Source of the DNA: Pelomonas sp. Root405
Lineage (GTDB): Bacteria > Pseudomonadota > Gammaproteobacteria > Burkholderiales > Burkholderiaceae_C
NCBI RefSeq assembly: GCF_001425165.1
Contig: NZ_LMDU01000001.1
Span: 899,311-963,310, forward strand
Direction: 5' to 3'
Length of the DNA: 64,000 bases
Shown: positions 1-64,000 of the stretch, piece after piece
Numbering within the stretch: position 1 is the stretch's first letter
How the letters are laid out: each line of letters starts with the position of its first letter
Translations under genes and position numbers: made by a program
Notes under the pieces: model-generated
Databases searched by the model: none
Seen by the model: only the letters and a program-made list of their open reading frames with translations
Told to the model about the DNA's origin: nothing

Positions 1-350
1 CCCCGGCCAAGAAGGCAGCACCCGCCAAGAAGGCTGCTCCGGCCAAGAAGGCGGCCCCTGCCAAGAAGGCTGCTCCGGCCAAGAAGGCGGCCCCTGCCAA
101 GAAGGCTGCTGCACCTGCCAAGAAGGCCGCTCCGGCCAAGAAGGCTGCTGCGCCCAAGAAGGCTGCTGCCAAGCCCGCCGCCAAGCCTGCTGCAAAGCCG
201 GCCGCCAAGAAGGCCGCTGCGCCGAAGAAGGCTGCTGCCAAGCCTGCCGCTGCGGCCAAGCCCGCTGCTGCTGCTGCCGCTGCCCCGGCTGCCAAGACGG
301 CGCTGAGCCCGCAAGCGGCCTGGCCCTTCCCGACTGGCAACAAGCCCTAA
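1..350 (+). CDS. Histone H1-like lysine/alanine-rich DNA-binding protein, C-terminal part
   Basis: The gene enters from the left edge (codons start at base 3) and stops at TAA 348-350, so only the last 115 or so codons are visible. The product is almost entirely AAPAKK / AAKPA repeats, a strongly basic unstructured tail, closing with a short non-repetitive end (LSPQAAWPFPTGNKP). Such tails occur in the H1-like and AlgP-like nucleoid proteins of Burkholderiales, which bind DNA non-specifically and are thought to help compact or regulate the chromosome. The N-terminal part is outside the window, so the exact subfamily cannot be set. A clear terminator follows. Confidence 0.8.
   Translation, partial: PAKKAAPAKKAAPAKKAAPAKKAAPAKKAAPAKKAAAPAKKAAPAKKAAAPKKAAAKPAAKPAAKPAAKKAAAPKKAAAKPAAAAKPAAAAAAAPAAKTALSPQAAWPFPTGNKP
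3..290 (+). repeat. Degenerate 18-bp coding tandem repeat (AKKAAP unit)
   Basis: About 290 bases are built from units of roughly 18 bases, GCCAAGAAGGCTGCTCCG and variants, each encoding AKKAAP. Some units are lengthened or shortened by one codon towards the 3' end. The variation is mostly synonymous, which suggests growth by slippage or recombination under selection for composition. Repeat number is likely to differ between strains. Confidence 0.85.
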
Positions 351-407
351 CCAGGCGATCAGCTGACTCGCCTGCCGGCTGGCTTCCAGCCGGTGGGCGA
401 CCCAGCC

Positions 408-442
408 AAACCCGGCCCGAGTCTCTCGGTGCCGGGTTTTTT
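408..442 (+). terminator. Rho-independent terminator of the histone-like gene
   Basis: AAACCCGGC (408-416) pairs with GCCGGGTTT (431-439), giving a 9-bp perfect stem, and the 3' arm runs into a six-T tract. It lies 58 bases after the TAA. Confidence 0.85.
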
Positions 443-505
443 ATTGGTTGATGGCGTTCGCGGCGGCGAGCCACGCAACACGCTGTCTGCGCGCTGCCTG
501 CCGCT

Positions 506-543
506 GACCGCCTTGTGAGGTCCTCAAGACCTCACCGGCGGTC
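506..543 (-). terminator. Large inverted repeat after the DUF3426 gene, terminator-like without a U tract
   Basis: An outer stem of 7 bp (506-512 with 537-543) and an inner stem of 8 bp (GTGAGGTC 515-522 with GACCTCAC 528-535) surround a 5-base loop. It sits immediately downstream of the leftward DUF3426 stop codon. No T run follows on either strand, so it may act as an mRNA 3'-end stabiliser rather than an intrinsic terminator. Confidence 0.5.
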
Positions 544-548
544 GTTCT

Positions 549-1520
549 TCAGGGATAGAAGATGTTGACGCTGTAGCCGCTGACGCGTTGGCCACCGGTG
601 CTGAACACCAGGCTCAGCGACTGCTCCGACTCGGCATTGACCTGCGTCAGCACCGGGCTCATCGCCTCGGGGCCGAGTACGCGGCGGGCCAGTGGTGCGC
701 CGTTGGCGTCGGTCAGGCTGAGCTCGATCGATGGCGCGGCAACCGCTACCGCGGTCTTGTTGCGCAGCGCCAGGTTGAGCTTGTAGCCGCCGCTGCCGAT
801 GGGGTTCAGCGACGTGGCGTCGATGCTCAGGGCATCGATGCGCTTCCAGGGGCGCAGCTCGCACCCGGCCACGCCGCACAGCGCGTTCAGTGTCTCGCGA
901 AGCGGCGGATGCAGGGCCGCAATCGCATCGCGGAAATGCAGCACGACCTGCAAAGCCATGACCGCTGCCAGCAACAGTGAGGCCACCCCGAGCGCCACGC
1001 GCACGCCAGGCTGGTTCCAGCGCGCACTGGTCTGCGCGCGGCGCATGAACTCCGGCACGACCGGTGGCGCCATCGTGGGCATTGCAGCCTCGGCGGCCAT
1101 TGCAGGTGGCGGTTCGGTCGCTTGAACAGGCGGCGGTGGCGCCGACGCGCTGTCCTCGTCGATCCAGCGCGGCTCGTGTCGGGCGATGTCAGCGGCCGGC
1201 CAGCCGGTGGGCAGCGCGTCGATCCGCGGCTCCGGCTCGGGCGGCGGCATCCAGGGCGCTGGTGCCTCGAAGACGGGTGCGGGCGGAGGCGGGGGCGGCG
1301 GAGGAGGAGGTGGCGGAGGCAGCGGCTCCGGCGCGGCGACCGGCGCGAACTGGGCGGGCCAAGGCGGCGGCGCATCGCGTTCGATGTCGAACAGCAGTTC
1401 GCGTGCGTCGAAGATTTCGGCGCAGCGACCGCAGCGCACCCAGCCGTCGGAGACGCGCAGCTGGTCCTCCACGATCCGGAAGACCGTGCCGCAGGCGGTG
1501 CAGCGCGTCGCGAGGCTCAT
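549..1520 (-). CDS. DUF3426 / MJ0042-type zinc-ribbon membrane protein
   Basis: A 323-residue protein. The N-terminus is a four-cysteine zinc ribbon (C7, C10, C30, C33; motifs CTAC and CGRC) of the MJ0042 type. A long Pro/Ala/Glu-rich linker follows, including 13 consecutive prolines, then one membrane helix at roughly residues 173-195, then a C-terminal DUF3426 domain that should face the periplasm. The function of this family is not known. The start codon overlaps the prmA stop by four bases (ATGA), placing it as the last gene of the aroQ-accB-accC-prmA run, the usual place for this family in Burkholderiales. The strong hairpin at 506-543 follows it. Confidence 0.85.
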   Translation of the reverse strand: MSLATRCTACGTVFRIVEDQLRVSDGWVRCGRCAEIFDARELLFDIERDAPPPWPAQFAPVAAPEPLPPPPPPPPPPPPPAPVFEAPAPWMPPPEPEPRIDALPTGWPAADIARHEPRWIDEDSASAPPPPVQATEPPPAMAAEAAMPTMAPPVVPEFMRRAQTSARWNQPGVRVALGVASLLLAAVMALQVVLHFRDAIAALHPPLRETLNALCGVAGCELRPWKRIDALSIDATSLNPIGSGGYKLNLALRNKTAVAVAAPSIELSLTDANGAPLARRVLGPEAMSPVLTQVNAESEQSLSLVFSTGGQRVSGYSVNIFYP

Positions 1521-2413
1521 GCGGGACGCCGGGCCGTCATCAAGATCCAGCCGTCCTCTTCAGCGCTGACCTCCAGCGCCAGCCATGGGGCGTAGGCCGC
1601 CTTCAGCTCATCGGCTTGCCGAGACAGGATGCCAGCCAGGATCAGGTCGCCGCCCGGCGCCACGTGCGCGCAAAGCAGCGGCGCCAGCAGCTTCAGCGGC
1701 GAGGCCAGGATGTTGGCAACGACGAGGGGGTACTCGCCGCGTGCGAGGTCCGGCAGGCCGGGGTTGAGCGTGACGCCGTTGGCTTTCGCGTTGTCGCGCG
1801 ACGAGGTGACGGCCGCGGGGTCGATGTCCACGGCGTCGATGTCGCGGGCGCCATGCAGGGCCGCGCCGATGGCGAGGATGCCCGAGCCGCAGCCGTAGTC
1901 CAGCACGCGCGTCCACGGCTGGACATGGGTCGCGATCCAGCGCAGGCACATGCGTGTCGTCGGATGCGTGCCGGTGCCGAAGGCCAGCCCCGGGTCTAGG
2001 CGCATGACCGCTTTAGCCTGCGGTGGTGCCTGGTGCCAGCTCGGCACGATCCAGAACTCCGGCGTGATCTCGACCGGCGCGAACTGGCTTTGCGTCAAGC
2101 GGACCCAGTCCTGCTCGGGCACGGCCTGGATGGCCTGCACATGAACGTCGTTGGCCCAGTCCTGGGCCAGGATCAAGGTCGCGGCTTCGGTGGCTTCGGG
2201 CTCCGACGGGAACAGGGCCTTGACCGTCGAGCGTTCCCAGCCGGCCGCGGGCGCCGGCATGCCGGGCTCGCCGAACAGGGCCCGCTCGGCATCGGTGTCG
2301 GCATCGGCGTCCTCGACCGATACGGCGAGGGCGTCGATCTCCATCAGCGCGTCGCTGACGACCTCGACATCGGCCTCGCGACAGACCAGGGCCAGTTCGA
2401 AGAGATTGCTCAT
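1517..2413 (-). CDS. prmA: Ribosomal protein L11 methyltransferase
   Basis: PrmA trimethylates ribosomal protein L11 using S-adenosylmethionine. The protein has 298 residues, normal for the family, with an N-terminal substrate-recognition domain and a class I methyltransferase fold; motif I reads VLDYGCGSGILAIG and the post-I region VANILASPL matches the family. I chose the ATG at 2413 (MSNLFELALV) because the longer reading frame runs back into accC without family similarity. It starts 7 bases after the accC stop and overlaps the next gene by 4 bases, so it is probably translationally coupled in the acc operon. Confidence 0.93.
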   Translation of the reverse strand: MSNLFELALVCREADVEVVSDALMEIDALAVSVEDADADTDAERALFGEPGMPAPAAGWERSTVKALFPSEPEATEAATLILAQDWANDVHVQAIQAVPEQDWVRLTQSQFAPVEITPEFWIVPSWHQAPPQAKAVMRLDPGLAFGTGTHPTTRMCLRWIATHVQPWTRVLDYGCGSGILAIGAALHGARDIDAVDIDPAAVTSSRDNAKANGVTLNPGLPDLARGEYPLVVANILASPLKLLAPLLCAHVAPGGDLILAGILSRQADELKAAYAPWLALEVSAEEDGWILMTARRPA

Positions 2414-2420
2414 CAGGGCA

Positions 2421-3770
2421 TCAGCGCTTGTGGGCGGCCATCCAGCCTTCAAGATAGTGAATCGACGTGCCGCCTTCGATGAACTTGGCGTCGGCCATCA
2501 GCTCGCGGTGCAAGGGGATGTTGGTCTGGATGCCTTCCACCACGGTCTCGGACAAGGCAATCCGCATGCGCGCCAACGCCTGCTCGCGCGTGTCGCCGTG
2601 GACGATGATCTTGCCGATCATGCTGTCGTAGTTGGGCGGCACGAAATAGTTCGTGTAGGCATGTGAGTCGACCCGCACCCCCGGTCCGCCGGGCGCGTGC
2701 CACATCGTGATCCGGCCGGGCGAGGGCACGAACTTGACCGGGTCTTCCGCATTGATGCGGCACTCGATGGCATGACCGCGCATCTCGATCTGGCGCTGCG
2801 TGAAGGGCAGCTTCTCGCCGGCGGCGATCTTGATCTGCTGCTGCACGATGTCGATGCCGGTCACCATCTCGGTGACCGGATGCTCGACCTGCACGCGCGT
2901 GTTCATCTCGATGAAATAGAACTCGCCGTTCTCGTACAGGAACTCGAAGGTGCCGGCCCCGCGATAGCCCATCTTCTTGCAGGCGGCGGCGCAGCGGTCA
3001 CCGACGCGCTCGATGCTGCGGCGGGGAATGCCGGGTGCCGGCGCTTCCTCGATGATCTTCTGGTGGCGGCGCTGCATGGAGCAGTCGCGCTCGCCCAGCC
3101 AGACGGCGTTCTTGTAGGTGTCGGCCAGGATCTGGATCTCGACATGGCGAGGGTTCTCGAGGAACTTCTCCATGTAGACCTCGGGATTGCCGAAGGCCGC
3201 ACCCGCTTCCGCGCGGGTCGTCTGCACCGCGTGCACCAGGGCTGCCTCGGTGTGCACGACGCGCATGCCGCGACCGCCGCCGCCGCCAGCCGCCTTGATG
3301 ATGACGGGGTAGCCCACCGAGCGGGCGATCTTGATGATCTCCTTCGGGTCCTCGGGCAGGGCGCCCTCTGAGCCCGGCACGCAGGGCACGCCGGCCCGGA
3401 TCATGGCCTGCTTGGCCGAGACCTTGTCGCCCATCAGGCGGATGGACTCGGGCGTGGGACCGATGAAGGTGAAGCCGCTGCGCTCGACGCGCTCGGCAAA
3501 GTCGGCGTTCTCGCTCAGGAACCCATAGCCGGGGTGGATGGCCTCGGCGTCGGTGACCTCGGCCGTCGCGATGATGGCCGGCATGCTGAGGTAGCTTTGC
3601 GCCGACGGCGCCGGGCCGATGCAGACGGCCTCGTCGGCCAGTCGTACATATTTGGCGTCGCGGTCGGCCTCGGAGTAGACGACGACGGACTTGATGCCGA
3701 GTTCACGGCACGCCCGCTGGATGCGCAGCGCGATCTCGCCTCGATTGGCAATAAGAACTTTTTTGAACAT
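2421..3770 (-). CDS. accC: Acetyl-CoA carboxylase, biotin carboxylase subunit
   Basis: AccC carboxylates the biotin on AccB using ATP and bicarbonate, the first half-reaction of malonyl-CoA synthesis. The 449-residue protein begins [17 protein letters not shown] and carries the ATP-grasp glycine loop ([11 protein letters not shown]) and the catalytic stretch [14 protein letters not shown]. The start is the ATG at 3768-3770, two bases after the stop of a small leader ORF whose own first 11 codons duplicate the accC start. The accC ATG has only a poor ribosome-binding site, whereas the leader ORF has a good one (AAGGA), so accC translation may depend on coupling to the leader. Next upstream is accB; prmA follows. 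Confidence 0.97.
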
Positions 3771-3886
3771 GGTCACTCGGCGCGATCGCCCCCGTTCGCT
3801 GCGCGAACTGCGCGATTTGCCGTGCCTGCGGCACGTCCGCGCTGCGCGCGACCGCCTCGATTGGCGATAAGAACTTTCTTGAACAT
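3737..3886 (-). repeat. 34-bp direct repeat of the accC start flanking an 82-bp palindromic segment
   Basis: Bases 3737-3770 and 3853-3886 match at 32 of 34 positions; both differences are synonymous third-codon changes (AAA/AAG and ATT/ATC). The 82 bases between them contain two perfect hairpins of the same design, each a 6-bp stem with a TGC loop: GTTCGC-TGC-GCGAAC (3794-3808) and CGTGCC-TGC-GGCACG (3821-3835). The arrangement resembles insertion of a small palindromic element with duplication of flanking sequence, or a tandem duplication later interrupted. Confidence 0.8.
3773..3886 (-). CDS. 37-residue leader ORF duplicating the AccC N-terminus
   Basis: Between accB and accC, a 37-codon ORF opens with ATG at 3884-3886, preceded by AAGGA about ten bases upstream. 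Its first residues, [11 protein letters not shown], are identical to those of AccC. It then continues in an unrelated Arg/Ala/Gly-rich sequence (begins [10 protein letters not shown]) and stops with TGA at 3773-3775. Only two bases separate that TGA from the accC ATG. It looks like the original accC start cut off by an inserted palindromic segment, with the accC 5' end repeated on the other side. Whether the peptide is made or matters is unknown; the layout would support reinitiation. Confidence 0.55.
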
Positions 3887-3895
3887 CAGAAGTCC

Positions 3896-4360
3896 TTACT
3901 CAATCACGAACAGCGGTTGTCCGAACTCGACCGCTTGGCCGTTCTCGCACATGACCTTGGTGATCGTGCCGCTCTTGTCGGCCTCGATCTCGTTCATGAT
4001 CTTCATCGCTTCGATGATGCAGATGGCCTCGCCTTCCTTGACCTGCTGGCCGACGTCCGCAAACGGCTTGGCGTTGGGGCTGGATGCGCGGTAGAAGGTG
4101 CCGACCATGGGCGACTTGACGATGTGGCCGGTCTCGACAGGCGCGGTCGGCGCCGCCGCTGCGACGGGGGCGGCCGTGGCGACGGGTGCCGCCGACGTGG
4201 CGACCGGCGCGGGGGCGGGCGCATAGACGGTCTGCGCGACGGCGGCTGCCGGGTCGGCCTTGACGATGCGGACCTTGCCGTCTGCCTCGGTGATTTCCAG
4301 TTCGGAAATGTTGGATTCCGAGACCAGGTCGATCAGGGTTTTGAGCTTGCGCAGGTCCAT
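3896..4360 (-). CDS. accB: Acetyl-CoA carboxylase, biotin carboxyl carrier protein
   Basis: AccB carries the biotin that shuttles CO2 from AccC to the carboxyltransferase. The protein is 154 residues: an N-terminal family segment starting [12 protein letters not shown], an Ala/Pro-rich flexible linker at about residues 40-75, and a C-terminal biotinyl domain with the EAMKIMNEI motif (biotinylated lysine about residue 120). The ATG at 4358-4360 is chosen because it gives the family N-terminus; the open frame continues upstream into aroQ sequence without similarity. Gene order aroQ-accB-accC matches other betaproteobacteria. Confidence 0.96.
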
Positions 4361-4418
4361 CTTGGCTCCAGGCTGTTGTTGTTGTGGTGGAAGAAAGAAG
4401 GCGGAGGCCCGCGGCCGG

Positions 4419-4865
4419 TCAGGCGCGGGCAGCTGCCAACGAATCGAGAGCGTGGCGCAGCGCGAGGCGATAGCCGTTCGCGCCGAGGCCGCAGATGACG
4501 CCCACCGCCAGCTCACTCAAATAGCTGTGATGGCGGAAGGCCTCGCGGCGGTGGATGTTGGACAGATGGACTTCGATGAAGGGCAGGTTGACGGCCGCCA
4601 GCGCGTCGCGGATGGCCACGCTGGTGTGGGTGTAAGCCGCCGGGTTGATCAGGATGAACGCCGTGCCGTCGCTTCGGGCGGCCTGGATGCGATCCACCAG
4701 AGCCCCTTCATGGTTGCTTTGAAAGCTGCTCAGCGTGGCGCCAGCTTCTTGAGCGATCTTGCTCAGTTCAGCATCGATCTGCGCCAGAGTCTGCGCGCCG
4801 TAGACCTCCGGCTCGCGGCTGCCGAGCAGGTTGAGGTTGGGGCCATGCAGGACGAGAACTTGCAT
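4419..4865 (-). CDS. aroQ: Type II 3-dehydroquinate dehydratase
   Basis: AroQ converts 3-dehydroquinate to 3-dehydroshikimate, step three of the shikimate pathway. The 148-residue length is typical of the small dodecameric type II enzyme. Visible landmarks are [17 protein letters not shown], whose tyrosine is the catalytic loop base, [16 protein letters not shown], and [14 protein letters not shown]. The start is the ATG at 4863-4865; a TTG directly in front is less likely. It is the first gene of the leftward run leading to accB, accC and prmA. Another shikimate gene, aroE, lies 2 kb away in a separate operon. Confidence 0.95.
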
Positions 4866-5003
4866 CAAACGCGTGTCAGCACATCAACCCGGAGGTTAGA
4901 GAACTGCCACTAAATTGAGGAAGGGCGAACTTTACGCGTTTTACCGCCGGATTCGCGGCGGATTGGGGAATTCTCGGGCGGCGCTGTCCGGCGCCGTCAG
5001 CGC
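4866..5003. other. Non-coding gap between aroQ and the TlpA-type gene
   Basis: About 138 bases with no supportable ORF. Both neighbours are leftward, so the gap probably holds the aroQ-acc promoter. I see an A/T-richer stretch (4905-4945) but no convincing -35/-10 pair. A GCGCTG...CAGCGC inverted repeat at about 4980-5002, next to the TlpA-type gene stop, has no T tract. Confidence 0.4.
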
Positions 5004-5525
5004 TCAGCTGCTCGCCAGTTTGCGCAGATCTTCCAGCGTCGTCACGCCCAGGCGCCGCCAGCTGATCTCGCCGGTCTCGTCGAAAACGACTGAGAAGGGC
5101 AGGCCGCCGGCCGGGTTGCCCAGTTCCCGCACCAGCCCCAGACCCTCCGGGCCGGCCAGTGCGACGGGAAAGTCCAGCGGCGTCTTCTTCAAGAAGGTGC
5201 GGACCGGATCAGCCTGGTCCACTGCCAGGCCCAGCACCTGCCAGCCCTTGCCTTGGGCCTCCTTGTAGAACTGATTGATCTCCGGCAATTCCTTGATGCA
5301 GGGCGGGCACCACGTCGCCCAGAAATTGATGAGCAGCGGCCGGCCGCGCCAGCGCGCGACGTCCAGCTCGTTGCCGTCCAGACCGGCGAAGCGCCGCGTC
5401 CAGAAGGCCTGTGCAACGGCCGAGGCGACCGGCGGATTGAGCTGGCGCCAGGCGAAGCCGGCACCCAGGGCGGCAGCGCCGACGCCGGCCCCGGCCAGGA
5501 TCAGGCGGCGGGTGACAGGGTTCAT
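5004..5525 (-). CDS. TlpA-family thiol:disulfide oxidoreductase
   Basis: A 173-residue thioredoxin-fold protein with an N-terminal signal-anchor helix (residues 8-25), so the catalytic domain should be periplasmic. The active site is WCPPC (C73, C76) in the stretch INFWATWCPPCIKELPEI, and the cis-proline region GGLPFSVVFDE is present. TlpA/ResA-type proteins reduce disulfides for cytochrome c maturation, copper centre assembly or cell-envelope enzymes; which applies here is not shown. Its start overlaps the stop of the preceding unrecognised gene by four bases, so it ends the aroE-mtgA operon. Confidence 0.88.
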   Translation of the reverse strand: MNPVTRRLILAGAGVGAAALGAGFAWRQLNPPVASAVAQAFWTRRFAGLDGNELDVARWRGRPLLINFWATWCPPCIKELPEINQFYKEAQGKGWQVLGLAVDQADPVRTFLKKTPLDFPVALAGPEGLGLVRELGNPAGGLPFSVVFDETGEISWRRLGVTTLEDLRKLASS

Positions 5526-6118
5526 GTCTCGGAGGACTCCAGCAGGTTCTGCAGCGCGGCCAGGTCGCCGCGCTCGGTCAGGCCACGCGAATCCGGCTTG
5601 AGGGCGCCGCGCAGGTCATCGAAGTCCAGGACGGTCAGGCACAGCGTGACCCGCTCGCCGAGGGCGGCACAGGGCGCATCAAGAATCAGCATGTCCACCG
5701 ACCGGCCCGTGCCCCGGCCGGCCGTCGTTTCCGCCACGTCGAAGCTGATGCCGCGGTCCAGCAGGGCGATCTCGGCGGCCTTGCTGTCGTCGCAATAGAG
5801 CTGCAGGTGGACGTTGGACAGGCGCGTGGCCGTGCCTCGCCAGGCGGCGCCGGTCAGGTGAGGGCGGAACTCGGCCAGCCGTGCCATCCACTGGGCGGCC
5901 AGTTCGCGCAGTGCGCGCAGTTCGGCCGGCTGGGTGTCGGCATGGAAGATGGCGATGTGCTCGCGCACGGCGTCCTCGACCTCGTCGTTGCCGGGCAGGG
6001 CGGCACGCGGCGCACCCAGGTCACGGGCAGCGCGCTGCTTGGCGGGACCCCAGTCCATGCCCTCGTCGACGATGAGGCGGGCGGCCACGGCCGCGATCTC
6101 TTCGGTGATGTCATTCAT
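5522..6118 (-). CDS. Conserved-looking hypothetical protein in the aroE-mtgA operon
   Basis: I do not recognise this 198-residue protein. It begins MNDITEEIAAVAARLIV, has a helical N-terminal half with a possible nucleotide- or RNA-related fold, and a C-terminal half with alternating hydrophobic strands (SVDMLILDAP, RVTLCLTVLDFDDL). There is no signal peptide or membrane helix, so it is probably cytosolic. Its start overlaps the mtgA stop by four bases (ATGA) and its stop overlaps the TlpA-type start by four bases, so it is locked into the operon translationally. I believe orthologues in related genera have been labelled as a murein ligase; I see no Mur ligase P-loop (GTxGKT), so that label would be wrong. 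Confidence 0.7.
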   Translation of the reverse strand: MNDITEEIAAVAARLIVDEGMDWGPAKQRAARDLGAPRAALPGNDEVEDAVREHIAIFHADTQPAELRALRELAAQWMARLAEFRPHLTGAAWRGTATRLSNVHLQLYCDDSKAAEIALLDRGISFDVAETTAGRGTGRSVDMLILDAPCAALGERVTLCLTVLDFDDLRGALKPDSRGLTERGDLAALQNLLESSET

Positions 6119-6831
6119 GGCAGTTGCGCATCGTTCATGCGCCCGGTGATGACGGCAGCCCGGCCCATCACATAGGCCGACCCCGGCTGGCGCTCGAAGC
6201 GCTTGGGCGCCGGCAGCATGACCGCCAGCCGCGCCGCCTCGAAGTTGCCAATGCGGGACACATCCATGCGGAAGTAGTGCCGCGCCGCCGCCTGGGCGCC
6301 GAACAGGCCTTCGCCCCATTCGACGCTGTTCAGGTAGATCTCCAGGATGCGCTGCTTGCTCAACAGCCCTTCCAGCATCAGCGTCAGGATGAGTTCCTGC
6401 CCCTTGCGCAGCAGCGTGCGCTCGCCGGACAGGAACAGGTTCTTGGCCAGTTGCTGCGTGATCGTCGAGCCGCCGATGACCTTGGGCGGCCGCTTGGCCT
6501 TGCGGGCCTCTGCCCGGGCCTGCGCCTTCTCGTTTTTCTGCCAGGCGCCCTTCAGCGCATCCCAATCGACGCCGCCATGCTCGGCGAAGCCATCGTCCTC
6601 ACTGGCGATGACGGCGCGCTTGAGCGTCCTGGGCAACTGTTCGTCGTCCACCCAGGCCTGGGCCCAGGCGACCTGCTGTCGCTCACCCAGCAGCCGGATG
6701 GCCTCGCTGCGCTGGAAGCTGGTGGACTGCGGCGCCAGCACATTCATCAGCGCGATGCGGCCGGCAAACCAGAGCTGCAGGCACAGCACGGCCAGCGCCA
6801 GCACGGCGAGCAGGCGGCCGGCGTGGCGCAT
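6115..6831 (-). CDS. mtgA: Monofunctional biosynthetic peptidoglycan transglycosylase
   Basis: MtgA polymerises lipid II into glycan strands at the inner membrane (GT51 family). The 238-residue protein has an N-terminal membrane anchor (about residues 5-27) and the GT51 motifs in order: ASEDDGFAEHGGVDWDAL with the catalytic glutamate, GGSTITQQLAKNLFL, and EIYLNSVEWGEGLFGAQAAA. The ATG at 6829-6831 overlaps the aroE stop by one base; a GTG one codon upstream would give a four-base overlap. It is followed, also with overlap, by the unrecognised protein. Confidence 0.95.
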   Translation of the reverse strand: MRHAGRLLAVLALAVLCLQLWFAGRIALMNVLAPQSTSFQRSEAIRLLGERQQVAWAQAWVDDEQLPRTLKRAVIASEDDGFAEHGGVDWDALKGAWQKNEKAQARAEARKAKRPPKVIGGSTITQQLAKNLFLSGERTLLRKGQELILTLMLEGLLSKQRILEIYLNSVEWGEGLFGAQAAARHYFRMDVSRIGNFEAARLAVMLPAPKRFERQPGSAYVMGRAAVITGRMNDAQLP

Positions 6832-7655
6832 CACAGCGCGGTCCTCATGGCCTTCAACACCGGTGCCGTGTCCGGCCGCACGCCGCGCCAGAAGAAGAAG
6901 GCTTCGGCGGCCTGCTCGATGAGCATGCCCAGCCCGTCGCGGGGCTCGGCGCCGTGGGTGGCGGCCCAGTCGAGGAAGCCCTGCGCTTTCGGGCCGTACA
7001 TCATGTCCAGCGCCAGCGCGCCTCGTGCCAGCACGCGGGCGTCGACCGGCGAGCCGGCGCCGGCCAAGCTGGTGCTGGTGGCGTTGACGACGATGTCCTG
7101 CGCGGCCGGGGCGTCCGTCAAGGTGCCGGCGGACAAAGGCACGCCGAGGTGGGCATGGTTGGCGACCAGCGCCTGCGCCTTGTCGAGCGTGCGGTTGACG
7201 ATGGTGATGCGTGCCGGCGCGGCGGCGATCAGGCTGCCCAGCACGCCCGCCGCTGCACCGCCGGCGCCGACGAGCAGCACCTGCACCCCGGCCAGCGAGC
7301 GCCCGGCGTTGCGCTGGATGTCGTTGACCAGGCCGGCACCGTCGGTGTTGTCGCCGGTCCAGCCTCCAGCCGAGGTCTCGTCGAAGCGCAGCGTGTTGAC
7401 CGCGCCGCCCAGCTGTGCGCGCTCGGTGCGCTTTGCCGCCAGTGCGAAGGCGTCGAACTTGAAGGGCACGGTGATGTTGCAGCCCCGGCCGCCAGCGGCG
7501 GCGAAGGCGCGCAGCGTGGCCTCGAACGCGTCCAGCGGCGCAAGCAGCCGCTCGTAACTCAGGCGCTGCCCGGTCTGCTCCGCGAACATCGCGTGGATGT
7601 CGGGCGAGCGGCTGTGTGCCACCGGGTTGCCGACGACGGCGTATCTATCAGTCAT
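6831..7655 (-). CDS. aroE: Shikimate 5-dehydrogenase
   Basis: AroE reduces 3-dehydroshikimate to shikimate with NADPH. The 274-residue length is normal. Seen in the sequence: the substrate-binding start [13 protein letters not shown] with the two serines, [10 protein letters not shown] with the catalytic lysine, [12 protein letters not shown] with the catalytic aspartate, and the nucleotide-binding loop [15 protein letters not shown]. The start overlaps the upstream TonB-like gene by four bases and the stop overlaps mtgA, so the genes are probably co-transcribed. Confidence 0.95.
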
Positions 7656-8506
7656 TGCACTTGTCCCTGCAAGGTCGTTTCCAACCCGTCGTCGCGCGTG
7701 AACTTGAAGCGCGACGTGATGACCAGCACCTCGGCGCCGCGCAGCATCTCGCTGCTGAAGTTGCCAAAGGGCGAAGCGGCCTGCACGATGGCAATGGCGC
7801 GGCGGTCCAGCGTCGCGTTGCCGCTGGACGCCACCACTTCGGTCTCGATGACACGGCCCTTGTGGTCGATGTGGATGTTCATGGTGAGCTCGCCATACAG
7901 CTTCTTGCCGCGGGCCTCGGGAAAGTCCCGCGTGCCGCGTTCCTCGATGCGGCGCCGCAGGCCGTCGTAATACTGCGCATAGACCACCTCGCGCGTGGCG
8001 GGGCTGACGTAGCGCTTGCGTGGCCGGGCGCTCTCGTCGTTGACGCGCTTCTCGATCTCGGCCAGCAGGTCGACCAGTTGGCGGCGCTTCTCGGCCAGCG
8101 CGCGTTCGGCCTCGTCGGTCTTCTCGCGGCGCGGGTCGGGCGGGGGCAGCAGGGCCAGCTCCCGCCGCACCTGGGTCAGCAACTGCTGCTGCTGCTGTTG
8201 CAACTGGGCGATCTGCGAGTGCTGGGCCTCTGCTGCATCACCGATCTCGCTGTGTCGTGCGGGTGGCAGCGGTGACGTGGCCCGACCGGTCTCCACATTG
8301 CCGCCGCCGGCCAGGTTGGCCTGGGCCAGCGCCTGGGCCTTGACGGGTGCCTCGTTGGAGCGCGTGTTGACGAGCACGACTTCCAGCGGCGTGTCCTGGA
8401 AGATGCGGTTGAACGCCTCGGGTGCGGCGACGCGCAGGCTGAGCAGCGAAGCATGCGCGCCGAGCGAAATGCCCAGCGCGATCTGCAGCGTGGTCAGCTT
8501 GCGCAT
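7652..8506 (-). CDS. TonB C-terminal-domain protein (energy-transducer-like)
   Basis: A 284-residue protein with an N-terminal membrane segment (about residues 7-27), a long Gln/Glu/Arg-rich helical region including a run of glutamines near residue 105 (probable coiled coil), and a C-terminal domain of TonB/TolA type with [26 protein letters not shown]. TonB-type proteins couple inner-membrane proton-motive force to outer-membrane transport. No exbB/exbD lies nearby, and the N-terminus lacks the proline-rich stretch of classical TonB, so the partner is unknown. It sits between the RNB ribonuclease and aroE, overlapping aroE by four bases. Confidence 0.82.
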
Positions 8507-8508
8507 CG

Positions 8509-10533
8509 TCAGGGCGCCGGAGCCGCTTCCGCCTCCGACTCATTGACGTCGATGGCCAGCGCGATCGGTGCCGCGGCCGCCTCCAGTTCGTCCTCGTCAG
8601 CTTCGGGCTCCTCGGCTGCGGGCGCCTCATCCAGCCGCTCGACCAGCGTGGCGTGCACATCCAGCGTCATCTCGTCCAGGCCGGTGATGCGCACCTTCAC
8701 ATGACTGCCGCGCGGCAGGCTGTCGCAGCCCAGCGCCTTGAAGACCAGCGGAAGGTCGTCGGCGCGCACCAGGCCGTCCTTCATGACCGTCGCGGTCAGC
8801 TCGGTCGTGCTGTTCTGCTGCAGCCAGCGCAGCGTCCAGAAGCGCTCGATGCCGTTCTGGAAACCGTTGTAGGCCGCATAGGCCGCCTCGAACTGAGAAA
8901 TGATGGAGAAGAGCTGGGCATCCTTGGGCTTGAACGGCGCGGCGAGCGCGGCAGTGCGGCCATGGCGGGCGCAGGCAATGATCTGCCACTGGTTCACCAG
9001 GTCGACATAGCGGCGCAGCGGTGAGGTCGCCCAGGTGTACTGCGCCACGCCCATGCCGGCATGCGGCAGGGCCTTGACGCCCATGCGCACCTTGATGCCT
9101 GGCGCGAGGCTGGCCTGGCTGCGGTAGATGCCCGGCAGGCCCAGCTCGGCCAGCCAGCCGCCCCAGGCGGAGTTGGCCAGGATCATGGCTTCGGCCACGA
9201 TCAGGTCCAGCGAGCTGCCGCGGGCGCGCATCGTGATCTCGACCGATTCGGTGCCGTTGGGCGCTTCCATGCGCTCGCCGGCCAGGCGGAAGTTGTAGTC
9301 CGGCCGGTTGAAGTTCTCGGGCTTGCCGCGAACGACCTCGCGCTGCGCCTTCAGATGCCTGGCCAGGCGCCAGGTGAAAGCCAGTTCCGGCGCGAAGGCG
9401 TAGTCGGCCGCTACCTCGCCCGACAGCGTGGCGTCGGTGACGATGCCGTCGAGCTTGTCGTGGCGCAGGTTGGCGGCGATGTGCACGCGCTCCAGCCGGG
9501 TCTCGCGCGCGGTGATCTCCAGGGTCGCCTCGTCCAGCGTGAAGTAGATGGACACGGCCGGGCAGTCGCGGCCTTCGATCAGCGTGTAGGCCTGCACCAC
9601 CTCGTCGGGCAGCATGGTCAGCTTCCAGCCCGGCATGTAGACGGTGGACAGGCGCTCGCGGGCCACCTTGTCGACGGCCGAATCGGGCGTGATGGCCAGG
9701 CCGGGTGCGGCGATGTGCACGCCGAAGGTGACGGTGCCGGTGCCGAGGCCCTGCACCGACAGGGCGTCGTCGATCTCGGTCGTCTGCGAGTCGTCGATGG
9801 AGAAGGCCTGCGCGGTCGACAGCGCCAGGTCGTCCTTGACCTCCGGCGCGGTCAGCGCGGGGAAGCCCGTGCCCTTGGGGAAGTTCTCGAACAGGAAGCG
9901 CTTCCAGTGGAACTGGTAGGCGCTGGTGATGGCGCCGGCGCCCTGCAGCAGGTCCAGCGGCGCCTTGTGCGCCAGCTTGCTGGCCTCGACGACGGCCTTG
10001 TATTCGGGCCCGTTCTTGTCGGGCTTGAAGAGGATCTTGTAGATCTGCTCCTGGATGGGCGCCGGGCAGCTGCCGGCGGCCAGTTCCTGGGCCCAGCCCT
10101 CGATCTGCAGCGCCTGCTGGCGTTTGCGCTCGATGCCGAGCAGGGCGGCCTTGACCGTCTCCTCGGGCGCCTTCTTGAACTGGCCCTTGCCGGCGCGGCG
10201 GAAGTAATGCGGCGCCTCGAACAGCCGCATCAGCGCAGCGGCTTGCTGCACGACGCCAGCCTTGGCGTCGAAATAGTCGCGCGCCAGGTCGGCAAAGCCG
10301 AACTCGCCTTCGGGCGCGAACTCCCAGGCGAGGTCGAGATCGATGTCGTCGGCCATCGCGCGTGCCTCGCTCAACAGCGCGGCGGGCGCCGGCTTGTCGA
10401 ACTTCAGCAGCACATTGGCAGACTTGACCTTGACCCGCTTGCCCGAGTCCAGCTCGACCTGCAGCGAGGCATCGGCCTCCGACATCACCCGGCCGGCGTG
10501 AAATTTCCCGGCGTCATCAAACAGCGCAAACAT
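8509..10533 (-). CDS. RNB-domain 3'-5' exoribonuclease (RNase II/R superfamily)
   Basis: A 674-residue protein: an N-terminal OB-like segment (about 1-60), a helical region, the RNB catalytic domain at about 235-540, and a C-terminal S1-like tail rich in Glu/Ala. The catalytic motif reads FSIDDSQTTEIDDALSV; three of the four metal-binding aspartates of E. coli RNase II are kept and the one aligned with D207 is a glutamate by my alignment. Later landmarks are RLSTVYMPGWKLTMLP and YTWATSPLRRYVDLVNQ. It is likely to degrade single-stranded RNA processively in the cytoplasm. The start ATG at 10531-10533 has no clear ribosome-binding site. It is the first gene of the leftward run into the tonB-like gene and aroE. 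Confidence 0.88.
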   Translation of the reverse strand: MFALFDDAGKFHAGRVMSEADASLQVELDSGKRVKVKSANVLLKFDKPAPAALLSEARAMADDIDLDLAWEFAPEGEFGFADLARDYFDAKAGVVQQAAALMRLFEAPHYFRRAGKGQFKKAPEETVKAALLGIERKRQQALQIEGWAQELAAGSCPAPIQEQIYKILFKPDKNGPEYKAVVEASKLAHKAPLDLLQGAGAITSAYQFHWKRFLFENFPKGTGFPALTAPEVKDDLALSTAQAFSIDDSQTTEIDDALSVQGLGTGTVTFGVHIAAPGLAITPDSAVDKVARERLSTVYMPGWKLTMLPDEVVQAYTLIEGRDCPAVSIYFTLDEATLEITARETRLERVHIAANLRHDKLDGIVTDATLSGEVAADYAFAPELAFTWRLARHLKAQREVVRGKPENFNRPDYNFRLAGERMEAPNGTESVEITMRARGSSLDLIVAEAMILANSAWGGWLAELGLPGIYRSQASLAPGIKVRMGVKALPHAGMGVAQYTWATSPLRRYVDLVNQWQIIACARHGRTAALAAPFKPKDAQLFSIISQFEAAYAAYNGFQNGIERFWTLRWLQQNSTTELTATVMKDGLVRADDLPLVFKALGCDSLPRGSHVKVRITGLDEMTLDVHATLVERLDEAPAAEEPEADEDELEAAAAPIALAIDVNESEAEAAPAP

Positions 10534-10551
10534 AGGAGGGCGATTGTCGCC

Positions 10552-11142
10552 TCAGGCTTGCAGGTGTCTGAGCAGACCAGGCAGGTGGTCTTCGAAGTCG
10601 GTGAGGCCATGGTCGCTGCCTTCCAGCACCTCGCCGTCGCAACCGGCGTATCGCGCCAGCATCTCGCGCCAGTCCAGCAGTTCGTCGCCCTTGGCGATCA
10701 GGGCGTAGTAGCGCAGCGGATGGGTCAGGCGCGCCGGTGGCGCGAGCGCCGCCAGCTCGGCGACATGCTGGGCGGTGAACTCGAACTTCAGCTCGGGGTC
10801 GTGCCAGGCGGTCAGCGTGCCGATGTGGCGCGCCAGGTCGCGAGCGGGGTCGACGGCCGGGTTCAGCACGGCCACGCGCCAGCCGCGGTGGGCGGGCTGC
10901 TCGGCGAGGGCGGTGGCATAGAAGCCACCGAGCGAGCTGCCGATGACGGCGGCGCCCGAGGCAGGCCAATCGGCGACCAGGCCGGCGACCAGGGCCATCG
11001 CTTCGAGCGGGGAGGGAGGCAGCTGCGGGCAGGCGAAGGTGAGGCCGGCTTGGGTGGCCGCCCACTCGGCCATTCGACGCGCCTTGGCCGAGTTCGGCGA
11101 CGAGCGGAAGCCGTGCAAATAGAGCAGATGCGTGAAGTCCAT
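10552..11142 (-). CDS. YqiA/YcfP-family alpha/beta hydrolase (esterase)
   Basis: A 196-residue alpha/beta hydrolase beginning MDFTHLLYLHGFRSSPNSAKA, the start signature of the YqiA family. The nucleophile elbow is GSSLGG, and the C-terminal GSDHGLTDFEDHL supplies the likely catalytic histidine, with KGDELLDW carrying a candidate acid. Family members are small esterases of poorly defined substrate. The ATG at 11140-11142 is chosen over the longer frame because family similarity begins there. It precedes the RNB gene by 18 bases and is probably co-transcribed with it. Confidence 0.85.
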   Translation of the reverse strand: MDFTHLLYLHGFRSSPNSAKARRMAEWAATQAGLTFACPQLPPSPLEAMALVAGLVADWPASGAAVIGSSLGGFYATALAEQPAHRGWRVAVLNPAVDPARDLARHIGTLTAWHDPELKFEFTAQHVAELAALAPPARLTHPLRYYALIAKGDELLDWREMLARYAGCDGEVLEGSDHGLTDFEDHLPGLLRHLQA

Positions 11143-11257
11143 GACGGAAGTTTTGAGTGAAGTTTTGTGCGCCCACGACGGGGGCGGAATCCGATTGACG
11201 CCAGTGTCGCCGCCGTCCACAGTGCCTGCCTTTTAGCAATCCCTCGGACCGTCACAC

Positions 11258-13957
11258 ATGATCCCGATGCACCGCACCGCTCTGGCCGCCGCCACCCTGC
11301 TCGCGCTGGCCGCGGTTGCCCAGGCCCAGACTCCGCCCGCGCCCAACGGCGCCGCCTCGGCCCCCGCCGGTGCCGCAGCGCCCGGCGCGGCGGCCCGCCC
11401 GCCGGCCGATCCGACGGCGCCCAAGCCCTTTGCCGACATCATCAAGGGCGCGAAGGAACAGCCCGGCCTGTTCCCGATCTGGCGCAAGGACGACAAGGTC
11501 TGGATCGAGATCCCCAAGGAAGCTTTCAACAAACCCTTCCTGTTCAGCGCCAACGTCGCCAACTCCATCGGCGAGCGTGGCCTCTACGCCAGCCAGATGC
11601 TCGGTGACGAGATCGCCGAGTGGCGCCGCATCGGCAACCAGATCCAGCTGATCGCGCTGAATACCAAGTTCCGCTCCGACGACGCGTCAAGCAAGCTGGC
11701 CATCGAGCAGTCCTTCTCGCCCAGCCTGATCGCCGGCGCACCGGTGGCCAGTGCCGAGCACCCCGACCGCAAGTCCGTGCTGGTCGACGCCAGCGGCCTG
11801 CTGCTGGGCGACATCCCCGGTTACTCGACGCGCCTGGAGATGGCCTTCCGCCTGCCCTACGCGCCCGACCGCGCCAACTCCTTCATCCAGGACACGCGGG
11901 CCGACGCCAAGGTCACGACGCTGACCTCGCGCGTGCACTTCGCCACGCCGCGCATCCCGGCGCCGTCGCTGGTGCCGGCCCCCGTGCCCGTGCCCACGCC
12001 GCCGCAGGCCACGCCGGACCCGCGCTCGATGTTCTTCAGCTTCGTCTACAGCTTCCGGGCCCTGCCGGAGCAGCCGGCCGCCGTGCGCCGTGCCGACCCG
12101 CGCGTGGGTCATTTCATGGAGAGCTACAGCAACTTGGGCGACGACCTCAAGGCCAACCCGCGCGTGCACATGGTGGCCCGCTGGCGCCTGGAGAAGAAGG
12201 ATCCGAGTGCAGCCCTGTCCGAGCCGGTGCAGCCCATCGTCTACTGGATGGACAAGAACATTCCCGCCAAGTACCGCGAGTCCGTCAAGGCTGGCATCCT
12301 GGAGTGGAACAAGGCCTTCGAGAAGATCGGTTTCAAGGACGCCATCCAGGCCAAGCAGCAGCCCGACGATGCCGACTGGGACAACATGGATTCGACGCAC
12401 GCGTCGATCCGCTGGTTTACCGGCTCCGACGTCGGTTTCGCCATCGGCCCCAGCAACCGTGACCCGCGCACCGGCGAGATTCTCGACGCCGACATCGGCA
12501 TGAGCGACGTCTTCGGCCGCGGCTCGCGCCGCCTGGCGACGGATGACGTGGTCGGCTTCCACGACCACAAGCATGACCACAGCCACACTGCCAGCTGGAT
12601 GGGCGAGCGCAGCCGCGTTGCACTGGCCGAGCAGTCGTGCACCTACATGGCCGACCAGGCCACCGAGTTTGGCTTCGCGCTGGACCTGCTGGCCTTGCGT
12701 GACGGCATGGACATGAACGGCCCCGATGCCGAGGCGCTGGCCCAGGCCGTCATGAAGGACGTGATCATGCATGAGGTCGGCCACACGCTGGGCTTCAAGC
12801 ACAACTTCCGCTCGTCCACGACCATCACCCAGGCGCAGCTCAAGGACAAGGCCTTCACCGAGGCCAATGGCATCTCCAACTCGGTGATGGACTACAACGC
12901 CTACAACCTGCCGCTCAAGGGCGAGCCCAAGGCCAGCCTCGTGGCCACCACGCTGGGCGCCTATGACTACTGGGCTGTCGAGTACGCCTACAAGCCCATC
13001 GCCCCTGAACAGGAAGCCGCCGAACTCGCCCGCATCGCCGCGCGCTCGACCGAGCCGCAGCTGGCCTTCGGCGACGACTTCGACCAGGGTGTCGGCGGCC
13101 CCTACGACGGCTTCGACCCGCGTACCAACCAGCGCGACCTCGGCGACGACCCGCTGGCCTATGCCAAGAAGCGCCTCAAGCTCAGCCAGGAGCTGTGGGA
13201 CCGCGTGCAGTCCCGCAAGCCCGAGGCCGGTGAAGACCCGCTGCGCGCCCGCCGCTCGGTGGTCGAGTCCTTCCGGCAACTGGGCATGACGGCCAACAAC
13301 GTCAGCAAGTATGTCGGCGGCATGCACGCCGAGCGCATCGTGCCGGGCGTCACGCCGGGCCAGGCCTTCAAGCCGGTCGCCAACGCCCAGCAGCGCGAAG
13401 CCCTGCGCTTCATCGCCAGCGGTCTGCTGTCGAGCGACTCGTTCAAGTTCCGCCCCGAGTTCATCGCCAACCAGGCGCTGGACTACAACGAGTGGGATCG
13501 CGGCCTGCCGCTGTCCATTCCCGACAGCGTCAGCGCGTTGCAGGGCCGGGTGCTGGACCGCTTGATGTCGCCCAGCACGGCACGCCGCCTGATCGACCAG
13601 GGCGGCTATCTGCCCGAGGCCGAGCGCAAGAGCGCGGTGTCGCTCAGCGAGGTCTATGCGACCTTGCAGGGCGCCATCTTCAGCGAACTCAAGACCGGTG
13701 CCGAGATTGACCGCATGCGCCGCAGCCTGCAGCGCGAGTACCTGCGTCGCCTGCAGGCCCAGCTGAACCGCTCGACCAATGGCGCGACGGTCTATGCCGA
13801 CGCCTTCTCGATGGCCCGCTATCACGCGACCCAGCTGGCCAGCCAACTGCGCGTGGCCTCGGCCAAGCCCGGGCTGTCGGTCGAGACGCGCGCCCACCTG
13901 GCGGAGACGCAGGACATGCTCAACAGCATGCTGAAGGCGGCGCTCGTGCGCAGCTGA
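11258..13957 (+). CDS. Secreted zinc-dependent metalloprotease (DUF5117/DUF4953 type)
   Basis: An 899-residue protein with a clear Sec signal peptide (hydrophobic LAAATLLALAAV then AQAQ, cleavage near residue 24) followed by a Pro/Ala-rich stretch. The zinc site is HEVGHTLGFKHNF, the HExxHxxGxxH metzincin motif at about residue 505, and a likely Met-turn, NSVMDYNAY, lies about 40 residues later. This architecture matches the large DUF5117-DUF4953 peptidases found in many Gram-negative bacteria, whose substrates are unknown. It stands alone, divergent from the hydrolase gene, with its own terminator. An ATG three codons downstream (11267) is an equally possible start. Confidence 0.88.
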   Translation: MIPMHRTALAAATLLALAAVAQAQTPPAPNGAASAPAGAAAPGAAARPPADPTAPKPFADIIKGAKEQPGLFPIWRKDDKVWIEIPKEAFNKPFLFSANVANSIGERGLYASQMLGDEIAEWRRIGNQIQLIALNTKFRSDDASSKLAIEQSFSPSLIAGAPVASAEHPDRKSVLVDASGLLLGDIPGYSTRLEMAFRLPYAPDRANSFIQDTRADAKVTTLTSRVHFATPRIPAPSLVPAPVPVPTPPQATPDPRSMFFSFVYSFRALPEQPAAVRRADPRVGHFMESYSNLGDDLKANPRVHMVARWRLEKKDPSAALSEPVQPIVYWMDKNIPAKYRESVKAGILEWNKAFEKIGFKDAIQAKQQPDDADWDNMDSTHASIRWFTGSDVGFAIGPSNRDPRTGEILDADIGMSDVFGRGSRRLATDDVVGFHDHKHDHSHTASWMGERSRVALAEQSCTYMADQATEFGFALDLLALRDGMDMNGPDAEALAQAVMKDVIMHEVGHTLGFKHNFRSSTTITQAQLKDKAFTEANGISNSVMDYNAYNLPLKGEPKASLVATTLGAYDYWAVEYAYKPIAPEQEAAELARIAARSTEPQLAFGDDFDQGVGGPYDGFDPRTNQRDLGDDPLAYAKKRLKLSQELWDRVQSRKPEAGEDPLRARRSVVESFRQLGMTANNVSKYVGGMHAERIVPGVTPGQAFKPVANAQQREALRFIASGLLSSDSFKFRPEFIANQALDYNEWDRGLPLSIPDSVSALQGRVLDRLMSPSTARRLIDQGGYLPEAERKSAVSLSEVYATLQGAIFSELKTGAEIDRMRRSLQREYLRRLQAQLNRSTNGATVYADAFSMARYHATQLASQLRVASAKPGLSVETRAHLAETQDMLNSMLKAALVRS

Positions 13958-13980
13958 GATCGGTTCGCGCCGATCCATCA

Positions 13981-14008
13981 AAAAGGCCGGCAGCGATGCC
14001 GGCCTTTT
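13981..14008. terminator. Bidirectional terminator between the protease and a DUF707 gene
   Basis: AAAAGGCCGGC (13981-13991) and GCCGGCCTTTT (13998-14008) form a perfect 11-bp stem with the loop AGCGAT. A-run and T-run on either side make it usable from both convergent genes. Confidence 0.9.
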
Positions 14009-14026
14009 GCATGGTCAGTGCACAAC

Positions 14027-14947
14027 TCAGCCGGCGGTGGCGCGCGCCCCGGCGAGCCCGCCCTGCCGCGGCCGGTCGGCCTGCGGTGCCGGCGTCTGCG
14101 GCGCCAGCGTGCCGCCGCGGCCGAGGTGCATGGCGCCCTTGCGCGCCTCCAGGGCCTGCACCAGCGCGGCATTCACTGCAGCGGGCAGCGGCCAGCGGTA
14201 GCGGTGGCCCTGCGCCAGCGTGCGCATCGGCCCCCAGGGAGCAAAGCTGCTGTGCACCTGGGCCAGCTCCTGCTTGGGGTCGATGCCCATGCCGCGCAGG
14301 CGCTCGTAGAACGGCCCGCCGTTCACGTCCATCGGCTTGGTGTGCTGCATCGGCACGGCGTCGACGATGGCCAGCTTCTCGTCCGTGTCGGCCAGCATGG
14401 AGGACCACGCGTAGTCGATGCCCCAGGTACAGCGCGTCAGCGTGAAGGTGGGCAGCAGGCGCTCCAGCAGCGCATGCGAGAAGCAGGGCGCCATCACCTC
14501 GACGAAGTTGACGCGCCGAACCCGGCAGGCGGCGTTGCGGACGTTGACCAAGTGGTTGCTGTGGCTGCCCAGCGCGATGGCCGGCTGCGCCAGGGCCAGC
14601 TCTTCCTCTTCGCAGTACTGGAAGAAGCGCGACACCGCGCCGGGTTCGAAGATCAGGTCGTCGTCGAGCATCAGCACATAGCGGTAGGGTCGCCGTGCCA
14701 TCAGCACATGATGCAGGCCCTGGTAGGCCTCGAACTTGTTGAGCCCGCCGGGGAGATGCCATTCCGCTTCGGCGCCGGGCGCCTCCTCGGCCCTCACGTC
14801 GCCCCAGGTGTTGACGCAGCAGTCCCAGTTGCGGTGCGGGTCCTCCGCCAGCAGGCGTGGGTGCAGCGAGCTGCGGCCGGCGCGCACGAAGACCAGGTAA
14901 TTGCGCGCGGCGGAGGCGGTGGTGGGGCGGGGCTGGCTGTCGTTCAT
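14027..14947 (-). CDS. DUF707-family protein (glycosyltransferase-like), copy 1
   Basis: A 306-residue protein starting MNDSQPRPTTASAARNYLVFVRAGRSSLHPRLL. It has a DxD-like LMLDDDLIF at about residues 105-113, VNFVEVMAPCFS, WGIDYAWSS, and a late VPMQHTKP. The same landmarks occur in the protein at 18861-19751, so the two are paralogues. They match the DUF707 family as I know it, found in bacteria and plants and predicted to have a nucleotide-sugar-transferase-like fold, but without an established reaction. No signal peptide. It diverges from the MFS gene and ends at a shared terminator. Confidence 0.72.
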   Translation of the reverse strand: MNDSQPRPTTASAARNYLVFVRAGRSSLHPRLLAEDPHRNWDCCVNTWGDVRAEEAPGAEAEWHLPGGLNKFEAYQGLHHVLMARRPYRYVLMLDDDLIFEPGAVSRFFQYCEEEELALAQPAIALGSHSNHLVNVRNAACRVRRVNFVEVMAPCFSHALLERLLPTFTLTRCTWGIDYAWSSMLADTDEKLAIVDAVPMQHTKPMDVNGGPFYERLRGMGIDPKQELAQVHSSFAPWGPMRTLAQGHRYRWPLPAAVNAALVQALEARKGAMHLGRGGTLAPQTPAPQADRPRQGGLAGARATAG

Positions 14948-15032
14948 GGTGGTCGACCGAAGGATGCGGGACCGGGCTTCGGCAACCTGCGTGCCGCCCC
15001 GGCGCCGGAATGCCGTTTGCCGGGCGGTTCGG

Positions 15033-16508
15033 ATGAGCTTGATGCCCAGCCCAGAGATCACCGCGCCGGCGCTGGTTGCCGGCAAGCGCGCCCTGGTGGC
15101 AGATGCCGCCTGGGCCAGCATGACGGGGGCCTTGTCGGGCGGCGTCGTGCTGGTGGCGTTTGCGTTGGAGCTGGGCGCCGGGCCGCGTGCCATCGGCCTG
15201 CTGGGCGCTATTCCCTTCATCGCGCAGGCGGCCCAGCTGCCGGCCATGTTTCTGGTCGAGCGCATCCGCCGTCGCAAGCTGATCGGCATTCCAACGATCA
15301 CGCTGGCCCGGCTGCTCATCCTGCTGCTCGCCGTGCTGCCGATGCTGCCCGGCTCCGAGCCGCGGCTGGCGCTGTTGCTGCTGGCGCAGGCGCTGATCTC
15401 GGTGCTGAGTTCGGCAGCATCCTGCGCCATCAACGCCTGGTTCCACCAGCTGCTGCCGCCGTCGGAGCTGGGCGTGTTCTTTTCGCGCCGGCTGCTGTGG
15501 GCCACCGGCCTGGCCTGCATCTGCACCCTCGGGGCCGGGGCGCTGGTCGAGCACCCGCCGCTGGATTCACGCATGCTGGCCTTCACGCTGTGCTTTGCAG
15601 GGGCCGGGATCGCGGGGCTGCTGAGCTCGGCCAGCCTCTATCGCTGCCCCGAGCCCGTGATGGACGCCGGCGGGCCAATGCGCCGCATGCGCGACCAGTT
15701 GCGCGGTCCCTTCATCGACCGCGATTTCCGCGGCCTGCTGCTGACGCTGGCCAGCTGGAACCTCGCCAGCAACCTGGTGGCGCCCTTCCTGACGGTCTAT
15801 CTGATGCGACAGCTCGGCTTCGGCCTCAGCCAGGTGACGGCGCTGTGGGTCATCAGCCAGGTCTGCAACGCCGCCACGCTGCTGGCCTGGGGCCGCGTGT
15901 CGGACCGTCTCTCCAACAAGTCAGTGCTGGCGGTGGCCGTGCCGCTCTGCTTCACCTGCACGCTGGGCCTGGTGTTCGTGCCGGCCAGCGCGTCGCCGCC
16001 GGTGCAGTTCGGCTTCCTGGCCGTCTTGCATGCGTTGATGGGCATCGCAGGCGGCGGCATCGGCCTGGCCACAGGCAACCTCGGCATGAAGCTGGCGCCG
16101 CGCGACCGGGCCACCAGCTATCTGGCAGCCATCGGCCTGGTCGGTGCCGTGGCCGGCGGGCTGGCGCCGCTGGCCGGGGGCTCGCTGGCGCAATGGTTCA
16201 GTGAACGCCAGCTGTCGCTGCTGGTGCGCTGGGTATCGCCGGGCGCCACGCGCGAGGTGTCGGTGTTCAGCTTCGCGCACTGGGAATTCCTGTTCGCCAT
16301 CTCCGCGCTGCTGGGCCTTTATGTGATGCACGCGGTGTCGCGCATCCGCGAGGGCACGGAGGTCAGCGAGCGCCGCGTCATCCAGGAATTCGGCCTGGAG
16401 GCGCTGCGCACGGTGAACCAGGTCTCCACCGTGGGCGGCGTGCTGGGCAACCTGTTCCCGTTCGGCCGCCTCTCCGAACGCCGACGCCGCCAGCGCGAAG
16501 CGCCCTGA
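15033..16508 (+). CDS. Major facilitator superfamily transporter
   Basis: A 491-residue integral membrane protein with about 12 hydrophobic helices and an MFS-like charged loop after the second helix (FLVERIRRRKLIG). The central loop (about 205-230) separates two six-helix halves, and the C-terminus is cytosolic and basic. The substrate cannot be read from the sequence. The ATG at 15033 is chosen because upstream residues are not hydrophobic and do not look like protein; an ATG three codons later is possible. Neighbours are a DUF707 gene (divergent) and a HAD phosphatase (convergent). Confidence 0.82.
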   Translation: MSLMPSPEITAPALVAGKRALVADAAWASMTGALSGGVVLVAFALELGAGPRAIGLLGAIPFIAQAAQLPAMFLVERIRRRKLIGIPTITLARLLILLLAVLPMLPGSEPRLALLLLAQALISVLSSAASCAINAWFHQLLPPSELGVFFSRRLLWATGLACICTLGAGALVEHPPLDSRMLAFTLCFAGAGIAGLLSSASLYRCPEPVMDAGGPMRRMRDQLRGPFIDRDFRGLLLTLASWNLASNLVAPFLTVYLMRQLGFGLSQVTALWVISQVCNAATLLAWGRVSDRLSNKSVLAVAVPLCFTCTLGLVFVPASASPPVQFGFLAVLHALMGIAGGGIGLATGNLGMKLAPRDRATSYLAAIGLVGAVAGGLAPLAGGSLAQWFSERQLSLLVRWVSPGATREVSVFSFAHWEFLFAISALLGLYVMHAVSRIREGTEVSERRVIQEFGLEALRTVNQVSTVGGVLGNLFPFGRLSERRRRQREAP

Positions 16509-16516
16509 CGGAACGG

Positions 16517-17230
16517 TCAGGCGGCGGCTGCCCCGCCGGCGCGGCTGCGCTCGGCCAGGCAGGGCAGGATCTCGCGCAGCGAGCCGATCACCATCACCGC
16601 CGCGGCCTGCATCTCCGCTGTGGCGGGCAGCAGGTCGGGCACCATCACCACCGGCATGCCGGCGGCGACGGCGGCACGCACGCCGTTGTAGGAATCCTCG
16701 AACGCCAGGCAACGATGCGGCGCGACGCCCAGGTGCCGGGCCGCCGCCAGATAGAGGTCGGGATGCGGCTTGCCGCGCGCCACGTCGTCACGCGTGAGCA
16801 CGGCGTCCAGCCGTGGCAGCAGGCCGGCCACGTCCAGGTGGTGATGCGCGCGGCGGTGGCCAGAGGAGGTGGCGACTGCCCGCGGCAGGCCCAGGCGATC
16901 GAGTTGGTCGAGCACGGCGCCGACGCCGGGCTTGCGCTGCAGCCGCCCGGCGGCCACGGCGGCCTCCAGCAGCTGCGTGGCGCCGGCGAACAGCGGCTCG
17001 ACGGGCTCGGTCGAGCCATAGTGGGCGGCCACCAGCGAGCGGCAGACGTCGGCAGGCACGCCAATCATCTGGCGCCGCAGTGCCACCGGCATGTCCAGGC
17101 CCAGCGCCTCGGCCGCGTCCTTCATCGCGTCGAGGGCCAGCGTCTCGCTGTCGAGCAGCAGGCCGTCCATGTCGAAGATGACGGCGTCGAAATCGGGCAG
17201 GCTGGCGGAGGCAGGCGTGGTCAATGGCAT
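16517..17230 (-). CDS. HAD-superfamily phosphatase (beta-phosphoglucomutase-like)
   Basis: A 237-residue HAD hydrolase with motif I FDMDGLLLDSE (nucleophile and acid aspartates), motif II ATSSGH, the motif III lysine in RGKPHPDLYL, and motif IV FEDSYNGVRAA. The cap between motifs I and II is the small helical type of phosphoglucomutase-like enzymes, which act on sugar phosphates. Its N-terminus overlaps the C-terminus of the mannitol-type dehydrogenase gene by 10 bases, so the two are one unit. Context suggests sugar or sugar-alcohol phosphate metabolism. Confidence 0.85.
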   Translation of the reverse strand: MPLTTPASASLPDFDAVIFDMDGLLLDSETLALDAMKDAAEALGLDMPVALRRQMIGVPADVCRSLVAAHYGSTEPVEPLFAGATQLLEAAVAAGRLQRKPGVGAVLDQLDRLGLPRAVATSSGHRRAHHHLDVAGLLPRLDAVLTRDDVARGKPHPDLYLAAARHLGVAPHRCLAFEDSYNGVRAAVAAGMPVVMVPDLLPATAEMQAAAVMVIGSLREILPCLAERSRAGGAAAA

Positions 17231-18861
17231 GGCGTCAATTCTGCGTCCAGAGATCCTGCAAGGGCAGCGCGCACGGTGGCCAGCGCGCCATCGCGCTGCA
17301 GGCGTTGCACGGCTTCGCGCAGGCCGGCCACCACTTGCGGCTGGCGCGGCAGGTCGTCGCCGAATATCTCCCGCAGGCCCAGCAAGCGATTCACCAGGCG
17401 GGCCGCGTCATCGCCGGCTTCGCGGCCGATGCGGCCCAGCGTGTCGCCCAGGCTGTCTGACTTCAGCAGGACGCCGCCTTGCGGGTCGCCCAGGCTGTCT
17501 GACTTCAGCAGGACGCCGCCTTGCGGGTCGCGGCCGCTGGCACACCACATCCACGCGGCCACGGCCAGCAGGGTCAGCGGTGCAGGCCGGCCGCTTTCGA
17601 GGTTGAGGCGCAGGCCGGCGAGCAGGCGCGAGGCCAGCTTGCCTGAGGCGTTGCGGCCGACGCGTTCCAGTTGGTGGGCGATGCGCGGGTTGCGCCAGCG
17701 CTCGACCAGCTCATGCGCATAGACGCGGATGTCGGGGCCGCCGGGCGGCAGCGTCGGCCGTTGCTCGTCGATGAGCAGGCGCAGCGCGTAGCGGCGCATC
17801 AGCGGCTCGGCCATCACCTCGGCCACCGTGGCGCAACCGGCCAGCAGGCCCAGGCAGGCCAGGGCCAGGTGACCGCCGTTGAGCAGGCGCAGCTTCGCGG
17901 CCTCCCACGGCGCGACGTCGTCGACGAAGACGGCACCGGCCGCTTCCCACAACGGGCGCGGGCCCTCGAAGTGCTCGATCACCCATTGGCTGAACGGCTC
18001 GGTGCTCACCGGTACCGCATCGGTCAGGCCGAGCATGGCGTCGGCACTGCGGCGGTCCACGTCGGTGGTGACGGGCACGATGCGGTCCACCATCGAGGAT
18101 GGGAACTGCACGTTGCGTGCGATCCATTCGGCCAGGCCGTCGTCCTGCGCCGCCGCCATGTCCAGGCAGACCTGGCGCAGCTGCCGGCCGTTGACGGGCA
18201 CGTTGTCGCAGGAGACCAGCACCGGCGGCGCCAGCCCCGCCATGCGCCGCATCGCCAGCCCGCGGACTAGCAGGCCCGGCACGGTGCGCGGCCAGGGGCG
18301 GTGGCAATCGGCGCGCACCGCGTCGTCCTGCCAGTCCAGGCGACCGCTGCGGGGATCTGCGCAGTAGCCCGTCTCGGTCACGGTGAGCGTCACCAGGCGC
18401 AGCTGCGGGTCAAGCAGCACCTGCCGCAGGCGCGCAGCATCCCATTGGGCATGCACGGCCTCGCGCAGGCTGCCCACGACCTCGGCCCGCAGGCCCTGGG
18501 GGCTGCGCACCAGCACGGTGTAGAGGCCTTGCTGCTGCTTGAGCGCCGGCAGGGCGCTGCCGGTGCGCAGGCTGGCCGCGACGATGCCCCATGCGGGCAG
18601 GTGCACAGCGGTCATCTCGGCCTCGATGGCGCGCTGCGTCAGCACCGCCTGGTGGGCGCGGTGGAAGGCGCCGCAGCCCAGGTGCAGGATGCCGGTGCGC
18701 AGTTCGCCCACATTAAAGCGTGGCCGTGCCACGCCCGCCGGCAGCCTGCCGAGCAGCGCGGGTGAGAGCCGGGGGCGCAGCAGCAGCGGTGCCCGCGGCG
18801 GGCGGATGGCGTCCTGGAGCTCGGCTGCGGAACGGGGTTGGTAGACGGGCAGGGCAACCAT
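17221..18861 (-). CDS. Mannitol/fructuronate-type long-chain dehydrogenase
   Basis: A 546-residue NAD-dependent polyol dehydrogenase of the mannitol dehydrogenase family (mannitol 2-dehydrogenase, arabinitol dehydrogenase, fructuronate reductase). Visible are GILHLGCGAFHRAHQAV near the cofactor site and KLRLLNGGH, which keeps the catalytic Lys-Asn-His spacing of the family at about residues 322-330. It is longer than the usual 480-500, partly because of a 14-residue in-frame tandem duplication (DPQGGVLLKSDSLG twice) in the C-terminal domain. The start ATG (18861) overlaps the DUF707 stop; a GTG one codon earlier is possible. The exact substrate is not decided by sequence. Confidence 0.83.
   Translation of the reverse strand: MVALPVYQPRSAAELQDAIRPPRAPLLLRPRLSPALLGRLPAGVARPRFNVGELRTGILHLGCGAFHRAHQAVLTQRAIEAEMTAVHLPAWGIVAASLRTGSALPALKQQQGLYTVLVRSPQGLRAEVVGSLREAVHAQWDAARLRQVLLDPQLRLVTLTVTETGYCADPRSGRLDWQDDAVRADCHRPWPRTVPGLLVRGLAMRRMAGLAPPVLVSCDNVPVNGRQLRQVCLDMAAAQDDGLAEWIARNVQFPSSMVDRIVPVTTDVDRRSADAMLGLTDAVPVSTEPFSQWVIEHFEGPRPLWEAAGAVFVDDVAPWEAAKLRLLNGGHLALACLGLLAGCATVAEVMAEPLMRRYALRLLIDEQRPTLPPGGPDIRVYAHELVERWRNPRIAHQLERVGRNASGKLASRLLAGLRLNLESGRPAPLTLLAVAAWMWCASGRDPQGGVLLKSDSLGDPQGGVLLKSDSLGDTLGRIGREAGDDAARLVNRLLGLREIFGDDLPRQPQVVAGLREAVQRLQRDGALATVRAALAGSLDAELTPCH
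17443..17531 (-). repeat. Exact 42-bp tandem duplication inside the dehydrogenase gene
   Basis: Bases 17443-17484 and 17485-17526 are identical, and the match runs five bases further. The unit is a multiple of three, so the reading frame is preserved and 14 residues are repeated. With no differences between the copies, the duplication looks recent. Confidence 0.92.
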
Positions 18862-19751
18862 CACACGCCCTCCTGCAGGGTGCGCCCGCGCGTGGCGTGC
18901 GCCGGCGTGCCGGCGACCGGGTAGGCCGGCCAGCCGTCGGCAGGGGCCTGCGCCTGCACCATCCAGGGCAGCAGCGCCGGGTTGCCGGGCAGCAGGTACT
19001 GCCAGCCGTCGACGAGCAGGGCGGTCAGCTCGGACGGGCCGAGCAGCAGCGGCTTGAGATCGGGCCCGAAGGCCTGGAAGACGCGGTGCACCTGCTCGCA
19101 GCCGTACTCGGCCAGCAGCCGGTCCGATTCAGCCAGCACCCGCGCGGCCAGGGTCGCGTCGCGGAAAGCGCCCACCGGTCGGGTGTGGCACACCGGCGTG
19201 GCATCGATCACGCCCATGTTCTGGTAGTCCAGCAGCCGCGGCCAGACCGAGTCCAGCCCCCAGCCCCAGCCTGTCGTGCTCAGCGAGAAGGTCGGCAGCA
19301 GCCGGTCCAGCGTCGGGCCGGAGAAGCAGGGCGCCATGATCTCCACGAAACCGGTGCAGCGCGCCGTGCAGCGCCGGTTGCGCATGGTGCTGTAGTGGGC
19401 GTAGTAGGAGTCCTCGTCGAGCGCCGGGGCGGACAGCGACCAGCCCAGGGCGGCCGTGGTGGCAAAGAAGCTGTCGATGTTGCCGGCATCGGTGAGCAGG
19501 TCGTCGTCGGGCAGCCAGATCTGCTCGTAGTCCCGCCAGCCATCCCAGCGCGTCAGCAGCTCGTTCAGGCCGGCCCACTTGGGGCCGACGATGACGTCGC
19601 TGGTGCTGCAGCCCTCCAAGGCTGCCTCGGGCAGCGGCTCGAAGGGGCAGAGGTGCAGGTCCCAGCTTCGCTCCTCGGCGCCGTCGAGCCAGCGCGGGTG
19701 CAGGGAATTGCGGCCGACACGGGCCACGACCAGGTGTCGTCGTCGTCTCAT
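18861..19751 (-). CDS. DUF707-family protein (glycosyltransferase-like), copy 2
   Basis: A 296-residue paralogue of the protein at 14027-14947. It begins MRRRRHLVVARVGRNSLHPRW and carries DVIVGPKWAGLNELL, the acidic motif IWLPDDDLLT, a FVEIMAPCFSGPTLDRLLPTFSLS block almost matching copy 1, and GWGLDSVWPR. The DDD and conserved WG-D residues point to a metal-dependent transferase fold, but no reaction is established. The ATG at 19749-19751 is chosen because similarity to copy 1 starts there. It overlaps the dehydrogenase start, so DUF707, dehydrogenase and phosphatase are one operon. Confidence 0.75.
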   Translation of the reverse strand: MRRRRHLVVARVGRNSLHPRWLDGAEERSWDLHLCPFEPLPEAALEGCSTSDVIVGPKWAGLNELLTRWDGWRDYEQIWLPDDDLLTDAGNIDSFFATTAALGWSLSAPALDEDSYYAHYSTMRNRRCTARCTGFVEIMAPCFSGPTLDRLLPTFSLSTTGWGWGLDSVWPRLLDYQNMGVIDATPVCHTRPVGAFRDATLAARVLAESDRLLAEYGCEQVHRVFQAFGPDLKPLLLGPSELTALLVDGWQYLLPGNPALLPWMVQAQAPADGWPAYPVAGTPAHATRGRTLQEGV

Positions 19752-19937
19752 TCCAATCCTTGGCAGTCTTGCTGCTGCTGCCATGGCAAGCGCTGTTCCA
19801 GCGGTCTGCGCCGCCATCGCGCAGGCAAGCGGCCTCGCTTGCCGCAAGACTTGCGGTCTGGATGTGTATCGGCAGGGTGGGTGCCTGGGCCGCTGCTACG
19901 CTTTGACGCGTTAGACGACTCGCTGGAGGCGAACCCT
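19752..19937. promoter_or_regulatory. Divergent intergenic region, DUF707 operon and thioesterase
   Basis: About 186 bases between two divergent starts, so promoters for both must lie here. It contains short inverted repeats (GCGGC...GCCGC near 19830). I could not assign a convincing -35/-10 pair. A good ribosome-binding site, GGAGG, precedes the thioesterase ATG. Confidence 0.4.
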
Positions 19938-20339
19938 ATGAAAGACTTCAACCAGCTCGGCGCTGCTCATCTGCCGGGCTATCTGGGCATCGTCATCGTC
20001 AGCACGGAAGGTGCCGAGGTCCAGGCCGAGCTTGCCGTGCGCCAGGAACTGATGGCGCCGAACGGCTACCTCCACGCAGGCAGCATCGTGACGCTGGCCG
20101 ATACCTGCGCCGGCTATGGTTGCCTGGCCAACCTGCCCGAGGGAGCGGTCGGCTTCACCACCATCGAGCTGAAGTCCAACCATCTCGGCACCGCACGGGA
20201 CGGCACCGTGGCCTGCACGGCCAAGGCCGTGCACCTCGGTCGCACGACGCAGGTCTGGGATGCGGTTGTCACCCACAAGGACACGGGCAAGACCATGGCC
20301 TTGTTCCGGTGCACGCAGATGGTGCTGTACGGGAAGTGA
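19938..20339 (+). CDS. PaaI-family hotdog thioesterase
   Basis: A 133-residue hotdog-fold protein. The catalytic region reads APNGYLHAGSIVTLADTCAGYG, with the HAGSIVTLAD signature of PaaI/YbgC-related acyl-CoA thioesterases, and the strand region GFTTIELKSNHLGTARDGTV is typical. It would hydrolyse aromatic or medium-chain acyl-CoA esters in the cytoplasm; the substrate is not shown. The ATG has GGAGG nine bases upstream. Its stop codon directly abuts that of convergent mpl with no base between. Confidence 0.87.
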   Translation: MKDFNQLGAAHLPGYLGIVIVSTEGAEVQAELAVRQELMAPNGYLHAGSIVTLADTCAGYGCLANLPEGAVGFTTIELKSNHLGTARDGTVACTAKAVHLGRTTQVWDAVVTHKDTGKTMALFRCTQMVLYGK

Positions 20340-21701
20340 CTAGCGAGTCAGGGCAGCCAGCAGCTTCTGGTGGATACCGTCGAAGCCGCCATTGCTCATG
20401 CAAAGCAGATGGTCGCCGGGCTTGGCGACCTTGACGACCGCGGCGATCAGCGCATCGACATCGGCGCCGACGAAGGCCTGCGCACCCATCGGCGCCAGCG
20501 CTTCCTTGGCATCCCAGCTCAGACCCTGCTGATTGCAGAAGGCCAGGTCCGCCTCTTCCAGTGCCCAGGGCAACTGGGCCTTCATCGTGCCGAGCTTCAT
20601 CGTGTTGGAACGCGGCTCGAAGATGGCGAGGATGCGCTCGGCCGGCGCGATGCGGCGGCGCAGGCCGTTGACGGTGGTGCGGATGGCGGTGGGGTGATGG
20701 GCGAAGTCGTCGTAGACCTTGATGCCGCCCGCTTCACCGCGCAGTTCCATGCGACGACGCACGTTCTGGAATTCGGCGAAAGCTGCGGCCGACTGCTCGG
20801 GCGACACGCCGACATGCTCGGCCGCGGCGATGGCCGCCAGTGCGTTGAGCTGGTTGTGCTCACCGATCAAGCTCCACTCGACCCGCGCCACCTTGAGGCT
20901 GCCGCGCAGCACGTCGAAGGCTTGCGGCTCGCCGCGGGCGCGCAGCATGCCAGCTTCTTCCTTCTTGGCGCCGAAGCGCTGCACCTCGCTCCAGCAACCG
21001 CGCGCGATGACGCGCTGCAGCGCCTCCTCTCGCGCGTTGACGACCAGGCGGCCGCTGGCCGGCACGGTGCGCACGAGGTGGTGGAACTGGGTCTCGATGG
21101 CGGCCAGGTCCGGAAAGATGTCGGCGTGGTCGTGCTCGAGGTTGTTCAGCACGGCCGTGCGCGGCCGGTAATGGACGAACTTGCTGCGCTTGTCGAAGAA
21201 GGCGGTGTCGTACTCGTCAGCCTCGATCACGAAGGCCTGGCCTTCGCCGAGTCGCGCGGAGACACCGAAGTTCTGCGGCACGCCGCCGACCAGAAAACCG
21301 GGCTTCAGCCCCGCGTGCTCAAGGATCCAGGCCAGCATGGACGTGGTCGACGTCTTGCCATGCGTGCCGGCGACCGCCAGCGTGTGGCGGCCCTGCAGCA
21401 CATGCTCGGCCAGCCATTGCGGGCCGGAGGTGTAGGGCAGGCCCGCGTCGAGGATGGCTTCCATCAACGGGAAGCGCTCGCCGCGCGTGACGACATTGCC
21501 GATGACGAAGACGTCGGGCTTGAGCGCCAGCTGCTCGGCGCCGAAGCCGGTGATGAGCTCGATGCCCAGGGCTTGAAGCTGGGTGCTCATCGGTGGGTAG
21601 ACGTTGGCGTCGCAGCCGGTGACCTTGTGGCCGGCTTCGCGCGCGAGTGCCGCCAGACCGCCCATGAAGGTGCCGCAAATGCCGAGGATGTGAAGGTGCA
21701 T
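20340..21701 (-). CDS. mpl: UDP-N-acetylmuramate:L-alanyl-gamma-D-glutamyl-meso-diaminopimelate ligase
   Basis: Mpl reattaches recycled murein tripeptide to UDP-MurNAc in cell-wall recycling. The 453-residue protein begins MHLHILGICGTFMGGLAALA, has the Mur ligase ATP loop VAGTHGKTSTTSML at about residues 112-125, and the EADEYDTAFFDKRSKFVHYRP block that separates Mpl from MurC. It is the last gene of the leftward thiD-hemL-mpl series, 26 bases after hemL. Confidence 0.95.
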   Translation of the reverse strand: MHLHILGICGTFMGGLAALAREAGHKVTGCDANVYPPMSTQLQALGIELITGFGAEQLALKPDVFVIGNVVTRGERFPLMEAILDAGLPYTSGPQWLAEHVLQGRHTLAVAGTHGKTSTTSMLAWILEHAGLKPGFLVGGVPQNFGVSARLGEGQAFVIEADEYDTAFFDKRSKFVHYRPRTAVLNNLEHDHADIFPDLAAIETQFHHLVRTVPASGRLVVNAREEALQRVIARGCWSEVQRFGAKKEEAGMLRARGEPQAFDVLRGSLKVARVEWSLIGEHNQLNALAAIAAAEHVGVSPEQSAAAFAEFQNVRRRMELRGEAGGIKVYDDFAHHPTAIRTTVNGLRRRIAPAERILAIFEPRSNTMKLGTMKAQLPWALEEADLAFCNQQGLSWDAKEALAPMGAQAFVGADVDALIAAVVKVAKPGDHLLCMSNGGFDGIHQKLLAALTR

Positions 21702-21727
21702 GTCAGTGGCGCCGCGGGCGCGAAGGA

Positions 21728-23014
21728 TCAGCGCAGGGCCGTGCGCGCCGCCGCGAGCGTGGCGTCGATGTCGGCCTGGCTGTGGGCCGCCGACACGAAG
21801 CCCGCCTCGTAAAGGGCCGGCGCCAGATAAACGCCGGCGTCCAGCATCGCGTGGAAGAAGCTGTTGAAACGGGTCTTGTCCGTGGTCATCACGGTGGCGT
21901 AGTTCTGCGGCAGCTCGGGCATCAGGAAGAAGCCGAACATGCCACCTTCGCTGTCTGCGCTGAACGGCACGCCGTTCTCGGCGGCGACTGCGCTGAGGCC
22001 GTCAATCAGCTGGCAAGTCTTGGCAGACAGGGCCTCGAAGAAGCCGGGCTTCTGGATCTCGCGCAACGTCGCCAGTCCGCAGGCCGTGGCCACCGGGTTG
22101 CCCGACAGCGTGCCGGCCTGGTAGACGCCGCCCAGCGGGGCCAGGTGTTGCATGACCTCGCGCCTGGCACCGAAGGCGGCGAGCGGCATGCCGCCGCCGA
22201 TGACTTTGCCGAAGACCGAGATGTCCGGTGCGAAGCCGGGGATGAGCCTGGCGTAATGCGCCTGGGCACCGCCCAGGGCGACGCGGAAGCCGGTCATCAC
22301 TTCGTCCAGCACCAGCAAAGCGCCATGCGCCGTGCACAACCGGCGCAGCGCGCTCATGAAGGGCAGGGACGCGCGCACGAAGTTCATGTTGCCGGCAATC
22401 GGCTCGACGATGACGCAGGCGAGCTGGTCGCCGTATTGCGCGAATGCGGCTTCGAGTTGCTCGACGTTGTTGTATTCGAGGACGACGGTGTCGGCGGCGG
22501 CGCCCGGCGTGACGCCCGCGCTGGTGGGGTGGCCGAAGGTCGCGAGCCCCGAGCCCGCTTTCACGAGCAGCGCGTCGGTATGGCCGTGGTAGCAACCCTC
22601 GAACTTGATGAACTTGGCCCGACCGGTGGCGCCGCGCGCCAGGCGGATGGCGCTCATCGTCGCCTCGGTGCCCGAGCTGACCAGGCGAACCTGATCCATG
22701 CTGGGTACGAGCTTCAGGATCTCCTCGGCCAGCTCGATCTCGCGCTCGGTCGGCGCGCCGAAGGAAAAGCCTTCGGCCGCGGCCTTGGTCACGGCTTCCA
22801 GCACGGCCGGGTGGCCGTGGCCCAGGATCATTGGCCCCCAGGAGCCGATGTAGTCGACATAACGCTTGCCTTCGGCGTCATAGATGTAGGCGCCTTCGCC
22901 GCGGGCGATGAAGCGGGGCGTGCCACCGACGGCGCGGAAGGCGCGCACGGGCGAGTTGACCCCGCCGGGGATGACGCGCGAGGCGCGTTCGAAGAGCTCG
23001 GTATTGCTGGCCAT
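21728..23014 (-). CDS. hemL: Glutamate-1-semialdehyde 2,1-aminomutase
   Basis: HemL makes 5-aminolevulinate from glutamate-1-semialdehyde, the committed step for heme in the C5 pathway. The 428-residue class III aminotransferase starts [26 protein letters not shown], has the PLP-site stretch [12 protein letters not shown], and the Schiff-base lysine in [13 protein letters not shown]. It sits 18 bases after thiD. Heme supply fits the heme-copper oxidase operon elsewhere in the window, though there is no sign of shared regulation. Confidence 0.97.
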
Positions 23015-23032
23015 GAAGAACGAATCAAGAGG

Positions 23033-23977
23033 TCAATGCATGCGGCGCGGCGTCTTCGGCGGCGCCTCGGGCTCGGGGTCGGGCTCGAAGTCTGGGGGCT
23101 CGCCGCCTTCCTCGTCCGCCCCGGGCAGGGCCCAGAAGAAACGGTCGGGGATGACATTGCCCATGCCCGGCCGGAAGCCGGCGTCGAGCGACTGGTCTAG
23201 GAAGGAGAGGGCCTCGCTGACGGCGGAGTGCAATTCAGCCCCGACCGACAACAGGGCCGCCAGCGCCGCCGACAGCGTGTCGCCGGCACCCACGAAGGCG
23301 GTCTCGAAGCGCTCGAACTTTTCGCCGGTGATGGGGCCCTGCGCGTTGGCCAGCACGTTGTCCACGTACTGGTTGGGCAGCTGCATGCCGGTCACCAGCA
23401 CATGCTGGGCGCCGGCCTGCGCGGCCGCCACCGCCAGCTCGCGCGCCGAGGGCGCCCGCTCGTTGTCCCAGTCTGGCAGCAGGAAGTCGGTCATCGTTTT
23501 GTGGTTGCCCACCAGCACGGCCGTCTGCGGCAGCACCAGCTCGCGCAGCGCGTCCAGGTATTGCTGCTGCTCGTCCTCGTCGATCCAGGCGACCGAGGGC
23601 AGATAGGTGACCAGTGGCACGTCCGGGTAGTCGCTGAGGACCTCGGCGACGGCGCTGACGGCTTCTGCATTGCCGAGGAAGCCAACCTTCCAGGCCGTGA
23701 TGGGCACGTCCTCAAGGATGTGGCGGGCTTGCTCGGCAACGGTGTCGGCGTCGAGGTTCTCGTGCTCGAAGACCTCGGCGGTGTCGCGCAGCACGACCGC
23801 GGTGACAACGGGCAGGCAGTGCGCGCCCATGGCCGCGATGGTGGCCACGTCGCCAGCCAGGCCACCGGCACCGGACGCGTCGCTGGCGTTGAAGCTCAGC
23901 ACGCAAGCCGGCGGCGGGCTTTCCTGTTCGGATTCATCGACCACGGGGTCGGCGGGTAGGGGGGGTGTTGGGCTCAT
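23033..23977 (-). CDS. thiD: Divergent ThiD-like kinase (hydroxymethylpyrimidine/phosphomethylpyrimidine kinase family)
   Basis: A 314-residue ribokinase-superfamily protein. The N-terminal VLSFNASDASGAGGLAGDVATIAAMG corresponds to the ThiD substrate loop, WKVGFLGNAEAV to its middle motif, and the C-terminal FVGAGDTLSAALAALLS to the anion-hole and catalytic aspartate. Other family motifs are altered (VLVGNHKTMTDFL instead of the usual NxxE region), and there is an acidic Pro/Glu-rich tail of about 30 residues. It may not act as a normal bifunctional ThiD; a related kinase role is possible. The ATG at 23975-23977 is the first that fits the family. Confidence 0.7.
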   Translation of the reverse strand: MSPTPPLPADPVVDESEQESPPPACVLSFNASDASGAGGLAGDVATIAAMGAHCLPVVTAVVLRDTAEVFEHENLDADTVAEQARHILEDVPITAWKVGFLGNAEAVSAVAEVLSDYPDVPLVTYLPSVAWIDEDEQQQYLDALRELVLPQTAVLVGNHKTMTDFLLPDWDNERAPSARELAVAAAQAGAQHVLVTGMQLPNQYVDNVLANAQGPITGEKFERFETAFVGAGDTLSAALAALLSVGAELHSAVSEALSFLDQSLDAGFRPGMGNVIPDRFFWALPGADEEGGEPPDFEPDPEPEAPPKTPRRMH

Positions 23978-24138
23978 GGGGAGGTCGTCGCGGGCGCGGC
24001 CTAAGAGCTGCCGCAAAGCGTGGAGTCTGCCGCTAAAAGGGCGCTTCTGAGGCGCTGGGCACAGGCGTTTGCCCTCAGCATTGCGCTCTCGGGCCCTGGC
24101 TAGAATGATTCGATTGTAGTGAGCAAACTCTAAGCACC
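23978..24138. promoter_or_regulatory. Divergent promoter region of thiD-hemL-mpl and the rubredoxin-pil genes
   Basis: About 160 bases between divergent starts. On the plus strand TAGAAT (24101-24106) is one base from the -10 consensus, 33 bases before the rubredoxin start, but no good -35 sits at 16-18 bases. No other element was recognised. Confidence 0.35.
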
Positions 24139-24312
24139 GTGAGCGAACCCAGTACCTGGATGTGCCTGATCTGCGGATGGATCTATGACGAAGCCGCAGG
24201 CGATCCGGAGCACGGCATCGCGCCGGGCACCGCCTGGGCCGATGTGGACATGAACTGGACCTGCCCCGACTGCGGTGCCCGCAAAGAGGATTTCGAGATG
24301 GTGCGCATCTGA
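24139..24312 (+). CDS. Rubredoxin
   Basis: A 57-residue small iron protein beginning at GTG (24139): MSEPSTWMCLICGWIYDEAA. Two CxxC knuckles (C9/C12 and C42/C45, the second reading CPDCGARKEDF) bind a single iron for one-electron transfer in the cytoplasm. Rubredoxins commonly serve hydroxylases or oxidative-stress reductases; the partner is not visible here. It lies just upstream of pilG, an arrangement typical of betaproteobacteria, with no obvious functional link to twitching motility. Confidence 0.93.
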   Translation: MSEPSTWMCLICGWIYDEAAGDPEHGIAPGTAWADVDMNWTCPDCGARKEDFEMVRI

Positions 24313-24388
24313 CTCTGACTTGGCCTCGCAAGCCTCAAAGGGGGCCGAAAGGGCCGGGCCCCGAGCTGAAGTTCCGAGGAGACGACGT

Positions 24389-24793
24389 TTGAACGATCAA
24401 GTTTCCGGTGCAGGACCCACGCGTATCCTGGTCATCGACGACAGCAACACCATCCGCCGCAGCGCGGAAATCTTCCTGAAGCAAGGCGGCCATGAGGTGG
24501 CTCTGGCCGAGGACGGCTTCGACGCGCTGGCCAAGCTGGGCGACTTTCATCCCGATCTCGTGTTCTGCGACATCCTGATGCCGCGCCTGGACGGCTACCA
24601 GACCTGCGCCATCATCAAGCGCAACCCGGAGTTCTCGGGAGTGCCGGTGATCATGCTGTCTTCGAAAGATGGCCTGTTCGACAAGGCCCGCGGGCGCATG
24701 GTGGGCTCGCAGGACTACCTGACCAAGCCTTTCACCAAGGACCAGCTGCTTCAGGCGGTGCTGCAGCACCGCCGCCAGGAAGCACGTACCTAG
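24389..24793 (+). CDS. pilG: Twitching-motility response regulator PilG
   Basis: A 134-residue single-domain receiver. The phosphoacceptor aspartate lies in LVFCDILMPRLDGY; the acidic pair is in LVIDDSN and the lysine in YLTKPFTKD. In the Pil-Chp system PilG stimulates pilus extension. The start is taken as TTG at 24389 because it follows a strong CGAGGAG ribosome-binding site at 24375-24381 and gives the family N-terminus; the open frame runs further upstream without similarity. First of the pilG-H-I-J-L series. Confidence 0.88.
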   Translation: MNDQVSGAGPTRILVIDDSNTIRRSAEIFLKQGGHEVALAEDGFDALAKLGDFHPDLVFCDILMPRLDGYQTCAIIKRNPEFSGVPVIMLSSKDGLFDKARGRMVGSQDYLTKPFTKDQLLQAVLQHRRQEART

Positions 24794-24804
24794 AGAGAAC
24801 TGCC

Positions 24805-25170
24805 ATGAGCATCCATAACATCCTGCTGGTTGACGATTCCAAGACCGAACTGCATGCGCTGTCGGAAATGCTGGTCAAACGCGGCTTTGACGTGCGCACC
24901 GCCGAGAACGCCGAAGAGGCGATGAAGCGCCTGGCCGAGGCCAAGCCCGACCTGATCCTGATGGACGTCGTCATGCCCGGGCAGAACGGCTTCCAGCTGA
25001 CCCGGGCCATCACGCGCGACGAGCGCTATGCCGGCGTGCCCATCATCATGTGCACGAGCAAGGGCCAGGAGACCGACAAGGTCTGGGGCATGCGCCAGGG
25101 CGCGAGCGACTACGTCGTCAAGCCCGTCAAGGCCGAAGAACTCCTCGCCAAGATCAAAGCCCTCGGCTAA
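24805..25170 (+). CDS. pilH: Twitching-motility response regulator PilH
   Basis: A 121-residue CheY-like receiver with DD in LLVDDSK, the phosphorylated aspartate in LILMDVVMPGQNGF, and KP in YVVKPVKAEE. In the Pil-Chp pathway PilH acts as a second CheY-like protein, linked to pilus retraction and to draining phosphate from the kinase. It starts 11 bases after pilG and 9 bases before pilI. Confidence 0.92.
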   Translation: MSIHNILLVDDSKTELHALSEMLVKRGFDVRTAENAEEAMKRLAEAKPDLILMDVVMPGQNGFQLTRAITRDERYAGVPIIMCTSKGQETDKVWGMRQGASDYVVKPVKAEELLAKIKALG

Positions 25171-25179
25171 GGCACTCGC

Positions 25180-25710
25180 ATGGCCAACAAGACCGCCCTC
25201 CGCGAACTCCAGCAGCGCCTTGCCGAGCGCATGCAGGCTGCGCGTGAGCAGACGCTCATCGCGAACTGGCTGGCTGTGGAGTGCGCGGGCGTCGGCCTGC
25301 TGTTTTCGCTGAAGCAGGCCAGCGAGATCTTCGCACCCGTGCCGATCAAGCCCGTGCCTTATGCCAAGCCCTGGCTGGCCGGCGTGGCCAACCTGCGCGG
25401 TGGCCTGTTCACGGTCGTCGACCTCGCCGTCTACCTCGGCCTGCGCGAGCCGTCTTTGAACCGCGGCGTGGCCGCACAGAGCCGCTTGGTATCGCTGGGC
25501 AGCGACCTGAATCTGAACTGCGCGCTGCTGGTTGACCGGCTGGCCGGTCTTCGCAGCGACGAGCAACTGCCGCTGGCGCCGCAGCAGCCGGCCGGGCCGC
25601 TGCCTCGTTTTGCTGGCGCCCTGCGCCGCGACGAGGCCGGCCGCAGCTGGCAGGAAATCAATCTCGAAGCGTTGGCGCGGCAGGAAAACTTCCTGCACAT
25701 CGTTGCGTGA
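25180..25710 (+). CDS. pilI: CheW-like adaptor PilI
   Basis: A 176-residue CheW-domain protein (ECAGVGLLFSLKQASEIFAPVPI, then WLAGVANLRGGLFTVVDLAVYLG) that would bridge the PilJ receptor and the PilL/ChpA kinase. Its place between pilH and pilJ is the canonical one. It is distinct from the second CheW at 59641-60141. Confidence 0.9.
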   Translation: MANKTALRELQQRLAERMQAAREQTLIANWLAVECAGVGLLFSLKQASEIFAPVPIKPVPYAKPWLAGVANLRGGLFTVVDLAVYLGLREPSLNRGVAAQSRLVSLGSDLNLNCALLVDRLAGLRSDEQLPLAPQQPAGPLPRFAGALRRDEAGRSWQEINLEALARQENFLHIVA

Positions 25711-25782
25711 TGGACGCTTCGTTTTCAAACTTCAAGCCGCGTGCAGACGCGGACATCACAAACACTGAAGGACGAGGGTGAG

Positions 25783-28155
25783 ATGAGCCTGCTGGACAAA
25801 ATCAGGGGAAAGTCCGAAGCCGATGAGCTGCCGCCGGCAGCACCGGAGGCTGTCGACACGACCATCGATTCGCGCAGCGGTATCGGCTTCGATGCGCCCC
25901 GCAACATGGACTCCACGCTAGCCGGCGTCGACCTGCCCACGCGCAGCGAGGCGTATGCGCGCACGGAGGCGCCGTCCATCATCTCGCCGGCGGTGCCGAC
26001 CGAGCCAGGCCCGAACAGCGAGTTCCCGCCCAGCACGACGATGAATTTCGCGCCGACGACGCAGGCCGCCGACCCGACGATGCTGCCGCCCCCGCCAGCC
26101 ACCGGGGCCGAGCAGTTGGGCGACCTGTTCGGCCGCCACCGCCAGCGCGTGCTGACGGGCCTCGTCGTTGCCGGCCTGATTGGCACGGCCGTCTCGGTCA
26201 GCATGGTGCTGGTCAGCTCCAACCGCAGCGCCGCCCAGGTGCGCGCGACCGGCCAGGCGCTGATGCATTCTCAGCGCATGGCCAAGTCCGTCTCCGCCGC
26301 GCTGGTGGGCAACCCCGCCGCCTTCGCCGAGCTGCGCGAGTCGGTGGGCACGCTCAGTGGCGTCGTCAACAACCTGCGTACTGGCGAAGGTGAGCTGGCC
26401 GTCGCGCCCGCTGCCGTGCTGCCGACGCTGGAGGCCCTGACGCCCCTGGTCGAGCGCGCCGAGAAGAACGGCAAGGTCGTGCAGGCCCAGGAAAAGATCC
26501 TGACCCAGGTCGGCACGGCGCTGCGCGCCATCAACCGCCAGTCCAGCGACCTGCTGGAAAGCGCCGAGGCCGTGTCATCTCAGGCCCTGCAGATCGGCTC
26601 TTCCGCGGGCGAGGTTTCCGCGGTCGGTCAGCTCGTCATGCTGACCCAGCGTATCGGCAAGAGCGCCAACGAGTTCCTGACCCAGGAAGGCGTCAGCCCC
26701 GAGGCCGTGTTCCTGCTGGGCAAGGACCTGAACTCCTTCAAGCTGATCACCGAAGCGCTGATCAGCGGCAGCCCCGAGCTGCGCCTGAACGCTGCCCGCG
26801 ACCCGCAACTGAAGGAACGCCTGCAGACGCTGCTGACGCAGTACGAGCAGACGCGTACCCAGGCCTCCGCCATTCTGGGCAACCTGCAAGGCCTGGTGTC
26901 GGCGCGTGAAGCACAGACGGCCATCCTGAACGACTCGGAACCGCTGCGCAAAGGCCTGGAGCAGGCCGCGGCCGACCTGGAAAAGTCCGGCGGCGGCGGC
27001 TGGGGTCTGTTCCTCTTCATGATCGCTTCGCTGGCCGCCCTGCTCGGTGGCGCGGTCGGTTTCCTGCGCCTTTACGTGGCCGACCAGTCCGAGCGCGCTG
27101 CGCTTGCCGAAGCGTCGCGTCGCGAAGCCGAGGCGCAGGAGCAGGAAGCCAAGCGCGTCAACGACGCCAACCAGGCCGCGATTTTGCGTTTGATGAACGA
27201 GCTGGCCAGCGTCGCTGAAGGTGACCTGACGCAGCAGGCGACGGTGACGGAAGACATCACGGGCGCGATTGCCGACTCGGTGAACTACACGGTGGAAGAG
27301 CTGCGCAACCTCGTGGGCCAGGTTCAGGCCACGGCGGCCCGCGTGACCGACACGACCGGCGCCGTCGACCAGACGTCGACCGACCTGCTGGCGGCATCCA
27401 AAGAGCAGCTGCACGAGATCCGCGCGACCGGCGAGGCCGTGCTCGGCATGGCGAGCCGAATCACCGACGTGTCCGCCCAGGCGCAGACAACGGCCGAGGT
27501 GGCGCGCCAGAGCCGTCAGGCCGCCGAGCAAGGCCTGTCGGCGATGCAGAACAACATCGCCGGTATGAACGCCATCCGCGACTCCATCCAGGAAACGTCC
27601 AAGCGCATCAAGCGCCTCGGCGAGTCGTCTCAGGAAATTGGCGAGATCACCGAGCTGATCTCAGACATTACCGAGCAGACCAACGTGCTGGCCTTGAACG
27701 CGGCCATTCAGGCAGCGTCCGCCGGTGAAGCAGGCCGTGGCTTCTCGGTCGTTGCGGAAGAGGTGCAGCGCCTGGCCGAACGCTCCGGCGACGCGACGCG
27801 CCGGATTGCCGCGCTGGTCAAGACCATTCAGACCGACACCCACGACGCCGTCGCCGCCATGGAGCGTTCGACGCGCGGTGTGGTGGAAGGTACGCAGCTG
27901 TCCGACGCGGCCGGCAAGGCGCTGGAAGACATCGACAGCGTGTCTCGTCAGCTCGACGAGCTGATCGGCAAGATCTCGTCCCAGGCCCAGCAGGAAGCCG
28001 CATCCGCCAACGAGGTGGCCTCCAACATCCAGCACATCTTCGCGGTGACGGAGCAGACATCCGAAGGCACGCGCTCCACCGCCCAGATGGTGCATGAGCT
28101 GTCCCGCTCGGCCGAAGCCCTGCGCACGTCCGTGTCCCGATTCAAGGTCGCCTGA
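25783..28155 (+). CDS. pilJ: Type IV pilus chemoreceptor PilJ
   Basis: A 790-residue methyl-accepting protein. A cytosolic, Pro-rich N-terminus of about 120 residues precedes membrane helix 1 (about 122-145). The periplasmic sensory region (about 150-400) fits the PilJ type, helix 2 is at about 406-431, and HAMP-like and signalling regions follow. The hairpin tip reads [33 protein letters not shown] at about residues 625-660. PilJ senses surface contact or pilus state. The ATG at 25783 follows GAGGGTGAG; an upstream GTG at 25741 would add 14 residues. Confidence 0.92.
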
Positions 28156-28193
28156 CCGGCCCCGAACAGCGCATCGAGCGAGAAAGCCCACGC

Positions 28194-31100
28194 ATGGACA
28201 GCTCCCTGCGAGACTCCGAACTCCCGGCCGACCTGAGCCCACTGGCCTGGGTTCAGGAGGAATTGCGCCGCTCCCTGGAGACGGTGCACAAGACCCTGCG
28301 GCGCCTGGTGCGCGAAGGCAGTGACAACCGGCTGTCGGCCTTTGGTGGAGATGCCCAGCCCAGCCTGCCCCTGCAGCAGGCGGCGGCGCAGTTGCACCAA
28401 GTCAGCGGCGTGTTGTCCCTGGTCGGCCTGCCGGCTGGCGCCACGGTGCTGCGTGCCGCCGAGGCGGCCGTCACCCGTTTGGCCGAGCGGCCGCTCGAGG
28501 TCGAACTGAGTACCGTCGAGACCATCGAGCGCGCCGACTTTGCGCTGCTGGCCTATGTCGCCCGGCTGCTGGCCGGCAACAAGACCTCCTCGCTGGCCCT
28601 CTACCCCAGCTATCGCACGCTGCAGCAGCTCAACGGCGCCGAGCGCATCCACCCGGCCGACCTCTGGCAGTACGACTGGGCCTGGCGCAGCATCGCGCCC
28701 GAAACCGGCGTGCTGCCGCGCGCGGTCGACGCCGTGCGCGCGCCCTTCGAATCGGCCCTGCTGCGCCATATGCGCGAGCCCAGCTCCGCACATGCGGCCA
28801 ACCTGTCCGGCCTGTGCGCCGGCCTGGCCGCCACGCTGCCTGCGGGCAGTTCGCGCACGCTGTGGCAACTGGCCGCTGCGGTCTTTGAGGGCCAGGCGCT
28901 GAGGCTCATCCCCAGCGACGGCTACACCAAGCGCCTGGGTTCCAAGCTGCTGCATGAGCTGCGCGTCGTCGAGCAAGGCGATCAGGCCGATCCGCAGCGG
29001 GAACGCCTCGCCCAGGACCTGCTGTTCTTCTGCGCCCAATGCCGCCTCACCCGCGGCGCTGGCCCGCGCCTGACGGCCGTGCACGAGGCCTATCGCCTCA
29101 GCGACGAGCAGGCCGGCGACTATGAAGACGCCAGCCTCGGCCGCATCGACCCCGCCTGGGTGGCCCAGGCCAAGCGCCGCGTGATCGCCGCCAAGGAAAG
29201 CTGGTCCAGCGCCGCCGAGGGCGACCAGCACCGGCTGACCGGTCTGGACGAACAGTTTGCTGCGCTGTCCGACTCCCTGACACGCCTTTTCCCCAGTGGC
29301 GAGGTGCTGGCGCAGACGCTGCAACGCGCCGTTGTCGCGACGCTGCGTTCCCGCAGCACGCCGCCGCCGGCGCTGGCGATGGAAGTTGCGACCAGCCTGC
29401 TCTATGTCGAGGCCGCACTGGAAGACGCCGCTTTCGACCAGCCCGAGCAGGCCGACCGCGTGCGCCGCCTGGCGCGCCGCGTCGAGGCCGTTGCCCACGG
29501 TCAACCGGCCGAGCCGCTGGAAGACTGGATGGAGGATCTGTACCGCCGGGTCTCCGACCGCCAGACCCTGGGCAGCGTCGTCCACGAGCTGCGCGCCAGC
29601 CTGTCCGAAGTCGAGAAGCAGTGCGACGAATACTTCCGCGACCCGGCGCGCCGTGAACTGCTGATCCCCGTGCCCGGCCAATTGCAGGCCATGCGCGGCG
29701 TGCTCAGCGTGCTGGGCCTGGACCAGGCCGCCCAGGCAACCGTGCGCATGCGTGACGAGGTGGACAGCCTGGCCGGCACGGAGATCGATTTCGAGCGGGC
29801 TGGCGCCCGTGGCGTCTTCGAGCGCCTGGCCAACAACCTTGGCGCCCTCGGCTTCCTCATCGACATGCTCAGCGTGCAGCCCCAGCTGGCCAAGCGCATG
29901 TTCCAGTTCGATGAGGCCACTGGCCGCCTGGACGCCGTCATGGGCCGCCGTGAAGGCGCCGTCGAGCTGCCTGACTTCGAAGCCAGCGGCTTCCATGTCG
30001 ATCTCGAGCCGGAAGTCGCGCCCGCGATGGACAAGACGCAACCTCTGCGCATCGACTTCGGCAGCCTGGACCTGCCCGATCTCAGCCTGCCCGACGTCGA
30101 CCTGTCCCAGCCTGCGCCCGCCCCGGCGCCCGCCCTGGTGTCCGTCTCAGCGCCCGCGCCTGCCGCGCCCAGCGTCGCCGACGACCCGGAGATGCGCGAG
30201 ATCTTCCTGGAAGAAGCCGACGAGGTCATCGCCAACGCGCGCGCCGCGCTGGCGGAACTGCGCGAGCAGCCTGCCGAGCACGGCCAGCTCACCATCGTTC
30301 GCCGTGCCTTCCACACGCTCAAGGGCAGCGCCCGCATGGTCGGGCTTGACCCCTTCGGCGAAGCTGCCTGGGCCTGCGAACAGCTTTACAACGCGCGCCT
30401 GTCCGAGGCCTCGCCGCTGGCCGACGCCGCCCTGCTCGATTTCACGACCGAGGCGCTCGACTACTTTGCCCACTGGCGTGACCAGATCGCCGGCACCGAG
30501 GCAGGTCACAGCCTGCCTGACCCGGTGCGCCGCAGTGCCGACTCGCTGCGACTGCACGGCCAAGCCCTGCCGCTGGGCTGGCCCGTCGAAGCCGACGGCA
30601 TGGACGTTGCGGACGGCGCGGCCCTGCCGGACGTCGTCGAGCACGCGCCCGAAGCCCTGGCCGAAGCGGCCGCGCAGCCCGTTGCTGCCGCCAAGCCGGT
30701 GGAATTGGAAGAGGCCCCGGCGCTGGTGCCGGACTTCGTCCTCGAACTGGGCGAGCCGGCCACCGTCGAAGAGATCGCGGCCCTCGGCCTGCCCGACGTC
30801 ACGCTCGATTTCGCTCCGACGCAACTGCCCGAAGAAGAGACCATCGACTTCGGCACCCATCCGCCGACCGAACCTTTGCCGCTGGCTGCCACTCCGCACG
30901 AGGAGCAGACGCTGGCCAACTTCGGCCTGACGCTGGACCTTGACGAGCCCGAGATCGTGCTGCCGGCCGAGCCGTTGGACGACCTGGGCGATCTGCCCAG
31001 CCGGCCCGAGGAGTCGACGCTCGCCCTGCCCAGGCTGGTCGTCGACAACGAATCTGCGGCGTCCCAGGCGTCGCCTGAGATTGAACCGGACGACCCCGAC

Positions 31101-34100
31101 ACCGACGAAGGCTTCAAGCTCATCGGTCCGCTGCGCATCAGCATCGCCCTGTTCAACATCTTCCTGAACGAAGCCGACGAGCTGTCGCGCAAGCTCTCCA
31201 TCGGCCTGGCCGAGTGGGCTGCCGAGCTGAGTGAGCCCGTGCCCTCCAGCTGCGAGGTGCAGGCCCATGCCTTGGCCGGCAACGCCGCCACGGTCGGCTA
31301 TGAGGAGCTTTCCAGCCTGGCTCGCGAGCTGGAGCACGCCCTCGGCCGCGCCCAGCGCGCCGTGCGCTACGAGGCGGCCGACGCCGAGCTCTTTGTGCGC
31401 GCGGCCGACGACATCCGCCGCCTGTTGCATCAGTTCGCTGCCGGCTTCCTCAAGCCCCACGATCCCGAGTTGATCGTCCGCCTGCACGCCTACGAGCCGC
31501 AGGAAGAAGCTTTCACCGCGGACGCGTCGCTGGACGACGACCTGCCGGTGCCCGCCTTGCACGACACCGTGGCCGGTGGCCTGGACGCGCTGCCCACCGA
31601 GCCGGGTCAACTGCTAGAGCCGGTCGTCGATCTCAGCGATGCCGCGCCCGCCGAGCCATTGGCTGAACCGGTTGCCCTGTTCGAAGCCGAAGCGGCACCC
31701 GAACCAGTGCCTGAGGCCGTGGCCGAACCCGAACCTCAGCCTGAGCCGGTCGTCGAGCCCGAGCCAGAGCCCGTGCTTGCCGTGTTGCCCGACCTGGGGC
31801 CCGAGCCGGAGCCCGGACTGCCGGACAACATCGAGCCGGAGCTCTATCCGATCTTCGAGGAGGAAGGCCGCGACCTGCTGGAGCAGCTGCACGGTGCGTT
31901 GCGCGACTGGCTGGCCCATCCTGGCGAGCTGGGCCGCTCCGACGCCTGCATGCGGGCGCTGCACACCTTCAAGGGTGGCGCTCGCCTAGCCGGCGCCATG
32001 CGCCTGGGCGAACAGGCCCATCACCTCGAATCCGCCATCGAAGCGCTGCTGCGTGCCGGCAGCGCCGACCGCGCGCAGGTGCAGGCCTTGCAGCACGAGG
32101 GCGACGCGCTCGAGCATGCCTTCGAGGCACTCGGCCGCAGCCTGACGGCCGCCGCCGCGCCGGTTCCCGAGGTTGTCGTCGCCCCGCCGCCGGCAGCGGC
32201 CGTCGCCGAGGTGCCGGCCGCCAAGGCGCCCGAGACCCTGGAAGCGCGCGCGCCTGTGGCCGCTCAGCCAGCTGCGCCTGCCGTCACCGACAAGCCAGTC
32301 GAGCCGGTCCGCGAGATCGATTGGAGCCGCTTCACCGACACCGCCGAAGTGGCGGCCGGTAGCGACAACCTGGCCATCGGCCAGGCCTTGGTGCGCGTGC
32401 GCGGCAGCTTGCTGGAACGCATGGCCACGCAGGCCGGCGAGGTCAGCATCCGCCGCGCGCGGATGGAGTCCGAGCTGGCCCAGATGAAGGTCGCGCTGCT
32501 CGACCTGGACGACAACCTGGAGCGCCTGCGCGCCCAGTTGCGCGAGCTGGAACTGCAAGCCGAAGCCCAGATGCACACCCAGCAGGAGCTGGCGCAGCAG
32601 GGTGGTCGCGAGTTCGACCCGCTGGAGTTCGACCGCTACACCCGTTTCCAGGAACTGACACGCATGCTGGCCGAGTCGGTCGGCGACGTGGCCACGTTGC
32701 AACGCACGCTGGGCCGCAACGTGCAGACCGGCGAAGACGAGCTGGCCGCTCAATCGCGGCTGACGCGCGAACTGCAGGACGACCTGCTGCGCACTCGTCT
32801 GGTGGACTTCGATTCCATCGGCGAGCGCATGCACCGCGTCGTGCGCCAAGCCGCGCGCGACAGCGGCAAGCAGGTCAAGCTGGAGATCACCGGCGGCCAG
32901 ACCGAGCTGGACCGCTCGGTGCTGGAGCGCACGGCGGGCGCCTTCGAGCACCTGCTGCGCAACAGCGTCGCCCATGGCATCGAGACACCCGAGGTGCGCA
33001 CGGCGGCTGGCAAGGACCCCGTCGGCACGCTGCGCATCGAGGTCAGCCAGCACGGCAATGAAGTGCTGCTGAACTTCGCGGACAACGGCGCCGGCCTCAA
33101 CCTGCAGCGCATCCGCGAGCGCGGCCTGCAGCTGGGCCTCATCGCGGCTGACGCCGAGCCGGATGACGCCTTGCTCAAGCGCCTGATCTTTGCGCCCGGC
33201 TTCTCGACTGCCAGCCAAGTCACCGAGCTCAGCGGCCGTGGCATCGGCATGGACGTCGTGCGTGCCGAGGTCGGCACGCTCGGCGGCAGCATCGAGACCA
33301 CGTCGACGGCCGGTCAGGGCACCAGCTTCCTGCTGCGCCTGCCGCTGACCACGGCGCTGACCCAGGTCGTGCTGCTCAAGAGCGCCGACCAGGTCGTCGC
33401 CGTGCCCGCGGCGCTGATGGCCTCCGTGCAGCGCGTGCCGGTCGACGCCGTCGAGGCGGCCTACGCCACCGGCAAGCTGCAGCATGGCGGCGCCGAGATG
33501 CCGTTCTACTGGCTGGGCGGCCTGCTCGGCCACGCCGGCCGCGGTTACGTCCATGGCAAGCACACGCACGTCGTGCTGGTGCGCAGCGCCCAAGGCGCGC
33601 TGGCCCTGCACGTCGACGAAGTCGTTGGCAACCAGGAAGTCGTCGTCAAGAACCTCGGCGCCCAGCTCAATCGCGTGCCCGGCCTGGCCGGCATCAGCCT
33701 GCTGGCCTCGGGCGAAGTGGCGCTGATCTACAACGTCGTGGCGCTGGCCGACTGGTATGGCATCGACGCCCAGGCGCGCTTGGCGGCCGCGCACGTCCAG
33801 TCGCAGTCACCGACAGCGCAGATCGCCGCGCCGGTCGTCGAGACGGTCTCGCAGGCGCCGCTCGTCATGGTGGTCGACGATTCGCTGACGGTGCGTCGCG
33901 TGACCCAGCGCCTGCTGGAGCGCGTCGGTTTCCGCGTCCTACTGGCCAAGGATGGCCTGGATGCGATGGAGAAGCTGTCCGGTGACGAGCTGCCGTCGGT
34001 GGTACTGTCGGACATCGAAATGCCCCGCATGGATGGCTTTGACTTGGTGCGCAACATGCGCGCCGATTCACGCCTGGCCCCGCTGCCCGTCATCATGATC

Positions 34101-34235
34101 ACTTCGCGCATTGCCCAGAAGCACCGCGACTACGCCGCCCAGCTCGGGGTCGACCACTACCTCGGCAAGCCGTATGACGAGGAACAGCTGCTCGGTCTGA
34201 TTCATCAGTACACGCAGCAAGCATTGGCGGCCTGA
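28194..34235 (+). CDS. pilL: Pil-Chp hybrid histidine kinase PilL/ChpA
   Basis: A 2013-residue CheA-type kinase. Degenerate Hpt-like helical modules occupy the first 600 residues. Two Hpt modules with phosphorylatable histidine follow, AFHTLKGSARMVGL (about H706) and ALHTFKGGARLAGA (about H1257), plus one more degenerate module near 1025 (QAHALAGNAATVGY). They are separated by long acidic Pro/Ala/Glu linkers. The kinase core has HLLRNSVAHGIE (about 1585), DNGAGL and GRGIGMDVV; then a CheW-like domain (about 1715-1850) and a C-terminal receiver with the aspartate in VVLSDIEMPRMDGF (about 1940). It should phosphorylate PilG, PilH and its own receiver. Confidence 0.95.
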   Translation: MDSSLRDSELPADLSPLAWVQEELRRSLETVHKTLRRLVREGSDNRLSAFGGDAQPSLPLQQAAAQLHQVSGVLSLVGLPAGATVLRAAEAAVTRLAERPLEVELSTVETIERADFALLAYVARLLAGNKTSSLALYPSYRTLQQLNGAERIHPADLWQYDWAWRSIAPETGVLPRAVDAVRAPFESALLRHMREPSSAHAANLSGLCAGLAATLPAGSSRTLWQLAAAVFEGQALRLIPSDGYTKRLGSKLLHELRVVEQGDQADPQRERLAQDLLFFCAQCRLTRGAGPRLTAVHEAYRLSDEQAGDYEDASLGRIDPAWVAQAKRRVIAAKESWSSAAEGDQHRLTGLDEQFAALSDSLTRLFPSGEVLAQTLQRAVVATLRSRSTPPPALAMEVATSLLYVEAALEDAAFDQPEQADRVRRLARRVEAVAHGQPAEPLEDWMEDLYRRVSDRQTLGSVVHELRASLSEVEKQCDEYFRDPARRELLIPVPGQLQAMRGVLSVLGLDQAAQATVRMRDEVDSLAGTEIDFERAGARGVFERLANNLGALGFLIDMLSVQPQLAKRMFQFDEATGRLDAVMGRREGAVELPDFEASGFHVDLEPEVAPAMDKTQPLRIDFGSLDLPDLSLPDVDLSQPAPAPAPALVSVSAPAPAAPSVADDPEMREIFLEEADEVIANARAALAELREQPAEHGQLTIVRRAFHTLKGSARMVGLDPFGEAAWACEQLYNARLSEASPLADAALLDFTTEALDYFAHWRDQIAGTEAGHSLPDPVRRSADSLRLHGQALPLGWPVEADGMDVADGAALPDVVEHAPEALAEAAAQPVAAAKPVELEEAPALVPDFVLELGEPATVEEIAALGLPDVTLDFAPTQLPEEETIDFGTHPPTEPLPLAATPHEEQTLANFGLTLDLDEPEIVLPAEPLDDLGDLPSRPEESTLALPRLVVDNESAASQASPEIEPDDPDTDEGFKLIGPLRISIALFNIFLNEADELSRKLSIGLAEWAAELSEPVPSSCEVQAHALAGNAATVGYEELSSLARELEHALGRAQRAVRYEAADAELFVRAADDIRRLLHQFAAGFLKPHDPELIVRLHAYEPQEEAFTADASLDDDLPVPALHDTVAGGLDALPTEPGQLLEPVVDLSDAAPAEPLAEPVALFEAEAAPEPVPEAVAEPEPQPEPVVEPEPEPVLAVLPDLGPEPEPGLPDNIEPELYPIFEEEGRDLLEQLHGALRDWLAHPGELGRSDACMRALHTFKGGARLAGAMRLGEQAHHLESAIEALLRAGSADRAQVQALQHEGDALEHAFEALGRSLTAAAAPVPEVVVAPPPAAAVAEVPAAKAPETLEARAPVAAQPAAPAVTDKPVEPVREIDWSRFTDTAEVAAGSDNLAIGQALVRVRGSLLERMATQAGEVSIRRARMESELAQMKVALLDLDDNLERLRAQLRELELQAEAQMHTQQELAQQGGREFDPLEFDRYTRFQELTRMLAESVGDVATLQRTLGRNVQTGEDELAAQSRLTRELQDDLLRTRLVDFDSIGERMHRVVRQAARDSGKQVKLEITGGQTELDRSVLERTAGAFEHLLRNSVAHGIETPEVRTAAGKDPVGTLRIEVSQHGNEVLLNFADNGAGLNLQRIRERGLQLGLIAADAEPDDALLKRLIFAPGFSTASQVTELSGRGIGMDVVRAEVGTLGGSIETTSTAGQGTSFLLRLPLTTALTQVVLLKSADQVVAVPAALMASVQRVPVDAVEAAYATGKLQHGGAEMPFYWLGGLLGHAGRGYVHGKHTHVVLVRSAQGALALHVDEVVGNQEVVVKNLGAQLNRVPGLAGISLLASGEVALIYNVVALADWYGIDAQARLAAAHVQSQSPTAQIAAPVVETVSQAPLVMVVDDSLTVRRVTQRLLERVGFRVLLAKDGLDAMEKLSGDELPSVVLSDIEMPRMDGFDLVRNMRADSRLAPLPVIMITSRIAQKHRDYAAQLGVDHYLGKPYDEEQLLGLIHQYTQQALAA

Positions 34236-34243
34236 GCACCGAG

Positions 34244-35281
34244 ATGTCACAGGTTGTCGACCACCTCGCCGAGCTGACCGGTTTTCGCGACAGGGACGTC
34301 ATGGACGTCACCCTCGTCATGGCGTTGCGCGACCTGCTCGAACCCGAGTCGGTCGCCATCTACCGAAGCATTGGCGAGCCCGGCGAGGAACGCTGGCTGA
34401 CCCGTGCCCATCTGCGCGCTGGCGACGCCGTTGCATCCGCCGATCCCCTGTGGGCCAAGCCCGCCAACCTGCCCAAGGGGACCGACCACCCACTGCGCCT
34501 GGAGGCCATGCGCACCCGCAGCGTGACCCAGGTGGCCCAGGGCGGCCAGTGGCTGTATCTCTTCCCGATTGCCACCGACCGCGATGTCGTTGGCGTCATC
34601 GAGATCCTGTCCACGCGCCGCCTCGGTACGGGCGCTCAGCGCATGGTCAGCAGCGTGCTGCGGATTTATCACAACTTCCAGGGCCTGCTCGACTACTCCG
34701 AGCGCGACACGCTGACCGGCCTGCTCAATCGCAAGACCTTCGACGAGAGCTTTCTCAAGGTCCTGTCGGACATCCCGACCCGCCCCGACGCGAAGCACGA
34801 GGCCGAAGACCGCCGCCACGAGACGGCGGTGCAGCACTATGTGCTCGGCGTCATCGACATCGACCATTTCAAGACCGTCAATGACCGCTTTGGCCACCTG
34901 ATTGGCGATGAGGTGCTGCTGCTGCTGTCGCGCCTGATGCGCGGCTCCTTCCGCTTCCACGACATGCTCTACCGCTTCGGCGGCGAGGAGTTCGTGGTGC
35001 TGATGCGCTGCGACGAGGAAATCCACGCCGGCGAGGCCTTCGAGCGCCTGCGGCTGAATACCGAGCGCTACGCCTTCCCGCAGGTTGGCCGCATCACCGT
35101 CAGCATCGGTTTCACCGAGGTGCGGCCGGGCGACGGCCCTGCCGACGCCTTCGAGCGCGCCGACAAGGCCGTCTATCACGCCAAGGGCCATGGCCGCAAC
35201 CAGGTCCACAACTACGCGGCCCTGGTGGCCAGTGGCGTGATCAAGGAATCGGCCCAGCTCAGCGACGTCGAGCTGTTTTAA
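34244..35281 (+). CDS. Diguanylate cyclase (GAF-like sensor plus GGDEF domain)
   Basis: A 345-residue protein. The first 160 residues resemble a GAF-type sensory fold; the C-terminal half is a GGDEF domain with DIDHFKTVNDRFGH and the active-site signature RFGGEEF, so it should make cyclic-di-GMP. No clear RxxD inhibitory site lies five residues before the signature. It starts 8 bases after the pilL stop, so it is very likely in the Pil-Chp operon, tying surface sensing to c-di-GMP production. Confidence 0.93.
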   Translation: MSQVVDHLAELTGFRDRDVMDVTLVMALRDLLEPESVAIYRSIGEPGEERWLTRAHLRAGDAVASADPLWAKPANLPKGTDHPLRLEAMRTRSVTQVAQGGQWLYLFPIATDRDVVGVIEILSTRRLGTGAQRMVSSVLRIYHNFQGLLDYSERDTLTGLLNRKTFDESFLKVLSDIPTRPDAKHEAEDRRHETAVQHYVLGVIDIDHFKTVNDRFGHLIGDEVLLLLSRLMRGSFRFHDMLYRFGGEEFVVLMRCDEEIHAGEAFERLRLNTERYAFPQVGRITVSIGFTEVRPGDGPADAFERADKAVYHAKGHGRNQVHNYAALVASGVIKESAQLSDVELF

Positions 35282-35291
35282 GCCGGCCGGC

Positions 35292-36734
35292 TCAAGACGA
35301 GCGGCTCTTGACGACGGCGTAGCGGGCCAGCGTGCGTTCCCGCGCGACGGCGTGGTCGACGATGGGGCGCGGGTAGGCGTTGCTCTGCATGGCCAGCGGC
35401 GCGCGCGCCCATGGCTCGTGGATGGCCTTGGCCGGCAGCTCGGCCAGTTCGGGGCAGTAGCGGCGGATGAAGCGACCCTCGCTGTCGAACTTCTCGCTCT
35501 GGCTGACGGGGTTGAAGATGCGGAAATAGGGCTGGGCATCACAGCCGCTGCTGCTGGCCCATTGCCAGCCGCCGTTGTTGGCCGCCAGGTCGAAGTCGAT
35601 AAGCTGCAGGGCGAAATAGGCCTCGCCGCGCCGCCAGTCGATGCCAAGGTCCTTGGTCAGGAAGCTGGCCGTCACCATGCGCAGGCGGTTGTGCATATAC
35701 CCGGTCTGGTTGAGCTGGCGCATGGCCGCGTCGACCAGCGGATAGCCGGTGCGGCCCTCGCACCAGGCGGCGAACATGGCGTCGGCCTGCGCACCCGTCT
35801 CCCAGCGGATGGCGTCGTACTCGGGCCGGAAGGCGCCGGTCATCGCATGCGGATGGTGGTGCATGACCTGGTGATAGAAGTCGCGCCAGATCAGCTCCGA
35901 CAGCCAGATCTCCGCGCCATGGTCGCCGCCCTGCATCAGCTGGTGGGCGATGCGCGCCAGGCGGCGGATGGACACGGTGCCGAAGCGCAGGTGCACGCTC
36001 AGATAACTCGGCCCCTTGACGGCGGGGAAGTCGCGCGCCTTGTCGTAGTCGGCGATGCGGTCGAGAAAATCGTCCAGCAGCGCCTCGGCGCCGCGGCTGC
36101 CCTGGCCGACGTGCCCGGTCAGCCCGGCCGGCTCGAAGCCGATGTCTTGCAGCGCCGGCACGCCGGCGGCCAGCGCGGTCTTGGCGAGCGCCTGCGCATG
36201 GCGCTCGACCGGGTAGCTGCTCAGGTAGAACCCGTCGACCTTGCGCAGCCAGGCATTCTTGTAGGGCGTGAACACGCCATAGGGCCCACCGGCGGCCGTC
36301 ATCACCTCGCGGCGCTCAAAAATGACATGGTCCTTGAAGGTGCGCAGTTCCGCGTTCGTGGCCTTCAACAGGTCGGCCACCTGGGCATCGCGCATCAGTG
36401 CCTGCGGCTCGTCGTCATGGTTGGCGAACACCGCCTGCACGCCCAGTTCGGCGGCCAGGCGCGGCATCTCGTCCGCTGCAAAGCCATGCCGCACGATCAG
36501 TGCGCCGCCAAGCTTGCGCAGGTCCTCGTCCAGCACCTGCAACGCACCGAGGATGAACTCGACACGCCGGTCCGCGCGCGGCAGGGCGTCGAGGATGTCG
36601 CGGTCCAGGACGAAGGCGCAAAACACCTGCCGCGCGCTTTTCAGCGCTTGGTAGAGGGCCGCGTTGTCGTCAACGCGGAGGTCGCGACGGAACCAGACCA
36701 AGGCACGGTCGAGGCGGTCAGGGGAGGAATTCAT
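35292..36734 (-). CDS. phrB: Deoxyribodipyrimidine photolyase
   Basis: A 480-residue cryptochrome/photolyase protein that would repair cyclobutane pyrimidine dimers using FAD and blue light. The antenna domain begins RALVWFRRDLRVDDNAAL; the FAD-binding region contains ELIWRDFYHQVMHHHP, GYPLVDAAMRQLNQTGYMHN and LAANNGGWQWASSSGCDAQ. The family length is 470-500. The start is ATG 36732-36734. It is convergent with the diguanylate cyclase (10 bases between stops) and divergent from yqgE with only 14 bases between starts. Confidence 0.95.
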   Translation of the reverse strand: MNSSPDRLDRALVWFRRDLRVDDNAALYQALKSARQVFCAFVLDRDILDALPRADRRVEFILGALQVLDEDLRKLGGALIVRHGFAADEMPRLAAELGVQAVFANHDDEPQALMRDAQVADLLKATNAELRTFKDHVIFERREVMTAAGGPYGVFTPYKNAWLRKVDGFYLSSYPVERHAQALAKTALAAGVPALQDIGFEPAGLTGHVGQGSRGAEALLDDFLDRIADYDKARDFPAVKGPSYLSVHLRFGTVSIRRLARIAHQLMQGGDHGAEIWLSELIWRDFYHQVMHHHPHAMTGAFRPEYDAIRWETGAQADAMFAAWCEGRTGYPLVDAAMRQLNQTGYMHNRLRMVTASFLTKDLGIDWRRGEAYFALQLIDFDLAANNGGWQWASSSGCDAQPYFRIFNPVSQSEKFDSEGRFIRRYCPELAELPAKAIHEPWARAPLAMQSNAYPRPIVDHAVARERTLARYAVVKSRSS

Positions 36735-36748
36735 ACCCAAAGAATAAA

Positions 36749-37336
36749 ATGCCGCCCATGCCTGCCGACCGGATCGTCCTGACCAACCAATTCCTCATCG
36801 CCATGCCTGGCATGGCCGACGAGGCCTTCGCAGGCACGGTGGTCTACCTCTGCGAGCACAACGACAACGGCGCCCTCGGCCTCGTCATCAACAAACCCAT
36901 CGCGTTGACGCTGGGCAACCTGTTCGAGAAAGTCGAGCTGAGCCCGCCGGCCGACCCGCTCGCGGGCAGCCCGGTCTTCTACGGTGGCCCCGTCCAGACG
37001 GATCGCGGTTTCGTGCTGCACGAGCCGCTGGACGAGGAGGGCGGCCACTACAACGCGACGCTGGCCGTGCCCGGGGGCCTGGAGATGACCACCAGCCGCG
37101 ATGTGCTGGAGGCGCTGTCCAACGGCGCCGGGCCGAAGAAGATCCTCGTCACGCTGGGCTACAGCGGCTGGGCCGCCGGCCAGCTCGAAGAAGAAATCGG
37201 CCGCAACGGCTGGCTGACCGTGGACGCCTCGCCTGCCATCATCTTCGACACGCCAGCAGAACTGCGCTACGAGCGCGCCTTGGCGCTGTTGGGCGTGGAC
37301 CCGCGCATGCTGAGCTCGGACGCGGGGCATGCATGA
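36749..37336 (+). CDS. YqgE/AlgH family protein (UPF0301)
   Basis: A 195-residue protein with the UPF0301 start LTNQFLIAMPGMADEAFAGTVVYLCEHNDNGALGLVINKP and the later VFYGGPVQTDRGFVLH and GYSGWAAGQLEEEI. The function is unknown; the linkage to ruvX is conserved in proteobacteria. The ATG at 36749 or the one at 36758 could start it. The intergenic region after it contains a large palindromic repeat. Confidence 0.92.
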   Translation: MPPMPADRIVLTNQFLIAMPGMADEAFAGTVVYLCEHNDNGALGLVINKPIALTLGNLFEKVELSPPADPLAGSPVFYGGPVQTDRGFVLHEPLDEEGGHYNATLAVPGGLEMTTSRDVLEALSNGAGPKKILVTLGYSGWAAGQLEEEIGRNGWLTVDASPAIIFDTPAELRYERALALLGVDPRMLSSDAGHA

Positions 37337-37382
37337 GCCCCTCGCCCGGTCTTGCCCCGCTGAACGCGGGCCAGCCCAGTCG

Positions 37383-37480
37383 GTCCCCCGAGGGGACGGC
37401 GATTGACCGGGCTCGGAGCCCGGTCAACATCGCCCAACGGGCCGGCTTGGGGCGGCCCGGCGCTCGGCCCCAATCCAGCC
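37383..37480. repeat. Palindromic intergenic repeat, copy 1 (before ruvX)
   Basis: Three hairpins in a row: GTCCCC-CGA-GGGGAC (37383-37397); a perfect 11-bp stem TTGACCGGGCT-CGG-AGCCCGGTCAA (37403-37427); and a CGGCTTGGGGCGGCCCGGCG module followed by a GCCCCAA arm (about 37442-37473). The first and third modules recur at 38403-38442 and 39421-39466. Confidence 0.8.
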
Positions 37481-37495
37481 GTCTGGGCTGCTGAG

Positions 37496-37891
37496 ATGGC
37501 AGCAACCCTCTCTGCGGCCCATCAGTCCTTTCTTGCTTTTGATTTCGGCACCCGCCGCATCGGCGTGGCGTCCGGCACGCGCCTGCTGGGTGCCGCTGAG
37601 CCCCGCGCAACGGTCAAGAGCGGCGACTTCGCGGCAATCGCCGCGCTGATCGAGACCTGGCAGCCCGACGCCCTCGTCATCGGCGTGCCGCGCTACCCCG
37701 ACGGTGCGCCGCATGTGATGACGACCAAGGCCCAGAACTTCGGCCGCCGCCTGGCCGGGCGCCACCATCTGCCGGTCTTCGAGGTGGACGAGCGCTACAC
37801 CAGCGTCGAGGCCGAGGCCGAGGGCGCCCACGATGTGGACGCCGCCGCCGCCGCCCTCATCCTTGAACAATTCTTCCGGGAACACCCATGA
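37496..37891 (+). CDS. ruvX: Holliday-junction resolvase-like / pre-16S rRNA nuclease RuvX
   Basis: A 131-residue YqgF/RuvX RNase H-fold protein starting near FLAFDFGTRRIGVASG with the catalytic aspartate, then LVIGVPRYPDG and VFEVDERYTSVEAEA, and a terminal acidic cluster HDVDAAAAALILEQFF. In E. coli YqgF trims the 5' end of 16S rRNA. The stop overlaps pyrR by four bases (ATGA). Confidence 0.93.
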   Translation: MAATLSAAHQSFLAFDFGTRRIGVASGTRLLGAAEPRATVKSGDFAAIAALIETWQPDALVIGVPRYPDGAPHVMTTKAQNFGRRLAGRHHLPVFEVDERYTSVEAEAEGAHDVDAAAAALILEQFFREHP

Positions 37892-38376
37892 GTGAACTGC
37901 TGCTTGACGCCGAGGCCCTCTACCTCGAACTCAAACGCGGCGTGCAGCGACTGCTGACCGCCGACACCGCCTTGGTGGGCATCTGGAGCGGCGGCGCCTG
38001 GCTGGCCGAGCGGCTGGCCGTGGACCTGGGTCTGGCGGACGCCGGGGTCATTTCCAGCGTGCTGCACCGGGACGACTTCGGCTCGCGCGGCCTCGCCAAG
38101 GCCGACCACACCTCGCTGCCCTTCAACGTGAACGGGCGCGACATCCTGCTGATCGACGACGTGCTCTACACCGGCCGCACGACGCGCGCCGTCATCAACG
38201 AGCTGTTCGACTTCGGCCGCCCGGCCAGCGTGCAGCTGGCGGTGCTGGTGGACCGCGGCGGGCGGCAACTGCCCATCGAGCCGGCGTTCTCGGCCGCGCG
38301 TGTCACGCTGTCTGCCGACCAGCATCTGCGCCTGGCGCGCACCGACGACGGTCGATTCGCATTCGAGGTGAAGTGA
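37888..38376 (+). CDS. pyrR: Pyrimidine operon regulator / uracil phosphoribosyltransferase-like PyrR
   Basis: A 162-residue phosphoribosyltransferase-fold protein with the PRPP loop [21 protein letters not shown] and a lysine/aspartate-rich [21 protein letters not shown] region. In Gram-positives PyrR binds pyr mRNA attenuators. In proteobacteria with the ruvX-pyrR-pyrB order its RNA role is less clear, and I see no obvious PyrR-type anti-antiterminator here, although hairpin-forming repeats do lie between pyrR and pyrB. It may have weak uracil phosphoribosyltransferase activity. Confidence 0.9.
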
Positions 38377-38402
38377 TGGCCCCCATGTTCACTTCATTCA
38401 CT

Positions 38403-38442
38403 GCCCCCCGAGGGGGCGTCGGCCTCCTTTGGGGCGGCCCTG
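38403..38442. repeat. Palindromic intergenic repeat, copy 2 (between pyrR and pyrB)
   Basis: GCCCCC-CGA-GGGGGC (38403-38417) is a perfect 6-bp hairpin with the same CGA loop as copy 1, followed by TTTGGGGCGGCCC (about 38428-38440), a shortened form of the second module. No T run follows, so it is not a classical terminator; it lies in the pyrB leader, about 13 bases before the ATG. Confidence 0.75.
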
Positions 38443-38455
38443 CAGGAGTCCGCTG

Positions 38456-39418
38456 ATGCTGTCCAAACGCAACCCCCAGCTCAACAAGCACGGCGAACTC
38501 ATCCACCTGCTGTCCATCGAAGGCCTGCCGCGTGCGGTCATCGAGCAGATCCTCGACACGGCGGGCAGCTTCCTGTCGGTCAATGACCGCGAGGTCAAGA
38601 AGGTGCCGCTGCTGCGCGGCAAGTCGGTGTTCAACCTGTTCTTCGAGAACAGCACGCGCACCCGCACCACCTTCGAGATCGCCGCCAAGCGACTGTCTGC
38701 CGACGTCATCAACCTCGACATCGCACGCAGCTCCACCGCCAAGGGCGAGACGCTGCTGGACACGGTCGCCAACCTCAGCGCCATGCATGCCGACATGTTC
38801 GTCGTGCGCCACAGCGAGAGCGGCGCGCCTCATCTGATCGCCCAGCACTGCGCACCCCACGTGCATGTCGTCAACGCCGGCGATGGCCGTCATGCCCACC
38901 CGACGCAAGGGTTGCTGGACATGCACACGATCCGGCACTTCAAACAGGACTTCCGCCAGCTGACGGTCGCCATCGTCGGCGACATCGTGCATTCGCGCGT
39001 GGCGCGCAGCGACATCCACGCGCTGAACATCCTGGGTGTGCCCGAGATCCGCGCCGTCGGCCCCAAGACCCTCGTGCCCGGCGACCTGCGCGACATGGGC
39101 GTGCGCGTCTGCCATGACATGGCCGAAGGCGTGAAGGGCGCCGACGTGATCATCATGCTGCGCCTGCAGAACGAGCGCATGAACGGCGGCATGCTGCCCA
39201 GCAGCGGCGAGTTCTTCAAGCACTTCGGCCTGACACCCGACAAGCTGGCGCTGGCCAAATCCGATGCCATCGTGATGCACCCGGGGCCCATCAACCGCGG
39301 CGTGGAGATCGCATCCGAGGTGGCCGACGGCAAGAGCAGCGTGATCCTGCCTCAAGTGACATTCGGCATCGCCGTTCGCATGGCCGTGATGGCCATCCTT
39401 GCAGGGAACGAAGCATGA
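38456..39418 (+). CDS. pyrB: Aspartate carbamoyltransferase catalytic chain
   Basis: PyrB condenses carbamoyl phosphate and aspartate, the committed step of pyrimidine synthesis. The 320-residue protein has the carbamoyl-phosphate loop [19 protein letters not shown], the [11 protein letters not shown] aspartate-domain motif, and a C-terminal [12 protein letters not shown]. The start ATG follows GCAGGAG. There is no pyrI; the next gene is a non-catalytic-looking dihydroorotase homologue, which matches class A aspartate transcarbamoylases that need such a partner for assembly. Confidence 0.96.
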
Positions 39419-39420
39419 GC

Positions 39421-39466
39421 GGCGCCGGGCCGCTCCCAAGCCGCTCGCTCCCCCTCGGGGGGACGG
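39421..39466. repeat. Palindromic intergenic repeat, copy 3, inverted (between pyrB and pyrC')
   Basis: On the minus strand this carries the same two modules as copy 1: CGCCGGGCCG...CCAAGCCG is the reverse complement of the CGGCTTGGGG module, and CCCCC-TCG-GGGGG (within 39450-39463) is the CCCC-CGA-GGGG hairpin in reverse. The copy therefore sits in the opposite orientation to copies 1 and 2. Confidence 0.72.
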
Positions 39467-39488
39467 CGTGTAACGCCAAGGGGGCAAT

Positions 39489-40793
39489 ATGAAAATTCTC
39501 ATCAAGGGCGGCCGCCTCATCGACCCGGCCTCCGACCTCGACCGCCTCGGCGACGTCGCCATCGCCAACGGCCGCATCGTTCACCTCGGTGACGTCAGCG
39601 AGTTCACGGCCGACCGCACCGTGGACGCCAGCGGCCTCATCGTCGCGCCCGGCCTCGTCGACCTTTGCGCCCGCCTGCGCGAGCCCGGCCACGAGCACGA
39701 GGGCCTGCTGGAAAGCGAACTCGCGGCGGCCGCAGCCGGCGGCGTGACCAGCCTGGTCTGCCCGCCCGACACCGACCCGGTGCTCGACGAGCCCGGCCTG
39801 GTCGAGATGCTGAAGTTCCGCGCCCGCAAGCTCAGCCGTTGCCGCCTCTTCCCGCTCGGTGCGCTGACGCGCCAACTGGGCGGCACCGCGCTGACCGAGA
39901 TGGCCGAGCTGACCGAGGCCGGCTGCATCGGCTTCTCCCAAGCCGAGGTGCCGATCAAGGACACGCTGGTGCTGAGTCGCGCGCTGCAGTACGCGGCCAC
40001 CTATGGCTACACGGTCTGGCTGCGCCCGTTGGATGCCTACCTCGGCGGCGGCGTTGCGGCCAGCGGTGCGGTGGCCACGCGGCTGGGGCTGTCGGGCGTT
40101 CCTGTCAGCGCCGAGACCGTGGCCCTGCATACCCTCTTCGAGCTGGTCCGCGCGACCGGTGCCCGTGTCCATCTGTGCCGCCTGTCCAGCGCCGCCGGGG
40201 TCGAGATCGTGCGCGCCGCCAAGCGCGAGGGCCTGCCCGTGACGGCGGATGTGTCCATCAACTCGCTGCACCTCAGCGATGTCGACATCGGCTACTTCGA
40301 CTCCGCCATGCGCCTGACGCCACCACTGCGCCAGGGTCGCGACCGCGATGCGCTGAGGGCAGGCTTGGCGGACGGCACCATCGACGCCCTCGTGTCCGAC
40401 CACATGCCCGTGACGACCGATGAAAAGGCCGTGCCCTTCGCCGAGGCCACGCCGGGCGCGACCGGGCTGGAGCTGCTGCTCAGCCTGGCGCTGCGCTGGG
40501 CGCACGACTCCAAGCTGCCGCTGCAGCGCGCGCTTGCCGTCGTCACCGCCGAGCCGGTGCGCGTGCTCGGCAGTGCGCTCGGCTCGCTGTCGGCCAGCGC
40601 GGGTCGCCTGGTCGAAGGCGGCGTGGCTGATGTCTGCGTCTTCGATGCGGCCGCGAGCTGGGCGGTCACGCCCGGGGCGCTGGCCAGCCAGGGGAAGCAC
40701 ACGCCATTCGCATTCTCGTCCAGCGGCTTCGAGCTGCCGGCGCGCGTGCGCTGCACGTTGGTGGCCGGCCACATCGCCTACGAAGCCGCATGA
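39489..40793 (+). CDS. pyrC: Dihydroorotase-like protein lacking metal ligands (PyrC' type)
   Basis: A 434-residue amidohydrolase-fold protein. It begins MKILIKGGRLIDPASDLDR and keeps the family scaffold, but where active dihydroorotases have DxHxHxR this one reads DLCARLREPG: the two histidines are Cys60 and Arg62. The later SDHMPVTTDEKAVPF retains the aspartate region. In Pseudomonas the equivalent pyrC' is catalytically dead and needed for aspartate transcarbamoylase assembly; the same role is inferred here, so a working pyrC should lie elsewhere. A four-base overlap with the acyltransferase follows. Confidence 0.85.
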   Translation: MKILIKGGRLIDPASDLDRLGDVAIANGRIVHLGDVSEFTADRTVDASGLIVAPGLVDLCARLREPGHEHEGLLESELAAAAAGGVTSLVCPPDTDPVLDEPGLVEMLKFRARKLSRCRLFPLGALTRQLGGTALTEMAELTEAGCIGFSQAEVPIKDTLVLSRALQYAATYGYTVWLRPLDAYLGGGVAASGAVATRLGLSGVPVSAETVALHTLFELVRATGARVHLCRLSSAAGVEIVRAAKREGLPVTADVSINSLHLSDVDIGYFDSAMRLTPPLRQGRDRDALRAGLADGTIDALVSDHMPVTTDEKAVPFAEATPGATGLELLLSLALRWAHDSKLPLQRALAVVTAEPVRVLGSALGSLSASAGRLVEGGVADVCVFDAAASWAVTPGALASQGKHTPFAFSSSGFELPARVRCTLVAGHIAYEAA

Positions 40794-41509
40794 GGGCCGT
40801 CTGGCGTCTCGTGCGCCTGCTGCCCCACGTGCTGCACGGCCTGTGGATCGTGCGCCGGCACTTCGGGCATATGACGGCTGCGCAGCGCCATGAGCGCATC
40901 CAGTGGTGGTCGGCCAGGACGCTGCGCATCCTCGGCATCGAACTCAAGGTCTCGGGCCAGGCCTTGCCTCACGGTCATCTGCTGGTGGCCAACCACGTGT
41001 CCTGGCTCGACATCGCCGGCGTGCACGCGGTGCTGCCGCAGGCGCGCTTCGTGTCCAAGGCTGACGTCAAGCATTGGCCGGTCGTCGGTGCCCTGGTCGT
41101 GGGCGCCGGCACCCTGTTCATCGAACGCACCAGCAAGCGCGATGCGCTGCGCGTCGTGCACCAGACGGCCGAGGCGCTGCAGGCGGGTGACTGCGTCGCC
41201 GTCTTCCCCGAAGGCACGACCGGTGCCGGCCCCGAACTGCTGCCCTTCCACGCCAACCTGCTGCAGGCGGCCGTGGCCACGGGGGCGCCGGTGCTGCCGG
41301 TCGTGCTGCGCTGGCATGAGCCGGGCGAGCGCTTCAGCACCTCGGCGCGCTTCATCGGCGACATGACGCTGGGGCAGAGCCTGTGGGCCATTGCGTCGGC
41401 ACGCGGGCTGGGGCTGGACGTGCAGATCCTGCCAAGCGTGTCGACCACCGGCCAGGATCGCCGCGCCTTGGGCGAAACGCTGCGCAGCGCGATCAGCGCG
41501 CGGCTTTGA
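40790..41509 (+). CDS. 1-acyl-sn-glycerol-3-phosphate acyltransferase (PlsC family)
   Basis: A 239-residue membrane-associated acyltransferase with the catalytic NHVSWLDIAGVH (NHxxxxD) and the substrate motif FPEGTTGAGPELLPFHANLLQ. It would add the second acyl chain in phospholipid synthesis. It overlaps the pyrC' stop by four bases, so it is the last gene of the pyrimidine operon, an arrangement seen in other Burkholderiales. Its 3' end overlaps the convergent TIM-barrel gene by 17 bases. Confidence 0.9.
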   Translation: MRAVWRLVRLLPHVLHGLWIVRRHFGHMTAAQRHERIQWWSARTLRILGIELKVSGQALPHGHLLVANHVSWLDIAGVHAVLPQARFVSKADVKHWPVVGALVVGAGTLFIERTSKRDALRVVHQTAEALQAGDCVAVFPEGTTGAGPELLPFHANLLQAAVATGAPVLPVVLRWHEPGERFSTSARFIGDMTLGQSLWAIASARGLGLDVQILPSVSTTGQDRRALGETLRSAISARL

Positions 41510-42254
41510 GCCAAGCCAGGCCGGCCGAGGTCGCGCCGCGGGGGCGGTACTCCAGGCCGATGGCGCCGGGCCAGGCGCGCTCATCCAGCAGCGCGAACTC
41601 GTCCGCGTATTCGCCGGCCAGCGGTTCATGGCGGCCGGCCACGCCGGCGACCTGCACATGGCCCAGCCGGCCAAGGTCCAGCGCCCGCGCCAGATGGCTC
41701 AGGGACTCGCCGCCCTCGGCGACGCGGCAGTGGTAGAGGTCGAGCTGCAGTTGCACGCATCGCGAATTGAGCTCGTCGAGGAGCGCCAGCGCCTGCGCCT
41801 GGCGGTGCAGGAAGTAGCCCGGCATGTCGCGCCGGTTGATCGGCTCGACGATCAGCGGCACCGGTGACTGCCCGGCCGCCCAGGTGAGGTTTGCCAGCCA
41901 GGTGCTGCGCGTTTCAGGCGTGTCGTCGGCCAGGCCCGACAGCAGATGCACCCTTGCTGCGCCCAAGCGGGCAGCGAGATCGAGGCCGCGCAGCGTCGCG
42001 TCGCGGAACGCGGCCTCGCGGCCGGGCAGGGCCGCAAAGCCGCGCTCACCCGCCGCCCAGTCGCCGGCGGGCGCGTTGATCAGCACGACGCTCAGGCCGG
42101 CCAGCCGCGCGGCCAGGGCGTCGATGTCATGCAGATGCGGTTGCTGAAGCTCGACCGCGGCAAAGCCATCGGCGCGTGCGGCCTGCATGCGGTCGAGGTA
42201 GGCGTGCTCGGTGTAGAGCCAGTCGAGGTTGGCCGCAAGCTGTCGAGCGGTCAC
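41493..42254 (-). CDS. Hydroxypyruvate isomerase-like TIM-barrel protein
   Basis: A 253-residue AP-endonuclease-2-type TIM barrel related to hydroxypyruvate isomerase (Hyi). Landmarks are ANLDWLYTEHAYLDRMQAARADGFAAVEL at the N-terminus, PLIVEPINRRDMPGYFL with a metal-binding glutamate, and GLEYRPRGATSAGLAWL at the end. Hyi converts hydroxypyruvate to tartronate semialdehyde; the true substrate here is not proved. The start is GTG at 42254, overlapping the DUF4254 stop by four bases, so the two are co-translated. Confidence 0.83.
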   Translation of the reverse strand: MTARQLAANLDWLYTEHAYLDRMQAARADGFAAVELQQPHLHDIDALAARLAGLSVVLINAPAGDWAAGERGFAALPGREAAFRDATLRGLDLAARLGAARVHLLSGLADDTPETRSTWLANLTWAAGQSPVPLIVEPINRRDMPGYFLHRQAQALALLDELNSRCVQLQLDLYHCRVAEGGESLSHLARALDLGRLGHVQVAGVAGRHEPLAGEYADEFALLDERAWPGAIGLEYRPRGATSAGLAWLKAAR

Positions 42255-42874
42255 TGCGATTCGGCCACCAGCGCCGGATTCAGGCGCGGGTCGTTGTACA
42301 TCTTGAACTGGCGGTAGACCTTGAAATAGGCGCGGCCTGCGCGGGCGTCGGCCAGCAGCTCGTCGTAGCAATGGCCGAGGTCGGCGCGCTGCTGGATGAG
42401 GCGCACCAGGCGTTCGCTGCAGGCCTGGCGATGCGTGTCGTCGAGGTCGTCGCGTTGGGTCAGCTCGCGCATCGCGGCGATCTTCAGGCCGAGGATGGAG
42501 ATGCGGTCCAGCATCGAGCCGGCCGTCTCGCTGTTCAGCCGCGCGCCCGGCGGCACCATCGAGCGCGGCAGCGCGCTGGCGAGAGTCGCCGGGTCGACCA
42601 AGCCGAGGGCCGACAGCAGCAGCTCGTCGATGCGCTCGATGGCGTCGTTACGGGCCTGGTTGTGGCGGTCGATGGCGCGCTTGTTCGCGACGATCTCCGC
42701 GTCCGCAGCCTGGGTGCGCCGGGCCAGGTCTTCCTGGGCCCAGAGACAGCGGTTGTGGAAGTGGTTGGCGGCAATGCAGCCGCGCAGACCGCGGGGGTCG
42801 ACGGGCACAGGCGCGGTGACAAGGGCCGCGTCGTGGGTGGCGATGACCTCGGCAGAGGAGGGCAGTGAATTCAT
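42251..42874 (-). CDS. DUF4254 family protein
   Basis: A 207-residue largely helical cytosolic protein with the DUF4254 pattern: NHFHNRCLWAQEDLARR, IDRHNQARNDAIERIDELLL, NSETAGSMLDRISILGLKI and a closing YFKVYRQFKMYNDPRLNP. The family has no known activity but is regularly found beside lipopolysaccharide glycosyltransferases, as here (a GT9 gene is divergent, 41 bases away). The possible metal-binding His/Asn cluster in the first motif is notable. Confidence 0.82.
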   Translation of the reverse strand: MNSLPSSAEVIATHDAALVTAPVPVDPRGLRGCIAANHFHNRCLWAQEDLARRTQAADAEIVANKRAIDRHNQARNDAIERIDELLLSALGLVDPATLASALPRSMVPPGARLNSETAGSMLDRISILGLKIAAMRELTQRDDLDDTHRQACSERLVRLIQQRADLGHCYDELLADARAGRAYFKVYRQFKMYNDPRLNPALVAESQ

Positions 42875-42915
42875 GATTGAAGTGGAAAATCTCGTGCCAC
42901 TTGGATGATCTGCCG

Positions 42916-43866
42916 ATGATAGAAGCCCGCCCGTTGATCGTCCGCCTGCGCAATTTCGTCGGCGACACGGTGCTGAGCCTGCCGGCGCTGCGCTTGCTGG
43001 CGCAGCATGGCTACAGGCTGGAGCTGGTCGGCAAGGGATGGGCGCGAGAACTGCTGGAGGCCGAAGGCTGGGCGTTGCACGTGCGGCCCAAGGACTTGCG
43101 CGGCCGCATCGCCCAGCTGCGCGAATTGCGGCGGCGCTGTCGGGCCGGGGACGCTGGCTTCGACCAGCGCTCCAACACCTTGCTCTTGCCCTATGCCTTC
43201 TCGGCCGCACTGGATGCGCGCCTGGCCGGGCTGCAGGCCGAGGGCCATGCGAGCGATGGCCGCAGCTGGCTGATGAAGCGCAGCCACCCGCGCCGCGAGG
43301 ACCGGCACGTGCTGGTCGAGTATTGGGAGCTGGCCTGCGACTTCCTCGGCATCGAGGCCGAGCCGCCCGGCGACATCGGCATGCAGGTCAGCGCGGCGCA
43401 GCGCGAACAGGCGCGCGCACTGTTGGCGGCCCATGGCATCGCACCGGGGCGCTTTGTGCTGATCTGCCCGTTTGCGAACGGCCGCGTCGAGTTGCTCGAC
43501 CGCAGCTGGCCGGCCTTTCCGGACTTCGTGCAGCGCTTGCGGGCGCGCGACCAGCAGGTTGTCATCGTGCCGGGGCCGGCGGAGGTGGAGGGCGCCAGGC
43601 AGCTGTATCCGGAGGCGACCCGGCTGGAGGAGGTTGCGCTGGGCGTCTACAACGCGCTGCTGCAAGAGGCCGGCGTCGTCGTGGCCAACGACACCGGACC
43701 GGCCCATATGGCTGCCGGCGTCGGCGCCAGGCTGATCAGCGTGCTGGGGCCGACCGACCCCGCTCGCTGGGCGCCCTGGGGCTCGACGGTGACCGTCCTG
43801 CGGCGCTGGCCGGAATGGCCCGGCGCCGCAGAGGTTCTGTCAGCCGTGGATCAGGCCTTGCCCTGA
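42916..43866 (+). CDS. Glycosyltransferase family 9 (heptosyltransferase-like)
   Basis: A 316-residue GT9 protein. It starts with [21 protein letters not shown], the inner-core heptosyltransferase fold signature, and contains [32 protein letters not shown] near the C-terminus, the nucleotide-sugar pocket. It probably adds a sugar to the lipopolysaccharide core. The ATG at 42916 is preferred to an upstream one because the fold starts there. The 3' end overlaps convergent gpmA by 16 bases. Confidence 0.85.
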
Positions 43867-44594
43867 TTGGCCACCGCCGCAGCGGCCTTGGCTGCCGCTT
43901 CGGCGTCGCCGAGGTAGTAGCTCTTGATCGGCTTGAGGTCGGCGTCCAGTTCGTAGACGAGCGGGATGCCGTTCGGAATGTTGACGCCCACGATGGCGTC
44001 GTCCGCGATGTTGTCGAGGTACTTGACCAGCGCGCGGATGCTGTTGCCGTGGGCGGCGATGACGACGCGCTGGCCGCTCTTGATCGTCGGCGCAACGGTC
44101 TCGTTCCAGAACGGCAGCACACGGGCCACGGTGTCCTTCAGGCATTCGGTCAGCGGCACGTCGTTCGGGTCGAGTTGGGCATAGCGCACGTCGCTGCGCT
44201 CGCTGCGCGGGTCGGTCGCCTCCAGCGCCGGCGGCGGCGTGTCGTAGCTGCGGCGCCAGATCAGCACCTGCTCATCGCCGTACTGCTTGGCCATGTCGGC
44301 CTTGTTCAGCCCCTGCAGGGCGCCGTAGTGGCGCTCGTTGAGGCGCCAGGCGTGGCGCACTGGCAGCCAGGTGCGGTCCATCTGGTCCAGGCAGTGCCAC
44401 AGCGTCCAGACGGCGCGCTTGAGCACCGAGGTGTAGGCGATGTCGAAGTCATAGCCCGCTTCCTTCAGCAGCCGGCCAGCCGTCTTGGCCTGTTCGACGC
44501 CGGTCGGCGTGAGGTCGACATCGGTCCAGCCGGTGAAGCGGTTTTCCAGGTTCCAGGTCGATTCGCCGTGGCGGATGAGGACGAGCTTGTACAT
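43851..44594 (-). CDS. gpmA: 2,3-bisphosphoglycerate-dependent phosphoglycerate mutase
   Basis: GpmA interconverts 3- and 2-phosphoglycerate in glycolysis. The 247-residue protein starts [23 protein letters not shown] with the phosphorylated histidine, and has [21 protein letters not shown] and [17 protein letters not shown] with the second histidine. The C-terminus ends in an Ala/Lys-rich tail. It stands alone, divergent from the rhodanese gene. Confidence 0.97.
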
Positions 44595-44682
44595 GGGCTG
44601 ATGGCACGCAGGTGGTGGGAGGCGCCGGATTATCCGACCCAGCGATAATCGCCGGCTTCGTTGAATTACACGGGATGCTTGC

Positions 44683-45093
44683 TTGAACTTCCTGATCGAG
44701 AACTGGTTTTTGATCGTCGCCGCGCTGGTCTCCGGCGGCTTGCTCATCTGGCCCCTGGTGGTGTCGGGCTCACAGGGCGCGGCGGTCGCCCCCGCGGAAG
44801 CGGTGCAACTGATCAACCGCGAGAAGGGCGTGCTGATCGATGTCAGCGAGCCCGAGGAATTCGCCAAGGGGCATGCGGTTGGCGCGCGCAATATCCCCTT
44901 CGGCCAGATCGAGGGCCACAAGTCGCTGCCCTCCAACAAATCCCTGCCGCTGGTGCTGGTGTGCCCCACGGGCGCACGTGCCGGCCGTGCTGCGGGCATG
45001 CTGCGCAAGCTGGGCTACGAGAAGGCCCGGGTGCTTGCCGGCGGCCTCAGGGCCTGGCGGGAGGCTAGTTTGCCGGTGGAAAAAAGCGCATAG
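44683..45093 (+). CDS. Membrane-anchored rhodanese-like sulfurtransferase
   Basis: A 136-residue protein with one N-terminal membrane helix (about residues 5-27) and a rhodanese domain whose active-site loop is [10 protein letters not shown], so the catalytic cysteine is present. The start is TTG at 44683, which gives the family N-terminus [15 protein letters not shown]. Three codons starting at ATG 44675 (ATG CTT GCT TGA) end in a TGA overlapping this TTG. It is followed 25 bases later by grxC, so a role in thiol or sulfur handling is likely. Confidence 0.85.
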
Positions 45094-45118
45094 GCGCGTT
45101 CCGCCCGAGGAGATCGAG

Positions 45119-45379
45119 ATGGCTGCCGTGAAGATGTATACGACCCTGGTTTGTCCGTTCTGCGTGCGCGCCAAGATGCTGCTGAAGCAGCGCGGCGTCG
45201 ACCAGATCGAGGAGATTCGTGTCGACCTCAACCCCGGCGAACGCCAGGCCATGATGGACCGGACCGGCCGCCGCACGGTGCCGCAGATCTTCATCGGCGA
45301 CACCCATGTCGGGGGGTGCGACGACCTCATCGCGCTCGACCAGAAGGGCGGCCTGCTGCCCTTGCTCCAGGCCGCCTGA
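45119..45379 (+). CDS. grxC: Glutaredoxin 3
   Basis: An 86-residue dithiol glutaredoxin with active site CPFC (C12, C15), the TVPQIFIGDTHVGGCDDL glutathione-binding stretch and normal length. It reduces disulfides in the cytoplasm using glutathione. ATG 45119 follows GAGGAGATCGAG. The rhodanese-grxC-secB-gpsA order is common in Burkholderiales. A terminator follows. Confidence 0.95.
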   Translation: MAAVKMYTTLVCPFCVRAKMLLKQRGVDQIEEIRVDLNPGERQAMMDRTGRRTVPQIFIGDTHVGGCDDLIALDQKGGLLPLLQAA

Positions 45380-45450
45380 TTTCAAGCCCGGGCAAGCCCC
45401 CACATTCCGGGATCAGGCTTGTCACGAGGCCTCGCCCATAATCCGCCACC

Positions 45451-45478
45451 GCCCGCAGCGCGCCGCCTGCGGGCTTTT
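45451..45478 (+). terminator. Rho-independent terminator after grxC
   Basis: GCCCGCAG (45451-45458) pairs with CTGCGGGC (45467-45474), then TTTT. It separates grxC from secB, so secB should have its own promoter in the roughly 27 bases that follow, or be reached by readthrough. Confidence 0.75.
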
Positions 45479-45505
45479 GTTTGACGCTCCGTTCGAAAGA
45501 ATCCC

Positions 45506-45982
45506 ATGGCCGACGAGATCCAAGCCGCCGCCCCCGAAGGCACCCCCGTGTTCCAGATCCAGCGCATGTATCTGAAGGATCTGTCGCTTGAGCAGCCCAA
45601 TGCGCCCCACATCCTGCTGGAGCAGCAGCAGCCGCAGGTCGACATCAACCTGGCGCTGTCGGCCGAGAACGTCACCGACGGCATCTTTGAAGTCTGCGTG
45701 ACGGCCACGGTCAACACCAAGGTCGGCGACAAGACGCTGTTCCTGGTGGAAGCCAAGCAGGCCGGCATCTTCGAGATCCGCAACGTGCCCCAAGACCAGG
45801 TCGAGGGCATCCTCGGCATCGTCTGCCCGCAGATGGTCTACCCCTATCTGCGCGCCATCGTGTCGGACGTCTGCACCCGCGCCGGCTTCCCGCCCGTGCT
45901 GCTGACGGAAGTGAACTTCCAGGCCATGTTCGAGGCCCAGCAGGCCCAGCGCGCTGCCCAGGGCGGCCAAGCCGTCAACTGA
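45506..45982 (+). CDS. secB: Protein-export chaperone SecB
   Basis: SecB keeps preproteins unfolded and hands them to SecA. The 158-residue protein shows [36 protein letters not shown], the SecB core, [16 protein letters not shown] and [34 protein letters not shown]-type stretches. Starts at ATG 45506. It is followed by a terminator and then gpsA. Confidence 0.96.
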
Positions 45983-46007
45983 GGACCGAGGCCCTGCCTC
46001 GCGACGA

Positions 46008-46031
46008 CGCCCCGCCCGTGCGGGGCGTTTT
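46008..46031 (+). terminator. Rho-independent terminator after secB
   Basis: CGCCCCG (46008-46014) and CGGGGCG (46021-46027) with the loop CCCGTG, followed by TTTT. Confidence 0.85.
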
Positions 46032-46051
46032 ACTTGGGTGAAACTCCGCGC

Positions 46052-47071
46052 ATGACCACGATGAAGATCAGCGTGCTTGGCGCCGGGGCCTGGGGCACGG
46101 CCCTGGCCATTCAGGCGGCCAATGCGGGGCATGCGGTGACCCTTTGGGGCAGGGATGCGGCGGCCATCGAGCGGATGAGCGCCAGCCGCCGCAACTCGGC
46201 CTATCTGCCCGACAGCGAACTGCCAGCCTCCCTGGCGCTGACGGCCGACCGCGCGCTCGCCGTTGCGCACGCCGCCGACGGCCTGACCATCATCGCCACA
46301 CCGATGTCGGGCCTGCGCGAGACGCTGGCGGCGCTGCCATCGACGCAGCGCGTGCTGTGGCTGTGCAAGGGCTTCGAGGCGGGCACCGGCCGACTCGGCC
46401 ATGAGATCGCGCGTGAACTGCGCCCCGCGGGCCAGGGCGCATCGCATGTGGGCGTGCTGTCGGGCCCCAGCTTTGCGCAGGAGGTGGCCGCCGGCCGACC
46501 GACGGCGCTGGTTGCTGCCAGCGAGGACGCGGCGCTGGCCCAGGCCGCCGTCGACGCCTTCCACGGCGACAGGCTGCGCGTCTACACCTCCAACGACCCG
46601 GTCGGCGTCGAAGTGGGCGGCGCGGTCAAGAACGTGCTGGCCATCGCGGTCGGCGTCTGCGACGGGCTCAGCGCGGTTGCGCCCGATGCGCCGGGGCTGA
46701 ACGCGCGTGCCGCGCTGATCACCCGCGGCCTGGCCGAGATGCTGCGCCTGGGCCTGGCGCTGGGCGCCCGGGCCGAGACCTTCATGGGCCTGTCCGGCCT
46801 CGGCGACCTGGTGTTGACGGCGACGGGTGACCTGTCCCGCAACCGCCGCGTTGGCCTGATGCTGGCGCAGGGCCTGGCGCTGCCGCAGATCCTGCAGCAG
46901 CTCGGCCATGTGGCCGAAGGTGTCTACAGCGCGCCGACGGTGCTGGCGCGCGCTCGCGACGCGGGCGTGGAGATGCCCATCACCGAAGGCATGGTGGCCC
47001 TGCTGCAGGGTCGCCTGCGCGCGGCCGAGGCGGTCGAACTGTTGATGGGGCGTGACGCCCGCGCCGAATAG
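46052..47071 (+). CDS. gpsA: Glycerol-3-phosphate dehydrogenase (NAD(P)+)
   Basis: GpsA makes sn-glycerol-3-phosphate from dihydroxyacetone phosphate for phospholipids. The 339-residue protein has the cofactor loop [36 protein letters not shown], and the catalytic lysine in [20 protein letters not shown]. Start ATG 46052; an in-frame ATG three codons later is possible. Convergent with trmL, two bases between stops. Confidence 0.96.
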
Positions 47072-47073
47072 GA

Positions 47074-47544
47074 TCAGGCCCCGCCGGCGTAGCCGTTCTG
47101 CCGCCAGGCTTCGAACACCGCGACCGCGACGCTGTTGCTCAGGTTCAGGCTGCGCTGGCCTTCACGCATCGGCAGCCTGACGCGTTTTTCGAGCGCAAAG
47201 CCGTCGCGCAGCGCCGAGGGCAGGCCAGTCGTCTCGCTGCCGAAAACCAGCCAGTCGCCGGGCTGCCAGGCCACCTCGCCAAAGGGGCGGCTGCCACGCG
47301 TCGTGAAGGCGAACATCCGCGCCGTGTCGGGCGACTCGGCGGCGAGGAAGGCGGGCCAGTCCGCATGCCGCTGCACGCGGGCGTACTCGTGGTAATCCAG
47401 GCCGGCGCGTTGCAGCAGCTTGTCTTCCATCGAAAATCCTAACGGTTCAATCAGATGCAGACTGCAGCCGGTGTTGGCCGCCAGCCGGATGACGTTGCCG
47501 GTGTTGGGCGGGATCTCCGGGTGGACAAGGACGATATGGAACAT
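47074..47544 (-). CDS. trmL: tRNA (cytidine/uridine-34 2'-O)-methyltransferase TrmL
   Basis: A 156-residue SPOUT methyltransferase starting MFHIVLVHPEIPPNTGNVIRLAANTG with the family knot residues, VFGSETTGLPSAL, and the terminal RLPMREGQRSLNLSNSVAVAVFEAWRQ. It methylates the ribose at the tRNA wobble position 34. The ATG at 47544 gives the family start. Downstream of comF on the same strand, 36 bases away. Confidence 0.94.
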   Translation of the reverse strand: MFHIVLVHPEIPPNTGNVIRLAANTGCSLHLIEPLGFSMEDKLLQRAGLDYHEYARVQRHADWPAFLAAESPDTARMFAFTTRGSRPFGEVAWQPGDWLVFGSETTGLPSALRDGFALEKRVRLPMREGQRSLNLSNSVAVAVFEAWRQNGYAGGA

Positions 47545-47580
47545 GGGCCGCAAGTATCCCTGTGGCCTGCGGGCGAGGCT

Positions 47581-48336
47581 TTACCCGTCTCCCGGTTCCG
47601 GCGTGCGCGCGACCACCCAGGCCTGCACGCTCATGACGCCCGCCTGCAGCAGCACGGCGGCCAGCTCGAACATCGTGGCGCCGCTGGTCATGACGTCGTC
47701 GAGCAGGGCGACGCTGCTGCCTCTGAGCCGCGCTGCGCGCAGCGGTTCCACGGCGAAGACGCCGCGGACATTGGCGGCGCGAGCTTCCAGCTTGAGCCTC
47801 GCCTGGCGTTCGTTGTGGCGCACGCGCAGCAGCAACTCGGGGTCGCAGCGCAGGCCGCGCCGCCGCGCCAGCGCCCGCGCCAGCTCATGGGACTGGTTGT
47901 AGCCGCGCTCGCGCAGGCGCTCGCTCGACATGGGCACCGCCAGCAGCCAGTCGGGCTCCTGGACCTCGGCCGCGTTCAACGCCGAGTTCAGCCGCTCCAG
48001 CAAGCTCTCGCGCAGGTCCAGTGCCTGGTGGTACTTGAAGTGCTGCAGCAGGCCGTCCCAGGGAAAGCGGTAGTCCAGCGCCGCGACGCTGCGGTCCAGC
48101 GGCGGGGGCTCGCGAAGACAGCGCCCGCACTGCGGCCTGGGCCTGTCGGCGAGTTCGGGCGGCAGGCGCGCCGCGCAGGTCCAGCAGCGCGCCTGCGGGG
48201 CAGCGTAGAGGGCCAGGCAGCCCTCGCAGATGGTCTGGTGACTCCAGGCGCGGCAGACGGCGCACTGGCCGGCGCAGCGCAGCAGCACTTTCTCGATCAA
48301 TGCGGGCTTCATTGCCGGCAGGGCGCGCTCGGGCAT
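47581..48336 (-). CDS. ComF-family phosphoribosyltransferase-like protein
   Basis: A 251-residue ComF protein. The N-terminal part has a cysteine-rich zinc-finger-like region (CAGQCAVCRAW, CEGCLALY, CWTCAARL, CGRCLREP), and the C-terminal half a phosphoribosyltransferase fold with VALLDDVMTSGATMFELAAVL. ComF proteins support DNA uptake in competent bacteria; the enzymatic role is unclear. Start taken as ATG 48334-48336; an internal ATG (48312) is an alternative. It is divergent from the methyltransferase gene by 23 bases. Confidence 0.88.
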   Translation of the reverse strand: MPERALPAMKPALIEKVLLRCAGQCAVCRAWSHQTICEGCLALYAAPQARCWTCAARLPPELADRPRPQCGRCLREPPPLDRSVAALDYRFPWDGLLQHFKYHQALDLRESLLERLNSALNAAEVQEPDWLLAVPMSSERLRERGYNQSHELARALARRRGLRCDPELLLRVRHNERQARLKLEARAANVRGVFAVEPLRAARLRGSSVALLDDVMTSGATMFELAAVLLQAGVMSVQAWVVARTPEPGDG

Positions 48337-48359
48337 CGCCTCAATATACTGACCGGCCC

Positions 48360-49283
48360 ATGAGCGAGCCGGCATCGACCCCTACTTCAAACAAGGGGCC
48401 AAGGCCTCAGGACCTCGATGCCGTGGCACTGCGTCATCAGGCCCGGCGCCTCGCGCTGGCGCCGCAGCCGCCCTGGCTGCATGCCGAGGTCGCACGCCGG
48501 ATGGCGGAGCGGCTCGGCTTCATCAAGCTGCAGCCGGCGCGCGTGCTGGATGCGTCGCCCGCACTGGGCGCGAGCGGGGAGCTTTTGCGCCAGGCCTACC
48601 CCAATGCGCAAGTGCTGTGGCATGAGGCCGATGCCACGCTGGCGGCGCGGGCTGCACAGAACTGCCCGCAGAGTTGGTGGCAGAAGCTGCGCGGCAGCCC
48701 ATCTGACCAAGTCGACAGGTTGCCGGCGCGGCCCGAGGTCGACCTGCTGTGGTCCAACATGGCGCTGCATGCCAGTGCCGACCTGCCCGCGCTGCTCGGC
48801 GCATGGCAGGCCAGCATCGCCGTTGGCGGCTTCGTCATGTTCTCCTGCCTGGGGCCGGACAGCTTTGTCGAATTGCGCCATGTCTATGCCCGTACAGGCT
48901 GGGGTCGGCCTGCGCCGGACTGGTGGGACATGCACGACATCGGCGACCTGGTGCTCAAGGCCGGCTTCGCCGACCCGGTGATGGACCAGGAGACGCTGCG
49001 GCTGACCTGGACCAGCCCCGAGAGCCTGCTGGCTGACCTGCGCGCGCTGGGCGGCAATCTCGCGCCGACGCGTTTTGACGGCCTGCGCGGGCGCGCCTGG
49101 CATCAGCAGGTGCTGGCCGAACTCGGCACACTGCGCGACGAAACCGGGCGGCTGGCGCTGACGTTGGAGCTGGTCTTCGGCCATGCCTTCAAGACCGCGC
49201 CGCGGCTGGCCGTTGCCCCAGAAACCCATGTGTCCATCGATGCAATGCGTGCCACGCTGCGCCGCGGAAAGACCAGCGGCTGA
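48360..49283 (+). CDS. BioC-like SAM-dependent methyltransferase with altered motif I
   Basis: A 307-residue class I methyltransferase-fold protein whose body resembles BioC, the malonyl-ACP methyl ester maker of biotin synthesis: WSNMALHASADLPALLGAWQASIAVGGFVMFSCLGPDSFVELR. However, the SAM-binding glycine motif (usually VLDLGCGTG) reads VLDASPALGASG, so cofactor binding may be altered or lost. It sits next to comF and upstream of the oxidase operon, a conserved position in Burkholderiales. Whether it acts in biotin synthesis is uncertain. Confidence 0.75.
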   Translation: MSEPASTPTSNKGPRPQDLDAVALRHQARRLALAPQPPWLHAEVARRMAERLGFIKLQPARVLDASPALGASGELLRQAYPNAQVLWHEADATLAARAAQNCPQSWWQKLRGSPSDQVDRLPARPEVDLLWSNMALHASADLPALLGAWQASIAVGGFVMFSCLGPDSFVELRHVYARTGWGRPAPDWWDMHDIGDLVLKAGFADPVMDQETLRLTWTSPESLLADLRALGGNLAPTRFDGLRGRAWHQQVLAELGTLRDETGRLALTLELVFGHAFKTAPRLAVAPETHVSIDAMRATLRRGKTSG

Positions 49284-49449
49284 AGGCTGTGCGCCGCCCC
49301 GAGCCGGGCGTCTCGTAGGCTGGGCTAAAATCCCGCGCCGCATAGAGAGACGGGCGCAAAACCCGGCTCAATCCACGGATCTTGCTTCCGAAATCCGACC
49401 TTTGGGCTGGACGAGCAAGGGCCGCTCTTCAAAGAACCAAGTGACAACC
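49284..49449 (+). promoter_or_regulatory. Leader region of the cytochrome oxidase operon
   Basis: About 165 non-coding bases. TAAAAT at 49326-49331 is a good -10 hexamer, but no -35 stands 16-18 bases ahead, so an activator-dependent promoter is possible. That would leave a leader of about 110 bases before coxB. The ribosome-binding site before ATG 49450 is weak. Confidence 0.4.
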
Positions 49450-50634
49450 ATGACGATGATGAACGCACGAGTGCAGGGCGCCTCACGCGCTTTGGCCATG
49501 TGGGCCACGGCGGCGTTGGCCCTGGCAACGGGCCCGGCCTTCGCGGTGAACGACCTCAAGGGCGGCCCGGGCGTCAATCAGCTCGATCTGCACGAGCCGG
49601 TCACGCGCATCGCTGCCGAGCAGATGTGGTTGCACAACTTCGTGCTGATCGTCTGCGTCGTCATCTTTGTCGCGGTGTTCGGCGTGATGTTCTATTCGAT
49701 CTTCAAGCACCGCAAATCCAAGGGCGCGGTGTCGGCCAACTTCCATGAAAGCGTGGCCGTCGAGATCGCCTGGACCGTGGTGCCCCTGCTGATCGTCATC
49801 GCCATGGCCCTGCCGGCCACCAAGGTGGTTGTCGCGATGAAGGACACCACCAACGCCGACCTGACCATCAAGGCCACCGGCTACCAGTGGAAGTGGGGCT
49901 ATGACTACCTCAAGGGCGAGGGCGAGGGCATCGGCTTCCTGGCCACGCTCGACGCCGCGCAGCGCGAAGCCTCGGATTCCGGCCGGCCCGAGCCGGTGGA
50001 CGACTACCTGCTGAAGGTCGACAACCCGCTGGTCGTGCCGGTGGACAAGAAGATCCGCATCATCACGACGGCCAACGACGTCATCCACGCCTGGATGGTG
50101 CCGGCCTTTGGTGTGAAGCAGGATGCCATCCCCGGCTTCGTGCGTGACACCTGGTTCAGGGCCGAAAAGGTTGGCGACTTCTACGGCCAGTGCGCCGAGC
50201 TGTGCGGCAAGGAGCACGCTTACATGCCCATCCACGTCAAGGTCGTGTCCGCCGAGGACTACACCAAGTGGGCGGAAGGCAAGCTGAAGGAAATCGCGGC
50301 CAAGGCCGATGACCCGAACAAGGTCTGGGAGCAGGCCGCCCTGATTGCCCGCGGCGAGAAGGTCTACACAGCCAACTGCGCGGTCTGCCACAAGGCCGAC
50401 GGCACGGGCGCTGGCCCGATCAAGGCACTGGCCGGCTCACCGGTCGTGCTGGACGCCGACAAGTCCAAGCAGATCGCCATCCTGCTCAACGGCATCGTCG
50501 ACAAGGGCATGCCGGCCTGGAAGCAGCTCAGCGACACCGACATCGCCGCCGTGATCACGTACACGAAGAACAGCTGGTCCAACAAGACGGGTCAGATCGT
50601 GCAGCCCGCCGAAGTGCTGGCCGCGCGCAAGTAA
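49450..50634 (+). CDS. coxB: Cytochrome c oxidase subunit II with fused cytochrome c domain
   Basis: A 394-residue protein: signal peptide (ends near residue 33, AFAV), two membrane helices (about 58-82 and 98-118), and a periplasmic CuA domain with CAELCGKEHAYM (C248, C252, H256, M259). A C-terminal cytochrome c domain carries the heme site CAVCH (C310, C313, H314). It accepts electrons from cytochrome c through its own heme and CuA and passes them to subunit I. The fused heme domain makes this a caa3-type subunit II. First gene of the oxidase operon. Confidence 0.96.
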   Translation: MTMMNARVQGASRALAMWATAALALATGPAFAVNDLKGGPGVNQLDLHEPVTRIAAEQMWLHNFVLIVCVVIFVAVFGVMFYSIFKHRKSKGAVSANFHESVAVEIAWTVVPLLIVIAMALPATKVVVAMKDTTNADLTIKATGYQWKWGYDYLKGEGEGIGFLATLDAAQREASDSGRPEPVDDYLLKVDNPLVVPVDKKIRIITTANDVIHAWMVPAFGVKQDAIPGFVRDTWFRAEKVGDFYGQCAELCGKEHAYMPIHVKVVSAEDYTKWAEGKLKEIAAKADDPNKVWEQAALIARGEKVYTANCAVCHKADGTGAGPIKALAGSPVVLDADKSKQIAILLNGIVDKGMPAWKQLSDTDIAAVITYTKNSWSNKTGQIVQPAEVLAARK

Positions 50635-50661
50635 GTCGAACACCGAAAAAGAGGAATCCAA

Positions 50662-52320
50662 ATGAGTGCAGTGCTTCCCCCCCACGGTGTTCACGCGGGC
50701 CATGACGGCCACGCCCACGACGATCACCACGACCACCACGACCACCACGCACCTGCCGGCTGGCGCCGCTGGGTCTTCGCGACCAACCACAAGGACATCG
50801 GCACGCTCTACCTGCTGTTCTCGTTCGCGATGCTGATGGTCGGCGGCATCCTGGCCTTGTGCATCCGCGCCGAGCTCTTCCAGCCGGGCCTGCAGTTCTT
50901 CAACCCCGAACTCTTCAACCAGTTCACGACCATGCACGGTCTGATCATGGTGTTCGGCGCGATCATGCCGGCCTTCGTCGGCTTCGCGAACTGGATGATC
51001 CCGCTGCAGATCGGCGCGGGTGACATGGCCTTTGCGCGGATGAACAACTTCAGCTTCTGGCTGCTGATCCCCGCAGCCCTGATGCTGGTCGGCAGCTTCT
51101 TCATGCCCGGCGGCGCTCCCGCTGCCGGCTGGACGCTGTACGCGCCGCTGACGTTGCAGATGGGCCCGTCGATGGACGCCGGCATCTTCGCGATGCACAT
51201 CATGGGCGCCTCGTCCATCATGGGCTCGATCAACATCATCGTCACCATCCTCAACATGCGCGCCCCTGGCATGACGCTGATGAAGATGCCGATGTTCGCG
51301 TGGACCTGGCTGATCACGGCCTACCTGCTGATCGCCGTGATGCCTGTGCTGGCCGGCGCCATCACGATGACGCTGACGGACCGCCATTTCGGCACCGCCT
51401 TCTTCAACCCGGCGGGCGGCGGCGACCCGGTCATGTACCAGCACATCTTCTGGTTCTTCGGCCACCCCGAGGTCTACATCATGATCTTGCCGGCCTTCGG
51501 CATCATCAGCCAGATCGTGCCGGCCTTTGCCCGCAAGCGCCTGTTCGGCTATGCGTCCATGGTGTACGCGACGGCCTCCATCGCCATCCTGTCCTTCATC
51601 GTCTGGGCCCACCACATGTTCACCACCGGCATGCCGGTGACCGGTCAGCTGTTCTTCATGTACGCGACCATGCTGATCGCCGTGCCCACGGGCGTGAAGA
51701 TCTTCAACTGGCTGGCGACCATGTGGCGCGGCTCGATGACCTTCGAGACGCCGATGCTGTTCGCCGTCGGCTTCATCTTCGTGTTCACGATGGGCGGCTT
51801 CACCGGCCTGATCCTGGCGATGGCGCCGGTCGACATCCAGCTGCAGGACACCTACTACGTCGTGGCCCACTTCCACTACGTGCTGGTGGCCGGCTCGCTG
51901 TACGCGCTGTTCGCGGGCGTCTACTACTGGGGCCCGAAGTGGACCGGTGTCATGTACTCCGAGACGCGCGGCAAGATCCACTTCTGGGGCTCGTTGATCT
52001 TCTTCAACGTGACCTTCTTCCCGATGCACTTCCTGGGTCTGGCCGGCATGCCACGTCGCTATGCCGACTACCCGATGCAGTTCACCGACTTCAATGCCCT
52101 CGCGTCGGTCGGCGCCTTCGGCTTCGGTCTGATGCAGGTCTACTTCTTCCTGTTCATCGTCGTGCCGATGATGCGCGGCAAGGGTGAGAAGGCAGCGCAG
52201 AAGCCTTGGGAAGCTGCCGAGGGCCTGGAGTGGGAAGTGCCGTCGCCGGCGCCGTTCCACACCTTCGAAGAGCCGCCCAAGCTGGACGCCTCGGCCACCA
52301 AGATCGTCCACGGTCACTGA
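50662..52320 (+). CDS. ctaD: Cytochrome c oxidase subunit I
   Basis: The 552-residue catalytic subunit with 12 membrane helices, binding heme a and the heme a3-CuB pair where oxygen is reduced. Seen are [20 protein letters not shown] (CuB histidine and cross-linked tyrosine), the H-H pair in [11 protein letters not shown], and AHFHYVLV with the heme histidines. The first 30 residues are unusually histidine-rich ([21 protein letters not shown]), a likely cytoplasmic metal-binding extension. Confidence 0.97.
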
Positions 52321-52325
52321 TCGCG

Positions 52326-52436
52326 ATGACACCCGAGCAGCGCAAGAGCAACCGCCGGCTGGGCCTGATCCTGCTGACGATCGCGCTTGCGTTCGGGGTC
52401 GGGTTCATTGCCAAGATCGTGCTGCTCTCACCCTGA
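52326..52436 (+). CDS. Small membrane peptide of the oxidase operon (assembly-type)
   Basis: A 36-codon ORF: MTPEQRKSNRRLGLILLTIA, then FGVGFIAKIVLL and a Ser-Pro end. A basic N-terminus precedes one membrane helix. It starts 5 bases after the ctaD stop and ends one base before the Cox11 ATG, so it fills the gap exactly. A peptide in this position is conserved in betaproteobacterial oxidase operons and is annotated as a small assembly protein. Its function is inferred from location. Confidence 0.8.
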   Translation: MTPEQRKSNRRLGLILLTIALAFGVGFIAKIVLLSP

Positions 52437-52437
52437 C

Positions 52438-53052
52438 ATGCGTCTTCTGGCCGCCCTGCAACGCGACAACCATCAGCTGCTGAAGAAGCTGGCGGTCATC
52501 GTCGTGCTGATGTTCGGCTTCAGCTACTCGCTCGTGTATTTCTACGATGCGATCTGCAGGGCGCTGGGCATCAATGTGCTGTCGCTGGCCGAGCGTCAGG
52601 TGGTGTCGGCGGACAAGGGGCTGGCCAACGGCAATGGCCAGGTCGACTACAGCCGCGAGATCACCGTCGAGTTCGACGCCAATGCGCGCGGTCCCTGGGA
52701 CTTCAAGCCGGCGGTGCGCCACATGACGGTGCACCCCGGACAGCTGAGCCAGGTCATGTACGAGTTCCGCAACAAGCAGGACCGCACGATGGCCGCGCAG
52801 GCGATCCCCAGCTACGCGCCCATGCAGGCCAGCGCGCATTTCAACAAGCTGGAATGCTTCTGCTTCAACGAGTACACGCTGAAGCCGGGCGAGACCAAGC
52901 AGTGGCCGGTCGTGTTCGTCATCGACCCCAAGCTGCCCAAGGATGTGAAGACCATCACCCTGTCCTATACCTTCTTCGAGGTGGCGGGCAAGGGCGGGTT
53001 CAAGGTTGGCGAAGCGCAAGGATTGCGTTCAGGTGCGGGAGCCGCGCTGTGA
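52438..53052 (+). CDS. ctaG: Cytochrome c oxidase copper-assembly protein Cox11/CtaG
   Basis: A 204-residue protein with an N-terminal membrane anchor (about 17-40) and a periplasmic domain holding the copper-binding CFCF motif (C140, C142) in KLECFCFNEYTLKPGET, plus a closing TLSYTFFEV. It delivers copper to the CuB site of subunit I. The stop overlaps the next gene by four bases (GTGA). Confidence 0.95.
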   Translation: MRLLAALQRDNHQLLKKLAVIVVLMFGFSYSLVYFYDAICRALGINVLSLAERQVVSADKGLANGNGQVDYSREITVEFDANARGPWDFKPAVRHMTVHPGQLSQVMYEFRNKQDRTMAAQAIPSYAPMQASAHFNKLECFCFNEYTLKPGETKQWPVVFVIDPKLPKDVKTITLSYTFFEVAGKGGFKVGEAQGLRSGAGAAL

Positions 53053-53291
53053 GCAAGCCGGGCCAGGATTTCAAGGAGGCACTGGGCCGCAAGGCCTCGT
53101 TTCGCCAGACGATCTCGGCCGTGGCCTGGAGTTTTTTCGGCGTGCGCCGGGGCAAGGATCATGAGCAGGACATGGCCAAGCTCAACCCCGTGCACGTGAT
53201 CATTGCGGGCGTGCTTGGCGCGGCCCTGTTTGTATTGGTGCTGGTGCTGCTGGTCCGTTGGGTCATCAGCAGCGGCGTGGCCGGGGCCTGA
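53049..53291 (+). CDS. DUF2970 membrane protein
   Basis: An 80-residue protein, GTG start overlapping the ctaG stop. A basic amphipathic region, FRQTISAVAWSFFGVRRGKD, precedes one membrane helix at about 50-72. It matches DUF2970, found almost only between ctaG and ctaE in betaproteobacteria and of unknown function, probably another oxidase assembly or small-subunit protein. Confidence 0.82.
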   Translation: MSKPGQDFKEALGRKASFRQTISAVAWSFFGVRRGKDHEQDMAKLNPVHVIIAGVLGAALFVLVLVLLVRWVISSGVAGA

Positions 53292-53340
53292 CGGCCCGGT
53301 CGCAACAGAGTTCAGAACGAGCGAGTACTAGGAGAACAAC

Positions 53341-54225
53341 ATGTCGGCAGCGACTACCCCGGGCAAGACCCCGTACTACTTCGTCCCGGCGCCCTCGTGG
53401 TATCCGGTGGGGGCCGCCATCGGCCTGTTCTTCGTCATCCTGGGCGCGGGCCAATGGATCAACGGCCATGGCTGGGGCATGTATTCCCTGTTCGCCGGCC
53501 TGGCGGGCTGGGCCTTCGTGCTGCAGCAGTGGTTCCGCGAGGCCATCCACGAGAGCGAGACAGGCCTTTACAGCGACCGCATCGATGTCTCCTTCCGCTG
53601 GAGCATGGGGTGGTTCATCTTCTCGGAGGTGATGTTCTTCGCCGCCTTCTTCGGCGCGCTGTACTGGGCGCGGGTCTACTCGGTGCCGTCGCTGGGCAGC
53701 CTGGAGAACGCGCTGCTGTGGCCCGACTTCAAGGCCATCTGGCCGAGCACCGCAGCCGGTTTCACCGCCGCGCCGGGCGGCACCGTCGAGCCCTTCTCGA
53801 CCATCGGCCCCTGGCCGCTGCCGACCGTCAACACCGCGCTGCTGCTGACCTCGGGCGTGACGCTGACCATCGCCCACCATGCGCTGATCGCCGGCCACCG
53901 TGCCAAGACCATCAGCTTCATGTGGATCACCGTGGCGCTGGGCATGATCTTCCTGTTCGTGCAGGGCTTTGAGTACGCCCACGCCTACCAGGACCTGAAC
54001 CTGAAGCTCAACTCCGGCGTGTTCGGCTCGACCTTCTTCATGCTGACCGGCTTTCACGGCTTCCATGTGTTCGTCGGCATGCTGATGCTGCTGTTCATCA
54101 CCATTCGCCTGCACAAGGGCCACTTCACGGCCGACCGCCACTTCGGCTTCGAAGGCGCGGCCTGGTACTGGCACTTCGTCGACGTGGTCTGGCTGGGCCT
54201 CTACGTTGTCGTCTACTGGATGTAA
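53341..54225 (+). CDS. ctaE: Cytochrome c oxidase subunit III
   Basis: A 294-residue membrane protein with seven helices; it stabilises subunit I and its proton uptake. Landmarks: WFREAIHESETGLYSDRIDVSFRWSMGWFIFSEVMFF, LLLTSGVTLTIAHHALIAGHR, TGFHGFHVFVGMLMLLF and AAWYWHFVDVVWLGLYVVVYW. The gene has its own strong terminator, ending the first part of the operon. Confidence 0.96.
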   Translation: MSAATTPGKTPYYFVPAPSWYPVGAAIGLFFVILGAGQWINGHGWGMYSLFAGLAGWAFVLQQWFREAIHESETGLYSDRIDVSFRWSMGWFIFSEVMFFAAFFGALYWARVYSVPSLGSLENALLWPDFKAIWPSTAAGFTAAPGGTVEPFSTIGPWPLPTVNTALLLTSGVTLTIAHHALIAGHRAKTISFMWITVALGMIFLFVQGFEYAHAYQDLNLKLNSGVFGSTFFMLTGFHGFHVFVGMLMLLFITIRLHKGHFTADRHFGFEGAAWYWHFVDVVWLGLYVVVYWM

Positions 54226-54251
54226 GTCGCGCGATCCGCGGCACAAAGACA

Positions 54252-54277
54252 AAGCGCCGCGAAAGCGGCGCTTTTTT
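54252..54277 (+). terminator. Terminator after ctaE
   Basis: AAGCGCCGC (54252-54260), a GAAA tetraloop and GCGGCGCTT (54265-54273) followed by a six-T run: a strong intrinsic terminator. Confidence 0.92.
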
Positions 54278-54284
54278 GTTGGCT

Positions 54285-54503
54285 TCAGCGGCTCAGCGGC
54301 ACGCCGGTCGGCTGTATCCAGCCCATCCACCAGCAGAACAGAATGATGAGAAACAGCGCGATCGACACGGCCACGCGGACCGCCAGCGCACGCGCCATGT
54401 TCGGGCTGCGCTTGTCGCCGCGCCCCTTGCGAAGCATGAAGAAGCCCGCCGTGCCCAGCGCGCCGAGGATGCCGATGAAGGCGATCAGGATCACGAAGTT
54501 CAT
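54285..54503 (-). CDS. DUF2909-type twin-transmembrane protein
   Basis: A 72-residue protein with two membrane helices (about 2-24 and 43-62) joined by a basic cytosolic loop (LRKGRGDKRSPNMARALAVR). It matches the DUF2909 family, which sits opposite surf1 in many betaproteobacterial oxidase loci. Role unknown. Divergent from surf1 by 30 bases. Confidence 0.8.
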   Translation of the reverse strand: MNFVILIAFIGILGALGTAGFFMLRKGRGDKRSPNMARALAVRVAVSIALFLIILFCWWMGWIQPTGVPLSR

Positions 54504-54533
54504 GGGCGGGCATTATCCGCTCGGGGCCTGGCC

Positions 54534-55241
54534 ATGCTGAGCCGCCGCGGCTGGCTGGTGTTAGTAGCGGCCGTGCTGAGCGCCGCACTGACGGCGCGCC
54601 TGGGCTTCTGGCAACTCGACCGCGCCGCCTACAAGCTTGAGCTGCAGTCGGCCATCGACGCGCAGGCCGAGCGGCCCGCCCTGGGCAATGCCGAGCTGGA
54701 CGGCGCCGAGTTGCACCGCCGCGTCGTGCTGCGTGGTACCTGGGCCACCGATCACGCCGTCTGGCTCGACAACCGTCCCATGGACGGCCGCGTCGGTTTC
54801 TTCGTCGTGACGCCGCTGCGCCTGGCCGGCCGCGCCGATGCCATCCTCGTGCAGCGTGGCTGGGCGCCGCGTCATTCGGTCGACCGCAAGCTGCTGCCGC
54901 CGCTGACAACGCCGACGGGCGAGGTCGAGGTCGTCGGCCGGCTGGCGGCGTCGCCGTCGCGGCTATATGAGCTTGGAGAGGGCTCGGTCGGGGCGATCCG
55001 GCAGAATCTCGACCCTGTCGCCTTCGGCGCCGAGGCGGGCCTCAGCTTGCTGCCGCTGACGGTCGTGCAGACGTCGGCGAGCGTTGACGACGGGCTGTTG
55101 CGCCACTGGCCTGCGCCGGAACTCGGCCTTCACAAACACTATGGCTATGCCTTTCAATGGTTTGCGCTCTGCGCGCTGATCCTGGTCCTCTATGTCTGGT
55201 TCCAAATCGTCCGCCCCCGGCTCCGCCAGCAGCAGCCCTGA
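54534..55241 (+). CDS. SURF1-family cytochrome oxidase assembly protein
   Basis: A 235-residue protein with a membrane helix at each end (about 5-24 and 207-226) and a periplasmic SURF1 core: RLGFWQLDRAAYK, VWLDNRPMDGRVGFFVVTPLRL, ILVQRGWAPR and HKHYGYAFQWFALC. It helps insert heme a into subunit I. It shares about 50 bases with the following SCO-like gene in another frame. Confidence 0.93.
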   Translation: MLSRRGWLVLVAAVLSAALTARLGFWQLDRAAYKLELQSAIDAQAERPALGNAELDGAELHRRVVLRGTWATDHAVWLDNRPMDGRVGFFVVTPLRLAGRADAILVQRGWAPRHSVDRKLLPPLTTPTGEVEVVGRLAASPSRLYELGEGSVGAIRQNLDPVAFGAEAGLSLLPLTVVQTSASVDDGLLRHWPAPELGLHKHYGYAFQWFALCALILVLYVWFQIVRPRLRQQQP

Positions 55242-55890
55242 ACCGCTGAGCTTCTCGGTGCACAGCCTGCCCGACCCGCGTGCTGTGCCTCAACAGCGCG
55301 CCGGCCGCTGGAAGATGCTGCTGGTGCTGGCGATGTGCGCCGCGCCCGTCGTGGCCTCCTACTTCACCTTCTACGTCGTCAAGCCCAGCGGTTCGGCCTA
55401 TGGCGAGCTGATTGCGCCGGCGGTCGACATGCCCTCCGACCTGCCGCTGACCGACCTCCAGGGCCGCACGGTCACGCCAGCCTCGCTGCGCGGCCAGTGG
55501 TTTCTGACGGTGGTCCAGGGCTCCGACTGCCCGGCGGCCTGCGAGCGTCAGCTCTTCGTGCAGCGCCAGCTGCGCGAGATGCTGGGCAAGGAGCGCCCGC
55601 GCGTCGACAAGCTCTGGCTCCTCCCCGACACCGGCACGCCGCGCGCCGAGGTGCTGGCCGCCGTTGGCCAGAAGGGCGCCGAAGTCACCGTGCTGCGCGT
55701 GCCGGCCGACCGGCTGGCCGCATGGCTCAAGCCGGCCGAGGGCCGCAGCCTGTCGGACCATTTCTTCATCATCGACCCGATGAACCGCTGGATGGAGCGC
55801 GCGCCGGCCGAGCCTGAGCCCAAGAAGCTGCAAGCCGACCTCAGCAAGCTGCTGAAGGCCAGCGCCAGCTGGGACACCGCCGGCCGATGA
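55192..55890 (+). CDS. SCO-like membrane-anchored protein with CxxxC copper motif
   Basis: A 232-residue protein: cytosolic N-terminus, a membrane helix (about 42-62), then a thioredoxin-like domain. SDCPAACERQ gives CxxxC (C113, C117) and SLSDHFFIIDP places a histidine at H190, about 75 residues later, the pattern of SCO copper chaperones. Overall similarity to the genuine SCO at 57877-58479 is low. The gene starts inside surf1 and its stop overlaps ctaA. It may handle copper or disulfides during CuA or CuB assembly. A start at a downstream GTG (near 55258) is possible. Confidence 0.72.
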   Translation: MSGSKSSAPGSASSSPEPLSFSVHSLPDPRAVPQQRAGRWKMLLVLAMCAAPVVASYFTFYVVKPSGSAYGELIAPAVDMPSDLPLTDLQGRTVTPASLRGQWFLTVVQGSDCPAACERQLFVQRQLREMLGKERPRVDKLWLLPDTGTPRAEVLAAVGQKGAEVTVLRVPADRLAAWLKPAEGRSLSDHFFIIDPMNRWMERAPAEPEPKKLQADLSKLLKASASWDTAGR

Positions 55891-56975
55891 ACGACATGCT
55901 CCTTCCACTGGGCCAGGTCGCAGCCATCGGCGGCGCGGTCGCGCTCGGCCCGCTGATCTGGTGGCGCCAGCGTTCGCGCAGCGCCACGCCCGCCGGCCGC
56001 CTGCGCGCGCTGACGGCGTTGACGCTGTTCCTGACCTTCGACCTCATCGTCTTCGGCGCCTTCACGCGCCTGAGCGATTCCGGCCTGGGCTGCCCGGACT
56101 GGCCCGGCTGCTACAGCTCGGCCAGCCCGTTCGGCGCGCGCGAGCATATCGACGCCGCGGAGGCCGCGATGCCGACCGGCCCGGTCACCCATGGCAAGGC
56201 CTGGATAGAGATGATCCACCGCTACCTGGCCAGCGGCGTGGGCCTGCTCATCCTCGTCATGACGGTGCTGAGCTGGCGGCTCAAACGCCACGGTCGCGCG
56301 CGTGCGCCTTCGGCATGGCTGCCGACGCTGACCCTCGTCTGGGTCTGCGTGCAGGGCGCGTTCGGTGCGCTGACCGTGACGATGAAGCTCTTCCCGGCCA
56401 TCGTCACGCTGCACCTGCTGTTTGGCATGGGCCTGTTGATGCTGCTGGCCTGGCAGCACGAGGCCTATGAGCCGCGCCCGCTCTCCGTGCCGGCGCAGCT
56501 GCGCGCCGCCGTTCTGACGGTGCTCGTGTTGACGCTCCTCCAGGTCGGCCTGGGCGGCTGGGTCAGCACGAACTACGCGGTGTTGGCCTGCGACGAGTTC
56601 CCCACCTGCCACGGCGGCCAATGGTGGCCGCAGATGGACTTCGCCCAGGGCTTCCAGCTCTGGCGCGAGCTGGGTCAGCGCGCCGACGGCAGCTGGCTGG
56701 GCTTCGAGGCGCTGGCCGCCATCCACATGGCCCACCGCATCGGTGCAGCGGTCGTCTTGTCGGCCATCCTTGCGCTGGCCTGGGCGCTGCGTCGGCGGGC
56801 GCCGGGTTGGGCCAAGCTGCTGCTGGCCGGTGCCGGCTGGCAGCTCGCCTCGGGCCTGTCCAATGTTGTGCTCGACTGGCCCATCATCGCGGCCCTGGCC
56901 CACACCGCCGGCGCCGCCGTGCTGCTGGCCCTGCTCACCACCTTGTTCGCGCGCCTGCAGAAGGCCTTGCCCTGA
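55887..56975 (+). CDS. ctaA: Heme A synthase (CtaA/COX15)
   Basis: A 362-residue membrane protein with about eight helices that oxidises heme O to heme A. Conserved histidine regions are present: [48 protein letters not shown] and [12 protein letters not shown], with the extracellular cysteine pair in [12 protein letters not shown]. It overlaps the SCO-like stop by four bases and is followed by ctaB two bases later. Confidence 0.95.
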
Positions 56976-56977
56976 CC

Positions 56978-57880
56978 ATGTCGACCTCCACCGCCAGTGC
57001 CCTGATGCACAGCCCGCGCTGGCAGCAGTTCTACCAGCTGACCAAACCGCGCGTCGTCCAGCTCATCGTCTTCTGCGCCGCCATCGGCATGGCGCTGGCC
57101 GTGCCCGGCCTGCCCGACCTGCCACAGGCGCTGACCATGCTGGCCGCCGTCGCCGGCATCTGGCTGGTGGCCGGCGCGGCCGCGGCTTTCAATTGCCTCA
57201 TCGAGGACGGCATCGACGCGCGCATGAAGCGCACGGCCTGGCGCGCCACCGCCAAGGGCGAACTCAGTCGCACGCAGACGCTGGCGTTCTCCGCGCTGCT
57301 GTGCGCGGCCGGTATGGCGCTGTTGGGGGTCTATGTGAACGCGCTGACGATGTGGCTGACGTTTGCCACCTTCGTCGGCTACGCGGTTATCTACACCGTC
57401 ATCCTGAAGCCGATGACGCCGCAGAACATCGTCATCGGCGGCGCCTCGGGCGCGATGCCGCCGGTGCTCGGCTGGGCTGCGCTGCGCGGCGACCTCGGCC
57501 CCGAGCCCTGGCTGCTCTGCCTCATCATCTTCCTGTGGACGCCGCCGCACTTCTGGGCGCTGGCGCTCTACCGCGTCGAGGACTACGCGCGCGCCGGCCT
57601 GCCGATGCTGCCCGTCACCCATGGCAACGACTACACGCGGCTGCAGATCCTGCTCTACACCTGGGTGCTGTTCGCCGCCACGCTGCTGCCTTTCCTGAGC
57701 GGCATGAGCGGCTGGTTCTACCTGGTCAGCGCTGTTGTGCTGGGCCTGGGTTTCTGCGGCTATGCCTTCCGGCTGTGGCGCGCATATTCGGAGGCGCTGG
57801 CAAGGCGGACCTTCTGGTTCTCCATCTGGCACCTGTCGCTGCTGTTCGCAGCCTTGTTGATCGACCACTACCTCCCATGA
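56978..57880 (+). CDS. ctaB: Heme O synthase (protoheme IX farnesyltransferase)
   Basis: A 300-residue UbiA-family prenyltransferase with about nine helices that attaches a farnesyl group to heme B. The first aspartate-rich motif is [15 protein letters not shown], with a second region at [15 protein letters not shown]. It provides the substrate for ctaA just upstream. Its stop overlaps the SCO start by four bases (ATGA). Confidence 0.96.
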
Positions 57881-58479
57881 GCACTCGTCGCTTCGCTGTT
57901 GCCGCGCTGGGCGCCCTTGCCTTGTCGGCCTGCCAGAAGGCCGGGCCTGACAAGCTGGCATTCAAGGGCATCGACCTGACCGGCGCCGAGTACGCCAAAC
58001 AGCTCAACCTGACTGACCAGGACGGCCGTGCGCGGTCCCTCGCCGACTTCAAGGGCAAGGTGCTGGTGGTTTTCTTCGGCTACACGCAATGCCCCGACGT
58101 CTGCCCGACGACGATGGCCGAGGTCGCCGAGGTGAAACGCTCGCTGGGCGCTGACGGCGACAAGGTGCAAGGGATCTTCGTCACCGTTGACCCGGAGCGC
58201 GACACAGCCGCCTTGCTGAAGGCCTACCTCGCCAGCTTCGACCCCGGCTTCATCGGCCTGCGCGGCAGCGAAGAGCAGACCAAGGCAGTCGCCAAGGAGT
58301 TCAAGGTCTTTTACGCCAAGGTACCGGGCAAGACGCCCGACACCTACACGATGGATCACACCGCCGCGAGCTTCATCTTCGATACCGAAGGCCGCGTGCG
58401 CGTCTACGCCCGCTACGGTTCGGGCGCGCAGCCGCTGGCAGACGACATCAAGCTGTTGCTGGCTGAACGCAAAGTTTGA
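57877..58479 (+). CDS. SCO1/SenC copper chaperone lipoprotein
   Basis: A 200-residue lipoprotein: lipobox LSAC with Cys19 as the acylated residue, then a thioredoxin-fold domain. The copper site is CPDVC (C72, C76) and H161 in [13 protein letters not shown]. It assembles CuA in subunit II. It is the last gene of the oxidase series before the terminator. Confidence 0.95.
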
Positions 58480-58513
58480 GCGGGGTCGGCCTGACCCGCA
58501 TTCGCCCAAAAGC

Positions 58514-58535
58514 AAACGGCCCCGCGGGGCCGTTT
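58514..58535. terminator. Bidirectional terminator between sco and rpoH
   Basis: AAACGGCCCC (58514-58523) and GGGGCCGTTT (58526-58535), a 10-bp perfect palindromic stem with a two-base centre, lie between the convergent stops. T runs are short (three on each strand). Confidence 0.75.
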
Positions 58536-58559
58536 CTCATGGTGACGCTGAAGTGGAGG

Positions 58560-59483
58560 TCAGGCGGTAGCGACCTCGGTCAGCGCCTTCTTCATCTTCT
58601 TCATCGCCGCCACTTCGATCTGGCGGATGCGTTCGGCCGACACGCCGTACTCCGCCGCCAGCTCGTGCAGCGTCATGCCGCCCGAAGAATCGTCATTCAC
58701 CTTCAGCCAGCGCTCCTCGACGATGCGGCGGCTGCGCGGGTCCAGCACGTCGAGCGCGCGGTGGATGCCGTCGCCCGCCAGTTCGTCGCGCGAACGCGCC
58801 TCGATGACGCGCGTCGGCTCATGGCTTTCGTCGGCCAGATAGGCAATCGGCGCAAAGCTCTCACCGTCGTCGTCCGTCTGCGGCTCAAGAGCCACATCGC
58901 CGCCCGACAGGCGCGTTTCCATCTCCAGCACCTCTTCCCGCTTGACGTTCAGCGTGCTGGCGACATGCGCCACTTCGGCGTCGGTCAGCGTGTTGCGGTG
59001 CGTGGCAGGGTTGCTCTCGGCGGCCTTGAGCTGATGCTTCATCGAGCGCAGGTTGAAGAACAACTTGCGCTGTGCCTTGGTCGTGGCGACCTTGACCATG
59101 CGCCAGTTCTTCAGGATGTACTCGTGGATCTCGGCCTTGATCCAGTGCATGGCGTAGCTCACCAGACGCACGCCTTGGTCCGGGTCGAAGCGCTTGACGG
59201 CCTTCATCAGGCCGATGTTGCCTTCCTGGATCAGGTCGCCTTGCGGCAGGCCGTAGCCAACGTACTGGCGGGAGATGGACACCACCAGGCGCAGGTGCGA
59301 CAACACCATGCGACCGGCAGCTTCCAGGTCGCCCTTGTCACGCAGGCTGCGTGCCGCAGAGTCTTCCTCTTCGGCGGTCAGCAGCGGCAGGCGGTTGACG
59401 GCGGAGATGTAGGCGTCCAGATTGCCCAGCGAGGGCACGAGGGCCCAAGGGTCGCGGACGGCAATGACAGAAGAAGCAGACAT
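58560..59483 (-). CDS. rpoH: RNA polymerase heat-shock sigma factor (sigma-32)
   Basis: A 307-residue sigma-70-family factor that directs RNA polymerase to heat-shock promoters. Region 2 has GDLIQEGNIGLMKAVKRFDPDQGVRLVSYAMHWIKAEI; the RpoH box is QRKLFFNLR; region 4 has LHELAAEYGVSAERIRQIEVAAMKKM. The ATG at 59483 follows an AAGGAT-type site. Its upstream region carries a perfect CIRCE operator overlapping a promoter, so HrcA repression is expected. Confidence 0.95.
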   Translation of the reverse strand: MSASSVIAVRDPWALVPSLGNLDAYISAVNRLPLLTAEEEDSAARSLRDKGDLEAAGRMVLSHLRLVVSISRQYVGYGLPQGDLIQEGNIGLMKAVKRFDPDQGVRLVSYAMHWIKAEIHEYILKNWRMVKVATTKAQRKLFFNLRSMKHQLKAAESNPATHRNTLTDAEVAHVASTLNVKREEVLEMETRLSGGDVALEPQTDDDGESFAPIAYLADESHEPTRVIEARSRDELAGDGIHRALDVLDPRSRRIVEERWLKVNDDSSGGMTLHELAAEYGVSAERIRQIEVAAMKKMKKALTEVATA

Positions 59484-59530
59484 CGGCTTGAATCCTTGCA
59501 AACCGCAGCGCGAAATGCCGCGGTGAGAGG

Positions 59531-59560
59531 ATATTAGCACTCCAATCCATCGAGTGCTAA
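59531..59560 (-). promoter_or_regulatory. Promoter of rpoH overlapping CIRCE
   Basis: Read leftward, TTAGCA (-35, 59555-59560) and TAATAT (-10, 59531-59536) are 18 bases apart, near the sigma-70 consensus. Both hexamers use CIRCE arm bases: the -35 lies within one arm and the -10 straddles the edge of the other, so a repressor on CIRCE would block polymerase directly. The predicted leader is about 40 bases. Confidence 0.55.
59534..59560. promoter_or_regulatory. CIRCE operator (HrcA binding site) upstream of rpoH
   Basis: TTAGCACTC (59534-59542), a nine-base spacer and GAGTGCTAA (59552-59560) match the CIRCE consensus at all 18 arm positions with the standard spacer. CIRCE is bound by HrcA, which releases on heat shock. 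It lies 51-77 bases upstream of the rpoH ATG, in the gap between cheW and rpoH. No hrcA is in the window. Confidence 0.95.
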
Positions 59561-59640
59561 GGCCGGCGCTGTCGGTGCTGCAACGCAGTGTTTCTAGGGC
59601 TGAAACAGTTTGCGGGCGCTAACTTGAGTAGCCGCCCCGC

Positions 59641-60141
59641 TCAGTCAACCAAGCCGAAATCCGGGCTGCGGATCATCGCCTCGATATCCAGCAGGATCAG
59701 CATGCGCTCGCCGAGCTTGCCCAGGCCGGTGATGAAGCGGGCGTCCAGTGCGGCGGGCACCTCGGGACGGGGCTTGATCTGGTCGGCGGTCAGCTCCAGC
59801 ACGTCGGACACGGAGTCGACGACAACGCCGACGATGCGGCCGCCAACGTTCAGCACGATGACGACGGTGAAGGCGTTGTACTCGCCGGCCTGGCCCAGGC
59901 GGAGGCGCAGGTCCAGGATGGGCACGATGACGCCGCGCAGGTTGACGACGCCCTTGACGAAGGCGGGGGCGTTGGCCACACGGGTGGGCGGCTCGTAGGA
60001 GCGGATCTCCTGCACGCGCAGGATGTCCAGGCCGTACTCTTCCTCGCCGATGCGGAAGGTCAGGAACTGACGGCCGTTGGTGGATGCCTGGGCCTGCACG
60101 GCCTGGCCACCTTGGCTGGGAACGAGGTCTGTGGAGCTCAT
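59641..60141 (-). CDS. cheW: Chemotaxis adaptor CheW
   Basis: A 166-residue CheW protein: [48 protein letters not shown] and [21 protein letters not shown] are family landmarks. It couples a chemoreceptor to CheA. No cheA or receptor is adjacent; the preceding gene is a MASE1/CHASE hybrid kinase, so it may serve the flagellar system elsewhere. ATG 60141 is the family start. Confidence 0.94.
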
Positions 60142-60187
60142 CGGGCGCTGCTGCGTATTTAGGGCTGGGGACTGGGGGGCTGGGGCT

Positions 60188-63100
60188 TCATTCTGCCCGC
60201 TTGCCCTCCGGGGCCTGTGCCAACAATTCGTCAACCAGGGCGAGCAATTCGCGCACGTCGAGCGGCTTGGTCAGGTAATGCTGCGCGCCTGCAACCTGGG
60301 CTGCGGCGATCTGCTCCGGCTGGGCGTTGGCAGACACGACGACGACCGGAGGCAGCGCACGGCCGAGCTCGCGCATGCGGCTCAGCAGGGTCAGCCCGTC
60401 ACCGTCGGGCAACTGCCAGTCCAGCAGCAGCAGCGCCGGCGGTCGCTGCAGCAGCGCGCGCACGCCGGCCTCGACGGTCGGCGCCACCTCCAGCTCGATG
60501 CCGGGGCGCTGGTCCAGGATGCCGCGCATGACCTCGGCATTCAACGGGTTGTCTTCCACATAGAGCAGATGGCGCTGCGGCCCGGCGCGCGGGCCGGTCG
60601 GCTCCTCAGGACGCACCTCCTCGTTGACGGGCGCGGTGGCGCTGGCTGCGGGCAGCCGCAGCACGAAGCAGGCGCCCTCGTCGACCGCCTCGGCGCGCAG
60701 GCCGCCGTCCATCATCTCCGCCAGGCGCTGGCTGATGACCAGGCCGATGCCGGTGCCCGGCAAACCGCTGCGTTCGCGACCCAGGCGGTTGAACGGCTGG
60801 AACAGGCCGGCCCGTTGCTCGTCGCTCAGGCCCATGCCGGTGTCGCGCACGGCGATCTCGACCCAGCCCGGCTCGGGGCTCGCCGCTTCGATGCTGATGC
60901 TGCCGCCGGCGCGGTTGTACTTGACCGCGTTGCTGAGCAGGTTGGTCAGGATTTGCGTGACGCGGGTCGGGTCGCCGACGAGGCGCGTGGCGTCGGGGTC
61001 GATGCGCTGGCTGACCACCAGCCCGCGCTCCGACGCCAGCCCCTGCAGCAGGGCCAGCGACCGCGCCAGCAGCGGTGGCAGCTCCAGCGCCACCGGCTCC
61101 AGTCGCAGCGAGCCGGCCTCGATGCGGGAGAGGTCCAGCGTGTCGTTGATCATCTCCAGCAGATGCCAGCCAGCCTGGGCGATCTGCTGGGCGCGGCTAC
61201 GCTGGCCCGGCGCCAACGGCTCGCTGGTGTCCATCTGCATCAGCTGCGTGAAGCCGAGGATGGCGTTCATCGGCGTGCGCAGTTCATGGCTCATGCGCGA
61301 CAGGAACTCGTTCTTCGCCTGGTTGGCCGCGACGGCGGCCTCACGAGCGCGGTCGAGCTCCTCGATGCGCAGCTGGTCGGTGATGTCCTCGACGACGCCG
61401 ACCAGCCGGTGCGGCCGGCCGTCCGCGCCGCGCAACAGACTGACGAGCACGCGTGCGTGGGCGTGGCTGCCGTCGGGGCGGACATAGCGCTTCAGGCGCC
61501 GGTAGAACGGGATTTCGCCGCGCATCAGCCGGCGCGCCAGGCGGATGTCCTCGCGGCGGTCATCGGCATGGGTCACGTCGATGGAGCGCCTGCCGATCAA
61601 GTCCTCGGCCGAATAGCCCACCAGTTTGCAGAAGTGCGCGTTGACCTCCTGAAAGCCGCTGTTCAGGTCGGTGAAGGCGATGCCGATGGGCGCTGTCTCG
61701 AAGATGCTGCGGAAGCGCTGCTCGCTCTGGCTCAGCGCCCGCTCGCCCAGCGCCCGGTTGGCCACTTCACGCTCCAGCGCCGCCGTGCGCTCGCTCACCA
61801 GCGCCTCCACATGTTGGGTGCGGCCCGACATCAGCAGCAGCAGCGCGCCCACCATCGCCGTAGCCACCAGGCCGACGAGGGCAAACGCCCAGCTGCGGCC
61901 CGCCGGCTGCAGCAGGCCGGGCAGGTCGTAGACGCGCACCTCCCACTGGCGGCCGCCGAAGTCCAGTGGCAGCTTGACCAGCGGCAGCCCCGTACTGCTG
62001 CCGCGCTGCACGGCTTCGCAGCCGAGGCGGCCGCCCAGGCGCGGGAAGGCCGCGCCCGGCTCCAGGTCGACGAGGCAGGCGCCCAGGTGCTCCGGCCACT
62101 CCGCCGCCAGGCGCGACAGCAACAGGTCGGGCCGCAGCGTTGCAAAGACGACGCCGTCCAGGGACTGCTGGCTGGGTGCTGCCTGGCCGCGGTACAGCGG
62201 CTGGTAGACGACGACGCCGACGGTGGTTTCCTTGTCTTGCGACAGCTGGAAGCCCGCTGACGCCACCGGCCGACCCAGCGGCGCGGCCTTTTCTATGGCG
62301 GCGCGCGCACTCGGAATCGCGCGCACATTGACACCCAGCGCGCCGGCATTGCGCGACAGCGGCTCGATGAGGCGGATGGCCAGCATGTCCTCGTCCGTCG
62401 GCGGGCGCAGGTCACCCGCGCGCAGCCGGTCCCGAGCCCGGTAGCCACCCGGGAAGGCGTCGGCCGCAGCGGCGGCGTTGAAGCGCTCGACGTCGGCACG
62501 GGGCACGCGCAAAGTCAGCCCCAGCGCGATCAGCGAGCTGTCGCCCGTCAGGAAGCCGCTCGTGGCGCGCGCGAACTCTTCGCGCGTGGGCCGCGGCTTG
62601 ACCTTGACCAGGCCATGCACGCCCTCCAGCGCCAGCAGCGGCTCGCGCAGCCGGCCGGCCAGCGACTGGGCCGCGCTGGTCGCATCACGTGTGAAATCGG
62701 CGCGGTTGCGCTGGCGGTCCCATTCCAGCGTCGCGGCCACGCCCAGGCCGACCAGCAAGGTCGTCAGCAGCATCGGCAGGGCCACGCTGAAACGCCGCGA
62801 CGCCCAAGCGGAGCGCGGCTGGCCGATCAGCGCCAGCGTGATCGGCGTGGCGATCAGCATGCCCATCACGTCGCCCGTCCACCAGACGGTCCACACCAGG
62901 CCAGTCTGCGCGGCGGCGATCACGCCGGTGGCCTTCAGCAGCAGCGTCGCGCAAGTCGGGCTGATGACACCGGCCAGGGCGGCGGCCGCCAGATAGGCCA
63001 GGATCTCGCGGGGCGAGGCCAGCACCAGCGGCCGGCCGCACCAGCGCCGCAACAGCAGCGTGCCCGCCGCCGCCTGGGCCGCCGCGCCGCAGCCGATGCC

Positions 63101-63367
63101 GATGCCCAGCAGCAGCGCGCTTTGGCTCATGTCGGCCAGCATGGTGGCCTGCACGACGAAGGAGCCCAGGGCCACCGCCGGCAGATAGCGCAGGCCCCAG
63201 ACCAGCAGAACGGCCAGGCCCCAGCCGGCGGCCGGGTAGATGGGGGCCACCTCGTAGGGCGGCAGCACCATCAGCAGGCCGAGCCGGCCGAGCAGGTAGT
63301 AGACGAGCGTGACGCCCGCCGACAAGGCCAGGTAGCGACCCGCCGCGCGGGCGTCCACAGCGGTCAC
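60188..63367 (-). CDS. Hybrid sensor histidine kinase (MASE1-CHASE-PAS-HisKA-HATPase-REC)
   Basis: A 1059-residue protein. The N-terminal MASE1-like membrane domain (about 1-215, about seven helices) is followed by a periplasmic CHASE-type sensor (about 220-480), another helix (about 490-512), a PAS domain (about 545-670) and HisKA with [15 protein letters not shown] (about H692). The HATPase has [16 protein letters not shown] and GTGIGL, and a C-terminal receiver carries [13 protein letters not shown] (about D982). It probably senses an extracellular signal and phosphorylates its own receiver, passing phosphate to an unlinked Hpt protein. Upstream of cheW, 46 bases apart. Confidence 0.9.
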
Positions 63368-63440
63368 TGGTGCACCCTTCGGCCTGCGGCCTTGCCCGCC
63401 AAGCGGGAGCGAGCTTGCTGGGGGCGACCCGGCGCCGCGC
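63368..63440. repeat. Palindrome-rich gap between the permease and hybrid kinase
   Basis: About 73 bases with several short inverted repeats, including CCCGC-CAA-GCGGG at about 63399-63411. The minus strand reads AAGCTCGCTCCC, partly resembling the pyr-cluster repeat around 39440. No T run, no ORF. Probably a degenerate member of an intergenic palindromic repeat family. Confidence 0.4.
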
Positions 63441-64000
63441 TCATTCGACCTGCGCCTCCCGCAGCGTCTGCACGACCGGCCGTTTCAGCACCCCGCGCAG
63501 GCTCCACCAGCCCGCGCTCCAGGCCAGCAGCGCGCCGCAGAGGGCACTGACCACCGGCACCCAGGGCTTGATCTGCCAATCGAACTCGAAGACATAGCGT
63601 GCCAGCAGCGCCGCCAGCACCAGTGCCACCCCGCCCGCCAGGAAGCCGGCCAGCGCGCCGACACCCAGCAGCTCGGCGCGCTGCACCTGGGCCAGCAGCG
63701 ATGACGGCGCGCCCAGCGCCCGCATCAGCGCGAACTCGCGTGTGCGCGCCTCGCGCGTGCTGCCCACGGCGGCCAGCAGCACGACCAAGCCGGTCGCCAG
63801 CGTGAAGCTGAACAGGAACTGCACGGCCTGGATGACCTGGTCCAACACGCGCTGCACCTGGTTCAGCTGCGCCGACACGTCGATGACAGTGAGGTTGGGG
63901 AACTGTCGGGCCAGCGCACGGTCCAGCTGGCTGTTGACGGGCGTGCGGTAGGCGGCGATCTGCGTGGCCGGCAGGTCGGGCAGGGCGGCGGCCTCGAACA
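63441..64000 (-). CDS. FtsX-type ABC transporter permease, C-terminal part
   Basis: The gene runs off the right edge, so only the last 185 or so residues are seen. They include two or three membrane helices (LATGLVVLLAAVGS, LGVGALAGFLAGGVALVLAALLARYVF, VPVVSALCGALLAWSAG) and the FtsX-motif region REARTREFALMRALGAPSS, ending VVQTLREAQVE. This fits permeases of the YbbP/LolE superfamily, which act in lipoprotein or lipid export with an ATPase partner that would lie outside the window. Confidence 0.85.
   Translation of the reverse strand, partial: FEAAALPDLPATQIAAYRTPVNSQLDRALARQFPNLTVIDVSAQLNQVQRVLDQVIQAVQFLFSFTLATGLVVLLAAVGSTREARTREFALMRALGAPSSLLAQVQRAELLGVGALAGFLAGGVALVLAALLARYVFEFDWQIKPWVPVVSALCGALLAWSAGWWSLRGVLKRPVVQTLREAQVE

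Follow-up and report, generated by a model that had tools for sequence, protein, structure and literature searches.

The window (the whole stretch of DNA analyzed, 64 kb) carries accB and accC on its minus strand, and the start of accC is present there twice, with a hairpin-bearing insert between the two copies. The features of the junction are as follows.

3896..4360, minus strand: accB, biotin carboxyl carrier protein, 154 aa, the upstream operon gene (open reading frame list); the anchor for comparisons
3853..3886, minus strand: S1, the ancestral start copy, lying upstream and keeping the original ribosome-binding site (direct repeat; plain junctions in the genus)
3773..3886, minus strand: leader open reading frame of 37 codons, terminated by a TGA 2 nt upstream of the accC ATG
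3771..3852, minus strand: E, the hairpin element of 82 nt between the start copies (covariance model matches)
3838..3850, minus strand: first hairpin, 5-bp stem, CGCGC-GCA-GCGCG on the mRNA strand (sequence)
3821..3835, minus strand: middle hairpin, CGTGCC-GCA-GGCACG on the mRNA strand (sequence)
3794..3808, minus strand: inner stem of the third hairpin (H3), GTTCGC-GCA-GCGAAC on the mRNA strand (sequence; covarying helix)
3737..3770, minus strand: S2, the downstream 34-nt copy of the start, which is the start of accC (direct repeat)
2421..3770, minus strand: accC, biotin carboxylase, 449 aa counted from the downstream start (open reading frame list)

By the window sequence and the open reading frame list, the accC ATG occupies 3770-3768 on the minus strand; the accC frame as listed begins 6 nt upstream of it, at an in-frame GTG that shares bases with the leader stop (GTGA). 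The 34-bp repeat had been described in the original prediction as 32/34 identical and 116 bp upstream of the true start, and the window sequence agrees on both counts (start-to-start distance 116). A chance repeat is ruled out, since the next-best 34-mers matching the accC start within the 64 kb reach only 19/34 (same strand) and 20/34 (opposite strand). The upstream copy was also said to have the better ribosome-binding site and to open a 37-codon frame ending 2 nt before the accC ATG; the frame is there, and the S1 ATG has AAGGA 7-11 nt upstream, against a weak GAG at the S2 ATG. The two differences between the copies (AAG/AAA and ATC/ATT) are indeed both synonymous, although as the sign of coding selection that they were taken for, two sites are weak evidence, and the real test lies in the pooled data given below. 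Both of the 6-bp hairpins predicted in the insert are present, with loops that read TGC as displayed and GCA on the mRNA strand, whereas the third hairpin, at 3838-3850, had been missed.

The original prediction looked to further copies of the insert in the same genome. BLAST with the insert gave 40 own-genome matches at E ≤ 10, the second best of which (E = 0.0018) sits in a frame resembling an ABC transporter and was rejected as a dispersed copy. There is no close DNA copy, but a diverged structural homolog stands at a pccA-like gene of the same genome (G000:C14:791823-791917), where the leader begins MFDKILIANRGTHAEG and its TGA lies inside ATGTTTGAC. Exact 20-bp matches in other genomes of the genus (L067, L069, and L070 were opened) all fell in one ordinary coding sequence. 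GTDB genomes were then scanned for two MFKK-type starts 97-127 bp apart, which yielded at least 119 stretches with duplicated biotin-carboxylase-type starts. Among the stretches listed, 118 junctions were read and typed by the motif after the start: 75 are pccA-like, 40 are accC, and 3 are without type. The named records among those listed are from Variovorax, Acidovorax, Polaromonas, Thauera, Aquitalea, and Roseateles, all of which we take to belong to the GTDB order Burkholderiales. Tandem arrays of three or four starts occur in 10 of the 118 listed junctions. The repeat was also seen, with inserts of other sequence, in further members of the taxonomic family, among them L054 with three copies in tandem. 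In L128, L210, L054, L121, L218, L224, and L226, two or three near-identical leader units follow one another in tandem, each ending in or just before the next start.

Folded alone, the window insert is moderately more stable than its shuffled versions (z = -1.1, 28 of 200 shuffles as good), and together with S1 it reaches z = -2.7 (1 of 200). Since the single-sequence fold is weak, the structure of E rests instead on covariation between genomes. The inserts from 25 pccA-type junctions align nearly without gaps and share three hairpins; 94.4% of the cells in this alignment are paired, double changes number 45 against 14.7 after shuffling, and pairing drops to 18-51% in controls with slid partners. 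A wider alignment, made from 107 matches in 100 sources (part of the loci) and holding 100 distinct E sequences, has 310 double-change cells against 83.8 after shuffling, a number reached by none of 500 shuffles, and 19 of 21 base pairs contain double changes; these rows were fitted to their own model, and the pair counts lean that way. The loops follow the pattern GNA in 88 of 107 sequences for H3, 71 of 107 for H2, and 61 of 107 for H1. In DNA, loops of the form C(GNA)G have very high stability, as in the GCGAAGC mini-hairpins.

A covariance model, R1, was built from the 25 pccA-type inserts only, and the window insert scores 36.3 bits against it (E = 8e-9 in 133 kb; E = 3.5e-7 genome-wide). 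A second model, R2, scores the window insert at 55.9 bits, the window being among its building sequences; the model match at the window spans 3768-3855. In 12 genomes, the 19 best R1 matches (≥22.6 bits) all lie at biotin-carboxylase starts; 13 weaker matches that were opened had no duplicated start there, and low-scoring matches at L275 are real accC arrays. A search of 399 genomes of the order with R2 gave at least 31 matches, 31 of 31 at biotin-carboxylase starts, from 27 genomes, 19 genera, and 11 families; the large R2 searches score 11 candidates per genome and accC types score low, so these counts are lower bounds. Both models were built from loci found mainly by the biotin-carboxylase start pattern, a choice that in part accounts for how strongly those genes predominate. 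Across 370 genomes of the class (a few of the same order), with 11 candidates per genome scored, R2 matched the own genome alone. Rfam gave no match at E ≤ 1 for window positions 3500-4100 and none at the gathering threshold for 8 loci. E is a member of a real, recurrent family of three-hairpin elements for which we found no earlier description.

Within the genus, R2 gave 12 matches at E ≤ 6.6e-4. Ten of these lie at biotin carboxylases and the other two at an unrelated gene that we take to be of the alpha-E type; three further matches at E of 0.010-0.018 were set aside as chance. By direct search the alpha-E-type gene is present in 19 of 20 genus genomes, and in five of the 19 it carries the same arrangement, with a unit length of 148, R2 scores of 30-38 bits, and, in all five carriers, a leader that stops inside ATGCTGTCTAG or ATGCTGTCTAGG. 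The layout S1-E-S2/gene is found at accC, at pccA-like genes, and at the alpha-E-type gene, and the own genome has all three. What had been proposed as an event at accC is therefore not specific to accC, the same layout recurring at these other genes and in many relatives. The idea that E is decayed accC sequence was dropped for the same reason, E being homologous at unrelated genes.

To compare occupied and empty sites, 20 genomes of the genus were used; accB was found in 18, and 17 accB-accC junctions were readable. The S1-E-S2 arrangement is present in four of the 17 (G000, which is the own genome and has the window on contig C1, G008, G011, and G004), so that the suggested comparison among relatives returns a patchy distribution rather than one common to all. 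Eleven junctions are plain and one (G015) has an unrelated long spacer. In the plain junctions the accC start is at the S1 position, which makes S1 the ancestral copy and E+S2 the addition. As the arrangement is common to four genus members, it is not very recent, in line with one of the two options left in the original prediction. Comparison with empty sites places E and the second start after codon 11-12, and after codon 19 at the alpha-E gene. The proposal that a palindromic element inserted at the start codon and regenerated the start is thus upheld for the element and for the downstream start, and the site shifts from the start codon to a position inside the gene.

The pccA-type genes were compared at 30 loci, a part of the copies in the genus, and five of these loci gave no start; together with the R2 matches, the pccA element is present in G000 and G004 (L286) and 13 loci are plain, while a second pccA-like gene carries an element in G002, G003, G006, G010, G015, and G019 and is plain in six. 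Patchy presence together with unrelated target genes points to exchange or mobility, and we infer that E+S2 comes and goes as one unit, by mobility or by horizontal exchange. A target duplication of fixed length was not seen in these comparisons, S being about 34 bp at biotin carboxylases and about 58 bp at the alpha-E gene.

Several other junctions deserve mention. In G009 (L046), accC is preceded by the tail of an insert only, GAGCCGAGTGACC, and it looks as if S1 and most of E were deleted and S2 was left as the sole start. The leaderless pccA starts of L424 and L430 (G006 and G019) have ATGTTTAAG, a codon choice typical of S2, and are possible scars of a lost element. The alpha-E gene lies in a different upstream context in L453, L459, and L464; in L459 its start is preceded by GGGCGATCAGGAG, which looks like the 3' end of E and is perhaps a relic of it. 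Unrelated accB-accC spacers of about 130-180 nt were seen in L034, L053, L058, L091, L098, L104, and L105, those of L091 and L105 being alike and perhaps holding a different conserved structure.

The spacing between the two starts is 1 mod 3 in 91 of the 118 listed junctions, a spacing that allows the leader stop to fall inside the next start, and in 89 of the 118 the leader overlaps the next start by 8 nt (ATGTTTAA); by type, this overlap is found in 19 of 40 accC and 68 of 75 pccA junctions listed. Counting clusters of similar inserts among the listed junctions instead of single junctions, the spacing is 1 mod 3 in 34 of 49 clusters at 85% insert identity (P = 2.7e-7), in 11 of 15 at 75% (P = 0.0018), and in 3 of 3 at the strictest clustering, 65% (P = 0.037). 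The leader stop lies within -24..+8 nt of the gene ATG in 115 of the 118; in the three exceptions (L129, L133, and L159) the leader reads into or past the gene start. The spacing is 117 (0 mod 3) in L133 and L129, with leader and biotin carboxylase in one frame, and the gene frame of L129 breaks after 67 codons. In L222, a relative of the window accC, the leader stops 21 nt short. The leader frame stays open in 64% of shuffled inserts. Codon 2 is TTT in 97 of 118 genes and in 43 of 118 S1 copies of the listed junctions.

In the predicted fold of the window RNA, almost every base immediately 5' of the accC ATG is paired. The position of the leader stop, the frame, and this fold together suggest translational coupling, probably by reinitiation. 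The claim that accC depends on reinitiation is borne out as to the coupling layout, which is seen directly, while reinitiation itself is a prediction from the sequence.

We next consider selection on S1, first at codons 9-11, which were not fixed by the search pattern. Between S1 and the gene, these codons hold 119 synonymous and 16 nonsynonymous codon differences in the listed junctions. Junctions found through E (n = 35) give 121 synonymous and 20 nonsynonymous differences, the model behind them being itself built mainly from pattern-found loci. In 19 pairs of junctions with inserts 90-98.5% alike, pS is 0.87 and pN 0.024 at S1 codons 9-11, and pS is 0.33 at gene codons 23-60. Thus, in the pooled data the amino acids of S1 are mostly conserved while its synonymous sites drift. 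Comparisons of S1 with S1 are weaker. Over codons 9-11 of 62 pairs, the synonymous to nonsynonymous counts are 107:22 for S1-S1 and 49:1 for S2-S2; clade by clade, S1-S1 gives 12:0, 26:10, and 43:15. For the four accC cases in the genus they are 19:18 for S1-S1 and 20:4 for S2-S2, and in relatives of the window accC the amino-acid identity of S1 is being lost (IASRC, IAHRG), so that constraint on S1 looks relaxed at the window's own accC. S1-S1 comparisons are weaker than S1-S2 elsewhere too: 12 R2-found pairs give 47:34 for S1-S1 and 54:16 for S2-S2 over codons 2-11, and the alpha-E gene gives 44:2 for S1-S2, 61:34 for S1-S1, and 43:29 for S2-S2. The leader tail has no codon-position signal of amino-acid constraint, and amino-acid selection on it was rejected on this ground.

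We consider it probable that these are Burkholderiales hairpin elements that sit a few codons inside genes, are followed by a copied start, are gained and lost as a unit, and leave the target gene expressed by translational coupling. A MIRU-like start-site element is the best reading of E. E+S2 would arrive inside the target gene as a mobile or horizontally exchanged unit. Ribosomes loading at S1 would translate across E, unfolding its hairpins on the way, terminate at S2, and begin again from that start, and accC output would be kept; with the leader untranslated, the accC start would be hidden by the hairpins. The insertion would then be near-neutral, and it may also damp or couple accC expression.

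Alternatively, the arrangement could be a dedicated regulatory leader that controls biotin-carboxylase genes much like an attenuator and is kept by selection for this control, not as an insertion that the cell tolerates. Its presence in two paralogous biotin-carboxylase families and at least 11 families of the order, with structure and frame conserved, would fit such a role. Furthermore, direct repeats flanking hairpins should delete easily, so that long persistence suggests a benefit. A regulatory leader would not, however, be expected to be patchy within one genus (accC 4/17, alpha-E 5/19), to stand at the unrelated alpha-E gene as well, or to have a tail that is free of codon-position constraint, and we think it unlikely.

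The conservation of S1 could also mean that S1 is used as the N-terminus of the real protein, made either by ribosomes bypassing E+S2, as in T4 gene 60, or by precise loss of E+S2 in some cells. This would account for an S1 that keeps its amino acids amid drifting synonymous sites, for the freedom of the remaining leader, and for the observation that S1 mostly tracks its own gene (MFDK etc.). Under bypassing, on the other hand, S2 would need neither its ATG nor its even stronger amino-acid conservation. In T4 gene 60 a stop codon follows the take-off codon, and there is none after a take-off codon here. In L291 and L296, S1 and the gene differ in a residue (MFTK/MFNK), and S1 is decaying in the relatives of the window accC. 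We therefore regard the use of S1 as the N-terminus of the real protein as quite unlikely. The combined version, in which mobile hairpin elements rebuild the target start and S1 is selected as a still-used enzyme N-terminus through bypassing or through precise loss that happens often, so that either of two beginnings could serve the gene, seems to us similarly doubtful. Turnover, with E+S2 lost and regained and S1 intermittently serving as the true start, could produce the same picture as a functional leader peptide or bypassing.

That the gene start was simply duplicated in tandem on the spot, with the downstream stretch decayed into hairpins and no element involved, is very improbable: the S-E arrays do indicate that duplication and loss by recombination occur, but E is homologous between accC, pccA, and alpha-E, genes with unrelated codons downstream of the start, and decay would not yield the same three strongly covarying hairpins at unrelated genes.

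Returning to the start-site element as the preferred reading, the closest counterpart found is MIRU, which is described as short and apparently mobile, inserts at start codons, and carries an open reading frame coupled to the target gene at a spacing of -4 nt, with the frame lying within MIRU and expression hardly disturbed (PMC12548453). The likeness is that the E leader also ends at or overlaps the target start, within -24..+8 nt in the 115 junctions noted above and 2 nt upstream in the window. The spacing differs from the -4 nt given there, being mostly +8 for E and in none of the 118 listed junctions +4; one R2-found case, L316, is at +4. Host order, structure, and target genes also differ from those of MIRU. 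The MIRU frame and its start belong to the element, and the target start is not duplicated, whereas the E leader begins with a copy of the target's own start (118 listed, 35 E-found, and 5 alpha-E junctions); this copy is broken or diverged in a few loci (L293, L312, and L314).

Leader peptides and upstream open reading frames share with E a short frame that ends at the gene start and structure in between. We know of none that copies the N-terminus of the protein that follows, and they differ also in that the E device recurs at unrelated genes. T4 gene 60 and the byp elements of yeast mitochondria are hairpin inserts in coding regions near matching codons; E, in contrast, is followed by a complete second start, so that bypassing is not required. 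REP and BIME sequences are small GC-rich hairpins of similar size, but E is not dispersed, and its confident model matches lie at duplicated gene starts. Consistently, BLAST, R1, R2, and a motif scan found no REP-like set of many intergenic copies per genome. The motif scan covered 1.24 Mb of loci and gave 46 matches in known elements and 6 others, three of which are further biotin-carboxylase leaders. We found no earlier report of the S1-E-S2 arrangement in the literature searched, which does not prove that there is none.

The core of the original prediction is right in outline, and the site, the scope, and the selection pattern are new. On the preferred reading, a small element lives within essential genes across a large order of bacteria, where the host start is kept, the element is read through, and translation would restart at the rebuilt start. 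In the junctions, a coupled leader with covarying structure has been replicated many times by nature, which makes them usable for the study of termination-reinitiation, and they raise the puzzle of a leader that repeats the N-terminus of the protein it precedes. For annotation, gene callers may pick the wrong start at accC and pccA.

A scan of the own genome for any duplicated start covered 2.06 Mb (35%) and gave 33 rows, among which four genes were kept: accC, pccA, alpha-E, and what we take from its N-terminal motif to be a molybdopterin oxidoreductase. The other rows are low-identity or low-complexity matches, two antisense readings of the pccA repeat (L398), a tandem repeat within L361 reading like tRNA genes, and repeats within L367. 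An earlier run (34 rows) also gave rows spanning N. At the fourth gene (L342, minus strand, G000:C1 about 462.8 kb), the molybdopterin-oxidoreductase-like start (MRETKSTCPYCGVGCG) is duplicated 146 bp upstream. R2 gave no match on this duplication, which was left out of the E family. The upstream copy is diverged and has lost its cysteines, a hairpin insert is present, and the leader ends just as it does at the window accC, with its TGA 2 nt ahead of the ATG; the duplication is perhaps a second type of element.
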